Notes under the pieces: generated by a model | Told to the model about the DNA's origin: nothing | Databases searched by the model: none | The model's input: the letters and a program-made list of their open reading frames with translations, nothing else | Shown here: one piece after another, positions 1-44,994 of the stretch | How positions within the stretch are numbered: position 1 is the stretch's first letter | How the letters are laid out: the number at the start of each line of letters is the position of its first letter | Assembly (NCBI GenBank): GCA_021163005.1 | Contig: JAGGXP010000042.1 | Span: 1-44,994, forward strand | DNA from: Candidatus Aenigmatarchaeota archaeon | GTDB taxonomy: Archaea; Aenigmatarchaeota; Aenigmatarchaeia; QMZP01; JAFGSV01 | Length of the DNA stretch: 44,994 bases | Reading direction: 5' to 3' | Position numbers and translations under genes: made by a program

Positions 1-76
1 AATAGACAAAATGGTTTACAAACTCTATGGAATAACCGAAAAAGAGAAGAAAATAATTAAGGAGAGTTTGAATTGA
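1..76 (+). CDS. C-terminal tail of a restriction/modification DNA methylase-like protein (partial)
   Basis: An open frame enters from the left edge and ends at the TGA at 74-76. The 24 visible residues include MVYKLYGITEKEKKIIKES. A xxYxLYGxTxxExxIIxxS pattern is typical of the extreme C-terminus of Eco57I/TaqI-like and type IIG restriction-modification DNA methylases, so this is probably the end of such a gene. Only the tail is visible and no catalytic motif can be checked. Its AT-rich composition and position next to toxin-antitoxin cassettes fit a defence/accessory zone. The 206 bases that follow (77-282) are AT-rich and show nothing beyond the promoter of the next gene. Confidence 0.5.
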   Translation, partial: IDKMVYKLYGITEKEKKIIKESLN

Positions 77-282
77 AGTAAAAATATCTTTTTATTCTGT
101 TGTATTTGTGATAATTTTAGTGTTCCACTAAATGCAATATCTTACAGTATACTAAAGCTAATCAATATGTTTTGGAAAGTGAAGCAGTTGAATATTTTGG
201 GGTTATATACTAGATAATAAACAGAATATCTGCCAAAAGGACTAAAGCCAGACCCTTTATAATCAAGAAAAGTAAACAATAA

Positions 283-627
283 GTGAAGATAAATATGGAA
301 GGGTACAGTGAGCAGTATCGGGAAACAGAAGAAGTGGTTGACTGCCCGTTCTGCAAGAAGGGAAAAATCAATGTAACCTATGTGCATCCTTATGTTTCCT
401 GGAACGTCAGCAGAATTGCAGCCGGGGCGAAAAGGACGAGGTTCTACCATGACGAGAAGTACAAGGTTCACAACAAATGCCCTGTCTGCGGAAGGTCCAG
501 GCAGGAAATCAGGGAGGCGCTGGAAAGCGGGACAACAAAAAGCGTATCTCATGAAGAGCGACTCAAAAGACTGAGAGAGGCAGGCCTTCCTACCAGAATA
601 GAAGTAGTGCACACAAGAGAAGACTGA
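283..627 (+). CDS. Small zinc-ribbon protein of unknown function
   Basis: A 114-residue protein with two Cys pairs, CPFC (about residues 21-24) and CPVC (about 67-70), about 43 residues apart, which suggests one zinc ribbon. The C-terminal third is charged and probably helical. Similar two-knuckle proteins ending in a CxxCG(K/R)SRxEI-type segment occur in DPANN genomes without an assigned function; that comparison is from memory. The GTG at 283 lies about 25 nt after a TATA-like element (cctttataatc, about 254-264), consistent with a leaderless start; the in-frame ATG at 295 is an alternative. It precedes the first toxin-antitoxin cassette and is followed by a remnant of an aminotransferase 3' end. 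Nucleic-acid binding is plausible, but only from the zinc ribbon. Confidence 0.6.
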   Translation: MKINMEGYSEQYRETEEVVDCPFCKKGKINVTYVHPYVSWNVSRIAAGAKRTRFYHDEKYKVHNKCPVCGRSRQEIREALESGTTKSVSHEERLKRLREAGLPTRIEVVHTRED

Positions 628-635
628 GGAAGCAG

Positions 636-692
636 CTACTTCTTCCCCCAATTCTTCCTAACGAAGCGCCCGGGGCGGTCGGAGGCGGCGAA
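636..692 (-). pseudogene. Remnant A of an aminotransferase 3' end
   Basis: Read on the minus strand this stretch encodes FAASDRPGRFVRKNWG followed by KK and a stop. The C-terminus of the intact aminotransferase gene ending at 3928 contains FAASEE and DRLGRFMKRNWG. The match holds at nucleotide level too (gaagcgcccg, ggcggcgaa), with about 30 internal bases missing. There is no start and no rest of the gene, so it is a decayed duplicate of the 3' end only. It sits directly upstream of the first nucleotidyltransferase/HEPN cassette. Confidence 0.7.
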
Positions 693-693
693 A

Positions 694-732
694 GATTTAT
701 ATACTATTGTATGATTAATAATACATATGTAT
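694..732 (+). promoter_or_regulatory. Promoter and palindrome at the start of the first MNT/HEPN cassette
   Basis: A TATA element (tttatata, 696-703) lies about 25 nt before the ATG at 727, predicting a leaderless transcript. A perfect 12-bp palindrome, atacatatgtat (721-732), covers the start codon. It is a natural site for autorepression by the HTH-containing product, which is the usual arrangement for toxin-antitoxin operons. The palindrome is seen; the repression is inferred. Confidence 0.5.
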
Positions 733-1416
733 GAAAAAATAAAAAAAACAACGGATAAAAAAAGAAAAACAAAAACATATGAAAAAGAAAAACACACAAA
801 AGAAAAACAAGCATATGAAAAGCCAATATATGAAAAACTGAGGATTACCGAGAACACGCTGCAGGTGCTGTCCCTGTTTACCGGCGGCTTCAGGAGAGAA
901 TACTATGTGAGGGAAGTCGAAAAGCTGCTCCGGATAAGCCCGAGAACCTCGCAGCTTGTCCTTGAAGATTTGGAAAGCAGGGGCGTCCTGGAATCAAAGA
1001 CAAGGGGCAAAATCAAGACATACAAAGTCAGGCCGGGCGCTTTTGCAAGGAGGTACCTCGTTTTCGCTGAGCAGTACAAGGCAATAGCGTTTCTGGAAAA
1101 AAGGCCCATGATTAAGGAGATTGTAGACAAAATCACGCCGCATGTCAGGGGCATCGGCATAATCTTCGGGAGCTACGCCAAGGGGCTGGAAAAAGAGGAT
1201 TCTGATCTGGACATCTTTGCTGCCGGCAGCTGCGATGCGGCCGGCATAAAGAAGGTTTCGGTGAATCTTGGAATAGAGATAAGCGTAAAGAATTATCCAA
1301 TTAGCACGTTCAGGAAGAATCTGAACAGGGACATTCTGCTGAGGGAAATACTGAAAAATCACATCGTTTTTTCAGGTGCCGAGCAATTCATAGAGGCGGC
1401 GTTCAGGGATGAATAA
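727..1416 (+). CDS. HTH-nucleotidyltransferase (MNT-type) antitoxin
   Basis: A 229-residue protein in three parts: a Lys/Glu-rich N-terminus with repeated YEK triplets (residues 1-37), a winged-helix domain (about 38-105), and a minimal nucleotidyltransferase domain with GSY at 148-150 and the catalytic pair D160-x-D162. In the MNT/HEPN (type VII) toxin-antitoxin family the nucleotidyltransferase inactivates its HEPN partner by nucleotidylation, and a fused HTH would allow autoregulation. The downstream HEPN gene overlaps it by 8 nt, so the two are translationally coupled. The YEK-rich extension may be a low-complexity expansion; a later start near residue 38 would still include the whole HTH. 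Family assignment is firm; antitoxin activity is inferred from the pairing. Confidence 0.8.
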   Translation: MYEKIKKTTDKKRKTKTYEKEKHTKEKQAYEKPIYEKLRITENTLQVLSLFTGGFRREYYVREVEKLLRISPRTSQLVLEDLESRGVLESKTRGKIKTYKVRPGAFARRYLVFAEQYKAIAFLEKRPMIKEIVDKITPHVRGIGIIFGSYAKGLEKEDSDLDIFAAGSCDAAGIKKVSVNLGIEISVKNYPISTFRKNLNRDILLREILKNHIVFSGAEQFIEAAFRDE

Positions 1417-1891
1417 AATCATATGGTGCGTCAGGAAGAAAGGCGGCCTGAGCCTGATTGAACCGAATCCGGACCTTGCGGAAGCGTACATCAGGAAGGC
1501 TGAAGAAGCCCTTGAATCCATGAGGGTAAATGTCATAAAGGACTGGAAGATTTCAACCGCTTATTATACGCTCTATTTTTCGCTTTATGCGCTTCTGATG
1601 AAAATCGGGATAAAATGCGAGATTCATTCCTGCACAATAGCGTTTGCAAAAGAATTCCTCGGGGATTATCTGGACGCCGAGGAACTGGAGTTTATAGAGG
1701 ATTCGCTGAAGGCCAGAATCGATTCCCAGTACTATGTTGACAGGACCGTTCCTGACGGGCAGTACGGGCAGATGATGAGAAGGGCCCCTGAATTCCTGGT
1801 CAGGTGCAAGTCAGTCCTTATAAAATTAAACGAAAAGAAAATCAATGAAATAAGAGGCAGATTTCAGAAGTATGCGGATAAAACTGCATGA
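1409..1891 (+). CDS. HEPN-domain protein, predicted RNase toxin partner
   Basis: A 160-residue all-helical protein with the aromatic-rich core of HEPN proteins (AYYTLYFSLYALL at about 51-63) and a conserved R103-x4-Y108-Y109 motif late in the fold. Canonical HEPN RNases use Rx4-6H; the R-x4-YY variant is shared with the second HEPN protein here (R139-x4-Y144), so both belong to one sub-family. The ATG at 1409 lies inside the end of the nucleotidyltransferase gene. As a toxin it would cleave RNA and be held inactive by its partner. Lack of the canonical His leaves open that the active site differs or is lost. Confidence 0.75.
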   Translation: MNKIIWCVRKKGGLSLIEPNPDLAEAYIRKAEEALESMRVNVIKDWKISTAYYTLYFSLYALLMKIGIKCEIHSCTIAFAKEFLGDYLDAEELEFIEDSLKARIDSQYYVDRTVPDGQYGQMMRRAPEFLVRCKSVLIKLNEKKINEIRGRFQKYADKTA

Positions 1892-1912
1892 CAGTGCCGC
1901 TGCATTTCTCCG

Positions 1913-1937
1913 CCTAACTGTAATTCCTCTGAAGCGC
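1913..1937 (-). pseudogene. Remnant B of an aminotransferase 3' end
   Basis: The 25-nt stretch shares cctaactgtaattcctc with remnant C (2713-2729), followed by gaagcgc. On the minus strand it is the last few codons and the stop of the aminotransferase, with a short deletion relative to remnant C. It lies immediately after the first HEPN gene. Alone it would be too short to call; the shared 17-mer and its placement at a cassette boundary make it credible. Confidence 0.5.
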
Positions 1938-1998
1938 ACGGAAAGCGCCGGAACGAAACCATAACCAGCTATTTATTTCGGAAAGAGAAAAACTTACC

Positions 1999-2340
1999 AT
2001 GAATATCTTTCAGATAAAGAAGCTGCTGAGGAAAATAAAGCCCGAAAGAATAAAAACAAGCGATAAAGTGCGGTTCAAAATAGAAAATGTGCACCGTGTT
2101 GAACTCAGAACAGTTCTTGAAAACCTGGAAAATCCGAAGCTGCTGAAAAGCGTTGAAGAGCAGCCTTCCAGACGGCCGCATGACAAAACCTACGGCTTGT
2201 TGTTCGAGTTGACGAAAAGAAAAATTCTGTTCGTTGTGATAACTTATAAAGTTCTTCAGAACAAAATATATCTTGTAACGGCTTTTCCGTCAAATAAAAA
2301 AATAGAAAAAATTATAAAAAAAGCAAAGATAAGGAATTAA
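1999..2340 (+). CDS. Putative toxin of a DUF2283-type toxin-antitoxin pair
   Basis: A 113-residue basic protein. The C-terminal half has a run of beta-strand-like hydrophobic segments (ILFVVITYKVL, KIYLVTAFPS) after an HDKTYGLLFEL segment, an arrangement like that of RelE/DUF4258-type small toxins. Proteins of this kind often precede a DUF2283 antitoxin, as here: the next gene starts 1 nt after this stop. A TATA-like ctatttattt (about 1968-1977) lies about 27 nt before the ATG, so the message is probably leaderless. No catalytic residue can be named with confidence, and the call rests on size, charge and partner. Confidence 0.5.
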   Translation: MNIFQIKKLLRKIKPERIKTSDKVRFKIENVHRVELRTVLENLENPKLLKSVEEQPSRRPHDKTYGLLFELTKRKILFVVITYKVLQNKIYLVTAFPSNKKIEKIIKKAKIRN

Positions 2341-2341
2341 T

Positions 2342-2665
2342 ATGAACAAGTTCAAATTCATGTACGACAAGGAAGCTGACTCCCTTGTGGTGTTCAGGGA
2401 AGATAGGCAGAATCATGCTAGTATCAAGTTTGGAGAAATTATTATCGATTTGGACAAAAATATGAATGTTTCAGCAATCGAAATACTTAATCCTGATTTA
2501 TTGTATAAAATTCCTAAAGAAAAACTCTCGAAAATATCTGAGGCATCAGTCCAGATACAGCACAGAGGTCAATTGTTCTGGATATTCGTATCATTGAAAT
2601 TCGAAAGAGCTGCAAAAGAACAGATAGAAGTTCCTTTAGAACTTGAAAGACCAATTTCTGTTTAA
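2342..2665 (+). CDS. DUF2283-family protein, putative antitoxin
   Basis: A 107-residue protein beginning FKFMYDKEADSLVV. The (Y/V)DxExDxLxV opening, followed by GEIIIDLDKNMNVSAIEIL, is the DUF2283 signature (YdExaDaLyi ... iDldedGrvvgIEil). The last 40 residues are not part of that domain. DUF2283 genes commonly follow a small RelE-like or DUF4258 gene and are thought to be antitoxins; the coupling here fits. It is more AT-rich than the aminotransferase and synthetase genes that follow, consistent with acquisition. Confidence 0.7.
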   Translation: MNKFKFMYDKEADSLVVFREDRQNHASIKFGEIIIDLDKNMNVSAIEILNPDLLYKIPKEKLSKISEASVQIQHRGQLFWIFVSLKFERAAKEQIEVPLELERPISV

Positions 2666-2712
2666 GTCCGTCAAGAGAATTTATCCAGACGTTTCCTTTT
2701 TTGTGAGATTTA

Positions 2713-2767
2713 CCTAACTGTAATTCCTCCTCACGAAGCGCCCGAGCCTGTCGTACGCGCTGTTCAG
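2713..2767 (-). pseudogene. Remnant C of an aminotransferase 3' end
   Basis: On the minus strand this encodes LNSAYDRLGRFVRRNYS and a stop, against LNSAYDRLGRFMKRNWG and a stop in the intact gene. The segment 2735-2767 is identical over 33 bp to 3949-3981 inside the intact gene, so the two form a direct repeat bracketing the second MNT/HEPN cassette. The end of remnant C (RNYS) differs from the resident gene, so it came from a diverged copy and is not a fresh duplication. It has no upstream coding continuation. Confidence 0.8.
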
Positions 2768-2799
2768 ACGCCGCATCCGGCCTCTGCGAAGAGGGAACA

Positions 2800-2846
2800 T
2801 TTAAATATATGGTAATTATACCATAATATTATGGTAAAAAACCATA
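2800..2846 (+). promoter_or_regulatory. Promoter with tandem inverted-repeat operator of the second MNT/HEPN cassette
   Basis: A TATA box (tttaaatat, 2800-2808) lies about 27 nt before the ATG at 2831. Overlapping it is TATGGTA (2808-2814), four bases, then TACCATA (2819-2825), a perfect 7-bp inverted repeat. A second pair, TATGGTA (2830-2836) and ACCATA (2841-2846), spans the start codon. Two such palindromes at the predicted transcription start indicate repression by a dimeric HTH protein, most likely the encoded product. Confidence 0.65.
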
Positions 2847-3409
2847 GTAAGATAATTCAGGTGCTGCTGGAAAGGCGCGGAGAAATGCTCAGCATATCAA
2901 AAATATCAAGGTATTCCGGCATTGACTACAAGAATGCTTACTTCATCGTGAATGACCTTGAAGAACAGGGCCTCGTGTCCGTGACGAAGACAGGCAACAC
3001 GAACCTTTGCAGATTCACAAACAGGTTCGGCAAGGCGGTTTTTGAAGCAGAACACGACAGAAGGAGAAAAATTTTCGATAAGAAGAGGGATTTTCTGGTC
3101 ATTTACAGGAGGCTGTCCGGGCTGAATTTCCCCTTCATCGCTTTGCTGTTCGGGTCCCATGCAAAGGGAAAGGCATCAAAACATTCCGACATCGACCTGC
3201 TGATCGTCTGCGAGGAAAAGAGGGAACAGGAGATTCAGGAGATTTTCGACATGTTTCCCCTGAAAATACACCCGACGTTCACGTCTTTTGAGGATTTCAC
3301 GGCAATGCTCAAAACAAAGGAATTCAGCGTAGTTTCCGAAGCAGTTAAAAACAACATAATCTTAATAGGAATAGAGGATTATTACAGGCTGATGGAAAAT
3401 GCTGGATGA
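2831..3409 (+). CDS. HTH-nucleotidyltransferase (MNT-type) antitoxin, second copy
   Basis: A 192-residue protein with an N-terminal winged helix (about 5-75) and a minimal nucleotidyltransferase domain with GSH at 108-110 and D120-x-D122. The domain order matches the protein at 727-1416 but the sequences are divergent and the Lys-rich N-terminal extension is missing, so this is not a recent duplicate. It overlaps the following HEPN gene by 11 nt. The start is fixed by the TATA box about 27 nt upstream. Expected role: nucleotidylating antitoxin and autorepressor of a type VII-like system. Confidence 0.8.
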   Translation: MVKNHSKIIQVLLERRGEMLSISKISRYSGIDYKNAYFIVNDLEEQGLVSVTKTGNTNLCRFTNRFGKAVFEAEHDRRRKIFDKKRDFLVIYRRLSGLNFPFIALLFGSHAKGKASKHSDIDLLIVCEEKREQEIQEIFDMFPLKIHPTFTSFEDFTAMLKTKEFSVVSEAVKNNIILIGIEDYYRLMENAG

Positions 3410-3926
3410 AAAAAGGATAAGAGAAGCCGAAACGAATGTCAAAGCTTATCTGGACGAAGGTCTGCTGAAGAAATCGGAATTCGATTCAAGAATATTCAGC
3501 ATCCTGAAAAGGAACGCCCAGGAAAGCCTGAATGTTGCCAGTTTTCTGGACAAAAACAAAAAATCAGGCCTGTGGGTAATTGTAGCGTCCTACTATTCGA
3601 TGTTTTATCTTGCCAATGCACTGCTTTACAGGCTTGGATACAAGGTTGGTGCAAAAATATCCCATAAGGTGACAACCGATGCTCTGATAGTTTTTGCGAG
3701 AGGCAAGCTGAAACAGTCATTGATAGAAAGCTATGAAACTATAAGGGATGAAGCTTTGGCGAGCATGAAATCCGAAGAGCTGATAGAGTATCTGGATTAT
3801 GAAAGAAAGAAGAGAAGCTTTATCCAGTATGAAACGCCGGAAAAAATCAAGATTTCAAAAGTCAGGACATCTTTGGAAAGGGCAAGGGAGTTCATGCTTC
3901 AGATAGGCAGGCTGCTGGAGGATTAA
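3399..3926 (+). CDS. HEPN-domain protein, predicted RNase toxin partner, second copy
   Basis: A 175-residue helical protein with the HEPN core VIVASYYSMFYLANALLYRLG (shown in part: ASYYSMFYLANALL, about 63-76) and R139-x4-Y144 (RSFIQY), the same variant as in the other HEPN protein. It is coupled to the preceding nucleotidyltransferase gene. Its stop (3924-3926) is one base from the end of the convergent aminotransferase gene at 3928, so the cassette abuts that gene's stop codon exactly. Assignment to HEPN is good; toxicity is inferred. Confidence 0.75.
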   Translation: MLDEKRIREAETNVKAYLDEGLLKKSEFDSRIFSILKRNAQESLNVASFLDKNKKSGLWVIVASYYSMFYLANALLYRLGYKVGAKISHKVTTDALIVFARGKLKQSLIESYETIRDEALASMKSEELIEYLDYERKKRSFIQYETPEKIKISKVRTSLERAREFMLQIGRLLED

Positions 3927-3927
3927 T

Positions 3928-5124
3928 TCATCCCCAGTTCCTCTTCATGAAGCGCCCGAGCCTGTCGTACGCGCTGTTCAGCGCTTCCTCGGAAGCGGCG
4001 AATACGACGCGGAAGTAGTTGCCGTCGAGCGGGCCGAATCCCGAGCCGTAGACAAAAAGGACTCCCTCCTCTTCCAGCAGTTTCTTCACGAACTCCTCGT
4101 CGCTCCTGACGCTGACGTCAATCCTCGGGAAGGCGTAGAAAGCGGCCCTGGGCTTCCTGACCGAAAGCCCGTCTATCTCGTTTATCCTTTTGCATGTGAT
4201 GTCCCTTCTCTTCCTGAGTGTTTTCACTGTCTCTCTGATGTGCCCCTGCGGGCCCTCGAGCGCCGCCTTTACCGCGTACTGTTGGGGATGGTTTATGCTC
4301 AGCCTGGCCCTTGCTATCTTCTTGACTGCCTCCTCGTATTCGGCTTTTGCTTCTTCCGGTCCGGAGAATATCATCCAGCCGATCCTCCAGCCCGGAACCA
4401 GATAATTCTTCGAGAGTGTGTTGAACGTCACGACAGGCACGTCCCCCGCTATTGAGCCCAGCGCCGTAAAGCTGAACTCGTCATCCAGTATCATCTTGTC
4501 GTATGTCTCGTCCGAGAATATCGGAATGTCGTGCTCGCCTGCTATGTCGATAATCTTTTTGAGAGTAGATTTCGTATACAGGGAACCCGTCGGATTGTTG
4601 GGGTTTATCACCACTATGGCCTTTGTCTTTTTGTTTATCTTCTTTCTCATGTCCTCGATGTCCGGCTGCCATTCGTTTTCCTCGTCGAGCTTGTAGCTGT
4701 TCATGACGCCCTCGAACTGCGCGACTGCGGAATTGTAAAGTGGATAACCAGGTGTCGGTGTCAGTATGTTCTCGCCTCTGTTCATTATGGCAGAAACAGA
4801 CATCATTATGCCCTCGCTGCCGCCGGCTGTTATCAGGACGTTTTCGTCAGCCACGCCCTTTATGCCCAGTCTGGCGGCTTCCCTCGCTACCGCCTCCCTT
4901 GCCTCACTGATGCCCATGGAGTCCGCATAAGACGAGCTCCTGCTCCAGTTCTTCTCAACAGCGTCAATCATGTGCCTCGGCGTCTCGAAATCATAAACCA
5001 TGGGATCGCCTATGTTGAGGTATATTATCTCCTTACCTGTTTTCTTGAGCTTTCTCGCCTCAACAACTATGTCCCTTATGGCATAGCGTATGTTCTCCGT
5101 CTTTTTGGATGGCACTATTTTCAT
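3928..5124 (-). CDS. Class I/II PLP-dependent aminotransferase (AspC/alanine transaminase type)
   Basis: A 398-residue fold-type I aminotransferase. Visible motifs: IGDP near residue 40, NPNNPTG at 174-180, D205 with Y208 (contacts to the PLP ring), the PLP-binding lysine K239 in LSKNYLVPGWRIGW, and an FRVVFAAS segment near the C-terminus. It transfers an amino group between an amino acid and 2-oxoglutarate or pyruvate; close archaeal relatives are annotated as aspartate or alanine aminotransferases and the substrate cannot be read from sequence. The start MKIVPSKKTENI is chosen because it lies about 30 nt after a TTTAAA box and matches family N-termini; an ATG 21 nt upstream would place the start too near the box. 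Its 3' end is the hotspot described in the findings. Confidence 0.9.
   Translation of the reverse strand: MKIVPSKKTENIRYAIRDIVVEARKLKKTGKEIIYLNIGDPMVYDFETPRHMIDAVEKNWSRSSSYADSMGISEAREAVAREAARLGIKGVADENVLITAGGSEGIMMSVSAIMNRGENILTPTPGYPLYNSAVAQFEGVMNSYKLDEENEWQPDIEDMRKKINKKTKAIVVINPNNPTGSLYTKSTLKKIIDIAGEHDIPIFSDETYDKMILDDEFSFTALGSIAGDVPVVTFNTLSKNYLVPGWRIGWMIFSGPEEAKAEYEEAVKKIARARLSINHPQQYAVKAALEGPQGHIRETVKTLRKRRDITCKRINEIDGLSVRKPRAAFYAFPRIDVSVRSDEEFVKKLLEEEGVLFVYGSGFGPLDGNYFRVVFAASEEALNSAYDRLGRFMKRNWG
3949..3981. repeat. 33-bp direct repeat, copy inside the aminotransferase gene
   Basis: Identical over all 33 bases to 2735-2767. The copies are 1214 bp apart and enclose the second MNT/HEPN cassette. 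This one is coding (minus strand, LNSAYDRLGRF); the other is the remnant. The pattern is expected if an element entered at the 3' end of the aminotransferase gene and restored it while leaving the old end behind. Confidence 0.85.
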
Positions 5125-5192
5125 ATTATCACTTAAGATTAACACACACCTGTTTAAATCTTCTTTTAAAGTTTTTTTCCTATAATAATGTT

Positions 5193-5522
5193 ATGAAGTC
5201 CATAGGAAGGAGCCCTGACGCGGAAATCCTGTACAGCGCAGAGGGAAGGCTGCAGACGCGACTCCAGATGCCGGGAGACGTTTTGCGCAAGATGCTCTAT
5301 ATCGACGATTTTCTTCTCTTCTGCAATGACCAGCTGATGTTCGCGGAGCATTCCGGCGACATAGGCTATGCGAGCCAGCTGAAAAGACGCATAGATAAGT
5401 ACGAAGCTTATACCTTCCCTGATGACGAGTTGGAGGAAATTCTGGACCTCATGGAGTTCTCGGAAGCGCTCGAAAGAGCCTACAGCGAGTACATCAGCCG
5501 TAGAAAACAGGCCTCTTCGTGA
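5193..5522 (+). CDS. Hypothetical protein, about 109 residues
   Basis: Not recognised. The likely start is the ATG at 5193 (MKSIGRSPDAEILYS), about 25 nt after a tttaaa element at 5165-5170, so the transcript would be leaderless. The protein is acidic and predicted mostly helical (DVLRKMLYIDDFLLF, DELEEILDLMEFSEALERAY), with no signal peptide, membrane segment or Cys motif. It is divergently oriented to the aminotransferase gene and overlaps the 3' end of thrS by 29 nt tail to tail, so the two transcripts collide there. Codon use and composition match its neighbours, which supports a real gene. Confidence 0.6.
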   Translation: MKSIGRSPDAEILYSAEGRLQTRLQMPGDVLRKMLYIDDFLLFCNDQLMFAEHSGDIGYASQLKRRIDKYEAYTFPDDELEEILDLMEFSEALERAYSEYISRRKQASS

Positions 5523-7389
5523 GCAGCTTCGGCAGCGGCAGCGGCCTGTATGGGAACCCATCAGTCTGCTTCTTTATGTGCTCAACTATCTGCTTCGTTG
5601 TCATGTCCTTTACCTTTGAAGTCTCCCTGAACCTGACCGCGAGCTTCCCGCTCTTCAGTTCCTTGTCGCCGAGGACGACTATCATGTTCACCCACTCGCT
5701 TTCGGCATCGCGGATTTTCTTGCCGACTGATTCCATCCTGTCGTCCACGTCGGCGCGTATGCCTTCCTTCTCCAGATGCTCCGCGACCCTGAGAACGTCC
5801 CTGTGGAACTTCTCTGAAACCGGACACAGCCTTATCTGGGTGGGAGCCAGCCACAGCGGGAACACCGGATGCTTCCCTGCTCCCTGCTCCATGTGGTACT
5901 TCTCGAGAAGCGCGTACAACACCCTCTCTATTGATCCGCTCGGGGACAGGTGGAGTATCACCGGCTCCTTCCGGGTGTTGTCTGCATCGGTGTATTTGAG
6001 TTTGTAACGCGCTGCATTCTCCACATCTATCTGGTCTGTGGTAAGGCAGGCGGCCTTGTCAAGCGTGTCAACAAAATTCCACTCCTGCTTGAACACGAAA
6101 TAGAAGAACCTCTTGTCCCATATCTCCACGAGTGCGGGCTTTCCCCAACGCTTCACGGTCTCCTTGAGATGCTCCGGATGCTCGTCGTTGAACTCCTTCA
6201 CAGTCCTCACTGACAGTTGCAGTTCATCCAGAAGTCCCAGACCCTGCTGAATCTTCCTCGACACCTCGAACCTTGTCATCATCTCCTCCTTTGCCTGCGG
6301 TATGTCCCTGCATATGGCGTGGCAGTCCGGCATGGTGAACGCCCTGAGCCGCCTGAGCCCAGCGAGTTCGCCCCTCTGCTCCACCCTGAACGAGTACCTC
6401 GTCATCTCGTAGAGCCTGAGCGGCAGGTTCCTGTAGGATATGCTGGCGTCGTGGGTCATGAGGAACTGCCCGAAGCAGGCGGCAAACCTGAGGAACACTC
6501 TCTTGTTAGGCGTCTCTATCGTATACTGCCTTGCGGGGAACCTGTTGAGGTAGTCCTTGAGCGCCGGGTGCTCGTAGTCGTACATTATCGGGGTTTCGAC
6601 TTCCATGGCGCCGTACTTCGCCATGTTCATGTTCACCCAGTCCTCGAGCAGGCTCTTCACCAGCTTGCCCTTCGGGAAGTACCGGAAGTGGCCGGGGTCG
6701 CTTCCCTCCTCGTAGTCCACAAGCTCGAGCCTCTGCATGAGCTTTATGTGCGGCGGCTGCTCTTTCACTTCCCTGCTCTTGGCCATCTCGTACAGCACGA
6801 GCTTCTCCAGCTTCGGATATTTACTGAAGTCGAAACCTTTCACCTTGCCGTTCATCATGGAGATTTTGTTCATCTTGCCTGAAGGCTCCATGACGAACCA
6901 TTCAGATTTGAGCTCACCCTCCTTCCTGAGGGCCTCAGACATGTTCTCGTCGCCTTCCTCTGCCCCCTCTGATGTTATGTCCCTCGAAAGCTCTGCAAGC
7001 GGGTGGCCCTTGCATTTTATGTCAAACGCCTTGTACCAGCCGAACGGCGAGCGCTTAACCTTGAGGCCCTTCTCCAGAAGTTTCTCTTCGACCTTCTTCA
7101 CAACTTCGAGCCCTGTTGCCGGCGATGACGGCGTGTGCGACAGGTGGACGAACGGATAGATAACGATGTTCTTCGCCTTCACCTGCCCGTAAACATCAAG
7201 AATCTCCTTCACGGCATTGGATATTATCCTGCCTTTCGCCTTCTCGTCACTCTTCTCGACACTTGAGAAAACAACGAGCGCCTCCTCGACCCTCACGGGG
7301 TCCTTGCTTTTGATTTCTTCAGCACTCTTGATGGCCTTCTTCTTGGCCTGGTATTCTATAAAATCTGCATGTATAAGCAGTATCTTCAT
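5494..7389 (-). CDS. thrS: Threonyl-tRNA synthetase, archaeal type
   Basis: A 631-residue class II synthetase charging tRNA-Thr. The N-terminus (MKILLIHADFIEYQAK, about 1-140) is the archaea-specific editing domain related to D-Tyr-tRNA deacylase, not the bacterial TGS/SAD editing module. The catalytic core follows, with motif 2 around TRYSFRVEQRGELAGLRR, the zinc-ligand region RFAACFGQ and a motif 3 region LHLSPSGSIERVLYALLE. The C-terminal anticodon-binding domain ends near LTKRPVFYG. A strong Shine-Dalgarno (GGAGGTG) precedes the ATG, and a TATA element about 70-80 nt upstream implies a roughly 45-nt leader with the hairpin listed next. The gene overlaps the convergent hypothetical gene by 29 nt. 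Confidence 0.96.
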   Translation of the reverse strand: MKILLIHADFIEYQAKKKAIKSAEEIKSKDPVRVEEALVVFSSVEKSDEKAKGRIISNAVKEILDVYGQVKAKNIVIYPFVHLSHTPSSPATGLEVVKKVEEKLLEKGLKVKRSPFGWYKAFDIKCKGHPLAELSRDITSEGAEEGDENMSEALRKEGELKSEWFVMEPSGKMNKISMMNGKVKGFDFSKYPKLEKLVLYEMAKSREVKEQPPHIKLMQRLELVDYEEGSDPGHFRYFPKGKLVKSLLEDWVNMNMAKYGAMEVETPIMYDYEHPALKDYLNRFPARQYTIETPNKRVFLRFAACFGQFLMTHDASISYRNLPLRLYEMTRYSFRVEQRGELAGLRRLRAFTMPDCHAICRDIPQAKEEMMTRFEVSRKIQQGLGLLDELQLSVRTVKEFNDEHPEHLKETVKRWGKPALVEIWDKRFFYFVFKQEWNFVDTLDKAACLTTDQIDVENAARYKLKYTDADNTRKEPVILHLSPSGSIERVLYALLEKYHMEQGAGKHPVFPLWLAPTQIRLCPVSEKFHRDVLRVAEHLEKEGIRADVDDRMESVGKKIRDAESEWVNMIVVLGDKELKSGKLAVRFRETSKVKDMTTKQIVEHIKKQTDGFPYRPLPLPKLLTKRPVFYG

Positions 7390-7395
7390 TTTAGC

Positions 7396-7423
7396 ACCTC
7401 CTGCGCAGTCTTACACTGACTGC
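7396..7423 (-). promoter_or_regulatory. thrS leader hairpin resembling a tRNA-Thr anticodon arm, abutting the Shine-Dalgarno
   Basis: In the mRNA sense, GCAGUC (7423-7418), a 7-nt loop AGUGUAA (7417-7411) and GACUGC (7410-7405) form a perfect 6-bp hairpin. The loop has the size of an anticodon loop and UGU, a threonine anticodon, sits at loop positions 3-5, followed by AA as in many tRNA-Thr. Two nt later comes the Shine-Dalgarno GGAGGTG (7402-7396). The minus-strand TATA element at 7458-7468 puts the hairpin inside the leader. It could let ThrRS bind its own message and block translation. Confidence 0.55.
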
Positions 7424-7478
7424 TTTACCGCGGCTATTAGTACTTTACACCTTTTTCATTTTAAATATCATACCTGAT

Positions 7479-7496
7479 GTCTAGTGGTCAAGGATA
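7479..7496 (+). repeat. 18-bp intron-free copy of the tRNA-Gln D-arm
   Basis: The 18 bases gtctagtggtcaaggata equal 8411-8423 joined to 8453-8457, that is, the spliced D-arm of the downstream tRNA-Gln without its 29-nt intron. Nothing before or after it matches the tRNA. It lies just upstream of the endonuclease gene and overlaps the start of that gene's TATA-like region. Confidence 0.75.
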
Positions 7497-7523
7497 ATTT
7501 AAGTATTCGAACAAAATATGTTT

Positions 7524-8411
7524 ATGAGGGTAAGGCTGCTCAAAGGCAGGCAAAATGAACTTATAAAAAAAGCAAAAAATGGAAAAACATGGAAAGAATT
7601 GAGCATGGAACTCGGTCTAAATAGCGACTATTTGAGAACAGATATTTCTAAAGAAAAAGTTTTACTAAAACAAGAAACATTCAAGAAGCTTTGTTCCATG
7701 GCAAAAACGGACTTCTCAAAATTTGTGATTGAGATTCTGGATGATAACTGGGGGAAAAAGAAGGGTGGAAGGAATTCTCCAGGCAGAACAAAACATGTCA
7801 ATAAACCATCATTGTCAGAAGAACTTTCAGAATTGATTGGTATAATTCTAGGAGATGGAAGTCTTTATTGGAACAGCTCAAGAGGAGTTTATGCACTAAA
7901 GATCGCTGGAGATATTGAAAAAGAACAGGCATACCACGAAAAAATCGTAAAACCTATGATTGACAGACTTTTCGGTGTAACTTCAAAAATTGAAATTAAG
8001 AAAAATGAAAGATTCGTGTCTGAATTCAGCAAAGAGATAATAAAGATATTAGAGGATTTTGGTTTAAAGAGAGGTAACAAAAAACTGAACAATGTAGGAA
8101 TACCTTCTTGGGTAAAAGAAAATCCCAAATACTTAGCTTCATGTTTAAGAGGACTTATCGATACAGATGGTTCAGTTTTCAGGATGTCTAAGAAAGATCG
8201 CAATCTTGTCAGGATGTCCTTCAAGAATAAATCAGAAAAACTACTTACTGATACCCGTAATGCTTTCATTTACTTGGGGTTTAGCCCTTCAAAGATATTT
8301 GAAAAAGACCATTTTTTTATTTCAAAAAAGTCTGATATAAAAAAATACATCAGAGAGATAAATTTTAATAATCAGAAGCATCTAAGAAGAATAAGAGAAA
8401 CAGCCCCGTAG
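7524..8411 (+). CDS. LAGLIDADG homing endonuclease with N-terminal HTH-like region
   Basis: About 295 residues (297 from the ATG at 7518). The two LAGLIDADG helices are clear: LIGIILGDG (106-114 counted from 7518) and CLRGLIDTDG (209-218), each with the metal-binding acidic residue, so it is a single-chain double-motif enzyme expected to cut an 18-22 bp site. The first 75 residues contain KTWKELSMELGLNSDYLR, an HTH-like segment. The start at 7524 suits a TATA-like atttaagta about 25 nt upstream. The stop TAG (8409-8411) is made of tRNA-Gln bases 8-10, so the gene overlaps the tRNA by 10 nt and carries its promoter. It is much more AT-rich than thrS and dnaJ on either side, indicating recent arrival. 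It is not inside an intron, unlike most intron-encoded relatives. Confidence 0.88.
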   Translation: MRVRLLKGRQNELIKKAKNGKTWKELSMELGLNSDYLRTDISKEKVLLKQETFKKLCSMAKTDFSKFVIEILDDNWGKKKGGRNSPGRTKHVNKPSLSEELSELIGIILGDGSLYWNSSRGVYALKIAGDIEKEQAYHEKIVKPMIDRLFGVTSKIEIKKNERFVSEFSKEIIKILEDFGLKRGNKKLNNVGIPSWVKENPKYLASCLRGLIDTDGSVFRMSKKDRNLVRMSFKNKSEKLLTDTRNAFIYLGFSPSKIFEKDHFFISKKSDIKKYIREINFNNQKHLRRIRETAP

Positions 8412-8423
8412 TCTAGTGGTCAA

Positions 8424-8452
8424 ATTTCTCTATGTAAATGGAGAAAGACTAA
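8424..8452 (+). other. 29-nt noncanonical intron at the D-loop/D-stem border of tRNA-Gln (about 21/22)
   Basis: Exon GGTC (8418-8421) pairs with intron GACT (8447-8450) as the 4-bp central helix. The 3-nt bulges are AAA (8422-8424) and AAG (8451-8453), and the inner helix is TTTCTC/GAGAAA (8425-8430 with 8441-8446, allowing one offset base). Cutting after the second bulge base on each side gives GTGGTCAA joined to GGATAC, a normal D-arm. The same joined sequence occurs intact at 7479-7496. The outer helix is weak, as in many noncanonical introns. Confidence 0.85.
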
Positions 8453-8468
8453 GGATACTCGGCTCTGG

Positions 8469-8534
8469 TAACCTTTTGCGCATGCAGGCGCGCAAAACGT
8501 TAGCGAAAACACGCTGACGCATGAGGTTGGAGGA
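8469..8534 (+). other. 66-nt canonical intron at 37/38 of tRNA-Gln
   Basis: Exon CTCT (8463-8466) pairs with intron GGAG (8529-8532). The bulges are GGT (8467-8469) and GAA (8533-8535), the outer helix is the anticodon stem and the inner helix is AACC/GGTT (8470-8473 with 8525-8528). Inside is an 8-bp hairpin TTTTGCGC/GCGCAAAA. Bases 8470-8521 are homologous to part of the tRNA-Val intron. Confidence 0.9.
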
Positions 8535-8590
8535 ACCGGGGGACCCAGGTTCGAATCCTGGCGGGGCTATTGCCTATTTTTATCGAATTC

Positions 8591-9730
8591 TCACTGGCGT
8601 GAGCCCATTTCCTTCAGCCTCTCGAAGAAGCCCTTCTTTGTCTCAGGGATTTCGTCTCCCATGGTCTTCTTCAGGCGCTCGATAAGCTCCTTCTGCTCCT
8701 TTGTTATCTTTTCCGGCGTCTTCACGACAACCTTGACGAACTGGTCCCCTCTGCCGCGTCCGTGCAGCTTAGGCATGCCCTGTCCCTTCAGCCTGAAAAC
8801 GGTATGGCTCTGCGTTCCTGGTGGTATCTGCATCTTTGCCTTTCCCGTAATTGTGGGCACCTCAACCGAGCCTCCGAGCACAGCTGTGGGTATGCTTATC
8901 ACAGTCTTGCAGAAAAGGTCATTTTCATGCCTTTCAAAAACAGGATGCTCCCTTATGCTTATCACAACATAAAGGTCCCCTGTCTGGCCGCCGTTTTCAC
9001 TGGCTTCCCCCTGGCCGGCAAGCCTGAGATACTGGCCGTCATCCACGCCTGCCGGGACCTTGACCTCAACAGTCCTTGTCACCTTTTCCCTGCCCGTGCC
9101 TCCGCAGCTGCGGCAGGGCTTCTTTATCACGCGCCCTGTCCCGTGGCACATGCCGCACTGTCCTATGCTTACGGACTGCATGAATCCCATGCGCCTCACG
9201 GTCCTGACTTCCCCTGTCCCGCCGCATTTTGGGCACTTCTCTGCAGAAGAGCCGGGCTCCGCCCCTGTCCCGTTGCACACATGGCACTTCTCAAATCTTG
9301 GTACATTTATTTTCTTGCTGACCCCGGCAAATGCCTCGTCAAGGGATATCTCAAGGTCATAACGGAGGTCTGCCCCGGGCTCCGGGCCGCTCCTTCCGCG
9401 CCTGCCCCCTCCGAATATGCTGAATATGTCGCCGAAGCCGAAGTCGCTGAAGAGGTCCTCGAAGCTGCTGAAGCCCTGTGCCTGTCTGGGGTCGAACCCC
9501 ATGCCCTCGAGGCCGGCCTCGCCGAACTGGTCGTAGGCGCTGCGCTTCTCAGGGTCTTTCAGCACCTCGAATGCCTCGTTTATTTCCTTGAACTTATCTT
9601 CTGCGCGGGGGTCGTCCGGGTTCACATCCGGATGGTATTTTCTGGCAAGCCGCCTGAACGCCTTTTTTATCTCATCAGCTGACGCGTCCCTTCCCACACC
9701 CAGAATCTCGTAATAGTCTTTCTTGGCCAT
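8591..9730 (-). CDS. dnaJ: Chaperone DnaJ (Hsp40), full-length type I
   Basis: A 379-residue co-chaperone stimulating DnaK ATPase and delivering clients. Order: J-domain (1-70) with HPD at 33-35; Gly/Phe-rich linker (about 75-115, [13 protein letters not shown]); four zinc-finger motifs [24 protein letters not shown] and CRSCGGTG; then C-terminal beta-sandwich client domains with IPPGTQ. Nothing is missing compared with bacterial type I DnaJ. It is separated by about 6.4 kb from dnaK and grpE, and the Bat-like operon lies between. In archaea this trio is regarded as acquired from bacteria. A TTAAAT box and an AT-rich element precede the start; which serves as promoter is uncertain. Confidence 0.97.
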
Positions 9731-9819
9731 GTCGATACACCAAGATAATATAATTAATCACTGTTCATTTAAGTTTTTCCTGTGAACGCAACAGATCCTG
9801 AAAACATGGGATTCGATTA

Positions 9820-11391
9820 TCAGCGGCTTTCTCTGTTGATTATCTTCTTGCCTTTTTCAACGGCCTTCCTGAAATCCTTTTCATTGGGAGCATATTTGGC
9901 GAACTTCACGAGGTCGCAGAGTTCGAAACATTTTTCCGCGTCGCGGAAGTGCCGCCTGTTTCCGTGCCTTTTAAGCGCTTTCAGTATGTCAGTGCTTGTT
10001 AGCTCTTCCTTTCCTGAGTTGAGCATGTGCTTGTAGCAGAGCCTGACACCCTCGGAGACTTTGGCATATGCCTCCTTTTTCTTTCCTTCGGAAAACATCT
10101 TCTCGGCAGCCTTTATCAGTGCCATTGCCTCCTTTTTGATATCAACTGCCCTTGTGGCAGTCTGCTTGATTTCTTCGGCAGGGACAGACTTTTTCAGAAA
10201 ATACCTCCTGTAAATGAGAACAGCGGCCGTCAGGACAGCGGCTGCAAGTATTATCCACAAAAGAATGCCCCACACATCAGCCGTGCTGTCGCCGTGTTCC
10301 TCTATCTCCAGAAGCTTTCCACGAACCGTCATGTTGCCTGTTATTGACTTTTGATTGCCTTGCCTGTCTTTGTATGTGTAGCGGAAATTGGAAACATTGC
10401 TTTCCGGAAACGAAAAGTGTTTGGATGAGAGATTGAACCCCCCACGGCTTATGCTTTCGTTGAGCTTCTTGAATTCCGTGCTGTTTTCAAGAAGCCCGGC
10501 GAGTCTGTAGGCATCTTCCTTGCTCCATTTCTGCAGCTGATTCACGGTTCCGTTTTCCATACTGCCTTTTATCATGGCTTTGTCACCATTTTCCTTCTTA
10601 TAGGTGTATTCAAACCTGCCCGTGTCATACGATGAAGGGTTGAGGTCCGCCGATTCGGGTTTGTACCCATGCTGCTGCAGCTGCTGCTGCATGCGCTGGA
10701 ATTCACTGTTCTGCTCTATCCTCTTCTGCATTTCCTCTTTCATCTGCTCCTGCTGCCTCATCTGCTCCTCCATCTGCTTTTTTATGGCGCTCATGTCCTG
10801 GTTCTGCTGCTGGATGTTGCCGGGGCTCTGGCTTTTCTGCTGGCTCGGGCTGCTTCCGAAGCCGCTGCTTATCTGTATGCTTGTGGACGAGCCGCTCGAT
10901 GAGTATGATGTTGAAGTCATGCTCATGCCTCCGCACTGGTAGACAGTTGTTATTCCCTGCTGCTGAAGGTTCTGCTGTGACTGCGAATTCTTCACAGACA
11001 GCTCCAGTTCATTGCTCTGCACCTGCTCTTGTGCGCCTGTATCAGGATTCGTGTATGTTATCGTTGCCTTCCCGAGCGTGAAGTCGCCCGGCTGGAAGGC
11101 AGTTATCGGCTGGCTGTATGCGATGATGCTCGAGGCATCAGCCGGCAGTGTGTATTCAAAGCACTGTATGTCAAGGCCGTTCCCTGCAATGATATTCTTG
11201 TCCTTTATCTGTATGTCCAGAGGCTTGCCGAAGGGGTTTGAAAACTTTAGCAGTATCTCTATGTTGTCGCCCACTGCTATGTCACGGCTTTTCACATCCT
11301 TTTCGACTGTCAGCTGCGCGGCGAGGGCGCTGACTGACAGCGCGCCTGAGAGTAATATGCAGACCATAATGGAAATCAGAAGCCTTTTCAT
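9820..11391 (-). CDS. BatD-like membrane-anchored protein with Gln-rich coiled coil
   Basis: About 523 residues from MKRLLISIMVCILL, a signal peptide; this start has GATGGTGTG just upstream, and an ATG 9 nt earlier is possible. The secreted N-terminal part (about 25-135) is beta-rich, with a DIAVGDNIEILLKFSNPFG segment typical of BatD/oxygen-tolerance domains. A Ser/Gln-rich stretch and a Gln/Met/Glu coiled coil (about 190-250) follow, then two related YTYKxxxGxxxxIxGxM modules, one transmembrane helix (ILLWIILAAAVLTAAVL) and a cytoplasmic helical tail. It is last in the MoxR-S16-DUF58-VWA operon, where BatD-type proteins usually lie. The two similar modules look like an internal duplication. 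The role is probably assembly or quality control at the cell surface. Confidence 0.7.
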   Translation of the reverse strand: MKRLLISIMVCILLSGALSVSALAAQLTVEKDVKSRDIAVGDNIEILLKFSNPFGKPLDIQIKDKNIIAGNGLDIQCFEYTLPADASSIIAYSQPITAFQPGDFTLGKATITYTNPDTGAQEQVQSNELELSVKNSQSQQNLQQQGITTVYQCGGMSMTSTSYSSSGSSTSIQISSGFGSSPSQQKSQSPGNIQQQNQDMSAIKKQMEEQMRQQEQMKEEMQKRIEQNSEFQRMQQQLQQHGYKPESADLNPSSYDTGRFEYTYKKENGDKAMIKGSMENGTVNQLQKWSKEDAYRLAGLLENSTEFKKLNESISRGGFNLSSKHFSFPESNVSNFRYTYKDRQGNQKSITGNMTVRGKLLEIEEHGDSTADVWGILLWIILAAAVLTAAVLIYRRYFLKKSVPAEEIKQTATRAVDIKKEAMALIKAAEKMFSEGKKKEAYAKVSEGVRLCYKHMLNSGKEELTSTDILKALKRHGNRRHFRDAEKCFELCDLVKFAKYAPNEKDFRKAVEKGKKIINRESR

Positions 11392-11402
11392 ACACACCAT
11401 CT

Positions 11403-12350
11403 CTATGGAAGCGACCTGAACCTCCAATATTTCAGATACAGCCAAAATGAAAACACGACCAGCGCGGCTGCTATAAACCAGTCCTTTATTGACGTGTCCT
11501 CAAGCTCCCTCTCTATCTTCTCCGGAAGCTTTGCGTAGATGTCCGAGAGCGTTGTCGCATTAACGGACCTGAAATACTGGCCTCCGGTGCTTTCAGCTAT
11601 CTTCTTCAGCGTTGCCTCGTCGAGCTTTGCATATTGCGGCCTACCGAAGAAGTCATAGCCCAGAAGCACCGGCTTCTCGGAGCCCATGCCGATTGTATAT
11701 ACCTGCATGCCGTTGCTTTTTGCGAACTCTATTGCCTTGTCCGGGGACACGACGCCTGCATTGTTCACGCCGTCAGAAAGCAGAATCACGACCTTTTTTT
11801 TACTGGGAATGGACGTTGCCATGTCTATGGCAAGCGACAGGCCGTCGCCTATTGCAGTTGCCCCGTCAGTGGCCTTTATGGACCTGAGCTTTGTGATGAC
11901 CTTGTCCTTAAGCGGCGTCAGATATGAAGACGTGGTGGCGCCGTTAGAGAACACGACAATTCCGGCGAGGTCGCCTGGATTAAGCTCTTTGAGAAGATTT
12001 TCTGCTGCTGCCTTGGCGGCTTCTATCCTGCTTGGCTTGTAGTCAGTTGCCTGCATGGAGCCGGAAACATCTATGGCAAGCACTATGTTTGCGCCCTTCT
12101 TTGTCTGCCTGAGTGGTATGTGAGGGTCAGCCAAAGCTGTTATCAGCAGCGCCAGAACAGCGAGGTTTATGGCAAAAAGTATCTTGTCTCTGTCCGTTAA
12201 CTTTTTATCACCTGCCGCCTCTTTCAGGAGATTTATGGAGCTGAACCTGAGGCTGAGCCTCTTCTTCCTCTTTTTGGCAATCATGTAAAAGTAGGCCAGA
12301 ACCGGCAGCAGAGCAAACGCTGCAAACCAGAGAGGGTTTGCGAAGTTCAT
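11403..12350 (-). CDS. VWA-domain membrane protein (BatA/BatB type)
   Basis: A 315-residue protein: two N-terminal transmembrane helices (about 7-24 and 57-75), a von Willebrand A domain with the MIDAS motif D94-x-S96-x-S98 (DVSGS), the later MIDAS residues in KATDGATAIGDG and ILLSDG, and a C-terminal transmembrane helix (about 287-305) followed by a basic tail. BatA-like proteins partner MoxR AAA+ ATPases and DUF58 proteins in metal-dependent assembly at the membrane. It overlaps the DUF58 gene by 4 nt, and the next gene begins about 12 nt past its stop, so it is mid-operon. All MIDAS residues seem present. Confidence 0.9.
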   Translation of the reverse strand: MNFANPLWFAAFALLPVLAYFYMIAKKRKKRLSLRFSSINLLKEAAGDKKLTDRDKILFAINLAVLALLITALADPHIPLRQTKKGANIVLAIDVSGSMQATDYKPSRIEAAKAAAENLLKELNPGDLAGIVVFSNGATTSSYLTPLKDKVITKLRSIKATDGATAIGDGLSLAIDMATSIPSKKKVVILLSDGVNNAGVVSPDKAIEFAKSNGMQVYTIGMGSEKPVLLGYDFFGRPQYAKLDEATLKKIAESTGGQYFRSVNATTLSDIYAKLPEKIERELEDTSIKDWFIAAALVVFSFWLYLKYWRFRSLP

Positions 12351-13237
12351 GTCCTTGCCCTCCTCGTCTTTTCAGTGAAGTATTTTGCAGCAGCTTTTTG
12401 CCAGTTGTCTGACGCCGGTATCTGTATGAAGTCTATTTTTCTGGCCTTCATGAAATATGCGATGCTTGCATCCCTTTCGGATGCTATTCTTGAGAAATTT
12501 TTCCTGAAATCCGGGTCTGAAGTGTTTACTGCAAAGTGTTCGCCTGTTTCCCCGTCCTCAAGCTCTACATAGCCTACATCAGGAATCTCAGACTCCCTCA
12601 CGTCCACTATTCTCACAGCAACCACGTCATGCTTTTTCCTCATAATCCTAAGGGGTTTTTCCAGCTTGCCGAGATCCTCTATGAAATCGGACACAATGAA
12701 TATCACACCCCTCTTCTTCATCACCTTGGACAGCCGGATAAGGGGCCTCTCAAGGTCTGTCCCTTTCTCCTCTGGCCTGTGATAGAGTATCTCCCTGATT
12801 ATCCTCATGGCATGCTTCTTTCCTTTCCTTGGGGTTATGTACTTCTCTATCTTGCTACTGGCCAGAATCAGCCCGACCCTGTCATTGTTCCGTATGGCGG
12901 AGAATGCGATGCTCGCGATCAGCTCAACCGCTGCCTCCCTCTTGAGCATATCCTGCGTGCCGAAATCTATTGAGCCCGAGACATCAAAGAATATCATGAC
13001 TGTCAAGTCTCTTTCCTCCACGAACTCCTTGACAAAGGGGTGGTTCATCCTTGCGGTGACATTCCAGTCTATTGCCCTTATGTCATCCCCGTAGTGGTAT
13101 TCCCTGACCTCTGAGAACTCGATGCCCCTTCCCTTGAATATCGAATAGTAAGCGCCCTGCATGAGGCCATCGACAAGCCGCTTCGTCTTTAATTCGATCC
13201 TTCTTATCCTTTTCAGCAGTGTTTTTTCGTCGTCCAT
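12347..13237 (-). CDS. DUF58 protein (VWA-like), MoxR partner
   Basis: A 296-residue soluble protein. The DUF58 signature lies at about 39-62 (FSEVREYHYGDDIRAIDWN), followed by a VWA-like core with FFDVSGSIDFG that retains DxSxS. The C-terminal third is the usual alpha/beta completion of the domain. DUF58 proteins are encoded next to MoxR ATPases in bacteria and archaea and are thought to be adaptors. It starts 3 nt after the S16 protease gene ends and overlaps the VWA gene by 4 nt. No oddities. Confidence 0.92.
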   Translation of the reverse strand: MDDEKTLLKRIRRIELKTKRLVDGLMQGAYYSIFKGRGIEFSEVREYHYGDDIRAIDWNVTARMNHPFVKEFVEERDLTVMIFFDVSGSIDFGTQDMLKREAAVELIASIAFSAIRNNDRVGLILASSKIEKYITPRKGKKHAMRIIREILYHRPEEKGTDLERPLIRLSKVMKKRGVIFIVSDFIEDLGKLEKPLRIMRKKHDVVAVRIVDVRESEIPDVGYVELEDGETGEHFAVNTSDPDFRKNFSRIASERDASIAYFMKARKIDFIQIPASDNWQKAAAKYFTEKTRRART

Positions 13238-13240
13238 AAT

Positions 13241-14020
13241 CTACTCCAAAGCTATGTTCAAGACCTCATTTATGTCCGAAACCTCAATCAGCTTCAGCCC
13301 CCATTTGTCCCTGACCTCCTGCGTTATGTCAACGGTCCTGGGCACGTAGTATGTGTTGTAGAGGTAGAAGCCGAAACCAAACGGCTCCTTTTCGACCCTC
13401 TTTTCGTAGTATGTTATCTTTGACTGGCCTTTTGGTATCAGGAATATCCTGTATCCAGCCTCACTTGCAGCCTTCGCCTTTTCGAGTATGCCGCCTACCA
13501 TCCCTATCCTTCCGTCGGAGTCTATGGTCCCTGTCATGGCGACGTCGTTCCTTATGTCCCTGTTTTCAATGGCGGCAACTGCGGCTGTTGCTATTGCGGC
13601 TCCGGCGCTTGGTCCGCCTATAAGTCTGCTTGAGACATTGAATGTCAGGATGAAGTCTCTCTCACCTTCCTTGGCACCGGCTATCTTCCGAGCCACCCTG
13701 ACAGCGGTATCTACTGAGTATTGTGTATCAGGCTCAAGGAATGGGTTGGTCTCTATAAGCACGTTGCCACTGCCAGGTATGGTCTTGACCATAAGCTTAC
13801 CCACAACGCCCTCGTCTGTGACACTGTTGACAGCTACTATGGGGATAGTTTTTTGGGAAAGCAGATAGCTGGTGATTCCGGCTCCTTTGCTATTTTTTGT
13901 CTGAATCACAGTGTGGCCGGTTAACTGCCATGCAATGAGCGTATTGGCGTAAACTGCAGATGCCACAGCCAGACCCAGAGCAAAGAATAACAGCCTGTCT
14001 GCATTTGCTCTGTTTTTCAA
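13241..14020 (-). CDS. Membrane-anchored Lon-type (S16) protease domain protein without ATPase
   Basis: 259 residues from a TTG start 6 nt after a strong Shine-Dalgarno (AGGAGGTG); a GTG 9 nt upstream falls inside that Shine-Dalgarno and is less likely. One N-terminal transmembrane helix or signal anchor (about 9-30) precedes an S16 domain with catalytic S138 (GGPSAGAA) and K181, 43 residues apart as in E. coli Lon. There is no AAA+ module. The protease domain would sit outside the membrane, and any ATPase help would have to come from another protein, the obvious genetic neighbour being MoxR just upstream. A similar protein appears to start at 44732. Confidence 0.85.
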   Translation of the reverse strand: MKNRANADRLLFFALGLAVASAVYANTLIAWQLTGHTVIQTKNSKGAGITSYLLSQKTIPIVAVNSVTDEGVVGKLMVKTIPGSGNVLIETNPFLEPDTQYSVDTAVRVARKIAGAKEGERDFILTFNVSSRLIGGPSAGAAIATAAVAAIENRDIRNDVAMTGTIDSDGRIGMVGGILEKAKAASEAGYRIFLIPKGQSKITYYEKRVEKEPFGFGFYLYNTYYVPRTVDITQEVRDKWGLKLIEVSDINEVLNIALE

Positions 14021-14034
14021 ACATAACACCTCCT

Positions 14035-15021
14035 TCAGGGTATTCTTACTGTCTTCACGACCCTTTCTATTATGTCGTCAGTGGTCATGTCCTCCGCCTC
14101 GGCCTCGTATGTGAGTATTATCCTGTGCCTGAGGACATCGGCGGCTATGGATTTGATGTCTTCCGGCTTGACGTATCCTCTCCCGTTCATCATTGCCACA
14201 GACTTGCCTCCGAGTATGAGCCATATCGACGCCCTTGGGGAAGCGCCGTATTCGATAAAGCCGTTCAGGTCAAGGCCGTATTCTTCGGGCTTCCGCGTTG
14301 CGTGCACAAGCTCACTCACGTACTGCACTATCTTTTCATCAGCGTAGACCTGCGTGCAGAACCTCTGCATCTCGAGCAGCTTTGCGACAGTCGTCACTTT
14401 CTTTGCAGCAGGGTTCCTGCCGACAGTCATCCTGTTTATGATTTCCTTTTCGTGGGAAAGCCCCGGATAATCGATGAGCAGCTTGAACATAAATCTGTCC
14501 ACCTGTGCCTCCGGAAGATTGTATGTTCCCTCGGTTTCTATGGGGTTCTGCGTCGCGATGACGAGGAACGGCTTCGGCAGCGGATATGTGTCACCGGAGA
14601 TTGTGACCTGCCTTTCCTGCATCGCCTCGAGCAGCGCGGACTGTACCTTTGGAGGCGCCCTGTTTATCTCGTCAGCGAGTATGAAATTCGTGAATATCGG
14701 GCCTTTTTTTGTGCTGAAAGACGAAGTTTTCTGGTTATATATCTTCGTTCCTATGATGTCAGCAGGCAGCAGGTCGGGAGTGAACTGAAGCCTCCTGAAT
14801 CCTGAATCCATGGTGCCCGCGAGGGTTCTCACCATCAGTGTCTTGGCAAGCCCCGGCATACCTTCAAGCAACACATGGCCGTCAGCGATGAGGGAAACGA
14901 GTATCTTTTCCAGTATGTCCTCCTGCCCGACTATGACATTTTTCATTTCTTCCAGCATTTTATTAAGGGTGAGAGAATACTGCCTCGCCGCCCTGTTCAG
15001 TCTTTCAATTTCCTTATTCAT
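14035..15021 (-). CDS. MoxR-family AAA+ ATPase
   Basis: 328 residues. Walker A is GMPGLAKT at 54-61 (the G-x-P-G-x-x-K-T form usual in MoxR) and Walker B is ILADE with D117/E118, followed by the pre-sensor helix NRAPPKVQSALLEAMQERQ (start quoted) and sensor 1 IATQNP. MoxR ATPases act as chaperones that load cofactors or assemble VWA-domain partners. GGTGAT precedes the start. It is the first large gene after the wHTH and 7-TM genes in one minus-strand run ending at 9820. Confidence 0.95.
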   Translation of the reverse strand: MNKEIERLNRAARQYSLTLNKMLEEMKNVIVGQEDILEKILVSLIADGHVLLEGMPGLAKTLMVRTLAGTMDSGFRRLQFTPDLLPADIIGTKIYNQKTSSFSTKKGPIFTNFILADEINRAPPKVQSALLEAMQERQVTISGDTYPLPKPFLVIATQNPIETEGTYNLPEAQVDRFMFKLLIDYPGLSHEKEIINRMTVGRNPAAKKVTTVAKLLEMQRFCTQVYADEKIVQYVSELVHATRKPEEYGLDLNGFIEYGASPRASIWLILGGKSVAMMNGRGYVKPEDIKSIAADVLRHRIILTYEAEAEDMTTDDIIERVVKTVRIP

Positions 15022-15033
15022 GATATTATCACC

Positions 15034-15297
15034 TCACAGATTGAACATATCCATAAACCTTTTCATCTTCCTTAGTTCGGAGAGAAACATCTTCCCCTTC
15101 TCGAGAAGGAGGATGGTCTTGTCCTCATTGAATGATATGAACCCCTTCTCCTCAAGTTCCTGGAGGTATTTCTTGAGCAGCTTGTGGGAAAGATTGGCCC
15201 TGTAAAGCACATGCGTCGGTTTGGATTTCTGCCCATCCTCCTCAATACTTTCGAGTATTGAAATGATGATGTCAATGCGATCTCTCCTATTTTTCAT
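15034..15297 (-). CDS. Winged-helix DNA-binding protein
   Basis: An 87-residue archaeal winged-helix protein: helices at DIIISILESIEED, THVLYRANLSHKLLKKYLQELEE (part) and a wing of two strands GFISFNEDKTILLLEKG, then a C-terminal helix. This is the HTH_45-type fold seen in many small archaeal regulators. It overlaps the upstream 7-TM gene by 11 nt and ends 12 nt before moxR, so it is probably the local regulator of the operon. The ligand is unknown. Confidence 0.8.
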   Translation of the reverse strand: MKNRRDRIDIIISILESIEEDGQKSKPTHVLYRANLSHKLLKKYLQELEEKGFISFNEDKTILLLEKGKMFLSELRKMKRFMDMFNL

Positions 15298-15976
15298 ACC
15301 GTCTCACCAAAACATACTCATACATCAATATCAAAAACCCGGCAAGTTGCAGGACCTCCCCGATGACATACATGACGAGATTCATGAATGTCAGGATGAA
15401 GAACATCTGGCTGAGCAAAAGCACGAAAAAGGCCACAGGCGTCAGCAGCAGATTCATGTTGCGTGGAGTTTTAGCAGCATTCCTCTTGAGGTAATACGCC
15501 AGGATGCCTGTCATGAACACCACCATGGTGATATGGAAGACGAAATACGCGCTGTGACTGAAGATTGTTATCAGGACAATGAAGTATAAACAGAGATAAA
15601 ACATACCGCGCTCAGTTTTCCAGTTGATGAACAGCAGTCCGAAGAATGCCATGGCCATAAGGAACCTGAAGATGGAGAACCCTATGGTAAACAGTATCTC
15701 AGATATATGCGAGGTCTGGAAGTAGAAGACAGAATTTTCAATGTTGATAGAGCCGGTTTCTAGATAATAAATGTTGAAATTCGAGATTATCTTGAAGATG
15801 AAAGCGATACCTATGAGCAGGAAAAAGACGGAAAAATACCTGTGCTTTTTGTTGTGGGTGACACCGTAAAGCATGTGGCCGTATCTGGCAATCATGGCCA
15901 CGACCACAATGCTGAACAGCTCGAACACTATATCTATCCCGTAGAACCACCGCGGACTGAATATATACTGCAACAT
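15287..15976 (-). CDS. Seven-helix membrane protein of unknown function
   Basis: A 229-residue integral membrane protein with about seven hydrophobic helices (for example FELFSIVVVAMIARYGHML, VFFLLIGIAFIFKII, AFFVLLLSQMFFILTF). Many aromatic residues and a short basic C-terminus are visible; no catalytic motif is recognised. Related 7-TM proteins are found next to small wHTH genes in archaea and may form a sensor-regulator pair, but that is inferred from the 11-nt overlap with the wHTH gene. It is the promoter-proximal gene of the MoxR operon; a TTTTTTAA element about 25-35 nt upstream could be its promoter. Confidence 0.7.
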   Translation of the reverse strand: MLQYIFSPRWFYGIDIVFELFSIVVVAMIARYGHMLYGVTHNKKHRYFSVFFLLIGIAFIFKIISNFNIYYLETGSINIENSVFYFQTSHISEILFTIGFSIFRFLMAMAFFGLLFINWKTERGMFYLCLYFIVLITIFSHSAYFVFHITMVVFMTGILAYYLKRNAAKTPRNMNLLLTPVAFFVLLLSQMFFILTFMNLVMYVIGEVLQLAGFLILMYEYVLVRRYEK

Positions 15977-16061
15977 ATTACAAAATGCATATAAGAGAAG
16001 TTAAAAAACCTATGAAACAATGTTCCATAAAACTGTTCTTTACATATGTTTCACAACCGGC

Positions 16062-16146
16062 TTAAATATCCTCATCCAAGTATGCATTGAGGTGAGTGAC
16101 ATGACACTCTTCCGGATTACATAGCGATAACCCCCCTGTTGGGGGG
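16062..16146 (+). other. Possible short transcript: TATA box, Shine-Dalgarno, 7-codon ORF and strong hairpin
   Basis: On the plus strand a TATA box (ttaaatat, 16062-16069) is followed after about 25 nt by gaggtgag (16089-16096), an ATG at 16101 opening a 7-codon frame (MTLFRIT, stop at 16122-16124), and a GC hairpin at 16131-16146. The region lies between divergent 7-TM and dnaK 3' ends and is otherwise unexplained. It could be a leader-peptide-like mini-transcript or chance. Confidence 0.25.
16131..16146 (-). terminator. GC-rich hairpin downstream of dnaK
   Basis: CCCCCC-TGTT-GGGGGG is a perfect 6-bp hairpin 14 nt past the dnaK stop; on the minus strand it is followed by TTATC. It is a probable 3' end or stability element for the dnaK message. 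It has only a weak T-tract, and the same hairpin would also end any plus-strand transcript. Confidence 0.5.
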
Positions 16147-16159
16147 CATCCTGAACAGT

Positions 16160-18061
16160 TTATTTCTTCTTCTCGTCGTCGACCTTGTACTCCGCATCCA
16201 CGACCTTTTCATTGTCACCCTTTTTGCCCGCTTTCTTGCCGGTCTCTTTCTCTGGCGCTTCATTCCCTTTCTTGGCCGCAGCTTCCTGCGCGGCTTTCTG
16301 GTATATCGATGCGCCTGCTTCGCCGACAACTTTCTGAAGGTTCTCTGTCTCTTTCTTTATCTTTTCGGTGTCGTCGCCTGCCATGGCATCCTTTAAAGAT
16401 TTCATGGCATTTTCTATCTTTTCCTTCTGCTCTTTCGGAAGCTTGTCGCCGAGTTCGGAGAGTGTTTTCTCTGTTGTGTACACGACAGTGTCTGCGTTGT
16501 TTCTTATCTCTATGCTCTCCTTCCTTTTCCTGTCCTCCTCCTCGTGCTCCTTGGCTTCCTTTATCATCCTCTCTATGTCCTCGTCAGACATCTTGCTTGA
16601 CGATGTTATGGAAATCTTCTGCTCCTTGCCTGTGCCGAGGTCTCTGGCGGAGACATTTATGATGCCCGACGCATCTATGTCAAAGGTCACTTCTATCTGG
16701 GGCACTCCCCTTGGAGCCGGCGGTATGCCCTCGAGGTTAAACATGCCGAGGCTTGTGTTGTCCGCGGCCATAGGCCTTTCGCCCTGAAGCACATGCACGG
16801 TCACCGCGGTCTGGTAATCTGCTGCCGTGGAGAATACCTTTTTCTTCTTCACGGGGATGGTCGTGTTCCTCTCAATCAGGGGTGTCATGACGCCGCCAAG
16901 CGTCTCTATACCAAGAGTAAGGGGGGTAACGTCAAGAAGGACCATGTCCTTCACCTCGCCTGCGAGTATTCCTCCCTGGATGGCAGCGCCCATTGCCACG
17001 CATTCCATGGGGTCTATGCCTCTCTCGGCCTTCCTGCCGACGAAATCCTCCACGAACTTTATCACAGCCGGCATCCTCGTCGGTCCGCCGACAAGTATCA
17101 CCTTGTCTATCTTGTCTTTTGTCAGCTTGGCATCGCTTATTGCCTGTTCCATGGGCGCCCTGCACTTTTCGATGATGGGGCTGACAAGCTTCTCGAGCTG
17201 CGCCCTTGTAACTTTCATCGCAAGGTGCTTCGGCCCCTTGTCATCAGCGGTTATGTAGGGCAGGTTTATCTCTGTCTCAAAAACGCCCGAAAGCTCTATC
17301 TTCGCCTTCTCTGCTGCCTCCCTTATTCTCTGGACAGCCATATCGTCGCTGTTGAGGTCTATGCCTTCCTTCTCCTTGAAGTCATCTATGATGTACTTCA
17401 TGAACGCCTCGTCCATGTCCCTTCCGCCGAGATGGGTGTCACCACTTGTTGAAAGCACATTGAATGTGCCCTCTGAGAATTCCATTATTGTCACGTCAAG
17501 CGTGCCTCCGCCGAAATCGAACACAAGAATCTTGTGTTCTTCGTTTTTCTTGTCGATGCCGTATGACATGGCAGCTGCTGTCGGCTCGTTGACAAGCCTG
17601 ACGACCTCGAGACCCGCGATTTTCCCGGCGTCCTTTGTGGCAGTCCTCTGGTTGTCGTCAAAGTAGGCGGGGACAGTTATCACAGCTTTTTCTATCTTCT
17701 CGCCGAGGAACGTTTCAGCATCATCCTTTATCTTCTGGAGAATGAATGCTGAAATCTGCTGAGGTGTGTAATCCTTTCCGTGAATCTTGTATCTGAACTT
17801 CGTGCCCATCTTCCTCTTGGCGCCGCTGATAGTTCCCTCAGGGTTTGAAACCGCCTGCCTTCTTGCGGGCTCGCCGACAAGAATCTGACCGTCCTTCGTG
17901 AATGCCACAACAGACGGGAACATCTTCCCTGCTACTGTGGCGCCTTCTGCAGAAGGTATGATTGTGGGCTTGCCGCCCATCATTACCGCTGCCTGCGAGT
18001 TTGAAGTACCGAGATCTATACCTATTATCTTTTCCTTCTTTTCATCTTTTTTGTCACCCAT
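16160..18061 (-). CDS. dnaK: Chaperone DnaK (Hsp70)
   Basis: 633 residues. The actin-like ATPase domain begins [16 protein letters not shown] (phosphate 1) and carries [26 protein letters not shown] (phosphate 2) and [10 protein letters not shown] (adenosine). The linker [14 protein letters not shown] leads to the substrate-binding domain, with a helical lid (about 510-600) and a charged Lys/Glu C-terminus in place of the usual EEVD-like end. It folds and protects proteins with DnaJ and GrpE. A GGGGTGG Shine-Dalgarno precedes the ATG. grpE lies 46 nt upstream on the same strand, giving a grpE-dnaK operon. Bacterial-type Hsp70 in archaea is a horizontal acquisition. Confidence 0.98.
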
Positions 18062-18107
18062 AAAACCACCCCTTATGAATCAATGCATAATGATAAGCAA
18101 TGATTTA

Positions 18108-18572
18108 TTAACTTTTCGCTATTATGACCTTCGAGTGCCGTATGACCTTCGAGTTCAGCATGTAGCCGGGAAGCAGCTCCTCAAGTATCGTGCCGTCCTC
18201 GTCCCTGGACTTTTTCGACATCATGGCATCATGGTAATACGGGTCGAACATCTTTCCGACAGCCTCTATCCTCTTCAGGCCGGATTCCCGCAGCGTCTTC
18301 ATGAGGTTGTCGTAGACCATCTTTATACCCTTTCTGGTCTCCCTGTCGGATATGCCCTTCAGTGACCTTTCAAGGTCGTCAACAGTCTGGAGCAGAGACT
18401 TTATCAGCCTTTCGTTTGCCGCCTTCTCGAATGCATCCTTTTCCCGGTCTATGTGCTTCTTGTAGTTTTCAAAATCCGCTGTGATGTATTTTATCCGCTC
18501 GCGCAGCTCGTCCCTCTCCTTCTCGCATTCGGCGAGCCTCCTCCCGGATTTTGATACCTTTTGCCTGGCCAT
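18108..18572 (-). CDS. grpE: Nucleotide exchange factor GrpE
   Basis: About 154 residues from MARQKVSKSG; a GTG 9 nt earlier is an alternative, but GTGAT spaced as a Shine-Dalgarno favours the ATG. It has a long N-terminal coiled coil (about 10-70), the conserved DFENYKKHIDREK and LLQTVDDLERSL region, and a beta-rich C-terminal wing with GMKMFDPYYHDAM-like residues (here GKMFDPYYHDAM) and LPGYMLNSKVIRHSKV. It accelerates ADP release from DnaK. A T-rich TATA-like element lies about 30 nt upstream. Length is slightly short for the family because the N-terminal disordered part is reduced. Confidence 0.95.
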   Translation of the reverse strand: MARQKVSKSGRRLAECEKERDELRERIKYITADFENYKKHIDREKDAFEKAANERLIKSLLQTVDDLERSLKGISDRETRKGIKMVYDNLMKTLRESGLKRIEAVGKMFDPYYHDAMMSKKSRDEDGTILEELLPGYMLNSKVIRHSKVIIAKS

Positions 18573-18619
18573 AATAATCACAATAAGATATGCTTCACTG
18601 CAATAAAAAAATTTGCTGC

Positions 18620-19780
18620 TCAGCCAAGGGCAAGCCGGTAAATCTTTACAATGTCCCCTGCATCAAGACTGACGAAGTTTCCGATGGGTTCCGGTTTTGC
18701 GGCCAGCCGCGACATCTCTTCAAATCTGCTGCCGCCTATGCCAAGCCCTTTGAGAGTGGTTTCCAGGCCGAGCGAGCTGAAGAACTTTTCGGTTTCCTTT
18801 ATTCCCATGAGCGCCGCCTTTTCATCATCCTTCTCGAAAACATGGAAAACATTTCTCCCATATCGTGCGAAGCGCGCTGTGTCGTGCTTATAGACATACT
18901 TCATCCATGCAGGGATTATCACCGCGAGCCCGGCCCCGTGGGCTATATCGTATGCAGCCGAGAGCTCGTGCTCTATCTTGTGCGATGCCCAGTCCTCCTC
19001 CCTTCCGGTACCGAGTATGCCGTTATGCGCGACTGTTCCTGCCCACATAAGCTCTGCCTGCGCATCATAATCCTTCGGGTCAGCCACAGCCTTCTTCGAG
19101 TTCCGGATTATGGAACGCATCACTGCCTCACACATTTCGTCAGTCACATCAACGTTCTTCGTGTTGGTGAAATACCTTTCGACTATGTGAGCGAACATGT
19201 CAGCCGATCCGTATGCTATCTGCTTTTTGGGAAGGGTGAAAGTCAGCTCCGGGTTCAGTATAGAGAAGACAGGCCTTGACAGGTCGCTCCTTGCCGAAAG
19301 CTTCCTCCCGCCTTCCTCGTTGGTTATGACCATGCTCGGGCTCATCTCGCTTCCGGCTGCAGATATGGTCAGTATGACACCGACCTTGAGCGGATTCTTT
19401 ATCACAGTCTTTTTCGTGAAGAAGTCCCACACATCGCCTTCATAGGGGGCGCCCGCAGCTATGGCCTTTGACGAGTCTATGACGCTTCCGCCTCCCACAG
19501 CGAGAATGAAATCAATGCCTTCCTTCCTGCACAGTTCTATTCCTTTCCTGACCATCGAGAGGCGCGGATTCGGGACAACGCCGCCGAGCTCAGCGAACTT
19601 TATTCCCGCCTTTTCAAGTGATTCAACAACCCTGTCATAGAGCCCTGTCCGCTTTATGCTGCCCCCGCCGTAGTGGAGAAGAATGTTTCCGGAATGCTTC
19701 CTGACTTCTTGTCCCACTCCCGTCTCAGTGCCCCTTCCGAAGATGACTTTAGTGGGCATGTGAAGAGTAAAATTGTCCAT
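18620..19780 (-). CDS. Iron-containing alcohol dehydrogenase (butanol dehydrogenase/YqhD group)
   Basis: About 386 residues from MDNFTLHMPTKVIFG; an ATG 12 nt upstream is only 13 nt from the TTTAAA box, so the internal start is preferred. The nucleotide site is GGGS at LLHYGGGSIK and AVGGGSVIDSSK. Metal ligands are the D and H of GSADMFAHIVE and the two histidines in ASHKIEHELSAAYDIAHGAG. Members reduce aldehydes to alcohols with NADPH or NADH. The TATA box overlaps the stop of the upstream amidotransferase gene, so it seems to have its own promoter. It is most similar in pattern to bacterial BDH-type enzymes, suggesting transfer. Confidence 0.93.
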   Translation of the reverse strand: MDNFTLHMPTKVIFGRGTETGVGQEVRKHSGNILLHYGGGSIKRTGLYDRVVESLEKAGIKFAELGGVVPNPRLSMVRKGIELCRKEGIDFILAVGGGSVIDSSKAIAAGAPYEGDVWDFFTKKTVIKNPLKVGVILTISAAGSEMSPSMVITNEEGGRKLSARSDLSRPVFSILNPELTFTLPKKQIAYGSADMFAHIVERYFTNTKNVDVTDEMCEAVMRSIIRNSKKAVADPKDYDAQAELMWAGTVAHNGILGTGREEDWASHKIEHELSAAYDIAHGAGLAVIIPAWMKYVYKHDTARFARYGRNVFHVFEKDDEKAALMGIKETEKFFSSLGLETTLKGLGIGGSRFEEMSRLAAKPEPIGNFVSLDAGDIVKIYRLALG

Positions 19781-19803
19781 ATCAGTTATCATGAGAAGCA
19801 GAT

Positions 19804-20343
19804 TTAAATGGCTTTCAGGAACCGCTCCACAACGTCCCTGTTCCTCGCCTCAGGATGGAACAATATGCCGTAGAACGGCTTTGACTTGTGCCTTATCGCC
19901 TGAATGCATTTGCCTGACTTTGCCAGCACCTCGAACTGCGCCGAGGCCTTGACAGCCTTCCCGTGCAGCTCGTACACTTTCATCCTGCCTTCAAGAAGGG
20001 GGTTCTTCCTCACAACCTCCACGTCAGCGAAACCTACGGACTTTTCGTCGCCGAGCGCAGAGCCGAACACAGCGGCCATGACCTGCATTCCGGCGCATAT
20101 CCCAAGCACGGGCTTGCTGGTCTCCTTCAGCCATGAAAAAGTGTCAATGTCCCCAAGGTATCCGAACTCCCTGAGCGGCGTTCCCGAAAGAATGATTTTC
20201 TCCGCCTCTTCAATGTCGCTTTTGCGGACTTTCGTGTAATGGATTTTTCTGGCATCCCCAAACCTTCCGGCAATGTCCATCAGGGGCCTTGCGAATTCTT
20301 CAGTGCCGAGCGGCTGCGAATTCATATCAACAATCAGAATCAT
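19804..20343 (-). CDS. Class I glutamine amidotransferase (GuaA subunit A-like)
   Basis: 179 residues forming a lone GATase1 domain: nucleophile C83 in LGICAGMQ and the His/Glu pair H163 and E165 in LFHPEARN, at normal spacing. It would release ammonia from glutamine for a synthetase partner. Size and lone-domain form fit the split archaeal GMP synthetase glutaminase subunit, but the N-terminus (MILIVDMNSQPLGTEEF) departs from the usual GuaAA opening and no GuaAB gene is in this window, so the partner is uncertain. It overlaps the upstream membrane protein gene by 4 nt (minus strand). Confidence 0.75.
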   Translation of the reverse strand: MILIVDMNSQPLGTEEFARPLMDIAGRFGDARKIHYTKVRKSDIEEAEKIILSGTPLREFGYLGDIDTFSWLKETSKPVLGICAGMQVMAAVFGSALGDEKSVGFADVEVVRKNPLLEGRMKVYELHGKAVKASAQFEVLAKSGKCIQAIRHKSKPFYGILFHPEARNRDVVERFLKAI

Positions 20344-20762
20344 GCATTTACCTTCCTGAAGCAGTTGAGGAAGTGCAGGCTGGCCAGCTGTATGATGAGC
20401 GATGCCGCTATGATGTACATGCCGTAGTCATTCAGGAACGGCATTGCTATGCCGGGAATAAGCAGTGAAGCCAGTCCTATGCCTATTGTTGCACCGCAGA
20501 CAGGAGCGCCTATACCGCATACACTCAGTGCACTGATTCCAAGCACTGAGGCAACCATGCCGATAAGCGAGCCGCTGTACGTCTTCTCCATGCCTATCCT
20601 TTCCTTTATGTTCCTCACAGTGCAGGTGAGCACAAGCGCAAAAAGAATCATGAATGATGCAGCCAGCAGATAGTACCAGCCATAGAATATATTCTCCGGA
20701 AGAAGCAGCCAGGAGACTGCGAGAGCCAGCACGAACGTCAGCTCACAGTATCTGCTTTTCAT
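20340..20762 (-). CDS. Small integral membrane protein, unknown
   Basis: 140 residues from MKSRYCELTFVLALAVSWLL, chosen because CTATATTATC lies about 25 nt upstream; longer readings extend into the lytic transglycosylase gene and add a non-conserved basic stretch. Four or five hydrophobic helices are visible, with a Gly/Ala/Cys-rich middle (ALSVCGIGAPVCGATIGIG). No motif is recognised. The CGIGxPxCGxTxGIG pattern resembles loops in some small transporters and redox membrane proteins, but I make no assignment. It overlaps the amidotransferase gene by 4 nt. Confidence 0.6.
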   Translation of the reverse strand: MKSRYCELTFVLALAVSWLLLPENIFYGWYYLLAASFMILFALVLTCTVRNIKERIGMEKTYSGSLIGMVASVLGISALSVCGIGAPVCGATIGIGLASLLIPGIAMPFLNDYGMYIIAASLIIQLASLHFLNCFRKVNA

Positions 20763-20814
20763 TACTTTGATAATATAGGGTTTTTGCATAGTTTTATAGA
20801 CGCTTTTGCTGCTT

Positions 20815-21762
20815 TTATCTTTTCTTCTTGGTGTTCCACTGCCTCGGCAGCGGAAACAGTCTTTTCCTCTTTTCCGGGACAGCGGGAGGTTTTTCATATT
20901 TCAGTGACGGCTCCCTGAGCGACGTGTTCAGCGGCGGGTCTATGGCGCTCTCAAGCGCCTTCAGGGGCTTTGCGTTCCTGACAGCCTCCAGAGACCTCTC
21001 TTCCATTATCCTGCCGAGCGCACGCGCGTGCTTTCCTATGGAGCTTGCGTAGAAGGGATGTCCCGGGTTGTACCTGTACGTCGCCCTTATGGCGTCCCTG
21101 CTGAAGCCGTGGTCCGCGAGATATCTTCCGAGGAATCCTATGGCGTCAGGCTTGTTCATGGGGTCGAATACGCCGTCGCCGTCGAAGTCCTTCCCGTATT
21201 TTCTGAAGAGGTCGGGCATTATCTGGGCTATGCCGTATGCGCCCGCCCACGAACCTTTCGCCTCGAATATGTCATCAGGCAGGAGTATGTTGTCTGCGGT
21301 GTCCTTCTGAAGCTCGAGAAAGTCCTTTATGTATTCATAAAAATGCCTTCTGCGCCTCCCGCTGCTCTGCATATAGACGGAGATGAGGGAATTTATGACA
21401 GGCCGCTTTCCTGTGTACTGCCCCCTGTTGGTCTCCAGTTCCAGTACCGACGCGATGTGCTCGGGCGACGGGCCGAACTCGTCTTCCGCCTTCCTGAGCC
21501 AGTGCCAGTATTCCTCCATGAAGTCTGCGCACGACTCAAGCGAATCGCGCCTCATGTACCATGACTGCGAAGTGTCCGCGTAGTTGACGAACCTCTTCCT
21601 TTTTCCGAAGTCATAGACCTCGAACCTCGGATCCTCGAGAATTGACGTTATATCATATCCGTCGCGCGCCAGCCTGCGCTTCAGGTAGTCCAGCCTGCTT
21701 TTGTACTTTCCTGTTGCTCCTGAAACCGCGAGCGCGGCCGAGAGCAGAATCTCGCCTATCAT
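20815..21762 (-). CDS. Secreted MltB-like lytic transglycosylase
   Basis: 315 residues from MIGEILLSAALAVSG, a signal peptide; the start is about 27 nt after a CTTAAAT box. The catalytic Glu is E110 in VLELETNRG (ETxxG in MltB/Slt35). The later core GSWAGAYGIAQIMP and the EF-hand-like DFDGDG followed by PDAIGFLGRYLADHG match the GSxAGAxGxxQxMP...DFxGDG...DAIGxxxxYxxxHG pattern of E. coli Slt35/MltB almost residue for residue. The family cleaves peptidoglycan between MurNAc and GlcNAc. Archaea lack murein, so the target would be outside the cell, such as a bacterial wall, or a pseudomurein-like polymer. The C-terminal 60 residues are basic and Pro-rich. It has no visible operon partner for wall metabolism. 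Confidence 0.88.
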   Translation of the reverse strand: MIGEILLSAALAVSGATGKYKSRLDYLKRRLARDGYDITSILEDPRFEVYDFGKRKRFVNYADTSQSWYMRRDSLESCADFMEEYWHWLRKAEDEFGPSPEHIASVLELETNRGQYTGKRPVINSLISVYMQSSGRRRRHFYEYIKDFLELQKDTADNILLPDDIFEAKGSWAGAYGIAQIMPDLFRKYGKDFDGDGVFDPMNKPDAIGFLGRYLADHGFSRDAIRATYRYNPGHPFYASSIGKHARALGRIMEERSLEAVRNAKPLKALESAIDPPLNTSLREPSLKYEKPPAVPEKRKRLFPLPRQWNTKKKR

Positions 21763-21794
21763 GTTAAGAATAGCATGCAAAAAGATTTAAGGCA

Positions 21795-22115
21795 TTAGGG
21801 TCTTCCCATTCTCCTGCGCCTGCCGTTCAGCACGAACCTGCCGCCCTCTATGCTGATGGCCTTGCCGTTGGCGAGAGCGTCCGCGACCTTTTTCCTCGCC
21901 TCAGTGAGCATTCTGTGGAATGTGGGCTGGGAAACTCCCATCTTTTCTGCGGCCTCTGCCTGCCCCATGCCGAGAAGGTCCTTGAGCCTCAGGGCCTCGA
22001 ATTCCTCTACAGTAAGGACTGTCATTTCGGCATCTTTCATGGGCATGCCTACCGGCTTGAAGAAGGTGGCCGCCGGCATGTCCCTGACTATCCTGAACCT
22101 TCTCGGCCTCGGCAT
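21795..22115 (-). CDS. DUF134 (UPF0251) HTH protein
   Basis: 106 residues with the DUF134 opening MPRPRRFRIV and an HTH (EEFEALRLKDLLGMGQAEAA, then MGVSQPTFHRMLTEARKKVADAL) like sigma-70 region 4. The RRRRMGRP tail is basic. DUF134 proteins are regularly encoded beside NifX/DUF5320 genes in anaerobes, and here it closes that operon, only 4 nt after the NifX-like gene. It is the likely regulator, and the palindrome in the operon promoter is a candidate site. Confidence 0.9.
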   Translation of the reverse strand: MPRPRRFRIVRDMPAATFFKPVGMPMKDAEMTVLTVEEFEALRLKDLLGMGQAEAAEKMGVSQPTFHRMLTEARKKVADALANGKAISIEGGRFVLNGRRRRMGRP

Positions 22116-22119
22116 ACTT

Positions 22120-22422
22120 TCACGTCTGCCCGAGCGCTTCCTTCACGCTGACGCCGGACTTCTGCTCGTACTTTATGCCCTTTCCGTCAAGCGCTCCTGT
22201 CATGTTCGGACCGAACGCCCCGCAGACGACCTTGTCCACGCGCTCGTCAGACAGCATCTCGGCAACGCTGAATCCCGCGCCGCCTCCGCCTATGATGAAC
22301 GGGTTCTTTATCTTCTTGACGAGCTTTCCGTCCTCGAAGATGAGGAAGAACGGCGCCCTCGCGCCCTTTGCGCTCACCTGCGAGTTTTCGTCATCCTTTT
22401 CCGCACCTATTGCCACTTTCAT
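22120..22422 (-). CDS. NifX/NafY-like (dinitrogenase FeMo-cofactor biosynthesis family) protein
   Basis: A 100-residue single-domain protein of the PF02579 type: MKVAIGAE start, SAKGARAPFFLIF, the Gly-rich IGGGGAGFSVAEML loop, and VCGAFGPNMTGAL. Members bind Fe-S or FeMo-co-like clusters; most, including those in organisms without nitrogenase, have no known client. No nif genes are in the window, so a general metal-cluster or metal-traffic role is more likely than nitrogen fixation. It overlaps the permease gene by 4 nt. Confidence 0.88.
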   Translation of the reverse strand: MKVAIGAEKDDENSQVSAKGARAPFFLIFEDGKLVKKIKNPFIIGGGGAGFSVAEMLSDERVDKVVCGAFGPNMTGALDGKGIKYEQKSGVSVKEALGQT

Positions 22423-22925
22423 AGCATTCCCTCCTTTTCAAATTTTTCAAAAATGATGCCCTGCACCACTGACATGAGTATCATTACCACTGTCAGCACT
22501 GCAGTGAACTTTATGCCGAAGTAAAAGATGATGACAGGGAGAAGAGGTATCTTGACGGCCCTGTTGTACAGGAACGTGGCTATGAAGCCGTACCCGACCC
22601 CTCCCTTTTTCAGCTCCCTGAGGAACGGGTACCACATGTATATGGGCCCTGTTGATATTATGCCGCCCGCTATTGAAATAGCCCATCTTTTTGCCCCGGA
22701 CGACGTGCCCAGGTGTTTTTTTACGGACTCTGGGCTGACAAAGTAGTTGAACCCTGCTGTGAGCAGGTATATCAGGACGAAGATGTACGCTATTCTCAGG
22801 AACACTGTGTACGACGATTCAAGCGCCCTGACTGCGAGGCCCGGGCCCGCCGCGGCTGTTACTGCATAAAGCGCAATTACTGCGATAAGGAAATATGCGC
22901 TTATGCTTATGTCAGGCTTTTTCAC
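22419..22925 (-). CDS. Permease subunit 2 (ArsP/DUF318-like half)
   Basis: 168 residues from a GTG at 22925, which overlaps the stop of the preceding permease gene (GTGA), so the two are coupled; a longer frame upstream only re-reads that gene. About five transmembrane helices and the conserved GGIISTGPIYMWYPFLREL and GFIATFLYNRAVKIPLLP segments are visible. These resemble the second half of DUF318/ArsP permeases, which are usually about 300 residues in one chain; here each half is a separate gene. The substrate is unknown; metal, metalloid or cluster-precursor export would suit the NifX neighbour. Confidence 0.7.
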   Translation of the reverse strand: MKKPDISISAYFLIAVIALYAVTAAAGPGLAVRALESSYTVFLRIAYIFVLIYLLTAGFNYFVSPESVKKHLGTSSGAKRWAISIAGGIISTGPIYMWYPFLRELKKGGVGYGFIATFLYNRAVKIPLLPVIIFYFGIKFTAVLTVVMILMSVVQGIIFEKFEKEGML

Positions 22926-23356
22926 AGCATCCCCACCACCGAAACTGTTATTATGGCAGTTATTATCGCCAGAACGAAGCTGCTTATGTTCCTCAGCGTG
23001 CTGAACCTTTTCCCGAGCATCATGGATTCCGCGGGATACTGTACAACGCCCACTGTCACCCACGCCACCATGAACGCGGTCACAGCATAAAGGCTCACGC
23101 CCTGGCTTAGAAACTCGCCTGAAAGTATGTAGCTTGTTATGGGATTGCCGGCCAGTATGCTGCCGGCGAAAGCACCCGTAAGTGTGTCGAGAATCGCAAA
23201 CTTGGTGAAAATGCGGCCGTAGACGCTCTTGGGCACAACCGCATTTGCAAGGCCTATAAGAAGAATGGTGCCGGCAAGCACCGGAAGGCTGTTATAAAGG
23301 GACCTTCCTGCGCGTGCCAGCGAATCCTTAAGCCTTTCCCTGTCTGAGCTGTTCAT
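22922..23356 (-). CDS. Permease subunit 1 (ArsP/DUF318-like half)
   Basis: 144 residues from the ATG at 23356, which follows the stop of the DUF5320 gene with TGACATG spacing; an upstream start would overlap that gene. About four transmembrane helices, with SILAGNPITSYILSGEFLSQGVSLYAVTA (part) and VVQYPAESMMLGKRF. The GNPITSYILSGE motif is the duplicated loop also seen in DUF318 permeases. It pairs with the next gene to make a full transporter. Confidence 0.72.
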   Translation of the reverse strand: MNSSDRERLKDSLARAGRSLYNSLPVLAGTILLIGLANAVVPKSVYGRIFTKFAILDTLTGAFAGSILAGNPITSYILSGEFLSQGVSLYAVTAFMVAWVTVGVVQYPAESMMLGKRFSTLRNISSFVLAIITAIITVSVVGML

Positions 23357-23357
23357 G

Positions 23358-23669
23358 TCACTTCTTCTTTTCGAGTTCCTTAAGCCTCTTTTCAATGTCT
23401 TCCAGCTCTCTCTGCATTGCCTCTTTTTCGGCCTTCAGGTCCGCTATTTCCTGTTCCCTTGTAGGCGGCCTGTAGGAATAAGGCGCCGGCTCGAACCATC
23501 CGCCTCTTCCGAACCCGGCTCCCCTGCCGAATCCGCCGCGGCCGAAGCCGCGTCCGCCCATAGGAACACCCTTTGTGTATCCAGGGCTGTTGTATCCTGA
23601 GCAGTATCCAAGTCCTCTTCCCGTTCTCGGCCCTGCGCCGTTCGGTCCTGTTCTGTCACCCCATGGCAT
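23358..23669 (-). CDS. DUF5320 protein (Gly-rich with C-terminal coiled coil)
   Basis: 103 residues from MPWGDRTGPNGAGPRTGRG, the DUF5320 signature, with a strong GGAGGTGGG Shine-Dalgarno. A Gly/Arg/Phe-rich middle (GRGFGRGGFGRGAGFGRGG) is followed by Pro/Tyr-rich YRPPTREQEI and a charged coiled coil ending ELEKKK. DUF5320 genes travel with NifX-like and DUF134 genes in archaea and bacteria; function is unknown. It is first in the operon. The Gly-rich region uses GC-rich codons in keeping with composition. Confidence 0.88.
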   Translation of the reverse strand: MPWGDRTGPNGAGPRTGRGLGYCSGYNSPGYTKGVPMGGRGFGRGGFGRGAGFGRGGWFEPAPYSYRPPTREQEIADLKAEKEAMQRELEDIEKRLKELEKKK

Positions 23670-23694
23670 TTTCCCACCTCCGTGTGGTTTTATA

Positions 23695-23723
23695 ATGAAT
23701 ATATATTCATAATGATATTTAAA
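23695..23723 (-). promoter_or_regulatory. Promoter with 16-bp palindrome for the DUF5320-NifX-DUF134 operon
   Basis: On the minus strand a TATA box TTTAAATAT (23723-23715) is followed by a perfect palindrome ATGAATATATATTCAT (23710-23695), which fills the space to the expected transcription start near 23692. A bound dimer there would block initiation. The TATA box lies inside the 3' end of dph6. The DUF134 protein is the first candidate repressor. Confidence 0.65.
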
Positions 23724-24402
23724 GCTTTTCACTGAGTCCCGCAGATTTCACAATCATCCTGCCGCTGTATTCGCTGTATTCAACCGCGAAGTCCTTTATG
23801 TCCACGGATTTCCTGAAAAAGGGAGCGTCAAGCACGGTTGTCTCGAATTCCCCTCCCTCACCAGCCGGGCTTATGCTGTATTTTTTATGCAGTTCGAGAA
23901 GCTCCCCGACCGCATGAGTGTCTATCATCCTGCCGAGCCATTCCCTGCTGAACGGATAGGCAAACACACCGGAAATGATGACCCTGAACCCGGAGTCCAG
24001 AATCTCTTCCAGAAGCTCTTTCTGGTCCTTCAGCCACAGCGGATTGAAGCACCACAGCCCGAGGTCGTCGCATATCTTCTGCACCCTCGAGGACTGGTAG
24101 ACAGACTCGACAGCTCCTGTGACGACACCTTCTATTCCAAACCTTTCAGCAGCTTCTGATATCGCTGCCTTCAGGTCTTCAAGCTCCTTCTCCCTGACAC
24201 CTTTCGTCACCCGTCTCACCAGCGGCAGCCCGGCGGCCTCTGCCTGCAGCTTTGTCAGTTCTATGTTCGGCGTGTGGAACATGTAGCTTTCGGGATTCTC
24301 AGACACAATCGTTATGAGGCATGCGACTTCGTCTGTTTCCATGGCCTTCTGCAGAGCCAGGCAGGAGTCCTTGCCTCCTGAAAAGAGGACCGCGAGTTTC
24401 AT
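23719..24402 (-). CDS. dph6: Diphthine-ammonia ligase (Dph6-type PP-loop ATPase)
   Basis: 227 residues. The PP-loop SGGKDS lies at residues 8-13. The family features EGVVTGAVESVYQ, CFNPLWLKDQ and GEGGEFETTVLDAPFF are all clear. It catalyses the last, ATP-dependent amidation in the synthesis of diphthamide on elongation factor 2, a modification of archaea and eukaryotes. It is divergently transcribed from thpR across 47 nt. Length matches the short archaeal form without the eukaryotic C-terminal extension. No dph2 or dph5 gene is in this window. Confidence 0.94.
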   Translation of the reverse strand: MKLAVLFSGGKDSCLALQKAMETDEVACLITIVSENPESYMFHTPNIELTKLQAEAAGLPLVRRVTKGVREKELEDLKAAISEAAERFGIEGVVTGAVESVYQSSRVQKICDDLGLWCFNPLWLKDQKELLEEILDSGFRVIISGVFAYPFSREWLGRMIDTHAVGELLELHKKYSISPAGEGGEFETTVLDAPFFRKSVDIKDFAVEYSEYSGRMIVKSAGLSEKL

Positions 24403-24449
24403 ACGTTCTGATTATCAAGAGTTTTTATTAAATGATGCATATTATTGTT

Positions 24450-24992
24450 ATGAGGCTTTTCCTGGCAGTTGAGATCCCCCTTGAGCTGAGGAATGAGATT
24501 TACAACCTCAAAAGCAGGATAGATGACGGATTCTCGGACATAAAGTGGGTGGAGAAGCAGAACCTTCACATAACACTCAGGTTTCTCGGAGAGGTTCCCG
24601 AAAGGAGGCTCGAGGAGATTGAGGTGGCACTAAATAACGTCGAGGTTGAGCCGTTCAGATGCGCCGTTAAGTCACTCGGGGTTTTCCCCAATGAAAAGAG
24701 GCCGCGCGTCATCTGGGCGGGGGTCGAGCCGCAGTTGCCCCTGAAAAAGATGCACGTCCAGCTCGACAGGGCCCTGTTCACACTCGGGTTCAGGAAAGAG
24801 CTGGGTTACAGGCCGCATATCACTCTGGGGCGCATAAAGATGCTCGGCAACGCCGATGAGCTTGTGCAGTCGCTTGGCAAACTGAAGGATTTTTCCACAG
24901 GAGAATTCATGGTCGACCGGTTCGTCCTGAAGAGGAGCACGCTGACTAAGGACGGACCTGTCTACGACGACCTGATGGTCTTCGGGCTTTGA
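24450..24992 (+). CDS. thpR: RNA 2',3'-cyclic phosphodiesterase (ThpR/LigT)
   Basis: 180 residues from MRLFLAVEIPLELRN, about 25 nt after ttattaaat, hence leaderless. The 2H signature is complete: HITLRFLGE and HITLGRIK, each H-x-T. The enzyme opens 2',3'-cyclic phosphates to 2'-phosphates and can also act as a weak RNA ligase; it may process tRNA halves or splicing intermediates, which is relevant given the intron-bearing tRNAs. Its last 47 nt overlap the convergent MFS gene. Confidence 0.93.
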   Translation: MRLFLAVEIPLELRNEIYNLKSRIDDGFSDIKWVEKQNLHITLRFLGEVPERRLEEIEVALNNVEVEPFRCAVKSLGVFPNEKRPRVIWAGVEPQLPLKKMHVQLDRALFTLGFRKELGYRPHITLGRIKMLGNADELVQSLGKLKDFSTGEFMVDRFVLKRSTLTKDGPVYDDLMVFGL

Positions 24993-26394
24993 TTTTCCTG
25001 GCGGCATTGCTGACCTTTTCCATGTTCACGCGTTTAAGTCTCCTTTTCGTGGCGCTGAGCGCTTTCCGGCTGCCCGACCTTGTGAGATAAACAGCTGAAA
25101 GAGCCTTCTTCTGGCCGTATTTCATAAGGTCGCCGAACACGTAGCTTGCCCTTACCCTCTGCCTTATGGCAATCTCATCAAGGAACTTTATGAACATCAC
25201 CGCACCGGCGAGCCTGATGAGCCATGAAAAGAAGAATACAATCTCCAGACCCTCGAAACCAAGGAACGACGACCCTGCAGACAGCGCCGATATGCTGCTC
25301 CCCGCAAGCGGGCCGAGTATGCCGGCAAGACCGAAGACGATGTAGAAAAGCGCAAGGTGGAAATGTCTCTTCTGCGACGGGCTTATCTCAAGCATGTAGC
25401 TGAAGTATGCGATGTTGACGCCGCTCCACGCTATGCCGCTCATTATCTCTATGGGTATTATCTGGTAAGGCGCTCTCACGAAAAGCCAGAAGAACGGGTA
25501 GAATGCCGCCCCGAGAGCGCACAGGGAAAGCACGACCCTGCTGCCGAACCGGTCAAGATACCTGCCCCATGTTTTATGGAACACCAGCATGGAAACGCTC
25601 ATGAGTATAACCTGGAAAGAAACCCATTCATATCCGGCTCCAAGATACTTTACCAGCCTCACCACATAAAACGGCACCGAAAGTGTCACGCCGAACTGCC
25701 AGACGAAGAATATAAGTATGAACTTCCTCATGGCCCTGTTCTTCCAGAAATACATTATGCTGCTTGCTGAAGCAATATGGGCAGACTCAATGCCGGGGTC
25801 CTTCATCCTGTATATGAAATAGAGCGATATTATACCCGCGGCTGCACCCACGGAGAATATCAGCTGAAATCCGCCAAGGTCTGTTTTTGGAAAGACTGTG
25901 AACACTCCGGCAGAAAATAACAGGGCGATTATGGACGCTGCCGTGTACTTCCTGAGCCTTGTGCTGAAAAACCTGCCCCGTATGTTTGCCGGCACTATGT
26001 CAGCTATCCACGACGCCCACGACGGGTTCGAGAAGGCGTTGAAGAATGAAGACATGGAAACGAAGACTATGAGGAAGGCAAGGGGATTTGCCATGTGCAT
26101 GGTCGGCAGCAGTATGAGCGGTATTATGAGCAGTCGCGATGCCGCAAGCGATGCCAGTGTTATCAGCTTTCTGTTTCCGTTCCTGTCAACAGCCTTTGCG
26201 GCCGGATACTGGGCGACTGTCCAGAATATGAGCGGCACGGATGCCAGGAGGCCTATGTAGGTATTGTCAGCTCCAAGAGCCAGGGCAAACGCGCCGAAAA
26301 ATGTTGAGGTCAGGTAGAAAAGTATGGCTGAGAAGAAACCGTCGCTGACAGACGCACTCATTGATTCGTAGCGTTCCTTTTCAGTGAGCCCCAT
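24946..26394 (-). CDS. MFS-type transporter
   Basis: 482 residues with about 11-12 transmembrane helices. The first half has a loop between helices 2 and 3 with KAVDRNGNRK, the degenerate MFS motif A; the second half has the matching WGRYLDRFGSRVV. The NPSWASWIADIVPANIRGRFFSTR segment (part) is typical of a clade of bacterial and archaeal uncharacterised MFS proteins. The last 85 residues are a basic cytoplasmic tail with RRLKRVNMEK and KARRPSGRRRQ. Substrate unknown. A TATA element (AATAAAAAC) about 27 nt upstream supports a leaderless start. Confidence 0.85.
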   Translation of the reverse strand: MGLTEKERYESMSASVSDGFFSAILFYLTSTFFGAFALALGADNTYIGLLASVPLIFWTVAQYPAAKAVDRNGNRKLITLASLAASRLLIIPLILLPTMHMANPLAFLIVFVSMSSFFNAFSNPSWASWIADIVPANIRGRFFSTRLRKYTAASIIALLFSAGVFTVFPKTDLGGFQLIFSVGAAAGIISLYFIYRMKDPGIESAHIASASSIMYFWKNRAMRKFILIFFVWQFGVTLSVPFYVVRLVKYLGAGYEWVSFQVILMSVSMLVFHKTWGRYLDRFGSRVVLSLCALGAAFYPFFWLFVRAPYQIIPIEIMSGIAWSGVNIAYFSYMLEISPSQKRHFHLALFYIVFGLAGILGPLAGSSISALSAGSSFLGFEGLEIVFFFSWLIRLAGAVMFIKFLDEIAIRQRVRASYVFGDLMKYGQKKALSAVYLTRSGSRKALSATKRRLKRVNMEKVSNAARKIKARRPSGRRRQVRP

Positions 26395-26469
26395 AATAAC
26401 TTTTTGCCGGAGCCTGTTTTTATTGAAGAAGAGGAATCATTTTTATTCACTGGCATCCAAATATTTTTC

Positions 26470-26817
26470 ATGACAGAAGTGAAGATAAACGGCACGAAGT
26501 TCGGGGAGATAACGATAAACGGTAAGCCATATGATTCCGACATGACAGTGTACTGGACAGGCAAGGTCGAGTACAGGTCAAAGGAGCATGTCATAGAGCT
26601 GGGGGATTTTCTCAAAATCGTGCGTCTTGCACCTGAGGTTGTCATTATCGGCACGGGGCAGGAAGGCATAGTCAGGATAGCGCCTGAAGTGCTTCAGGTT
26701 GCGGAAGACAAGAACATTCACATTTACGCAGAGAAGACGCCGAAGGCTGTCGAGCTTTTCAATGCATTTGCCTCACAGGGCAGGAAGGTCGCCGGTGTCT
26801 TCCATGTGACATGCTGA
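26470..26817 (+). CDS. Mth938-like (DUF498) domain protein
   Basis: 115 residues from the ATG at 26470, which is about 25 nt after a tttttatt box; the longer frame re-reads the divergent promoter region. The Mth938/NDUFAF3 fold is recognisable: FGEITINGKPYDSDMTVY (part), a variable loop, LAPEVVIIGTGQEGIVRIAPEVL (part), and AVELFNAFASQGRKVAGVFHVTC. The human homologue assists assembly of respiratory complex I; archaeal roles are unknown. It overlaps the next gene by 7 nt. Confidence 0.88.
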   Translation: MTEVKINGTKFGEITINGKPYDSDMTVYWTGKVEYRSKEHVIELGDFLKIVRLAPEVVIIGTGQEGIVRIAPEVLQVAEDKNIHIYAEKTPKAVELFNAFASQGRKVAGVFHVTC

Positions 26818-27119
26818 AGATTGATATGATAATCGACGACGCAATAGATTTCATAGCGCAGGCAGCTGGATCAACCTACAGGCTTCTTGCCGCAAACCTC
26901 GCATTTCTCGACAGTCCCGGGACATACATAATGCTCATGGTAATAGGCTTCGTTCAGATTCCCTTTTACGCCAGAAGCCTGTATTACCAGTATTCGCATC
27001 CTCATGAATATGAAGAGTCTTCGCTTCTGAGATCTCTTGTAATCTATACGGCAATAATACTGGCTTTCGTGCTCACAGGATACATAAATTTCCTCCGGTT
27101 CGCCCAGTACTTCATGTAA
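26811..27119 (+). CDS. Small membrane protein, two to three helices
   Basis: 102 residues; hydrophobic segments at about 38-56 (TYIMLMVIGFVQIPFYA) and 75-94 (LVIYTAIILAFVLTGYINFL), with a short polar YYQYSHPHEYEESS loop between them. The N-terminus is an amphipathic helix. Not recognised. The 7-nt overlap with the Mth938-like gene suggests co-expression, so the pair may act together at the membrane. It ends 37 nt before tRNA-Val. Confidence 0.6.
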   Translation: MLKIDMIIDDAIDFIAQAAGSTYRLLAANLAFLDSPGTYIMLMVIGFVQIPFYARSLYYQYSHPHEYEESSLLRSLVIYTAIILAFVLTGYINFLRFAQYFM

Positions 27120-27155
27120 CAGATTTTTAACTATGCTGGGCCAAAAATGAGATAC

Positions 27156-27380
27156 GGGCCTGTAGTCTAGCGGCTATGACGCCACCCTCACACGGTGGAG
27201 GTCCCCGGTTCGAATGCACCCTTTTCCGCATGTATACGTGGAAAAGCGCGCCCCGGAACCTTTTAGCGCATGCAAGCGCACTAAAACGTTCACGAAAAAT
27301 AAGCTGACGCAGGAAATGGCAAGCGCGTTCCGGAAAATAAGCTATCGTGCGCATAGGTGCCGTGAATCCGGGCGGGCCCA
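27156..27380 (+). tRNA. tRNA-Val(CAC) with a 152-nt T-loop intron
   Basis: Acceptor GGGCCTG (27156-27162) pairs with CGGGCCC (27373-27379) and A27380 is the discriminator; CCA is not encoded. The anticodon stem is CCACC/GGTGG with loop CTCACAC (CAC at 27189-27191), the variable loop is AGGTC, and the T-stem CCCGG (27204-27208) pairs with CCGGG (27368-27372). Spliced, the T-loop reads TTCGAAT. A TATA-like tttttaac lies about 28-32 nt upstream. Without the intron this is a normal tRNA-Val. Confidence 0.95.
27215..27366 (+). other. 152-nt noncanonical intron at 59/60 of tRNA-Val
   Basis: The T-stem is the outer helix. Exon TTCG (27209-27212) faces CGTG (27361-27364), a central helix with one T-T mismatch. 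Both bulges are AAT (27213-27215 and 27365-27367), and the inner helix is GCACC/GGTGC (27216-27220 with a partner at 27355-27360). Cutting after AA on both sides restores TTCGAAT. The interior has further stems (CTTTTCC/GGAAAAG, CCGGAAC/GTTCCGG, TTTTAG/CTAAAA) and the module shared with the tRNA-Gln intron (27257-27311). Confidence 0.88.
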
Positions 27381-27671
27381 CTGAACCCTTTTCAGTCCGA
27401 AACACGAAAAAGCGTTCACGGAAAAGACGGGTGCATACCTGCCCACCCTGTTAATGCAGCCCGGATGCTTCCTGGACGAGACACGCAGGCGCAGGTAAAA
27501 TGAATATGCAGAAACTAATTCATAGTAAACATAGCACAATCGCACTGTTCGAACAGGAACGCACACTGACGGCTAACGCAGGATGAACAAAGCCGTCCCT
27601 CCGTCCCTAAAAGGTATGGACAAATCCCCCAACATCACAGCTATAATGCAAATCTTCCTTTTTCCCTCAAG

Positions 27672-27768
27672 GCTTTTGGCGGAAGCGGAAGCATCGGGAA
27701 CAGGGTTCCCTTGCATCCACTCACGCGGAAGCATCGGGAACAGGGTTCCCTCGTTGTCCGCTGGCGCG
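27672..27768. repeat. 97-bp repeat block, copy 1 (two 27-bp hairpin units)
   Basis: Copy 1 of a block matching 27880-27976 at 95 of 97 positions. It holds two identical 27-bp units (27685-27711 and 27725-27751) at a 40-nt period, each with the stem GGGAAC-AGG-GTTCCC. A 40-nt period shifts the reading frame, so the repeat is not conserved as protein. Confidence 0.85.
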
Positions 27769-27879
27769 TAAAACTCCTGTAAAAGGCTTGTTTTCGTTAA
27801 GCTTTTGGCGGACGTTTCAACTCCCGTAAAATGGTTAATGACCAACATCCCGCGTAAACACCTTCATGTTTTTCGTTAA

Positions 27880-27976
27880 GCTTTTGGCGCAAGCGGAAGC
27901 ATCGGGAACAGGGTTCCCTTGCATCCACTCACGCGGAAGCATCGGGAACAGGGTTCCCTCGTTGTCCGCTGGTGCG
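27880..27976. repeat. 97-bp repeat block, copy 2
   Basis: Copy 2, offset 208 nt from copy 1, differing at two positions (g/c at 27890, c/t near 27973). Its units are 27893-27919 and 27933-27959. The flanks gttaagcttttggcg before and ggtgcgg after differ partly from copy 1, so the duplicated unit is close to the 97 bp quoted. Confidence 0.85.
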
Positions 27977-27989
27977 GAAGCTGCCGTAA

Positions 27990-28024
27990 AAAGGTTAAGC
28001 GTTCACGGAAAAACGAAAACCTTT
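27990..28024. terminator. Hairpin between the repeat island and the pilin-like gene
   Basis: AAAGGTT (27990-27996) pairs with AACCTTT (28018-28024) around a 21-nt loop containing gcgttcacggaaaa. It lies 5 nt beyond the stop of the minus-strand gene ending at 28029, so it may mark that transcript's 3' end, or be one more structured unit of the island. Confidence 0.35.
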
Positions 28025-28028
28025 CCGC

Positions 28029-28415
28029 TCATAGATGATAGAAATCCACGATGCCTTCGGAGTCATACGTCTGCGAAAGCCGCACGCTCAGTGACAGCGG
28101 CGCCTTTCCTGACGTCGCCGACCATCTGGTGCAGTCGATTGTGTAGTCCAGCTCCAGGAAATATCCGTCCGCGCTGACATCGTCCCTGAGCTTGACTATG
28201 AGTTCGTCGAGGTTCTTCTGGAATTCCCAGCAGTCCGGAGCCTGCTTGATGGTATCATTGACAGCGTCCATTATGTTCTTGGCTATGTAGACCTCTTCGG
28301 TGTTGTACGGCCTTGACATGTCAAGAAGTGAATATGCCAGAAATATCTGCTGCACTGTGAAAAGCATGGCTGAAAGGAATACAGCTGTGACAATGAACAT
28401 CTGCGCCTTTCTCAT
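28029..28415 (-). CDS. Secreted protein with pilin-like N-terminus
   Basis: 128 residues from MRKAQMFIVTAVFLSAMLFTVQQ, about 25-30 nt after an ATTTATTT box. The short basic start, KAQ and a single hydrophobic helix resemble archaeal class III (type IV pilin-like) signal segments or a simple anchor; proteins with KAQxFI N-termini are frequent in DPANN genomes. The remaining 105 residues are polar, with two Cys (DCWEF and DCTRW) that could form a disulfide outside the cell. Function unknown. It follows aIF2-beta with 17 nt between the genes. Confidence 0.65.
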   Translation of the reverse strand: MRKAQMFIVTAVFLSAMLFTVQQIFLAYSLLDMSRPYNTEEVYIAKNIMDAVNDTIKQAPDCWEFQKNLDELIVKLRDDVSADGYFLELDYTIDCTRWSATSGKAPLSLSVRLSQTYDSEGIVDFYHL

Positions 28416-28446
28416 AACAAGTTCTTGCATGTTCTGAAATAAATGC

Positions 28447-28854
28447 CTATTTGAGCTTCCTCAGCGGGCTCTTGGCGCCGCAGGCCTCGCATTTGAGGAC
28501 CTCTTCCCTGCCCACCTTTATTATCTTGCTGTCCGGCTTGCAGCAGTTCGGACAGAGGACATACGCTTTAACATACGCATCAAGCTTCCTGTTTATAAGA
28601 GGTGCGGGAAACCTGCCCTGGAATATGACCTTTTTTTCACTTTCCTCGTACGATGTGGCCAGTTCCTTGAGGAAGAACCTGAGCATATGCTTCGGGTCCC
28701 TTCTGAGAGCGTTCGCAATGTCATAGAAGTTGAGTATGATTGTTCTGGCTCCCTGAATCAGCACATCGGCCCTGGGAACTTCAAACCTCTCGCTGCTTTT
28801 GCATTCCTTCGGCACTTTCTCCATGCCCCTGTTCAAAAGCTTTTCATAATCCAT
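28447..28854 (-). CDS. Translation initiation factor aIF2, beta subunit
   Basis: 135 residues. The N-terminal helix that contacts aIF2-gamma is followed by a central alpha-beta domain with NFYDIANALRRDPKHMLRFFLKEL (part) and GRFPAPLINRKLDAYVKAYVLC (part), and a C-terminal zinc ribbon CPNC...CEAC with ACGAKSPLRKL. With the alpha and gamma subunits it delivers Met-tRNAi to the small ribosomal subunit. Length and motifs are standard for archaea, and the eukaryotic polylysine N-terminus is absent, as expected. Confidence 0.97.
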   Translation of the reverse strand: MDYEKLLNRGMEKVPKECKSSERFEVPRADVLIQGARTIILNFYDIANALRRDPKHMLRFFLKELATSYEESEKKVIFQGRFPAPLINRKLDAYVKAYVLCPNCCKPDSKIIKVGREEVLKCEACGAKSPLRKLK

Positions 28855-28907
28855 TGGCGCCCCTCGAGAGTATTTTGAATGCCAAATATAAAAAGCTATT
28901 CAGTATT

Positions 28908-29723
28908 TCACCTGGCCGGAACTGGAACGGGCTCCTTCTGGGCTTCTTTCTGGGGCTGCGCGTGCGCAACTGCAACGGCCACATCCTGCAGTGCGTTCAT
29001 GGCAGCCTTCACGCCATGGAAGCTGAATGTTATGCCGAGCGCTATGAGAAGCCTCTCGAAAAGCGTTACGGGCATGGCGGCTATCCACATTTCAGCCGGT
29101 ATGGAGAATGCCCAGAGGTATATGACAGAGCCTACGGAATGGTCAACAAATGCCGTGCCGAGCGCGTAGCTGTATGTCCTTGCCACAGGATGCCTGAGTG
29201 CTGCATCTATCCTGTCCTTGAACTGTATCACAGCCACCGGAATGAGCCAGTAAAGTGAATAGAACCACACCTGCCTTCCTATGGGATTGGCCAGGAAAGC
29301 CGCCATCATCAGCAGGGGAATGACTGTCAGCTTCTTGTCGCTTTTGAAGCTTCTTGCAAAGTAAACCGACCCGAACAGTATGGGGAAGAATACAAGGAGG
29401 CTGAGTGTGTCTTTTATTGTGTAAAGCCCTGCTGCCGTGCCGATGACCTGCGAGAGGACTATCGTGGCCATGCCGAGATTCATGCCGAGCAGGCCGCCGA
29501 GCGCAGGCCCGAACATCACAGCCATGGAGAAGTTGAATTCCGTTCCGAGTATCGGGAACATCTTGGTCTTTGACAGCACTATGAACAGCGCAGCGAACAA
29601 TATGCTGAAGAATATCTTCGGGATGCGCAGCTTCTTCTCAATCTCTTTTTTCCTGGCCTCTATCTTTTCATGGACAGGGTTTGCGTGCGGCCCGGCTTTG
29701 CGCTTTTTCTTAACAAGTCTCAT
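28908..29723 (-). CDS. Membrane protein, possible ECF-type or uncharacterised transporter component
   Basis: 271 residues from MRLVKKKRKAG with GTGAT as ribosome site. A basic, charged cytoplasmic segment (1-35) precedes about six hydrophobic helices (FFSILFAALFIVLS, FNFSMAVMFGPALGGLLGMNLG, TLSLLVFFPILFGSVYF and others) and a Pro/Gln-rich tail. The FGPALGGLLGMNLGMATIVLSQ pattern (part) is like the substrate-binding S components of ECF transporters and related vitamin permeases, but no EcfA or EcfT gene is nearby. It begins next to the dUTPase-like stop. Treat the family as uncertain. Confidence 0.6.
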   Translation of the reverse strand: MRLVKKKRKAGPHANPVHEKIEARKKEIEKKLRIPKIFFSILFAALFIVLSKTKMFPILGTEFNFSMAVMFGPALGGLLGMNLGMATIVLSQVIGTAAGLYTIKDTLSLLVFFPILFGSVYFARSFKSDKKLTVIPLLMMAAFLANPIGRQVWFYSLYWLIPVAVIQFKDRIDAALRHPVARTYSYALGTAFVDHSVGSVIYLWAFSIPAEMWIAAMPVTLFERLLIALGITFSFHGVKAAMNALQDVAVAVAHAQPQKEAQKEPVPVPAR

Positions 29724-29731
29724 ACCAATCA

Positions 29732-30121
29732 CTAAACATATCCAAGCTCCTTGTTCCTCTGGCGCTCGAAGTTGATTTTGTTCTTCCTGAGATATGCCTC
29801 CGCCACTTCCTTTCCGTCAACCCCGAGTATGAGAAGTGCGCCGAGATAGAAGTGCAGCGAATCTATCATCTCCTCGAGCACGGTTTCTTTCTTGGTTTCA
29901 AGCGCTTCAGGCTCCTTGAACCCTTTCTTCCACCAGCGGTTGACCTCGTCGCCGGCCTCGGCAAGCTCGTCTATGGCAGCAAAAAGCGTCCTGATGAACA
30001 TGTCCCTTTTCTTCTCCGGATTCTCCTTCCAGAAGTCGAAGCCGTGCTCCTCCTGGAACCTGCGCTGAAGCGAGAGGAGCGCATCGATGCCTTCCTGTAT
30101 TTTCCTGATTTTATCGTCCAC
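29732..30121 (-). CDS. All-alpha NTP pyrophosphatase (dimeric dUTPase/MazG-like)
   Basis: 129 residues from a GTG preceded by GGTGATT. Metal-binding motifs of the all-alpha NTPase fold are visible: ELAEAGDE (about 52-59) and EEMIDSLHFYLGAL (about 84-97), with a conserved AYLRKNKINFERQ near the end, which is characteristic of PF08761 dimeric dUTPases. It would hydrolyse dUTP to dUMP to keep uracil out of DNA. Substrate assignment rests on the C-terminal motif. It is divergent from porG across about 130 nt. Confidence 0.82.
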   Translation of the reverse strand: MDDKIRKIQEGIDALLSLQRRFQEEHGFDFWKENPEKKRDMFIRTLFAAIDELAEAGDEVNRWWKKGFKEPEALETKKETVLEEMIDSLHFYLGALLILGVDGKEVAEAYLRKNKINFERQRNKELGYV

Positions 30122-30255
30122 CGAATCACCGTTAACAGTTAAGTGCTTTTTGTCATTAATATTTATTTTCTCCGGAATTCGTCAATAGTAATGTGCCGAT
30201 AGCAAGGTTTTTAAGGTGGGGCTGCCAATTATTTTAATTCAGTTGGGTGTTTGGC

Positions 30256-30825
30256 ATGGGCAAAGACATGATTGAAATAAGGATTCACGGCCGGGGCGGC
30301 CAGGGTGCAAAATCCGCTTCGCAGCTGATAGTCGAAGCAGCCATGGACCAGGGCAGACAGATACAGGCATTCCCCGAATACGGACCTGAGAGGACGGGCG
30401 CTCCGATGAAGACATACGCGCGCATCTCTGACAAACCCATTGAAACCTACGAGCCGGTCCTCGAGCCGGACATAGTGCTTGTCATTGACCCGACGCTCAT
30501 AGGCCAGGTTGACGTGACCAATGGCATGAAGGGCGATGGCATTCTCATAGTCAACACAACCGAGAGTTCTTCTGAGATAAAGAAGAAGACAGGCTTCACA
30601 GGAAAGGTTTACACAGTGGACGCCACCGGCATTTCCATAGGGCTGCTCGGAAGAAACCTGCCCAACACGCCGGTGATAGGCGCGCTGATAAAGGTCACTG
30701 GCGTCATTGACATAAAATATGTTGAAAAGAGGGTCGAGGGCATGTTCCTCAAGAAGATAGGCAGGGAGAAGACCCAGGCCAACATAGATGCCATCAAAAA
30801 GGCATATGAAGAGGTAAAAGAATGA
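30256..30825 (+). CDS. porG: Pyruvate:ferredoxin oxidoreductase, gamma subunit
   Basis: 189 residues from MGKDMIEIRIHGRGGQGAKS, about 25 nt after a ttattttaatt box; an ATG 9 nt earlier and one 12 nt later are alternatives. IHGRGGQG at the start, FPEYGPERTGAP and the NTPVIGAL segment mark 2-oxoacid oxidoreductase gamma subunits. The four-subunit enzyme oxidises pyruvate with CoA to acetyl-CoA and CO2, reducing ferredoxin. Gene order G-D-A-B with 4-nt overlaps or gaps is the archaeal standard. Confidence 0.95.
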   Translation: MGKDMIEIRIHGRGGQGAKSASQLIVEAAMDQGRQIQAFPEYGPERTGAPMKTYARISDKPIETYEPVLEPDIVLVIDPTLIGQVDVTNGMKGDGILIVNTTESSSEIKKKTGFTGKVYTVDATGISIGLLGRNLPNTPVIGALIKVTGVIDIKYVEKRVEGMFLKKIGREKTQANIDAIKKAYEEVKE

Positions 30826-31148
30826 AAGCTGAAAAATTCCCCACCGAGAAGCAGACAGTGAAGAAGCAGGGCTGGAAGGACATCCCGGAAGGCGGGATAA
30901 TAACAAGGGCTGCCTCGGCAAAGATGAACAAGACTGGCTCGTGGAGGGCTTTCAGGCCGGTCATCGATGAGAGCAAGTGCATCAACTGCGCTATGTGCGT
31001 TCTTAACTGTCCTGACAATGCCATCCCGTTCAGGGACGGAAAGAGAGGACCTGTCAATCTCGATTACTGCAAGGGCTGCGGCATATGCGCCAGCGTCTGC
31101 CCGGTCAAATGCATAAAGATGGAAGAGGAGACCAAGTTCAGGAAGTGA
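30822..31148 (+). CDS. porD: Pyruvate:ferredoxin oxidoreductase, delta (ferredoxin) subunit
   Basis: 108 residues. Two 4Fe-4S motifs, CINCAMCVLNCP and CKGCGICASVCP, lie at about 53-64 and 83-94. The first 45 residues (WKDIPEGGIITRAASAKMNKTGSW, part) are the usual PorD lead. It carries electrons to external ferredoxin. It starts inside the stop codon of porG (4-nt overlap) and is followed after 4 nt by porA. Confidence 0.95.
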   Translation: MKAEKFPTEKQTVKKQGWKDIPEGGIITRAASAKMNKTGSWRAFRPVIDESKCINCAMCVLNCPDNAIPFRDGKRGPVNLDYCKGCGICASVCPVKCIKMEEETKFRK

Positions 31149-31152
31149 TGTC

Positions 31153-32337
31153 ATGGCGGCTAAAGGAAAAACAGTTCCTCTGACAGGCAACTACGCCATA
31201 GCCGAGGCCATGCGCCAGATAAACCCCGATGTGGTTGCAGCTTATCCCATCACCCCGCAGACATCCATAGTTGAAACATTCTCCAAATTCGCCAACGACG
31301 GCAGGGTCGACACAGAGATTGTCCGCGTCGAGTCCGAGCATTCGGCAATGTCTGCATGCGTCGGCGCTTCCATGGCAGGCGCAAGGGCCATGACAGCCAC
31401 GTGCTCCGCCGGTCTCGCGCTCATGTACGAGATAGTGGGAGTTGCATCAGGTCTCCGGTGCCCGATAGTCATGCCTGTTGCGAACAGGGCCATTTCAGCG
31501 CCGATAAACATACACTGCGACCATTCCGACAGCATGGGCGCGCGCGATCTCGGATGGATTCAGATTTACAACGAAACCGCTCAGGAGGCCTATGAGAACG
31601 TGTTCCTTGCGCTGAAGCTCGCGGAGCACCCTGACATACAGCTTCCCGTGATGGTGTGTGAGGACGGCTTCATCACATCGCACTGCGTCCAGAATGTCAG
31701 AATTTACGATGACGCCGTCATGAAGAAGTTTGCAGGCGAGAGGAAGCCGATACACTCGCTTCTCGACCTGAAGGAGCCGATAAGCGTCGGAGCCATAGAG
31801 CTTCAGGATTACTTCTTCGAGACCAAGAGGCAGCAGCAGGACGCCATGGAGAAAGTGCCGAAGGTCTATCTCGAGGTGGCTGAGGAGCTTTCGAAGATAA
31901 CAGGAAACAAGTATGGCTTCTTCGAGGAATACAAAATGAAAGATGCTGAGGCAGTTATTGTTACAATGAGCTCGGCAGCGGGCACCACGAGGGCTGTTGT
32001 GGACAAAATGCGCAACGAGGGCAAGAAGGTAGGGCTGCTGAAGATACGCCTTTTCAGGCCGTTCCCATACGAAGAGGTTGCCAGAGCGCTGTCAAAGGCC
32101 AAAAACGTTGCTGTACTTGACAGGTCTATGTCATTCGGCGCGCACGCGCCTCTGTACGGAGAGATAAGGAATGCGCTTTATGAGATGGAAAAGAAGCCGG
32201 GACTGCAGAGCTATGTGTTCGGTCTCGGCGGCAGGGACCTGCTGGAAAGCCATGTGAGGCAGGCGTTCAATGACATGCTTACAGGGAAGGTGAGCAGGGA
32301 AAAGAGATACCTTGGTTTGAGGGAGGCGAGTGAATGA
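31153..32337 (+). CDS. porA: Pyruvate:ferredoxin oxidoreductase, alpha subunit
   Basis: 394 residues. Near the N-terminus, GNYAIAEAMRQINPDVVAAYPITPQT and ESEHSAMSACVGASMAGAR (parts) are the conserved pyrimidine-binding domain of alpha subunits. The later CEDGFITSH segment and the C-terminal domain II with RPFPYEEV and LDRSMSFG are in order. It supplies half of the TPP and substrate site with PorB. Length and motifs are normal. It overlaps porB by 4 nt. Confidence 0.96.
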   Translation: MAAKGKTVPLTGNYAIAEAMRQINPDVVAAYPITPQTSIVETFSKFANDGRVDTEIVRVESEHSAMSACVGASMAGARAMTATCSAGLALMYEIVGVASGLRCPIVMPVANRAISAPINIHCDHSDSMGARDLGWIQIYNETAQEAYENVFLALKLAEHPDIQLPVMVCEDGFITSHCVQNVRIYDDAVMKKFAGERKPIHSLLDLKEPISVGAIELQDYFFETKRQQQDAMEKVPKVYLEVAEELSKITGNKYGFFEEYKMKDAEAVIVTMSSAAGTTRAVVDKMRNEGKKVGLLKIRLFRPFPYEEVARALSKAKNVAVLDRSMSFGAHAPLYGEIRNALYEMEKKPGLQSYVFGLGGRDLLESHVRQAFNDMLTGKVSREKRYLGLREASE

Positions 32338-33263
32338 ACCCGAAAGAGATTGCAGAGAGGATAACCAAAACCCCAAGATTCACCTCGGGCCACAGGATGT
32401 GCGGCGGATGCGCTGCGCCAATCATAGTCAGGACAATTCTCGCAGCCACGGAAAAGCCGGTCGTCGCGGCAAATGCGACAGGCTGCCTTGAGGTAGCGAG
32501 CACCATATACCCTTTCAGCAGCTGGGACATCCCATGGATACATTCCGCATTCGAGAACGCCCCGGCTACTATATCAGGCGTTATAGCAGCGTACGAAGCC
32601 GCCAAGAAAAGGGGCAGGATAAAAGAGGACGTGAAATTCGTTGCCTTCGGCGGCGACGGAAGCAGTTATGACATAGGCATACAGTCACTTTCAGGAGCGC
32701 TCGAGAGGGGCCATGATTTTGTGTATGTCTGCTACGACAACGAAGGATACATGAACACAGGCGGCCAGAGGTCAGGCGCCACGCCTTTCGGCGCTTCAAC
32801 GACCACGGATCCCGCAGGAAAAGTCAGGAAGGGCAAGCAGGAGAACAAGAAGGACCTCGTCAGGATAGCCGCTGCCCATAACATACCTTATGCTGCAAAA
32901 GCTTCTGTCAGCAACCTTCCGGACCTTTTCATGAAAGCCGAGAAAGCATTCAAAGTCAAGGGACCGGCTGTTCTTGTTGTGCTTTCCACATGCCCGACCC
33001 TTTGGGGCACAATGCCCAAGGATACCATAACCATGGCGAAGAGGGCTGTTGACAGCTGTGCATGGCCGCTTTATGAAATAGAAAACGGCAGGTGCAGGAT
33101 TACTTACAAGCCGTCCAGCAAGCTTCCGGTGGCAGAGTTCCTGAGGCCGCAGAGAAGGTTCAGGCACGTTTTCATGCCGGGCAACGAGAAAGAACTCAAT
33201 GAGATACAGAAGCGCGTCGATGAGGGCTGGGAAGAGCTTCTCAGGATATGCGACGGCTCTTGA
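32334..33263 (+). CDS. porB: Pyruvate:ferredoxin oxidoreductase, beta subunit
   Basis: 309 residues carrying the TPP-binding motif GGDGSSYDIG...NEGYMNTGGQRS, plus the 4Fe-4S ligands MCGGCAA near residue 24 and a third Cys further on (GCLEVAS). The motif STCPTLWG lies in the C-terminal third. It completes porGDAB. The last 23 nt overlap the convergent HTH-CBS gene. The operon points to acetyl-CoA metabolism linked to ferredoxin in an anaerobe. Confidence 0.96.
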   Translation: MNPKEIAERITKTPRFTSGHRMCGGCAAPIIVRTILAATEKPVVAANATGCLEVASTIYPFSSWDIPWIHSAFENAPATISGVIAAYEAAKKRGRIKEDVKFVAFGGDGSSYDIGIQSLSGALERGHDFVYVCYDNEGYMNTGGQRSGATPFGASTTTDPAGKVRKGKQENKKDLVRIAAAHNIPYAAKASVSNLPDLFMKAEKAFKVKGPAVLVVLSTCPTLWGTMPKDTITMAKRAVDSCAWPLYEIENGRCRITYKPSSKLPVAEFLRPQRRFRHVFMPGNEKELNEIQKRVDEGWEELLRICDGS

Positions 33264-33801
33264 TACCATCGATGCCGAGAAGATTGAATTTTGTTATTAT
33301 GCCCTTGGGCTTTCCTGATTTCGTGACTATAACCGCATGCCTCAGGTTCAGGAGTTCCGGCAGTATGTTTATGCTGTCATCAGCGCTTACCATGGGGAAC
33401 GGCGCATCCATTATTTCCTTCACCTTTATGTAGGACGGATTCTTCCCCATGTTCCTTACTATGCTGGCCTCGCTCACAGAGCCGACAATAATGCCGCCTG
33501 AAACAACAGGCATCTGCGATATGTCAAGATTCCTCATGACGCTTATGGCCTTCTTGACGGTTTCGCCCGGCTTTATGCTTATCACCTTTTTTGACATTAT
33601 ATCTCCGCATGTGATGGAGGGCTTCTGCTTCTGGAGAACCGAGAGTATGGCATTGACAGTTGACAGGCGCGGGTCCACCTTGCCTGTCTCTATTTTCGCT
33701 ATGTGCGCCTGAGAGATGTTGGCAAGGCTGGCGAGCTCTGTCTGTGACATGCCTGCCTTTTCCCTGAGCTCCTTGAGATATCTGGCTGTTATCATACCCA
33801 T
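33241..33801 (-). CDS. XRE-type HTH protein with paired CBS domains
   Basis: 186 residues. The XRE helix-turn-helix (about 8-60, GMSQTELASLANISQAHIAK) is followed by two CBS repeats (about 62-120 and 125-180; DIMSKKVISIKPGETVKKAI and EIMDAPFPMVSADDS mark their starts). Such proteins sense adenine nucleotides or S-adenosylmethionine and regulate transcription; archaeal versions are often found beside metabolic operons. A TATATA box (33822-33828) fits either ATG 33801 or ATG 33795. Convergent with por and close to metK, so either could be a target, but that is speculation. Confidence 0.88.
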   Translation of the reverse strand: MGMITARYLKELREKAGMSQTELASLANISQAHIAKIETGKVDPRLSTVNAILSVLQKQKPSITCGDIMSKKVISIKPGETVKKAISVMRNLDISQMPVVSGGIIVGSVSEASIVRNMGKNPSYIKVKEIMDAPFPMVSADDSINILPELLNLRHAVIVTKSGKPKGIITKFNLLGIDGIKSRRIS

Positions 33802-33887
33802 TTAATTGTTGGACGCTTTTATTATATAGGGAAATGCGTTTTCAGAGTATTTTCGAATCTCCTGCCATTGTTCACCTTTTCCTCATA

Positions 33888-34180
33888 TCATTCAGCTATG
33901 ATGTTGCATGCCTGGTTTCTTGCGCTCTCTACTGCTATGGCTATTTGTTCATGTAGATAGTTTCCTTCCACTGTTTTCAGCTTGTTAGGTGTGCAGTTTT
34001 CCAGTTCTTGTACATGATTTCAGCGATGAATGACCCTATCTCTTCGTTGACAGCTTCAAGCGCATCCAGATAGTTCTCGTCAAATAGGCCCTTTCTGCTG
34101 GAAAGTGCCAGGCAGAAATCTCTGTAAGAACCAGATTTCCTGAGGCCATAGAAGAATTCCTTCAATCTTCCTGTTACAGT
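33888..34180 (-). pseudogene. Frameshifted or degraded small gene
   Basis: On the minus strand a frame beginning after a stop near 34183 (no ATG; first possible start TTG at 34165) encodes LKEFFYGLRKSGSYRDFC and continues to NWKTAHLTS, stop at 33977. Immediately after, in another frame, comes KLKTVEGNYLHEQIAIAVE and SARNQACNIIAE, stop at 33888-33890, with good coding character but no start. Read together they look like one helical protein split by a frameshift near 33985. The family is not recognised. A TTTAAA box near 34200 would suit the original promoter. Confidence 0.5.
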
Positions 34181-34230
34181 TAATTATTGGTTTCGGATGT
34201 TTAAATTACAGCAGTAGTTTTCGGCAATGC

Positions 34231-34278
34231 TATAACTGACAGTTATAATATCAGGTTAATGGATATAACAAAATATAT
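34231..34278 (+). promoter_or_regulatory. metK promoter with 17-bp palindrome upstream
   Basis: A TATA box (atatataa, 34273-34280 region) lies about 70 nt before the metK ATG, implying a leader of about 40-45 nt. About 25 nt upstream of the box is TATAACTG-A-CAGTTATA (34231-34247), a perfect 8-bp inverted repeat, a probable binding site for an activator or repressor. In the leader a 5-bp hairpin (34307-34322) precedes the Shine-Dalgarno aggtgat. Confidence 0.55.
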
Positions 34279-34342
34279 AAATACAGGCAGCCAAATCTCA
34301 GTATTCGTGCGCTTTGGTGCACTAAAAAACTCAGGTGATAAG

Positions 34343-35509
34343 ATGGCTGAAAGGCATATAATTTCTTCGGAATCGGTTACCGAAGGGCATCCGGACAAGA
34401 TGTGCGACCAGATAAGCGATGCCGTTGTTGACGAGGCTCTCAGGCAGGACCCGAACAGCAGGGTGGCCATAGAGACAGGAACCAAGAACGGGGGTGTCAT
34501 GATTTTCGGCGAGATGACAACAAAGGCATATATAGACATTCCTGCAGTGGCCAGGAAGGTCATAAAGGACATAGGATACACAAAGGCAGAGTACGGCATA
34601 GAGCATGAGACATGTACCGTCTGGTCACAGATAACCGAGCAGTCTCCCGACATAGACCAGGGGGTAAGCAATGAGAAGGGACTCCACAAGGAGCAGGGCG
34701 CCGGCGACCAGGGCATGATGTACGGCTATGCCTGCAACGAGACCCCTGAATTCATGCCGCTTCCGATAAGCCTTGCGCACAGGCTTACGCTCAGGCTTTC
34801 TGAGATTCGCAAGAACGGCACGCTCAAGTGGGTAAGGCCGGACGGAAAGTCGCAGGTCTCTGTTGAATACGACGAGGTAGGAAAGCCCGTGAGGGTGGAC
34901 ACTGTCGTTGTTTCTACACAGCACGACGGGGATGTAGGCCACAGGGAGATAAAGGAAGAGATAATAGAAAAGGTGATAAAGCCCGTGTGCAGGGAATGGA
35001 TTGACGAAAAGACCAAGTTCCACGTGAATCCCACAGGCGCATTCATCCGTGGCGGTCCTTACGCAGACGCAGGCCTCACAGGACGAAAGATAATAGTGGA
35101 CACATACGGCGGTGTCGGAAGGCACGGCGGAGGCGCTTTCTCAGGTAAGGACCCGACAAAGGTCGACAGGTCGGCGGCTTACGCAGCGAGATACGCAGCC
35201 AAGAACATCGTGAAGGCAGGGCTTGCTGAGAAGTGTGAAATTCAATTGGCGTACGCCATCGGCGTTGCGGAGCCCGTTTCGATATACGTGGACTGCTTCG
35301 GCACGGAAAAGATACCGGAAGAACGCATAGTCGAGCTTGTCCGCAAGCACTTCCCGATAAAGCCGGCGGAGATAATAAAAGAGCTGAACCTCAGGAGACC
35401 GATATATCTGAAGACAGCTGCATACGGCCACTTCGGCAGGGAAGAACCCGACTTCACATGGGAGAAGACGGATAAGGCAGAACTGCTTAAAAAGGAGGCG
35501 GGGCTCTGA
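34343..35509 (+). CDS. metK: S-adenosylmethionine synthetase, bacterial/eukaryotic type
   Basis: 388 residues from [19 protein letters not shown], 7 nt after aggtgat. Diagnostic motifs: [26 protein letters not shown] (loop signature 1), [21 protein letters not shown] (part) and [18 protein letters not shown] (signature 2). These belong to the bacterial/eukaryotic MAT family, not the distinct archaeal MAT family, so the gene was acquired from bacteria or a similar source. It makes SAM from methionine and ATP. All catalytic residues seem present and length is normal. Confidence 0.97.
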
Positions 35510-35610
35510 GCCCTCCTCATACTTCTTTTTATTGTTTTTAAAATCCCACTTCTCCCATACATGCAGTGCATCACCAAAATGCTTTTATTTATTGGAATCA
35601 TAAAGTTCGC

Positions 35611-36303
35611 ATGGAAAAAATCATAGAAGCTACGGAAAAGGCATTTCTTGGCGAGTTCATAAGGCTGTCGCCAAAGATAAACGAGCTTTCAGAGATACTC
35701 TGGTTTGTTTTCAGGATGGGCGGCTCGGTTTCCAACAACATCATAACACCGAGGTTCCCTGACGCCGACGGAGACCTTAAGAACCTCGTCGAGATGGGCA
35801 TAATGAAGGAAATGGAAGCCGGCAACGAAAAAATCGTGGCTTTCAGCGAGGGATTTGAGTCAAAGCTCATAAAAAAGAATCTCAATGACATATCCGTTAC
35901 AGACATATTCGACACTCTTGTCGAGGGATACTCGAGGGACCTTGGGAAGAGGTACAAACTCGACGAGCTGATGAAGAGGCTTTCGACTGTGATAGCAGCA
36001 GTTGTCAACTATGCAACACCCGAGGAGCCTGCATTCCTCAACAAGGTTTACAGGACTGTCAGTGAGAACATAAGCGGTGAGGTGACGCCTGAGTCACTGA
36101 ACCAGGCAAAAGAGCTGCTCGAATATTATCTCTACAAATATCTGGGCCTGATACAGCCCGTAGGTTCTTTCGCCGTCAACCTCTCAACACGGGCAGCGCA
36201 GGTTGTTGCAAGGAATCCGGTGCTACTGGAAGCATACAAGAACCGCGGCAAGGAAGCGCCAGCCAAGAAGGCGGAAAAGCCACATGAAGACGGAAAAGAG
36301 TAG
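35611..36303 (+). CDS. Hypothetical protein with winged-helix-like N-terminus
   Basis: 230 residues from MEKIIEATEKAFLG, about 27 nt after ttttattta, leaderless. The first 90 residues (INELSEILWFVFRMGGSVSNNI and LKNLVEMGIMKEMEAG, parts) have the spacing of a wHTH; the rest is helical (YRTVSENISGEVTPESLNQAKELLEYYL, part). The C-terminal 25 residues are Lys/Ala/Glu-rich. No family recognised. It abuts the small Cys-rich gene tail to tail at 36303/36304. Confidence 0.7.
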   Translation: MEKIIEATEKAFLGEFIRLSPKINELSEILWFVFRMGGSVSNNIITPRFPDADGDLKNLVEMGIMKEMEAGNEKIVAFSEGFESKLIKKNLNDISVTDIFDTLVEGYSRDLGKRYKLDELMKRLSTVIAAVVNYATPEEPAFLNKVYRTVSENISGEVTPESLNQAKELLEYYLYKYLGLIQPVGSFAVNLSTRAAQVVARNPVLLEAYKNRGKEAPAKKAEKPHEDGKE

Positions 36304-36438
36304 TCAGCAGTATCTTCCCCAGCATGAAAAATAGTATCCGCAGTCTTCATCACAGCACGACCTGCATCTGTTCTTTCCTGTTTTTATACATTTAACAGTA
36401 GACCTGAATGAGGAGCATTCATCACAACGGGAGAACAT
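36304..36438 (-). CDS. 44-residue cysteine-rich protein
   Basis: A short minus-strand frame with ATG at 36438 and TGA at 36304-36306; GGTGGGAAC just before the ATG offers a Shine-Dalgarno. Nine of 44 residues are Cys: CDEC (5-8), C17, CRSCC (25-29), C33, C39 and C44, enough for one or two zinc sites. It fills exactly the space after the convergent gene. Not recognised; a small zinc-binding or redox-active peptide is plausible. The spacing CxxC-x8-C-x7-CxxCC is not a textbook ribbon. Confidence 0.55.
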   Translation of the reverse strand: MFSRCDECSSFRSTVKCIKTGKNRCRSCCDEDCGYYFSCWGRYC

Positions 36439-36541
36439 GTTCCCACCAATCCCACTTCAGTGTTGGCTTCTGTTCTTAAATGCTTTGGTTTTCTACACAA
36501 AACAGGTAAATTCATTTAACTGCAAAAACGAATAGGTTAAG

Positions 36542-37438
36542 ATGGTGGAAATCATATTCCTCGGAACCGGGTCGGCCATCCCGACCAGGAAGAGAAGCCA
36601 TTCGTCGCTCTGGCTCAGGCACGAAAGCATCAATATGCTTTTTGACTGCGGGGAAGGAACGCAGATGCAGATAGCAAAGGCCAAGCTCAATTTCATGAAG
36701 ATTGACAGGATATTCATCACGCACTGGCATGCAGACCATTGGGCAGGCCTGATAGGCCTCATACAGACAATGAACATGGAAGGCAGGAAGAGGCCTCTGT
36801 ACATACACGGACCAGAGGCGGACAGGTTCGTCCGCGACATCCTTGACCTGGGCTACTGGAGCGTCGGCTTTCCTGTCATACCACAGGAAGTCCCCTATGA
36901 GGGGGATGACATAAGCACGGTTGTCGAGGAAGCCGGCTTTTCCGTAACTTCCATACCAGTGGAGCATTCCGTTCCTGCAGTTTCGTATGCGTTCAAGGTG
37001 GCTGACAGATGGAACGTGGACATAAACAAGGCTGAGAAACTTTACGGCCTGCGGCAGGGGCCGTCCGTGGGGAAGCTGAAAAAGAACGGCGAGATAGTCT
37101 ACAGGGGAAAGAAGATAACAATGAAGGAGGTCGGCGTCCTGAAGAAAGGCCCTAAAATAGTGTACAGCGGGGACACAAGCCCGTGCGACAATGTCATAAA
37201 GATTGCCGAGGGAGCAGACATTCTCATACACGACTCCACGTTCTTCCGGGAGATAGAAGACAGAAGGCACAGCGGCGCAATGGAGGCAGCGGAAATAGCA
37301 AAGAAAGCAGGAGTCAAAAAGCTCATACTGACGCATTTCTCAAGGCGCTACACAACCACTAAGGAGCTTGAAGAAGAGGCCAGGAAGATGTTCAAAAATA
37401 CTGTTGCGGCGAAGGATATGATGACAATAAAGGTTTAG
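36542..37438 (+). CDS. rnz: Ribonuclease Z (tRNA 3' endonuclease)
   Basis: 298 residues of the short RNase Z form. The metallo-beta-lactamase motif is HWHADH at 61-66; IFLGTGSAIPT opens the protein; PVEHSVPAVSYAF, YSGDTSPC, HDSTF and LTHFSRRY provide the later ligands. It cuts the 3' trailer of pre-tRNA. This is essential here, as neither tRNA in the window encodes CCA. A catttaac box lies about 27 nt upstream, hence leaderless. Confidence 0.96.
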   Translation: MVEIIFLGTGSAIPTRKRSHSSLWLRHESINMLFDCGEGTQMQIAKAKLNFMKIDRIFITHWHADHWAGLIGLIQTMNMEGRKRPLYIHGPEADRFVRDILDLGYWSVGFPVIPQEVPYEGDDISTVVEEAGFSVTSIPVEHSVPAVSYAFKVADRWNVDINKAEKLYGLRQGPSVGKLKKNGEIVYRGKKITMKEVGVLKKGPKIVYSGDTSPCDNVIKIAEGADILIHDSTFFREIEDRRHSGAMEAAEIAKKAGVKKLILTHFSRRYTTTKELEEEARKMFKNTVAAKDMMTIKV

Positions 37439-37848
37439 CGATTTATCCTGTCGTAGTATATGCTATTTCCCCTTTTTGGTGTCAGCCCGAATACATCGTA
37501 AGCCTGAATCCTGTGATATGTTGAATTTCTGTTCGCCTGCTTTGGCGGCAAATCGCTCAATCGCCTATGCTTCCTCACAGACATTTCAATCATATCCTTC
37601 ATCTCCTCTTTGCTGGGATTGAGAATAACTGCAACTCTTAGAAGCTCTTTGCTTTCATATCCTATGTCATGTCCTGAAATCAATTCCCTGTAAACCTTAA
37701 CAGTATTAATCCCACCTTCTCCATCTGAGAAGTGCTCTCTTCCCAATGGACTGAATTTGAGGTCTTTTAATTCTGGAACAAGCGTGTCTTCCGTGATGCT
37801 TGCAAGGTATCTCTGCGCGTTTTCAGCTGCTCCGGCCCTGTACTGTAA
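37435..37848 (-). pseudogene. 5'-truncated or frameshifted gene remnant
   Basis: A minus-strand frame open from 37848 (after a TGA) to the stop at 37435 encodes about 137 residues with coding character, beginning LQYRAGAAENAQRYLASI and continuing TEDTLVPELKDLKFSPLG. There is no ATG or GTG start before the middle; the first candidate is a TTG at 37746, in the middle of what looks like coding sequence. The C-terminus has SDLPPKQANRNSTYH and YYDRINR. The parent family is not recognised. It overlaps the end of rnz by 4 nt. Either the 5' end was lost or a frameshift hides it. Confidence 0.5.
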
Positions 37849-37902
37849 TCAGGAACGAACTATGCTCTTCCGGTTTTCATAAAAGTAGAGTGAAGGCAAA
37901 TT

Positions 37903-38355
37903 TTATAAGCCTTTGCGCCTCAGTGCGGTATCCCTGTATTTTTCCCAGTCTTCATCGAGGTGCCCCATCACATATTCGCGGAGAGTCGTCAATTCGTCTG
38001 CTGTTATCCTGACCCTCAGGTCTGTGAGGTACTTTTTGTCCCCTCTCCTGCCGTTTATCCGCGCCCTTGGAAAGTCGTCGAATGCGGAGCAGACCGTCCA
38101 TAACATGTCCTTGACTTCTTTTGCGTTCATTGGCCTCATGACAGTGCCGAGCTTCTCGCTCACTGAAGAAGAATACATTTTGCCGGGCATTTCCATATAG
38201 TCGAGCGGATCCCTTTCAATGCGGACACTTTTCAGAGAGACATCCTTCCCCGGAAGCATGTCTATTTCTATCCGGTACTTTCTCCCGTCAAGCTTCACAA
38301 ATTTTTCATACCTCTTTGTGGTCTCGGTTTCGATGCCGCGCCAGCCTCTTTTCAT
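37903..38355 (-). CDS. Hypothetical protein, about 150 residues
   Basis: 150 residues, mixed alpha/beta and basic, with a strand-rich first half (YEKFVKLDGRKYRIEIDML, part) and a helical C-terminus (ADELTTLREYVMGHLDEDWEKY). A TTTTTAAAATA element lies about 25 nt before the ATG, so the message is leaderless and the gene probably real. No signal peptide, metal site or known motif is recognised. It stands alone on the minus strand between the remnant and the membrane protein gene. Confidence 0.6.
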   Translation of the reverse strand: MKRGWRGIETETTKRYEKFVKLDGRKYRIEIDMLPGKDVSLKSVRIERDPLDYMEMPGKMYSSSVSEKLGTVMRPMNAKEVKDMLWTVCSAFDDFPRARINGRRGDKKYLTDLRVRITADELTTLREYVMGHLDEDWEKYRDTALRRKGL

Positions 38356-38386
38356 GTTTATGTGTGAGAAGCATATTTTAAAAACC

Positions 38387-38632
38387 TTAAACCTTCCAGC
38401 TGGTTATCATGAGATAGATAGCGCCTACGTCGGCTATCAGGAAAGAAATGACCATGAAGAATGTGACCAGCGTGTCCATGTTAAGTTTTGCGAGGCGGCA
38501 GTTGACGTTGTCAGGCCTGTACGGCATTTCCTCACAGACAACTGTCTGCTTGATGAATGAAGAGCCCATGGCAAGGATGAAGAAGGATGATATGAATATT
38601 ATCAGAAGGCCGACTGACAGAACTATTCTCAT
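38387..38632 (-). CDS. Small two-helix membrane protein
   Basis: 81 residues from MRIVLSVGLLIIFISSFF. One helix at the N-terminus (about 4-22) and one near the C-terminus (about 56-76) flank a 30-residue loop containing two Cys (VVCEEMPYRPDNVNC), which would face outside if the termini are inside. Function unknown. It lies about 25 nt after rnp4 on the same strand and may be co-transcribed. Confidence 0.6.
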   Translation of the reverse strand: MRIVLSVGLLIIFISSFFILAMGSSFIKQTVVCEEMPYRPDNVNCRLAKLNMDTLVTFFMVISFLIADVGAIYLMITSWKV

Positions 38633-38657
38633 CAAAGCACCTGTTAATTATTTGCAT

Positions 38658-39005
38658 TCATTCAGTTTTATGCTTTTCTTTGGCATACGGGTTTCTCATC
38701 ACATGGCCGCAGTTTCTGCATGTGGTCTCAACAGAAAGCGTCCTGCTGCTGGTGCGTACTGTGCAGTTTTTTCCGGGCACGAGGTAATTGCCGCAGCTGT
38801 TGCAGAAGCGCATCCTGTATTTCTTGGGTATCCGGACATTATAGCGCATCCCTATCTTTCTTGCAAGCTCCACATACCTGTCAGAGCGTTTGGGATGCTT
38901 ATCAAACTCCTCTTCAGCGAGCCTGAAAAGAATATCTATGCGCTCGCCCGCTATCTCTTCCTGCCATCCGGGCCTTGAAGACCTGTGCCTTTTTTCCCTG
39001 TTCAT
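38658..39005 (-). CDS. rnp4: Ribonuclease P protein component 4 (Rpp21 family)
   Basis: 115 residues. N-terminal helices (DILFRLAEEEFDKHPKRSDRYVELARKIG, part, with RYNVRIPKKYR) are followed by a zinc ribbon: CNSC at 68-71 and CRNC near 95. This is the standard Rpp21/Rnp4 layout. It binds the specificity side of RNase P RNA with Rpp29 and helps mature tRNA 5' ends. It starts in the stop codon of the histone gene (ATGA overlap), so the two are an operon. Confidence 0.93.
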   Translation of the reverse strand: MNREKRHRSSRPGWQEEIAGERIDILFRLAEEEFDKHPKRSDRYVELARKIGMRYNVRIPKKYRMRFCNSCGNYLVPGKNCTVRTSSRTLSVETTCRNCGHVMRNPYAKEKHKTE

Positions 39006-39214
39006 AACTTCAGATTCTTTCTTGCAAGCTCCACGTCCTTTCTCACGACCGTCTTCCTTCCGGCGTGCTCGGCGAACAGAGCCGACTTCCTGGCTATCTC
39101 GGCAGCTATCTCTCCGATAATCTCGGCAAGCGCCTCGCCCGCTGAAAACGCCACACGCTTGCCACCGTTTTCCTTTATTATCTTCTCGAACGGCGCTATA
39201 GGTAATTTGGCCAT
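39002..39214 (-). CDS. Archaeal histone (HMf-like)
   Basis: 70 residues forming one histone fold: LPIAPFEKIIKENGGKRVAFSAG (part), the long central helix AGEALAEIIGEIAAEIARKSALFAEHAG (part), and RKTVVRKDVELARKNL. The RKTV and KR segments are DNA contacts conserved in HMf/HMt. It wraps DNA as dimers and longer stacks. GGGGTGAT precedes the ATG and a TTATAAA box lies about 30 nt upstream. No tail extension. Confidence 0.95.
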   Translation of the reverse strand: MAKLPIAPFEKIIKENGGKRVAFSAGEALAEIIGEIAAEIARKSALFAEHAGRKTVVRKDVELARKNLKL

Positions 39215-39330
39215 TATATCACCCCTTTGCCAATAATACTGCTTTATAATGCGAAAAGCGCATTAAAAAGCTTGAAAAATCAGTTTAACACTTTCTTGGC
39301 TTTTCATCGTTCATAAAAAGAAGTTCAAAA

Positions 39331-40773
39331 TCAGTACGCCCTTGCGAAATAGACTTTCGTGTCCGCCTTCTTGCCGCAGACAATGCATTTGCCCTTTTCC
39401 TTCTGCTCAAAAGGTATGACCCTTATTGTCGCTGCTGTGTCGTTTTTCACGGCCTCCTCGCAGCCGGGGTCGCCGCACCAGAATGCATGCACCATCTTCT
39501 TTTCAGCTACAGAGACCTTGACATCGTTGTAGGTCTTCGCTTCCACCATGCTGCTGTTCATGACCTTCCGCGCCTTGTCGAGCAGGCGCTTCTGCATGGC
39601 TTCAAGCTCCTCATCAATGGCCTTTGGAAGCTCTTTCATCTTCACGGACTTCTTTTCGCCCGTGTCCCTGAGAACCATCACAGCCTGCTTCTTTGCCACA
39701 TCCTTCGGACCTATTTCAATCCTTACGGGGACGCCCTTCATCTCCCACTCGTTGAACTTCCATCCGGCGCTGTAGCTGTCCCTTGAGTCGAAATGAACCT
39801 CCCACTTCCTGGAAAGCAGTTTCCTCAGCTTTTCGCATTCATCAAACACCTTTTTCCTGTCCCTGTCGAATATTATTGGGACGATGACGACGTGTATGGG
39901 CGCTATCCTCGGCGGCAGGACCAGTCCCCTGTCGTCGCCGTGCGTCATTATTACAGAGCCGATAAGCCTTGTGCTCACGCCCCATGATGTCTGCCATACG
40001 CGCTTGTACTTCCCGTCCTTGTCAAGGTACTTTATGTCGAAAACCTTTGAGAAGTGCTGGCCGAGGTTGTGTGATGTTCCCATCTGCAGGGATTTGCCGT
40101 CGGGCATGAGGCTTTCTATGGCGGTCGTGTAATATGCACCCGCAAACTTCTCGGCTTCGCTTTTCCTGCCCTTTATGACAGGCACAGCGAGGTAGTCCTC
40201 TGCCAGCTTCTCATAGAAGTCCAGAATCTTCATTACTTCCTCGTCTGCCTCATCCTCAGTTGCATGCACTGTGTGACCCTCCTGCCACAGGAATTCCCTT
40301 GTCCTGAGGAATATCTTTGTGACCTTGGTTTCCCAGCGCACTATGTTGCACCACTGGTTGAGCAGTATGGGCAGGTCCCTCCAGCTCCTGAGCCATTTCG
40401 AGTATGCATCATATATTATGGTCTCGCTCGTCGGCCTCACGGCATATCTCTCATTCTCGTCCTCCACCCATGCCACTTCGGGGTTGAATCCCTCGAAGTG
40501 GTCCGCTTCCTTCTTCAGGAATCTTTCAGGGATGAACATGGGAAAGTATGCATTCTTATGGCCGCTCTCTTTAAGCATCCTGTCGAGTGCGGCATGTATC
40601 CGTTCCCAGACAGCGTATCCGTGTGGCCTGATTATCATGCAGCCGCCGATTGGCGCAAAGTCTGCCATTCCGGACTTCAGCACGACCTCGTTGTACCACT
40701 CTGACATGTCTTCCGACTTTTTCACTGTTATTCCCTGCGTTTCCTTCTTGCTCTTGGACACTTTTTCAGCCAT
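39331..40773 (-). CDS. proS: Prolyl-tRNA synthetase, archaeal/eukaryal type
   Basis: 480 residues. Class II core without the bacterial editing insertion: motif 1 region GGCMIIRPHGYAVWERI, motif 2 with RPTSETIIYDAYSKW and NIVRWETKVTKIFLRTREFLWQEGHT (part), motif 3 GVSTRLIGSVIMTHGD. The anticodon domain is followed by the C-terminal zinc domain with CGDPGCEE and CIVCGKKADTKVYFARAY, typical of the archaeal/eukaryal form. A AAATAAATA element about 27 nt upstream indicates a leaderless message, in contrast to thrS. Confidence 0.96.
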   Translation of the reverse strand: MAEKVSKSKKETQGITVKKSEDMSEWYNEVVLKSGMADFAPIGGCMIIRPHGYAVWERIHAALDRMLKESGHKNAYFPMFIPERFLKKEADHFEGFNPEVAWVEDENERYAVRPTSETIIYDAYSKWLRSWRDLPILLNQWCNIVRWETKVTKIFLRTREFLWQEGHTVHATEDEADEEVMKILDFYEKLAEDYLAVPVIKGRKSEAEKFAGAYYTTAIESLMPDGKSLQMGTSHNLGQHFSKVFDIKYLDKDGKYKRVWQTSWGVSTRLIGSVIMTHGDDRGLVLPPRIAPIHVVIVPIIFDRDRKKVFDECEKLRKLLSRKWEVHFDSRDSYSAGWKFNEWEMKGVPVRIEIGPKDVAKKQAVMVLRDTGEKKSVKMKELPKAIDEELEAMQKRLLDKARKVMNSSMVEAKTYNDVKVSVAEKKMVHAFWCGDPGCEEAVKNDTAATIRVIPFEQKEKGKCIVCGKKADTKVYFARAY

Positions 40774-40857
40774 AAGAAAAGAGTTGTGTCCATGCTATTT
40801 ATTTGTGCATGTTGGCTGATTCGTGATTTATAAAATTAACTCTCAAAATTATGCTTT

Positions 40858-41613
40858 ATGACAGATGTTATGAACTATATTCATGACGGTAACAGTGTTT
40901 ACGCAGCAGCTATAGACATGGACGGCGTCACCGTCAACACCATGAACGAGGCGTACTACTTCACGGCAGAGACGTGGAAAGCTCTCGGGGAGGGCAAATA
41001 CCCATTCAGCCTGGAGGAGTTCTCCGGGAAGATCAGAAGCAGAATGCAAAGGAGAGGAGACCTTCTGACGCTTAGCAAGGCACTGCTTAACAATGAACCA
41101 CTTGATGACATTGAAACCCTCAGGGAGCGGTATCCAAGGCATTACAATGAAGGCGGGGACATTTTCAAAAGTATGCGGGCAGCTGTCTTGAAGTCGGATC
41201 CGGGGAAGGTCTTGTCGCTTTCGCCTCTTTATGACGGCGTAAAAGATATGTACAGGGAACTGAACGCCATGAAAAACCTGAATGTCTACATAGTGAGCAG
41301 CAAAGACATGAAAGCCATAAAGAGCATCGTGGATTATTACAAGCTTCCGGTGGATGGCATAGTGTCTGATAAAATAGGCGGACAACCTGCAGGCAGGCCC
41401 GAGCAGTTCATGTATCTTGAAAAACACGGCATTGTTCTTCATAACACTATTCATTATGACGATTGCGCCAGGAATCTTGAGGAGGCAGAAATACTCGGCA
41501 TCACGCCGGTCGCGGCGCCGCAGGGCTTTGATCCACCTGAAAAGATAGCCCCATACATACAGTCATATCCGGAAGAGTTTCCGGTTCTTGTAAGGGTACT
41601 GTTTGGAGTATGA
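40858..41613 (+). CDS. HAD-superfamily hydrolase
   Basis: 251 residues. Motif I DMDGVTVNT has nucleophile D20 and acid D22; an alpha-helical cap follows (about 30-120), then motif II VSSK and motif IV HYDDCARNLEEAEILGI. The pattern is that of C1-capped phosphatases of the phosphoglycolate phosphatase/beta-phosphoglucomutase type; substrate cannot be told. It is transcribed alone, divergent from proS. The motif III lysine is probably in PAGRPEQF or just before. Confidence 0.82.
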   Translation: MTDVMNYIHDGNSVYAAAIDMDGVTVNTMNEAYYFTAETWKALGEGKYPFSLEEFSGKIRSRMQRRGDLLTLSKALLNNEPLDDIETLRERYPRHYNEGGDIFKSMRAAVLKSDPGKVLSLSPLYDGVKDMYRELNAMKNLNVYIVSSKDMKAIKSIVDYYKLPVDGIVSDKIGGQPAGRPEQFMYLEKHGIVLHNTIHYDDCARNLEEAEILGITPVAAPQGFDPPEKIAPYIQSYPEEFPVLVRVLFGV

Positions 41614-41657
41614 GACCTCTTCACAACGCTTTTTAAACCCTGTTTCAAATTCTAATT

Positions 41658-42776
41658 ATGGGCGAGATACGGCATTACATCCTTAGGCAGCAGCTCCAGA
41701 AAGAGCTTGAGAGTGCGCATGCCGCAGAGTCCAAAGGTAACGACAAGGAAGCCGGCGAGCACTATGTGAAGGCAGGCGCCATAGCGAGGAAGCTTGCATA
41801 CATAGCACCGAGGGAGCACGCTGAGGAGTTCTTCCACAGCGCCTCGCAGCTCGAAAACAAGGGCAATGTGATAAGGACTACGGAAGGCAGGGACCGAGCC
41901 GAAAACACCGACCTCATAGACAGCATGCTTGTCACGCAGAAGCCGGCCACGTCATGGGACGACATAGGCGGCCTTGAGGAAGCAAAGCATACACTCAAGG
42001 AGGCCATAATACTCCCATTCATAAAGGCAAGACCGGACTTTGTCAAAATCACCAAGTCCATACTCCTTTACGGCCCCCCGGGAACGGGAAAGACGCTGCT
42101 CGCAAAGGCCAGCTCGAACACGCTTAATGCCACGTTCTTCGAGGCCAAGGCCTCGGGACTGCTCTCGAAATACTTCGGTGAATCCTCGAAAATCATATCG
42201 TCGCTTTTCTCCAAGGCCTCTGAAAAGCAGCCAAGCGTCATATTCATGGACGAGATAGACTCCCTTGCCCCGAGCAGGAGCTCGGGCATAGACGAGAGCA
42301 GCAGGCGCGTACTCGGGGAGATACTCGAGGGTATGGACGGCTTCAGCGCGCGGAAGGACGACAAGGTGATATTCATAGGCGCCACAAACAAGCCCTGGGA
42401 CCTCGACGACGCCCTCCTCAGCAGGTTCCAGCGCAAGATTTACGTCCCCCTTCCCGGCCCCGAGGCGCGCAGGTCAATTTTCGAAATACATCTCAGGGGC
42501 GCTGGACTTAATGTGAACATAAGCGACCTCGTGAAGCGCAGCGAAGGGTATTCCGGCAGGGACATAGCCGCACTCTGCCAGCATGCCATAAGCGGCATGG
42601 TCAAGGAGGAAAACCCCGGACTTGAAGACCTCACTTCCAAGCAGCTCGAAAGCTTTTCGCTCAAGACAAGGCCGCTCCTGCCCTCGGACTTCGACAGCGC
42701 ATTCGAGAAGATAAAGCCGTCATGTGATGCAAAGTCTCTTGAAAAGTATTCTGAATGGGAGAATGAGTTCGCTTAA
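41658..42776 (+). CDS. Vps4/CdvC-like AAA ATPase with N-terminal MIT-like helices
   Basis: 372 residues. An N-terminal helical region (about 5-75, QKELESAHAAESKGNDKEAGEHYVKAG, part) has the three-helix spacing of an MIT domain. A linker leads to one AAA module: SWDDIGGLEEAK, Walker A GPPGTGKT (139-146), pore loop KYFGES, Walker B VIFMDEID (about 194-201), sensor 1 GATNKPWDLDDALLSRF. The module matches Vps4/katanin/CdvC ATPases, which remodel ESCRT-III filaments in membrane scission and cell division. The VPS4 C-terminal helix is present but the beta domain is short. No CdvB/ESCRT-III gene is in the window, so the substrate is unknown. Confidence 0.85.
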   Translation: MGEIRHYILRQQLQKELESAHAAESKGNDKEAGEHYVKAGAIARKLAYIAPREHAEEFFHSASQLENKGNVIRTTEGRDRAENTDLIDSMLVTQKPATSWDDIGGLEEAKHTLKEAIILPFIKARPDFVKITKSILLYGPPGTGKTLLAKASSNTLNATFFEAKASGLLSKYFGESSKIISSLFSKASEKQPSVIFMDEIDSLAPSRSSGIDESSRRVLGEILEGMDGFSARKDDKVIFIGATNKPWDLDDALLSRFQRKIYVPLPGPEARRSIFEIHLRGAGLNVNISDLVKRSEGYSGRDIAALCQHAISGMVKEENPGLEDLTSKQLESFSLKTRPLLPSDFDSAFEKIKPSCDAKSLEKYSEWENEFA

Positions 42777-42867
42777 GCTGCTAATGCAGGTTTCATTCTT
42801 TAAACACTTACTTTACCTTTCTTCAGAAGAATGCAGATAAAGCATGTTTACTCGAAAAAATAAAAAA

Positions 42868-42891
42868 TAAGAGCAAAAAGGTAAGCTCTTA
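42868..42891 (-). terminator. Intrinsic-type terminator after the four-helix membrane protein gene
   Basis: On the minus strand TAAGAGC and GCTCTTA form a perfect 7-bp stem around a 10-nt loop, followed by TTTTTTATTTTTT. The hairpin begins 5 nt past the stop of the gene at 42897. Stem plus long T tract is a convincing transcription end; archaeal RNA polymerase stops at T tracts even without the stem. Confidence 0.75.
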
Positions 42892-42896
42892 CAATT

Positions 42897-43250
42897 TTAA
42901 GCACTTGGCTTTGAAGCCAAGTTGTAGACGGCCTTAAGCGCTACTACCAGTGCTGCCGGAGCTACGAAAGCTGCGACATTAAGAACCATCAACGCAAGGT
43001 AGGTTCCTATCACTGGGATTGCATTCAGGTTAGCTGTGCCGATAAGGACAACAGCTACTGCCGAAAGAAGGAAGTCGTTGACTTCCTTGTCTCCTATGTT
43101 GAGGAATCCGACTACGAGGCCAAGGATGACAAGAGCAAGTGTTACATAACCTGCTGATGCTGCATCCAGAGCACCCGATGCCAGACCGGCGAGGATTGCA
43201 ATCAAAACGCCCAGAATAAAGGCCCATCCTCCAATTTTTTCGTAGGGCAT
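42897..43250 (-). CDS. Small four-helix membrane protein, probably highly expressed
   Basis: 117 very hydrophobic residues with four membrane helices (GGWAFILGVLIAILAGLASG, YVTLALVILGLVVGFL, FLLSAVAVVLIGTANL, YLALMVLNVAAFVAPAALVVAL, parts). Only a few charged residues separate them. Codon use differs from neighbours (GCT, GGT and AAG-rich, fewer rare codons), and it has a strong TATATA box, a GGTGAT site and a clean terminator, all signs of an abundant protein. Similar Ala/Val/Leu-rich small membrane proteins are widespread in DPANN, some thought to be cell-envelope components. No function assigned. Confidence 0.7.
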   Translation of the reverse strand: MPYEKIGGWAFILGVLIAILAGLASGALDAASAGYVTLALVILGLVVGFLNIGDKEVNDFLLSAVAVVLIGTANLNAIPVIGTYLALMVLNVAAFVAPAALVVALKAVYNLASKPSA

Positions 43251-43321
43251 TGTATCACCATTTAATTATTGGTTGGATGTTCCCTATATATCTTTTTTAG
43301 GTGAAAATTCGTCTTTTGACG

Positions 43322-44260
43322 TTATTTTGCTGCTTTTCTTTTCGCATATGGAACAAAAGCTATTGTTATTATGTATATGAAAATCGTGTAGAAAATGAAT
43401 ATGGCTATTATTCTCGCCGTGAAGCCCATGGCCTCTATAACTGCTCCGAGAAACACGAAAAGCAGAGCGAGCCCGAGCAGTTTCATGGAATCCCTGAAAA
43501 TGCCGAAGAGTATCGCATCCTTGTGCCCCCTGAGAACGGCAGCCGAGATGAGGCTTCCCGATATGCCTGCTATTATGTACCCGGCAATCTCCGGTATCCC
43601 GTGCGGCAGGAAGTTGAGGCTCACAATCGGTATGTGGAAGAAGCTTTCCGAGAGTCTGCCTATGTATGCGCCCAGTATGCTGGCATTCCAGACTATTATG
43701 AATATGGCGCCCGCGCCGAATATCAGCGAGAATACGAAAGCGAAGCTTGTCACCCACAGGTTATTCTCCAGTATCTGTATGAATCTTGAATATTCATTCC
43801 CGCTTGCATATCCGCTCATCAACTGACCTGAATGGCCTATGAAGTTTCCTGTTGACGACCTTATATCCTGCACCTTCATTATCTGTATCTGGAATGTGTC
43901 AGCGGGCAGGTACACCGCCCACAGTGCATATGACACAGTCAGCCCGGCGAAAAAGAACAGCAGAACCATTATGTCCTTTTCCTCTCTTTCCCAGAATCCC
44001 TTTTCGTAGTGTTTTTCTATGTCCCTTTCATCCATGCCCTCCTCCCTCTTTATGTACATGGTCAGGAAGTACACTGCCGGTATTATTGTGAAGAGTACGG
44101 AGAATATGCCTGCAAGCTTCAGGGTGGTTCCGGAAACAGTCACATTGTATGAGACCTCATAGCCGAACACTATGCCCACGCTTGATATGAGCAGCGCCCA
44201 CAGAAACATCAGCCATGGCCTTTCCTTTATCTCGTTGAACTTCACAAGAGATTCGAGCAT
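43322..44260 (-). CDS. SpoIIM-family (DUF95) membrane protein
   Basis: 312 residues from MLESLVKFNEIKERPW, about 25 nt after an ATTTAAAG box; a TTG 18 nt upstream is unlikely. Six or so transmembrane helices. The family hallmark NFLPHGIPEIAGYIIAGISG (about 225-245) is clear. In Bacillus SpoIIM works with SpoIID/SpoIIP in septal peptidoglycan remodelling; archaeal relatives have no known role, but many sit with MoxR or membrane-assembly genes. It is separated by 97 nt from the divergent SRP RNA gene. Confidence 0.85.
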   Translation of the reverse strand: MLESLVKFNEIKERPWLMFLWALLISSVGIVFGYEVSYNVTVSGTTLKLAGIFSVLFTIIPAVYFLTMYIKREEGMDERDIEKHYEKGFWEREEKDIMVLLFFFAGLTVSYALWAVYLPADTFQIQIMKVQDIRSSTGNFIGHSGQLMSGYASGNEYSRFIQILENNLWVTSFAFVFSLIFGAGAIFIIVWNASILGAYIGRLSESFFHIPIVSLNFLPHGIPEIAGYIIAGISGSLISAAVLRGHKDAILFGIFRDSMKLLGLALLFVFLGAVIEAMGFTARIIAIFIFYTIFIYIITIAFVPYAKRKAAK

Positions 44261-44356
44261 GAATAATAATTGTTTCAAACCCTTTAAATTTCAGGACTGC
44301 CTGCCGGACGGATTCAACAATATTCATTATTTAAAACCCCGCTACAAATAAGATTT

Positions 44357-44714
44357 GACAGGGGATAGACTGGGCTGCCGGGCGTAGCCTGTAACCGCAA
44401 ACACCGGGAACAATTTCCCTTGTTTCCCGGAGGTGGAAACCGTCTTCATGGCGGAGTCGAAGCCCGAAAGAGGTTCAGTCGTTCAGGGCAGGCCCCTGCA
44501 TCTGACTGCGAAACCCTTCCCTGCAGGATCATTTGCATGGTGAACCTGGTCAGGCCTTGACGGGAGCAGCCATAAAGCACTGACGCCGTGAAAGCTTTCA
44601 GGTGTCTTGCGCGTGGATGCTGTGTTCATGATGCTTGCAGGATCCAAGGGTGGAGGATGATGCAGGGACAAACCAGCTCAGGGCGGCTGTCCCGACTGAG
44701 GGTGTTCCCCTGTC
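44357..44714 (+). ncRNA. Signal recognition particle (7S) RNA
   Basis: The ends pair: gacagggga (44357-44365) with tcccctgtc (44706-44714), the archaeal helix 1. The Alu domain is recognisable from GCCGGGCGTAGCCTGTAACCG (part, near 44370-44395) and GAAGCCCGA (44459-44468). Helix 8 is recognisable from GGTGAACCTGGTCAGG and GGGAGCAGCC (near 44538-44572). Length is about 358 nt, slightly long for archaea. A TATA element tatttaaa (about 44327-44335) lies about 25 nt upstream. The helix 8 cap is UGAC where GNRA is usual. It guides membrane and secreted proteins with SRP54 and SRP19. Confidence 0.93.
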
Positions 44715-44731
44715 ACTTATGGTTCAGTGAT

Positions 44732-44994
44732 ATGATGTACGACTACTGGCATATGCATCACGAAAAGAAGAACTGGAAGAGCAATGCCGTAGTGTTTCTT
44801 CTCATTGTCATAGCGCTGTTCAGCGGCATAATGCTGGGCAGCCTTTTCGGCCCGAAAGGCACGAAGATTGTCTACAACACAACACGGGTTGTTGAGAGAC
44901 CTTCAGAAATCCTTATGACACCCTTCGATTATGAGAAGATGGGCATCGGGAATTCGTCATCCTCGCTTATACGCATACCTGCTGTTGACAAGGA
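44732..44994 (+). CDS. N-terminus of a second membrane-anchored S16-like protein (partial)
   Basis: 87 residues are visible before the window ends. It starts MMYDYWHMHHEKKNWKS with GTGAT just before the ATG. One transmembrane helix (about 19-40, AVVFLLIVIALFSGIMLG) is followed by an outside segment ending LIRIPAVDK. The phrase I-x-x-P-A-V-D or P-I-V-A-V-N after a TM helix opens the S16 domain in the protein at 13241-14020 and in archaeal Lon-like proteases generally. The catalytic part is beyond the window, so this is a guess of family. It lies 17 nt downstream of the SRP RNA. Confidence 0.5.
   Translation, partial: MMYDYWHMHHEKKNWKSNAVVFLLIVIALFSGIMLGSLFGPKGTKIVYNTTRVVERPSEILMTPFDYEKMGIGNSSSSLIRIPAVDK

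Follow-up and report, generated by a model that had tools for sequence, protein, structure and literature searches.

A LAGLIDADG endonuclease gene and an intron-bearing tRNA-Gln: a probable cassette inserted into an archaeal tRNA gene beside thrS

The gain of introns at odd positions in archaeal tRNA genes is an open question, and a recurring pairing of an enzyme gene with such an intron would bear on it. In the 44,994-nucleotide stretch of DNA analyzed here (the window), a LAGLIDADG gene runs into a tRNA-Gln whose D-arm is interrupted by an intron, and an exact 18-bp copy of the same D-arm in its spliced, intron-free form lies on the other side of the enzyme gene. Why should an uninterrupted piece of a tRNA stand there? 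A preliminary description of this locus had placed the copy upstream of the endonuclease gene, had formed the stop codon of that gene from tRNA bases 8-10, and had located the enzyme outside the intron. Each of these readings holds: the copy lies 5′ of an intact LAGLIDADG gene, the stop is the TAG at 8409-8411, which coincides with tRNA bases 8-10, and the gene ends at 8411, with the D-arm intron starting at 8424 (Table 1). The explanation that we favor, and regard as probable, is that the locus is a cassette, composed of a free-standing LAGLIDADG gene plus an entire tRNA-Gln whose D-arm holds an intron, that was inserted into a resident intronless tRNA-Gln beside thrS.

Table 1. Positions of features at the thrS–tRNA-Gln–dnaJ locus of the window
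Feature	Position	Strand	Basis
thrS (threonyl-tRNA synthetase), left neighbor	5494..7389	-	ORF; name from sequence and synteny
TATA-like TTTAAATA, now 5′ of endonuclease gene	7460..7467	+	sequence and flank alignment with G001/G002
ATACCTGAT, expected place of the original tRNA's acceptor end (AGCCCCGTA), now lost	7470..7478	+	flank alignment
18-bp copy of spliced intronless D-arm (tRNA bases 10-27)	7479..7496	+	sequence search and flank alignment
LAGLIDADG endonuclease gene, 297 aa, two motifs, stop inside tRNA	7518..8411	+	ORF, Pfam, alignment
TATA-like TTTTAATA within coding sequence, candidate tRNA promoter	8363..8370	+	39 nt upstream of tRNA
tRNA-Gln(CTG), exons 8402-8423, 8453-8468, 8535-8569	8402..8569	+	Rfam, fold
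D-arm intron, 29 nt, bulge–helix–bulge (GGTC/GACT central helix, 3-nt bulges)	8424..8452	+	junction test, fold
Anticodon-loop intron, 66 nt, canonical position 37/38	8469..8534	+	fold and sequence
dnaJ, right neighbor	8591..9730	-	ORF

With respect to the copy itself, the 18-mer GTCTAGTGGTCAAGGATA has a single match at ≤3 mismatches in the 45-kb window (shuffles gave 0.02), and this is also the sole match at that threshold in the 945-kb assembled genome. The D-arm of the adjacent tRNA escapes such a search because the intron splits its sequence; excision of the D-arm intron restores exactly GTCTAGTGGTCAAGGATA, corresponding to tRNA bases 10-27 counted from base 1. A second tRNA-Gln copy was considered as the source of the 18-mer and rejected, as the genome holds no further match at ≤3 mismatches. 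The tRNA was recognized by Rfam at 37.1 bits and was not detected by ARAGORN. Its precursor is predicted to fold (MFE) into a cloverleaf with two intron helices at -73 kcal/mol (z -5.3), and in the register GGTCAA^ATTTCTCTATGTAAATGGAGAAAGACTAA^GGATA the junctions of the D-arm intron show the two 3-nt bulges around a 4-bp helix that are typical of archaeal bulge–helix–bulge (BHB) introns. A group I intron, or an enzyme encoded within the intron, was ruled out: the intron is 29 nt long, and no Rfam intron match was found in 7300-8700. D-loop introns are also present in a Thr-like (L023) and a Ser/Leu-like (L027) tRNA of the same genome.

Monomeric LAGLIDADG homing endonucleases carry two motifs with catalytic acids and cleave a specific DNA site of 18-24 bp. 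The window enzyme matches the Pfam family LAGLIDADG_3 (PF14528) with an E-value of 6.7e-8 and retains both motifs intact, LIGIILGDGSL (containing D113) and LRGLIDTDGSV (containing D217); these motifs and the two catalytic aspartates are invariant across seven aligned family members. I-DmoI was recovered as a distant sequence match (E 8e-4). The enzyme is only ~40% identical to that of its own genus (G001, beside tRNA-Asp), in contrast to the 78% identity of thrS within the genus, and it is 40-41% identical to an enzyme from another family (G060, beside tRNA-Gln). The possibility that it is a viral gene was discarded, just three matches, all distant, having been found on viral contigs.

One suggestion of the preliminary description was that the copy is the displaced end of the original tRNA, and that relatives lacking the endonuclease might preserve an intron-free tRNA-Gln at the same flank. 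Among the relatives whose tRNA-Gln flank could be closely read, thrS adjoins tRNA-Gln on the opposite strand in two genomes of the same genus, G001 and G002 (thrS 78-79% identical by tblastn), and in the more distant G038 (53%), and the same gene order is found in G035 (32%). The tRNA-Gln of G001 (L093) is precisely the anticipated allele, with no intron in its D-arm, no enzyme, and no 18-bp copy at the same locus, as collaborative homing would require; G035 and G038 likewise have intronless D-arms. In G002, a D-arm intron is present, again with neither enzyme nor copy, and this intron occupies the same site as that of the window and resembles it (common TTTCTCTA and GACTAA). A relative that lacks the enzyme and nevertheless carries both the copy and the intron, which would have spoken against the proposal, was not found, as G002 has the intron only and G001 has neither.

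The thrS leaders of the window, G001, and G002 align as far as the TATA-like element, past which the window passes directly into the D-arm remnant and then into the enzyme gene; in the window's species, an empty site would be expected to read thrS-AGCCCCGTAGTCTAGTGGTCAAGGATA. This alignment and the empty sites in G001 and G002 therefore place the stump where the resident tRNA-Gln belongs and support the view that the stump is an end of this tRNA that was displaced; the TATA-like TTTAAATA is probably the former promoter of that gene. The spacer in the window is ~30 nt shorter than in G002, and the acceptor bases are absent too. A simple insertion should have left the acceptor part in the remnant, and the reading thus requires a subsequent deletion of both. 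On the right flank, none of the relatives searched showed dnaJ next to tRNA-Gln, and dnaJ itself was found in just 1 of 12; a search via the kinase neighbor of the G001 Asp cassette likewise revealed no empty site. The tRNA-Gln genes of G001, G002, and G006 (L093, L095, and L100) also contain a T-loop intron of ~31 nt that the window tRNA lacks, and the T-loop introns of G001 and G002 are very similar to each other.

The arrangement seen in the window recurs beside other tRNAs. Homologues of the enzyme were gathered from 156 genomes and one public contig (L032, from Woesearchaeota and the closest named relative encountered), the order-, class-, and phylum-level searches all covering the same ≤156 genomes. 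In all 14 of the closest members (~169 bits and up against family profiles, window included), the enzyme gene immediately precedes a tRNA of the same orientation, starts outside the intron, and is in this sense free-standing. The adjacent tRNA is Gln in seven (the window, G060, G015, G091, G115:C2, G147, and L032), Glu in three (G056, G119, and G129), Asp in two (G001 and G115:C96), Gly in G138, and probably Pro in G063; G115:C96 was inspected after the prediction had been written down, and it fits. The enzyme ends inside the tRNA or ≤5 nt from it, with the exception of G138. At that locus (L120), an open frame of 423 aa runs through the whole tRNA-Gly without a stop.

A D-arm intron is found in 13 of the 14 adjacent tRNAs, where a strict automatic BHB test placed the junction as expected in the window, G001, G091, L032, and G138, as well as in enzyme-free introns, and where the introns of G015, G056, G119, G129, G063, G115, and G060, which failed this test, were placed by eye against the expected D-arm. 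By comparison, 31 of 131 genes carry a D-arm intron at this site in a survey of tRNA-Gln whose automatic classification overlooks introns lying further 5′ in the D-arm. The one exception among the 14 is G147, with an intron in the anticodon stem. The intron site is identical (GGTCAA/GGATA or GGCCAA/GGATG) in the window, G015, G091, and L032. This recurrence, with 14 of 14 enzymes upstream of a tRNA and 13 of those tRNAs bearing the intron, supports the earlier suggestion that enzyme and tRNA form a unit. Related enzymes also lie upstream of an intronless tRNA-Ser(GCT) at L041 (G012) and L046 (G022), with stop codons that fall within the tRNA or on its initial bases.

If cassettes displace resident tRNAs, fragments of these may persist elsewhere. 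The 250 nt preceding each enzyme gene were therefore scanned for similarity to the 5′ end of the associated tRNA, with the 250 nt ahead of each of 127 tRNA-Gln genes that lack the enzyme as controls, none of which scored above 9. The window remnant scores 18 (18/18). At G063, a remnant scoring 11.5 (13 of 14 bases, 0/127 controls as high) is preceded by a TATA-like box, and at the Asp locus of G001 the score is 9 (1/127 controls as high). Scores of 8 (5/127 controls as high in each case) were obtained for L032 (Gln), where a TATA-like box stands at an appropriate distance, and for G108, where the remnant spans 8 nt and the upstream stretch resembles the intron of its own tRNA (alignment score 17, shuffle maximum 12). 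We rate two of these 5′ tRNA remnants as strong, one as moderate, and two as suggestive. Those of G063, G108, and L032 are acceptor ends rather than D-arms, and the counterpart of the D-arm copy at the G001 Asp locus has diverged. In most family members, no remnant was found within the 250 nt upstream of the enzyme gene. A universal D-arm copy acting as a built-in transfer repeat was ruled out by its absence from most relatives. A distant enzyme relative at L128 (G068:C9, ~2139-2260) precedes a tRNA-Thr(CGT) that is intact and intronless, and ~19 nt beyond this tRNA lies a 3′ remnant from a second tRNA-Thr (GGGGTTCGAATCTCCCTCGAGGCTT), the mirror image of the 5′ remnant in the window.

The preliminary description also held that the tRNA now uses a promoter inside the endonuclease gene. 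The distance of 39 nt between TTTTAATA and the tRNA falls within the range of enzyme-free tRNA-Gln genes, and a TATA-like 8-mer (7/8 or 8/8) is present within the enzyme coding sequence, 45-32 nt upstream of the tRNA, at 10 of the 14 enzyme loci. The same match was obtained for 81 of 127 enzyme-free genes and for 11 of 127 background stretches. In the enzyme genes, these 8-mers often fall in codons for a conserved F-N-N/S-P stretch. Such findings argue for the claim while stopping short of proof, and the tRNA-Gln is probably transcribed at present from the TATA element inside the enzyme gene.

Intron and enzyme are nonetheless separable, as follows from G002 and the other enzyme-free cases. 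Specifically, the enzyme lies upstream of only 2 of the 31 intron-bearing genes in the tRNA-Gln survey (the window and G091), the other 29, G002 included, being without it, and upstream of none of the 100 intronless genes; G015, which was scored outside this survey, has both enzyme and D-arm intron. The enzyme implies the D-arm intron, and the D-arm intron does not imply the enzyme. With 29 of 31 such introns unaccompanied, the enzyme is therefore at most one route to introns of this kind, or a temporary partner of them. Loss of enzymes after homing would leave introns unaccompanied in this way, and the counts also allow other routes of intron gain.

Taken together, these observations are consistent with a form of collaborative homing. 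The enzyme would cut the uninterrupted D-arm of tRNA-Gln, and repair by homology would introduce the enzyme gene together with a new, intron-bearing tRNA 5′ half that becomes joined to the tRNA 3′ half already in place. The repaired tRNA would be functional, its 5′ end overlapping the enzyme gene, and the original 5′ half, displaced upstream, would decay to the 18-bp D-arm stump. In the new tRNA the BHB intron would split the recognition sequence and leave the enzyme unable to cut, the host splicing endonuclease would excise this intron from the RNA, and transcription would probably proceed from the TATA element within the enzyme gene. The cassette would in this way be mobile and protected from its own nuclease, and enzymes might subsequently be lost, leaving the D-arm intron alone. 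As to specificity, Gln, Glu, and Asp, which make up most of the tRNAs served, have a common D-arm sequence, which suggests the D-arm as the cleavage site. The stump may have survived because its flanking acceptor bases were lost and it no longer forms a full site. Since this reading predicts the tRNA, the position, and the DNA sequence to be cut, it is directly testable.

Other origins for the arrangement were weighed against this one. The copy could be a retained functional site, serving as a live target or as an operator through which the enzyme regulates its own synthesis, in the manner of I-TevI, which autoregulates by operator binding. In keeping with such a role, the copy is exact though its flanks have diverged, and it sits between a TATA-like element and the start codon at 7518. 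However, an exact and complete target would be cut by the enzyme, most relatives have no such copy, the G001 Asp counterpart has diverged, and the remnants at G063, G108, and L032 derive from acceptor ends; the position of the copy is moreover the one expected for the resident tRNA, and we consider a retained site unlikely. The enzyme gene might instead have inserted alone upstream of a tRNA that already bore its intron, with the copy an unrelated duplication. G002, with its window-like D-arm intron and no enzyme, provides a starting point for such an event, which would nevertheless leave unexplained both the intron-free copy at the ancestral tRNA position and, at other loci, the enzyme ends inside tRNAs and the 5′ remnants; we judge it very unlikely. 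Finally, the reverse complement of the copy falls in the thrS leader, where its minus strand might act as an antisense or guide RNA against tRNA-Gln or as a leader element of thrS. No box C/D boxes were seen by eye and no Rfam match was found at the copy, and the same place in relatives is simply occupied by a tRNA gene, making this reading extremely improbable.

A rival of a different type is suggested by the closest precedent in anatomy, the tRNA-Thr(GGU) of Caldiarchaeum subterraneum, where the 1.87-kb insert has a 545-bp repeat region and its 813-bp ORF adjoins the tRNA (Sugahara et al. 2012, PMC3293823). The old tRNA persists upstream as a 5′ fragment, an intron has been gained at 24/25, and insert-free forms coexist; the insertion was ascribed to a pNOB8-like integrase, on the basis of an SVMProt recombinase call and dinucleotide composition (PMC3293823). 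By analogy, the insertion in the window could be the work of a site-specific integrase encoded by a plasmid or virus that carried a tRNA fragment, with the endonuclease gene as a passenger. The shared anatomy of 5′ tRNA fragment, insert with one same-strand gene adjoining the tRNA, and intron-gained tRNA favors this model, as does the usual choice of tRNA genes as integration sites. Against it, nothing but the endonuclease gene lies between stump and tRNA in the window, it is the same enzyme family, rather than an integrase, that recurs beside tRNAs of at least five types, and the enzyme of the Caldiarchaeum insert was assigned by SVMProt alone, a weak method. An integrase origin thus appears improbable to us. 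The two systems differ in that the Caldiarchaeum ORF was called a DNA recombinase and concerns one tRNA type, whereas the gene here is a LAGLIDADG gene of ~0.9 kb with relatives beside many tRNA types; the 813-bp ORF could nonetheless be of the same kind as the window enzyme. Elements of the SSV/pNOB8 type similarly carry part of a tRNA, restore the tRNA, and displace a fragment, but do so with an integrase, whereas the predicted DNA-cutting enzyme is the only gene in the insert of the window.

For the cassette reading, the nearest functional parallel is F-CphI with the psbA intron of cyanophage S-PM2, for which the term collaborative homing was coined (PMC6083498). In both cases a free-standing endonuclease stands beside an intron thought to interrupt and protect its target, so that the pair could spread together. 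F-CphI, for which cleavage was demonstrated, is an enzyme with an Endo VII motif acting with a group I intron on a phage protein gene, whereas the window combines a LAGLIDADG enzyme, a BHB intron, and an archaeal tRNA, with cleavage predicted from sequence. SegB of phage T4 is likewise a free-standing homing endonuclease among tRNA genes and drives inheritance of the tRNA region (PMC2988022 and references therein), but it is a GIY-YIG enzyme of a phage, involves no introns, and has its target in a tRNA intergenic region. The literature searched, which included few subscription papers, yielded no description of a LAGLIDADG gene paired with an archaeal tRNA that carries an intron. If the reading is correct, the pair joins an enzyme that attacks intronless tRNA genes to an intron that blocks the enzyme, and collaborative homing extends to cellular genomes and to introns spliced by proteins. 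That related cassettes adjoin other tRNA genes suggests a role of such enzymes in the spread of odd tRNA introns. In its broadest form, the proposal that small archaeal cassettes of this composition replace resident tRNA genes and drive the gain of non-canonical introns by tRNAs of Woesearchaeota-like archaea, and possibly of other groups (Caldiarchaeum included), seems to us as likely as not.

I-DmoI and other LAGLIDADG enzymes of archaeal rRNA introns share both the nuclease family and the BHB type of intron with the window locus, but they are encoded within the intron, whereas the window enzyme lies outside it and upstream of the tRNA. Further relatives of the window enzyme (L015, L019, L050, L051, L054, L059, and L125) appear to end within rRNA sequence, as in rRNA introns, and the tRNA-side and rRNA-intron enzymes would therefore seem to constitute one family.

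Follow-up and report, generated by a model that had tools for sequence, protein, structure and literature searches.

How archaeal tRNA genes gain introns at odd sites has so far gone unexplained; a defence against mobile elements and transposition at the DNA level have been proposed, and no enzyme has been named. The question is raised by a tRNA-Gln gene of Candidatus Aenigmatarchaeota archaeon (assembly GCA_021163005.1, contig JAGGXP010000042.1) that carries two introns, one of them in its D-arm, and lies directly behind a gene for a LAGLIDADG endonuclease. The whole stretch of DNA analysed, 44,994 nucleotides in length, is hereafter referred to as the window. The reading that we favor, at a probability of about 0.7, is that the tRNA-Gln gene was invaded by a LAGLIDADG element which left a stub of the original gene behind, supplied a new 5′ half and endowed the resulting tRNA with a protective bulge-helix-bulge (BHB) intron. 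The features involved are the following.

5494-7389, minus strand: thrS (threonyl-tRNA synthetase), neighbor of tRNA-Gln in the same genus
7460..7469, plus strand: TTTAAATATC, TATA-like candidate remnant of the original tRNA promoter, upstream of the stub
7479..7496, plus strand: GTCTAGTGGTCAAGGATA, the tRNA D-arm copied exactly but without its intron (the stub), aligning with the tRNA of uninserted loci in congeners
7494..7503, plus strand: ATAATTTAAG, putative TATA box for the endonuclease gene, adjoining the D-arm copy
7518..8411, plus strand: LAGLIDADG endonuclease gene, 297 aa (PF14528, E = 6.7e-8)
8402..8569, plus strand: tRNA-Gln(CUG) precursor gene, 168 nt (exons 8402-8423, 8453-8468 and 8535-8569)
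8424..8452, plus strand: D-arm intron, 29 nt, position 21/22 (BHB helix GGTC/GACT, bulges AAA and AAG)
8469..8534, plus strand: anticodon-loop intron, 66 nt, canonical position 37/38, from sequence and fold (BHB helix CTCT/GGAG, bulges GGT and GAA)

A two-intron tRNA-Gln gene overlapped by an endonuclease gene

An earlier note on this DNA had placed a tRNA-Gln with two introns at 8402-8569, and Rfam, folding and an ARAGORN call on the spliced product all showed this placement to be right to the base. The Rfam model RF00005 matched exactly positions 8402-8569, with 37.1 bits against a gathering score of 29. At its default settings, ARAGORN did not call the unspliced tRNA at 8402-8569, and the calls that it produced with one or both introns still in place, Leu and Tyr, are wrong. 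Removal of both introns yielded a 73-nt RNA that was recognized by the same program as tRNA-Gln(ctg), bearing out the note's claim that a normal tRNA-Gln results once 29 and 66 nt are taken out. That the gene might be a pseudogene was ruled out, since the spliced product has intact stems, D-loop, T-loop and anticodon. In the minimum-energy fold of the precursor, both splice-site hairpins appeared unprompted with their bulges at the junctions, and a 4-bp helix between two 3-nt bulges was found at both introns. The D-arm intron is placed between A21 and G22, and its central helix is formed by exon nucleotides G18 G19 U20 C20a pairing with intron GACU; the cut point is ambiguous by up to 2 nt within a shared AA, which leaves the product unchanged.

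Two features were absent from that note, namely the endonuclease gene, which shares 10 nt with the tRNA, and, at 7479-7496, a D-arm copy lacking the intron. Its account of the introns, their splice sites and the splicing endonuclease stands, whereas its view of the D-arm intron as an oddity of RNA processing overlooked the endonuclease insertion. The start codon of the endonuclease gene is likely at 7524, judging from homology. Its stop codon, TAG, consists of T8-A9-G10 of the tRNA, the last 10 nt of the gene being tRNA sequence; in many relatives the open reading frame extends to the TAG at tRNA positions 13-15, so that the last residues (SPVV) are encoded by the tRNA itself. The GC content of the reading frame is ~0.34, versus 0.52-0.58 in its flanks. 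An AlphaFold model of the protein built on 30 sequences (pLDDT 91.7) matches the archaeal enzymes I-Tsp061I (TM 0.74 by target length) and I-DmoI (TM up to 0.69), and the modelled fold is that of a LAGLIDADG endonuclease. The catalytic acidic positions of both LAGLIDADG motifs, LGDG (D113) and IDTDG (D217), are invariant in an alignment of 30 full-length sequences. Residues 1-95 form an N-terminal domain of unknown family with a helix-turn-helix-like pattern, which may set target recognition and is missing from many short homologues that begin near residue 90.

I-DmoI and I-Tsp061I, which are associated with BHB introns of archaeal rRNA genes, share with the enzyme described here the fold, the two catalytic motifs and a BHB intron that splits the target. 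Genes of the I-DmoI type, however, reside inside the intron, whereas the present gene lies outside the intron at 8424-8452 and 5′ of it, ending near or overlapping the acceptor strand of the tRNA. The extra N-terminal domain of ~95 residues and the small size of the intron (just 29 nt, non-coding) further distinguish this system from both.

The D-arm stub and the uninserted locus of congeners

dnaJ failed as an anchor for the orthologous locus, not being conserved beside the tRNA in the family; thrS worked. In three genomes of the same genus (G001, G002 and G003), thrS and tRNA-Gln are adjacent with no endonuclease gene between them. The thrS-side tRNA of G001 has an uninterrupted D-arm, GTCTAGTGGTCAAGGAT, while that of G002 has an intron at 21/22 similar to that of the window. 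In G003 (locus L275), the thrS-side tRNA-Gln carries a different intron, located in the D-loop after G15; within a single genus, one D-arm has therefore acquired interruptions of at least two kinds. The tRNA is also uninterrupted in G004, a member of the same family in which another gene separates it from thrS.

Aligned with these loci, the stub of the window stands at the position of the congeners' tRNA; ~47 nt of the spacer between promoter and tRNA are missing, and a whole tRNA follows ~900 bp beyond the stub. Upstream, TTTAAATATC aligns with the congeners' CTTATAAATATTT and may be what is left of the old tRNA promoter. Given the position of the stub and the existence of uninserted loci, the comparison shows that the gene was inserted into a tRNA gene and that a complete tRNA was regenerated; GTCTAGTGGTCAAGGATA is read as a stub of the original 5′ half. 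The acceptor strand is not recognizable in the window's stub (4/7 identity).

Similar copies precede the gene elsewhere. Of 31 full-length loci, 21 have a D-arm copy in the 90 nt ahead of the gene at p ≤ 0.05 and 17 at p ≤ 0.01, these p-values serving as guides only because the loci are related to each other. A score of at least 18 was reached by 20 of the 31 forward sequences, by none when reversed and by one when reverse-complemented; related loci are not independent in these counts, and the D-arm anchors of some weak stubs were picked by eye. At three loci (L122, L124 and L133) the copy extends over the acceptor strand, with 7/7 identity, and at L133 the entire 5′ half of the cognate tRNA is present, GCCCTGGTGGTGTAGTCCGGTCAATCAT, lacking the intron seen in the downstream tRNA. 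No consistent 5′ stub was found in front of bacterial and short homologues, where L195 and L181 gave weak hits.

The copy in front of the gene might instead be an operator, bound by the endonuclease to repress its own gene and kept by selection, as some homing endonucleases are repressors of their own gene. In many loci the copy abuts an A/T-rich box located ~20-40 nt before the start codon, a similar box following the D-arm copy in relatives; in the window this box would be ATAATTTAAG, the putative TATA box of the endonuclease gene. About half of the copies are changed at G18 G19, as read by eye, which could block self-cutting. The D-arm part of the copies has been kept (80% identity) and the acceptor part has decayed (39%), a comparison that is biased by anchoring on the D-arm. 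The three loci that keep acceptor-strand sequence, for their part, are explained by a scar, whereas an operator has no need of a whole 5′ half. We consider an operator role less likely than not; it is compatible with the insertion scar that we favor, in that a scar could later have been put to use as an operator.

Homologues, their probable tRNA targets and D-arm introns in other genomes

Homologues of the endonuclease are found mostly in DPANN archaea (Pacearchaeota, Woesearchaeota, Aenigmatarchaeota, Diapherotrites and others), with some distant ones in CPR and Omnitrophota bacteria. A tRNA gene lies directly downstream on the same strand in 75 of 81 distinct homologues, and in 67 of these it falls between -30 and +60 nt from the point where homology ends; of the six lacking such a tRNA, two are cut off by the edge of their contig. 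Very frequently the reading frame is closed by a TAG that belongs to the tRNA, at positions 13-15 or 8-10. That this layout might be an assembly artefact was rejected because it recurs in dozens of independent assemblies. A search for a viral carrier returned distant LAGLIDADG relatives with up to 39% identity over short pieces and no full-length one.

The tRNA was readable at 29 full-length loci, where introns and isotypes, assigned partly by eye, came to 17 Gln, 11 Glu and 1 Asp, with a D-arm intron in 19 of the 29. The other ten have no D-arm intron; their D-loop is one base longer or their D-stem is altered. The uninterrupted consensus, GTCTAGYGGYCAAGGAT, was seen in none of these 29 endonuclease-linked tRNAs. 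At L153 and L158 the endonuclease-linked tRNA-Gln has an intron near position 10, in the 5′ strand of the D-stem, in addition to one in the anticodon loop. An extra T-arm intron occurs in tRNA-Gln genes beside an endonuclease (L135 and L147) as well as without one (L276 and L277).

In a tree of the endonucleases (29 rows), target type (Gln versus Glu/Asp) changes once, and host (the window's class versus others) three times. A branch with full SH-aLRT support separates G000 (Gln) from its congener G001 (Asp). The tree thus splits by tRNA target and not by host. This pattern would be expected of target-driven enzymes that move horizontally, and paralogy could contribute to it.

The D-arm intron is itself a recurrent class. 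Introns at the same site (21/22) were found in 20 tRNAs at other loci, or 21 with the tRNA-Gln of the window, all with the same BHB architecture, the exon GGYC facing a GRCU-like intron end; for the window, the helix GGTC/GACT with bulges AAA and AAG is as the earlier note had drawn it. Over these 21 introns, 83 of 84 pairs of the central helix are standard and position 20 covaries, U being paired with A or G and C with G only (Fisher p = 0.006). The recurrence at 20 further loci, the standard pairing and the covariation show that the D-arm BHB motif is not due to chance.

The intron could, nonetheless, have come first, as an ordinary noncanonical archaeal tRNA intron beside which an endonuclease merely settled without any functional link, tRNA genes being common insertion sites. 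Consistent with this, G002 has the intron and no endonuclease, and seven of the ten pattern-matched 21/22 introns in the window's class likewise stand without the gene, from which it follows that the intron is able to exist or persist alone. The gene is, in contrast, found near three of the ten D-arm loci of this class that are interrupted and near none of the 30 that are not (p = 0.012), and all tRNAs linked to an endonuclease in the full-length set have a D-arm that is either altered or split by an intron. The contrast supports a link between endonuclease and intron at the same time as it shows that the intron frequently stands alone. The stubs speak to the order of events: in the window and at L129, L133 and L138, the D-arm of the stub is joined and intron-free, and the invaded tRNA was hence uninterrupted. 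We therefore judge it unlikely that the intron preceded the gene.

In bacteria (loci L167-L196, CPR and Omnitrophota), distant homologues are located just 5′ of intron-free tRNAs, often tRNA-Ser. To our knowledge, hosts of this type do not splice BHB introns, and protection must then work otherwise there.

Proposed course of events, precedents and splicing

The favored reading, that of an invasion by an endonuclease element, would run as follows. The element would have inserted itself into the 5′ half of a tRNA-Gln gene that lay next to thrS and was then uninterrupted, the enzyme most likely cutting the uninterrupted D-arm. The break would be repaired by homology, the donor carrying the endonuclease gene between a D-arm copy on the left and a tRNA on the right, such that the element brings its own homology arms together with a substitute 5′ half. 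The old D-arm would remain as the stub at 7479-7496, and the element's own tRNA 5′ half would complete the tRNA behind the gene. The 29-nt mini-intron, probably arriving together with the element, or an altered D-arm in other lineages, would render the new tRNA immune: an intron at 21/22 splits the D-arm DNA most likely recognized by the enzyme and would thereby guard the locus from recutting. The host's splicing endonuclease would then remove the intron from the RNA. The gene could later be lost, for instance by recombination between the two D-arm copies, and the intron could remain, as in G002.

Insertion of an endonuclease thus offers an explanation for the D-arm intron and suggests a route by which archaeal tRNA genes acquire some of their introns. 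Repeatedly, over many genomes, the intron is found here together with a DNA endonuclease, the probable target of that enzyme, an insertion scar and an uninserted locus, which opens the question of intron origin to a direct test with a single purified enzyme and short duplexes of DNA. More tentatively, and with somewhat less than an even chance in our estimation, the family could be a general maker of tRNA introns across DPANN, cutting the D-arm, swapping the 5′ half, leaving a mini-intron as a mark of immunity and frequently being lost while the intron is kept; under such a generalization, the front D-arm copy may serve as a self-repression site as well, and the Caldiarchaeum case described below may be the same phenomenon.

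The layout has one precedent. In the tRNA-Thr(GGU) gene of Caldiarchaeum subterraneum, an intron-free 5′ fragment (1-27) is followed by an insertion with a single 813-bp ORF (Sugahara et al. 2012, PMC3293823) and by a tRNA with a new D-arm intron at 24/25, polymorphic in the population, for which intron gain through a mobile element was proposed (PMC3293823). The ORF was assigned to DNA binding/recombination by SVMProt, a non-homology method, and an integrase model was put forward (PMC3293823). Both layouts thus comprise an upstream intron-free fragment, a one-ORF segment and a tRNA with a D-arm intron. The Caldiarchaeum case concerns one lineage and position 24/25, whereas here the gene is of the LAGLIDADG family, the site is 21/22 of tRNA-Gln/Glu/Asp and the layout occurs in dozens of genomes. 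What is new is the identity of the enzyme, the breadth of its occurrence and a specificity that follows the target.

By analogy with that model (PMC3293823), a site-specific integrase or plasmid could have placed the segment in the window with the endonuclease as cargo. tRNA genes are usual targets of integrases, which leave a tRNA fragment on one side, and integrative elements of the SSV/pNOB8 type resemble the present locus in having such a fragment on one side (here 7479-7496) and a regenerated tRNA on the other (8402-8569). Unlike them, the unit described here consists of a single gene and is sited in the D-arm; the endonuclease is the sole gene between stub and tRNA in the window and its relatives, with no integrase in the interval, and target specificity tracks the endonuclease tree. 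An integrase origin is on these grounds very improbable, and insertion by the endonuclease itself is the reading retained.

Free-standing endonucleases engaged in collaborative homing and phage enzymes of the SegB type are encoded beside, rather than in, the intron or tRNA gene that is protected, as is the case here. They differ in enzyme family and host, and we know of no regenerated tRNA half or D-arm stub in those systems. The intron-rich tRNAs of Thermoproteales provide a further parallel, with multiple noncanonical BHB introns per tRNA and introns that spread (Fujishima et al. 2010, as cited in PMC4090602); that review describes the mechanism of spread, and of tRNA intron transposition, as unknown (PMC4090602), whereas here a DNA endonuclease is tied to one intron class. 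A literature search, with subscription journals mostly outside its coverage, returned no report that connects D-arm introns with a LAGLIDADG gene located 5′ of tRNAs.

The permissive splicing endonuclease that had been predicted to exist elsewhere in the genome was found in the form of a three-unit EndA of the epsilon-2 type (398 aa), which matches the ARMAN-2 epsilon-2 enzyme (PDB 4fz2) over nearly its whole length (residues 14-398, E = 1.4e-87). Enzymes of this type reportedly accept noncanonical bulges (PMC12397907). The finding ties a permissive epsilon-2 splicing enzyme to the tolerance of such insertions. A second EndA gene, of the alpha type (188 aa), lies beside tRNA genes on another contig (L001:1234-1800, contig C1); either this small genome has two types of EndA or the contig is a foreign one in the bin.

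Only seven tRNAs scored above the Rfam gathering threshold in 945 kb of the window's genome, in which many tRNA genes are probably hidden by introns. A hairpin repeat was observed as an intron in several of its tRNA genes, at T-loop and anticodon-loop sites:

TTTTCCGCTTCGCGCAAAAGCGTTAACGGAAAA, hairpin repeat in the window's own genome: L048:4241, L049:186, L051:10441-10590, L065:13663 and 13704, L076:18047, L086(-):19560, L070:12487

Up to four tandem copies are present in one Thr tRNA and a diverged copy lies inside an apparent 16S rRNA gene; the copies in tRNA genes look like a recent spread of introns within one genome. The 66-nt anticodon-loop intron of the window's tRNA-Gln shares the short motif GCGCAAAACGTTAGCGAAA with this repeat, its membership of the family being tentative because it is more than 6 edits away from the 30-nt core. 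Diverged relatives of the hairpin, TTCCGCTTGCGCCAAAAGCTTAACGAAAA, occur in apparent intergenic repeat clusters at 17097 and 17305 of the window (reverse-complement coordinates) and at L060, L073, L075, L249 and L258, so that a dispersed palindromic repeat may be the source of these tRNA introns.

Follow-up and report, generated by a model that had tools for sequence, protein, structure and literature searches.

Two short modules, one in a tRNA-Gln gene and one in a tRNA-Val gene of a Candidatus Aenigmatarchaeota archaeon, are members of a large and apparently undescribed family of small non-coding archaeal hairpin elements, and the module is probably the core of a mobile, non-coding hairpin that is spliced as a BHB intron when it lies in a structured RNA gene. 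The window, that is the whole 44,994-nt stretch analysed (contig JAGGXP010000042.1), holds both modules, at 8470-8521 and 27257-27311. The first-pass annotation had described them as agreeing at about 45 of 55 positions; 46 of the 55 aligned columns are identical. When searched as a pattern, the module was found in 7 places in the window genome against none for a reversed-pattern control, and its 18-nt right half gave 46 matches against 1 for the same kind of control, which excludes chance as the source of the recurrence. A third copy of the core, beyond those two modules, lies in the window at 27382-27427, with dozens more elsewhere in the genome. The features of the two loci, all on the forward strand, are as follows.

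8402-8569 (+): tRNA-Gln (CTG) gene with two introns; 37.1 bits with the Rfam tRNA model, spliced form accepted by ARAGORN, orthologues in three congeners
8424-8452 (+): D-arm intron of tRNA-Gln, lacking the core, its ends ambiguous by 2 nt; ARAGORN excision, homologous intron in G002
8469-8534 (+): 66-nt core-bearing intron at 37/38 of tRNA-Gln; anticodon loop uninterrupted in G001 and G002, relaxed BHB in the fold
8468-8512 (+): core hairpin copy 1, TAAC-C-TTTTGCGC...GCGCAAAA-C-GTTA-GCGAAAA; R2 37.3 bits, E 9.7e-9
8499-8520 (+): second hairpin of the long subfamily, GTTAGCG-AAAACA-CGCTGAC; precursor fold, same segment in L010, L029 and L026
27156-27380 (+): tRNA-Val (CAC) gene; spliced form accepted by ARAGORN, orthologues in G002 and G003
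27215-27366 (+): 152-nt intron at 59/60 of tRNA-Val; ARAGORN excision, absent in G003 and shorter in G002, fold
27217-27258 (+): outer element, left part (GCACCCTTTTCCGC...GTGGAAAAGCGCGCCCCGGAA); partial R2 match at 27219-27248, E 1.6e-4, uninterrupted form in G002
27259-27335 (+): nested 77-nt insertion; absent from the orthologous G002 intron
27255-27301 (+): core hairpin copy 2, GAAC-C-TTTT...AAAA-C-GTTC-ACGAAAA; R2 44.8 bits, E 7.3e-11
27336-27366 (+): outer element, right part; comparison with G002
27382-27427 (+): core hairpin copy 3, directly 3' of tRNA-Val; R2 51.1 bits, E 1.3e-12

Both modules were correctly placed in introns by the first-pass annotation, since excision leaves a canonical tRNA-Gln (CTG), once its D-arm intron is taken out as well, and a canonical tRNA-Val (CAC). 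Several adjacent boundaries are acceptable to ARAGORN, and those given above were chosen because they agree with orthologues of the genus that are uninterrupted at these sites. The tRNA-Gln gene is the sole stretch of the window recognised by the Rfam tRNA model, and the whole window genome gives only 7 plain tRNA matches, as fits a genome with heavily interrupted tRNAs. Elsewhere in the window, 20815-21780 encodes a predicted lytic transglycosylase (SLT_2, E 7.8e-33), here in an archaeal genome.

The core was aligned across many copies and can be written N1N2-A-C-C-CUUUU-(variable stem-loop)-AAAAG-C-G-U-N2'-N1'-R-CGG-AAA, in which the first dinucleotide is variable and yet matched: Watson-Crick complementarity between N1N2 and N2'N1' holds for 159 of 167 distinct copies, compared with a mean of 28 and a maximum of 44 over 2000 permutations. 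In an alignment of 123 distinct copies, 93.4% of cells are paired. Double changes number 264, compared with 83 after shuffling and 0-24 after sliding of the partner. The covariation of the basal helix is not an artefact of fitting, because the model to which the copies were aligned did not contain these pairs. The paired changes noted earlier between the two modules hold up, and selection on structure is supported, although the clearest of these changes had been missed; it lies in the basal helix, which is TAAC/GTTA in tRNA-Gln and GAAC/GTTC in tRNA-Val. Within the stem, a C.C mismatch hardly varies (122 of 124 and 124 of 124). Copies with near-identical bodies carry different, still matching dinucleotides, and the match is retained in intergenic and antisense copies. 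Members of a long subfamily carry a further hairpin, CGTTAGCG...CGCTGACG, and this accounts for the 52-55 nt of the module as originally delimited. A conformational switch, in the form of a second complement to the 5' NNACC(C) near the 3' end of the intron, was not enriched, and inverted repeats in the flanks are not general, being only slightly commoner there than in swapped flanks.

A covariance model of the core built from 25 copies of the window genome (R1) found 57 copies at E<1e-3 in that same 0.95-Mb genome, and it matched 44 of 61 genomes (the window genome and 60 relatives) at E<=0.01. An improved model (R2) matched 74 of 156 genomes of the phylum at E<=1e-5. Two of the relatives coincide by shared 31-mers with public Aenigmatarchaeota records, G020 with QMZT01000002 and G043 with JACQNZ010000008, which makes it probable that the window genome is itself a MAG of this phylum. 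Further, an exact 24-position pattern, ACCCTTTTN{6,36}AAAAGCGTYNRCGGAAA, was searched for in about 85,000 prokaryote genomes, for which about 0.2 chance matches are estimated under uniform composition; at least 113 stretches were found, and all 80 of the 80 matches listed are archaeal. Their annotations include Aenigmatarchaeota, Micrarchaeota, Diapherotrites, Methanophagales/ANME-1, Syntrophoarchaeum, Altiarchaeota, Nanohaloarchaea, Woesearchaeota, Pacearchaeota and others, a host range that mis-binned MAG contigs may have inflated. Every one of the 26 genomes tested behind the exact-pattern loci carries between 1 and 42 copies. Carriage by viruses was considered and rejected, as viral contigs gave one match only. 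The first-pass annotation had held that the lack of further copies and of covariation would count against its reading; both were looked for and both are present. It knew of no named module of this kind, and Rfam 15 agrees: no family exceeded its gathering cut-off for the module, the matches being to the tRNA, rRNA and RNase P hosts only, and the best match to the module itself was a microRNA model at E 8.6.

In the window genome, copies of the core are found in the anticodon loops, T-loops and D-arms of many tRNAs, beside tRNA genes, at three sites in 16S rRNA and at three or more in 23S rRNA, and similar introns are seen at different positions of unrelated tRNAs. When copies were excised in silico, a tRNA spanning the junction was recovered for 45 of 158 in the sense orientation and for 4 of 158 in the antisense; at 294 control positions shifted by 700 bases the corresponding numbers were 0 and 1. 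The figure of 45 is a lower bound, because the recall of ARAGORN is limited on tRNAs with several introns. Many of the remaining copies appear to be intergenic. Only 29 of 116 copies lie in a long stop-free frame, compared with 84% of random positions in the same loci.

Several individual arrangements were also observed. The RNase P RNA genes of two archaea contain the core (L167, 6646-6963; L204, 3005-3298), in the sense orientation in one and apparently antisense in the other. A single tRNA-Arg intron (L157, 5212-5344) has two cores, one in each orientation, and this paired arrangement recurs in genome G077. At L004/L016 (G000 C3, around 21568-21735) two tandem 83-nt units precede an intact tRNA; each unit comprises a copy of the initial 15 nt of that tRNA, the core, and the reverse complement of the tRNA start. 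Similar arrangements are found at L190 and L029 and, at the 3' ends of tRNAs, at L151 and L222. An intergenic Methanophagales copy (L177, 5164-5309) lies between 16-bp inverted repeats, AACCACGAGATTACAC / GTGTAATCTTGTGGTT, and is MITE-like.

Both insertions in the window are polymorphic within the genus. At the tRNA-Gln locus the anticodon loop is uninterrupted in the congeners G001 and G002 (CTCTGGAACCG, CTCTGGACCGG), and in the congener G003 it is occupied by a different, core-free intron while a copy of the core is found in the D-arm. A further T-arm intron lacking the core, at about 53/54, is seen in the tRNA-Gln of G002 and G001 (L286, L288) and is absent in the window genome. The tRNA-Val locus exists in three states: intronless in G003, with the outer element alone in G002, and with both the outer element and the nested module in the window genome only. 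In the window genome the Val module is thereby nested within a second element of its own kind, a feature that went beyond the first-pass annotation. The nested 77 nt are flanked by an imperfect 13-nt direct repeat, GCGCG(CC/TT)CCGGAA, at 27246-27258 and 27323-27335, and another nested copy of the same core is found in a tRNA at C13 of the window genome. The gap that follows tRNA-Val holds, at 27654-27994, a direct repeat of 133 nt (86% identity) that contains GGAAGCATCGGGAACAGGGTTCCC units. At its ends it looks like a degenerate core (AACCTTTTTACGG ... CCAAAAGCTTAACGAAA), which R2 matches weakly.

Of the three core-bearing 16S sites, one is common to the window genome, G002 and, across families, G024 and G009. 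In G001 and in the recovered part of the G003 gene, no interruption was seen at any of the three. Within the genus the number of matches per genome runs from one weak match to more than 60. Spread, nesting and presence/absence polymorphism of the family are evident from these genome comparisons, and the proposal that introns had spread between tRNAs is strongly supported by the dozens of copies in tRNAs, rRNAs and intergenic DNA, by nesting with its corresponding empty site, and by the variation at genus level.

The modules are probably removed as BHB introns by the splicing machinery of the host. Removal restores a normal exon at both loci, where uninterrupted orthologues exist at the same sites, and the predicted folds of the Gln and Val precursors contain a relaxed BHB; that of the Val intron shows UUCG/UGAA and GCACC/GGUGC helices. 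In a strict search for an exon helix, a 4-bp helix and a 3-nt bulge, a 3' bulge of exactly 3 nt gave 30 strong matches against 9-11 for other sizes, and a 5' gap of 2 or 3 nt gave 34 and 30 against about 10; the strict geometry applies to about a third of copies at most. Two splicing endonucleases (PF01974) are encoded in the window genome, one a single unit of 188 aa and the other of 398 aa with several repeats (L045, 1234-1800 and L046, 871-2067; G000 C1 and C14). The gene for the 188-aa protein adjoins tRNA genes, and the 398-aa protein is reminiscent of the three-unit ARMAN type. Other intron classes were considered and rejected: the window introns, of 66 and 152 nt, have no Rfam catalytic core of group I or group II, and these lengths are too short for the open reading frame of a homing endonuclease.

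Copies of the hairpin have spread among tRNA, 16S and 23S rRNA genes, have become nested in each other and have reached intergenic DNA, and those in tRNA genes lie almost always in sense and at BHB-type junctions. Because the host endonuclease and a ligase would then remove the intron, an insertion should do little harm, and we infer that insertions are nearly neutral. The copies encode no protein and so mobility would have to come in trans. We tentatively favour movement of the self-pairing hairpin at the DNA level as the most likely route, a preference that falls somewhat short of even confidence, because some copies lie outside genes or in antisense. A Y1 (HUH) transposase (PF01797) was not found in the 91%-complete window genome and was rejected as the mover there. 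Among the loci fetched there was no longer, autonomous, gene-carrying version with the same ends; far pairs were 62-79 nt apart.

The inner dinucleotide may match the flank because it acts as a guide, because it was copied from a template, or because selection maintains the pair. A guide or a templated copy is favoured because near-identical bodies carry different matching dinucleotides and because the target is already matched in the one clear empty site; a simple guide is disfavoured because the dinucleotide of anticodon-loop copies appears to be intronic. The same observations bear on an RNA-level route, in which the excised intron would be reverse-spliced, reverse-transcribed and recombined, with the internal dinucleotide guiding it to the 5' flank. 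The sense bias in tRNAs, the guide-like match beside the insertion point and the dinucleotide present in that empty site are all consistent with such a route, but intergenic and antisense copies exist, and the apparently intronic dinucleotide of the anticodon-loop introns does not fit either; we consider it unlikely, though the strongest competitor to transfer at the DNA level. Alternatively, and as the first-pass annotation also allowed, the core could be a functional RNA, such as a small RNA or a protein-binding hairpin, carried by tRNA and rRNA introns with spread being secondary. The strong covariation and the sense bias in tRNAs would fit an RNA function just as well, and the near-invariance of the unpaired C.C and RCGGAAA across distant archaea is also in its favour. 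However, the range from one weak match to more than 60 within a genus, the tandem and nested copies in one genome and the polymorphism of individual insertions form the pattern of a spreading element and not of one needed RNA, and a functional RNA is accordingly an improbable explanation.

It is less probable still that the core is simply a part of the BHB intron needed by the splicing machinery, its similarity arising from or being kept by selection on splicing. Copies do abut splice sites and the BHB geometry is enriched, but core-free introns occur in the same genes (the D-arm of tRNA-Gln and the anticodon site of G003), the dinucleotide match is kept in intergenic and antisense copies, nested copies have a common body and, by inspection of the sequence, the basal helix of the T-loop introns includes exon bases and would compete with the BHB. 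Finally, gene conversion or recombination between tRNA genes could have copied an intron within the genome without any mobile family, as two related copies on one contig might suggest. The two copies nevertheless interrupt different tRNAs, each at its own position, and need no similarity between exons; the family also extends to the genes of rRNA and RNase P RNA and to many archaea. As a general explanation gene conversion is refuted by this breadth of host sites and taxa, and we regard it as very improbable altogether.

The elements resemble archaeal BHB introns of tRNA and rRNA genes in that their removal restores a normal tRNA and that the endonucleases are encoded, but here one flank-matched core is common to many lineages and is also found outside RNA genes. 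In Thermoproteales, very similar introns have been transposed between tRNAs by a mechanism given as unknown (PMC4090602, citing Fujishima 2010). As far as that account describes them, they are alike in that similar introns occupy different positions of different tRNAs, whereas the present copies are in other archaea and also in rRNA, RNase P RNA and intergenic DNA. Short (<50 nt) hairpin introns with a BHB are known from Thermoproteales 16S rRNA genes, where each locus was described on its own and movement together with adjacent homing-endonuclease introns was proposed (PMC4496867); here, in contrast, one core recurs in tRNA, 16S, 23S and elsewhere. Disruption of tRNAs linked to integration has been proposed for Caldiarchaeum (PMC3293823). 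Literature searches on ANME-1 tRNA introns found none, and those on Aenigmatarchaeota or DPANN introns returned nothing describing the core, the comparison with the Thermoproteales introns being one of descriptions only.

MITEs, REP sequences and Rickettsia palindromic elements are likewise small, non-coding, multicopy and self-complementary, but no partner transposase was found for the hairpin family, many of whose copies are intronic in RNA genes, and the inverted repeats or target duplications of MITEs are not general in it. Pairing between bases of an element and the flanks of its insertion occurs in group I and group II introns (IGS, EBS/IBS) and at the ends of IS200/IS605. The hairpins differ from these in that they lack a ribozyme core, that the window genome yielded no Y1 transposase, and that the variable match extends over 2 bp only. 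It is possible, though we hold it doubtful, that they represent a new class of minimal mobile element. Such an element would be a hairpin some 45 nt long and free of protein, its internal dinucleotide either directing it to the target bases in the flank or being copied from them, and it would persist in essential RNA genes across archaea through excision by the tRNA splicing machinery.

Archaeal tRNA introns were already known to move, mainly in one order and by an unknown mechanism. A single recognisable core in many lineages provides a handle on the origin and spread of introns, with orthologous empty sites at which ideas can be tested. The family would help to account for the failure of standard tRNA finders to detect the majority of tRNAs in genomes of this kind, and it matters for the annotation and for 16S-based surveys of these archaea.
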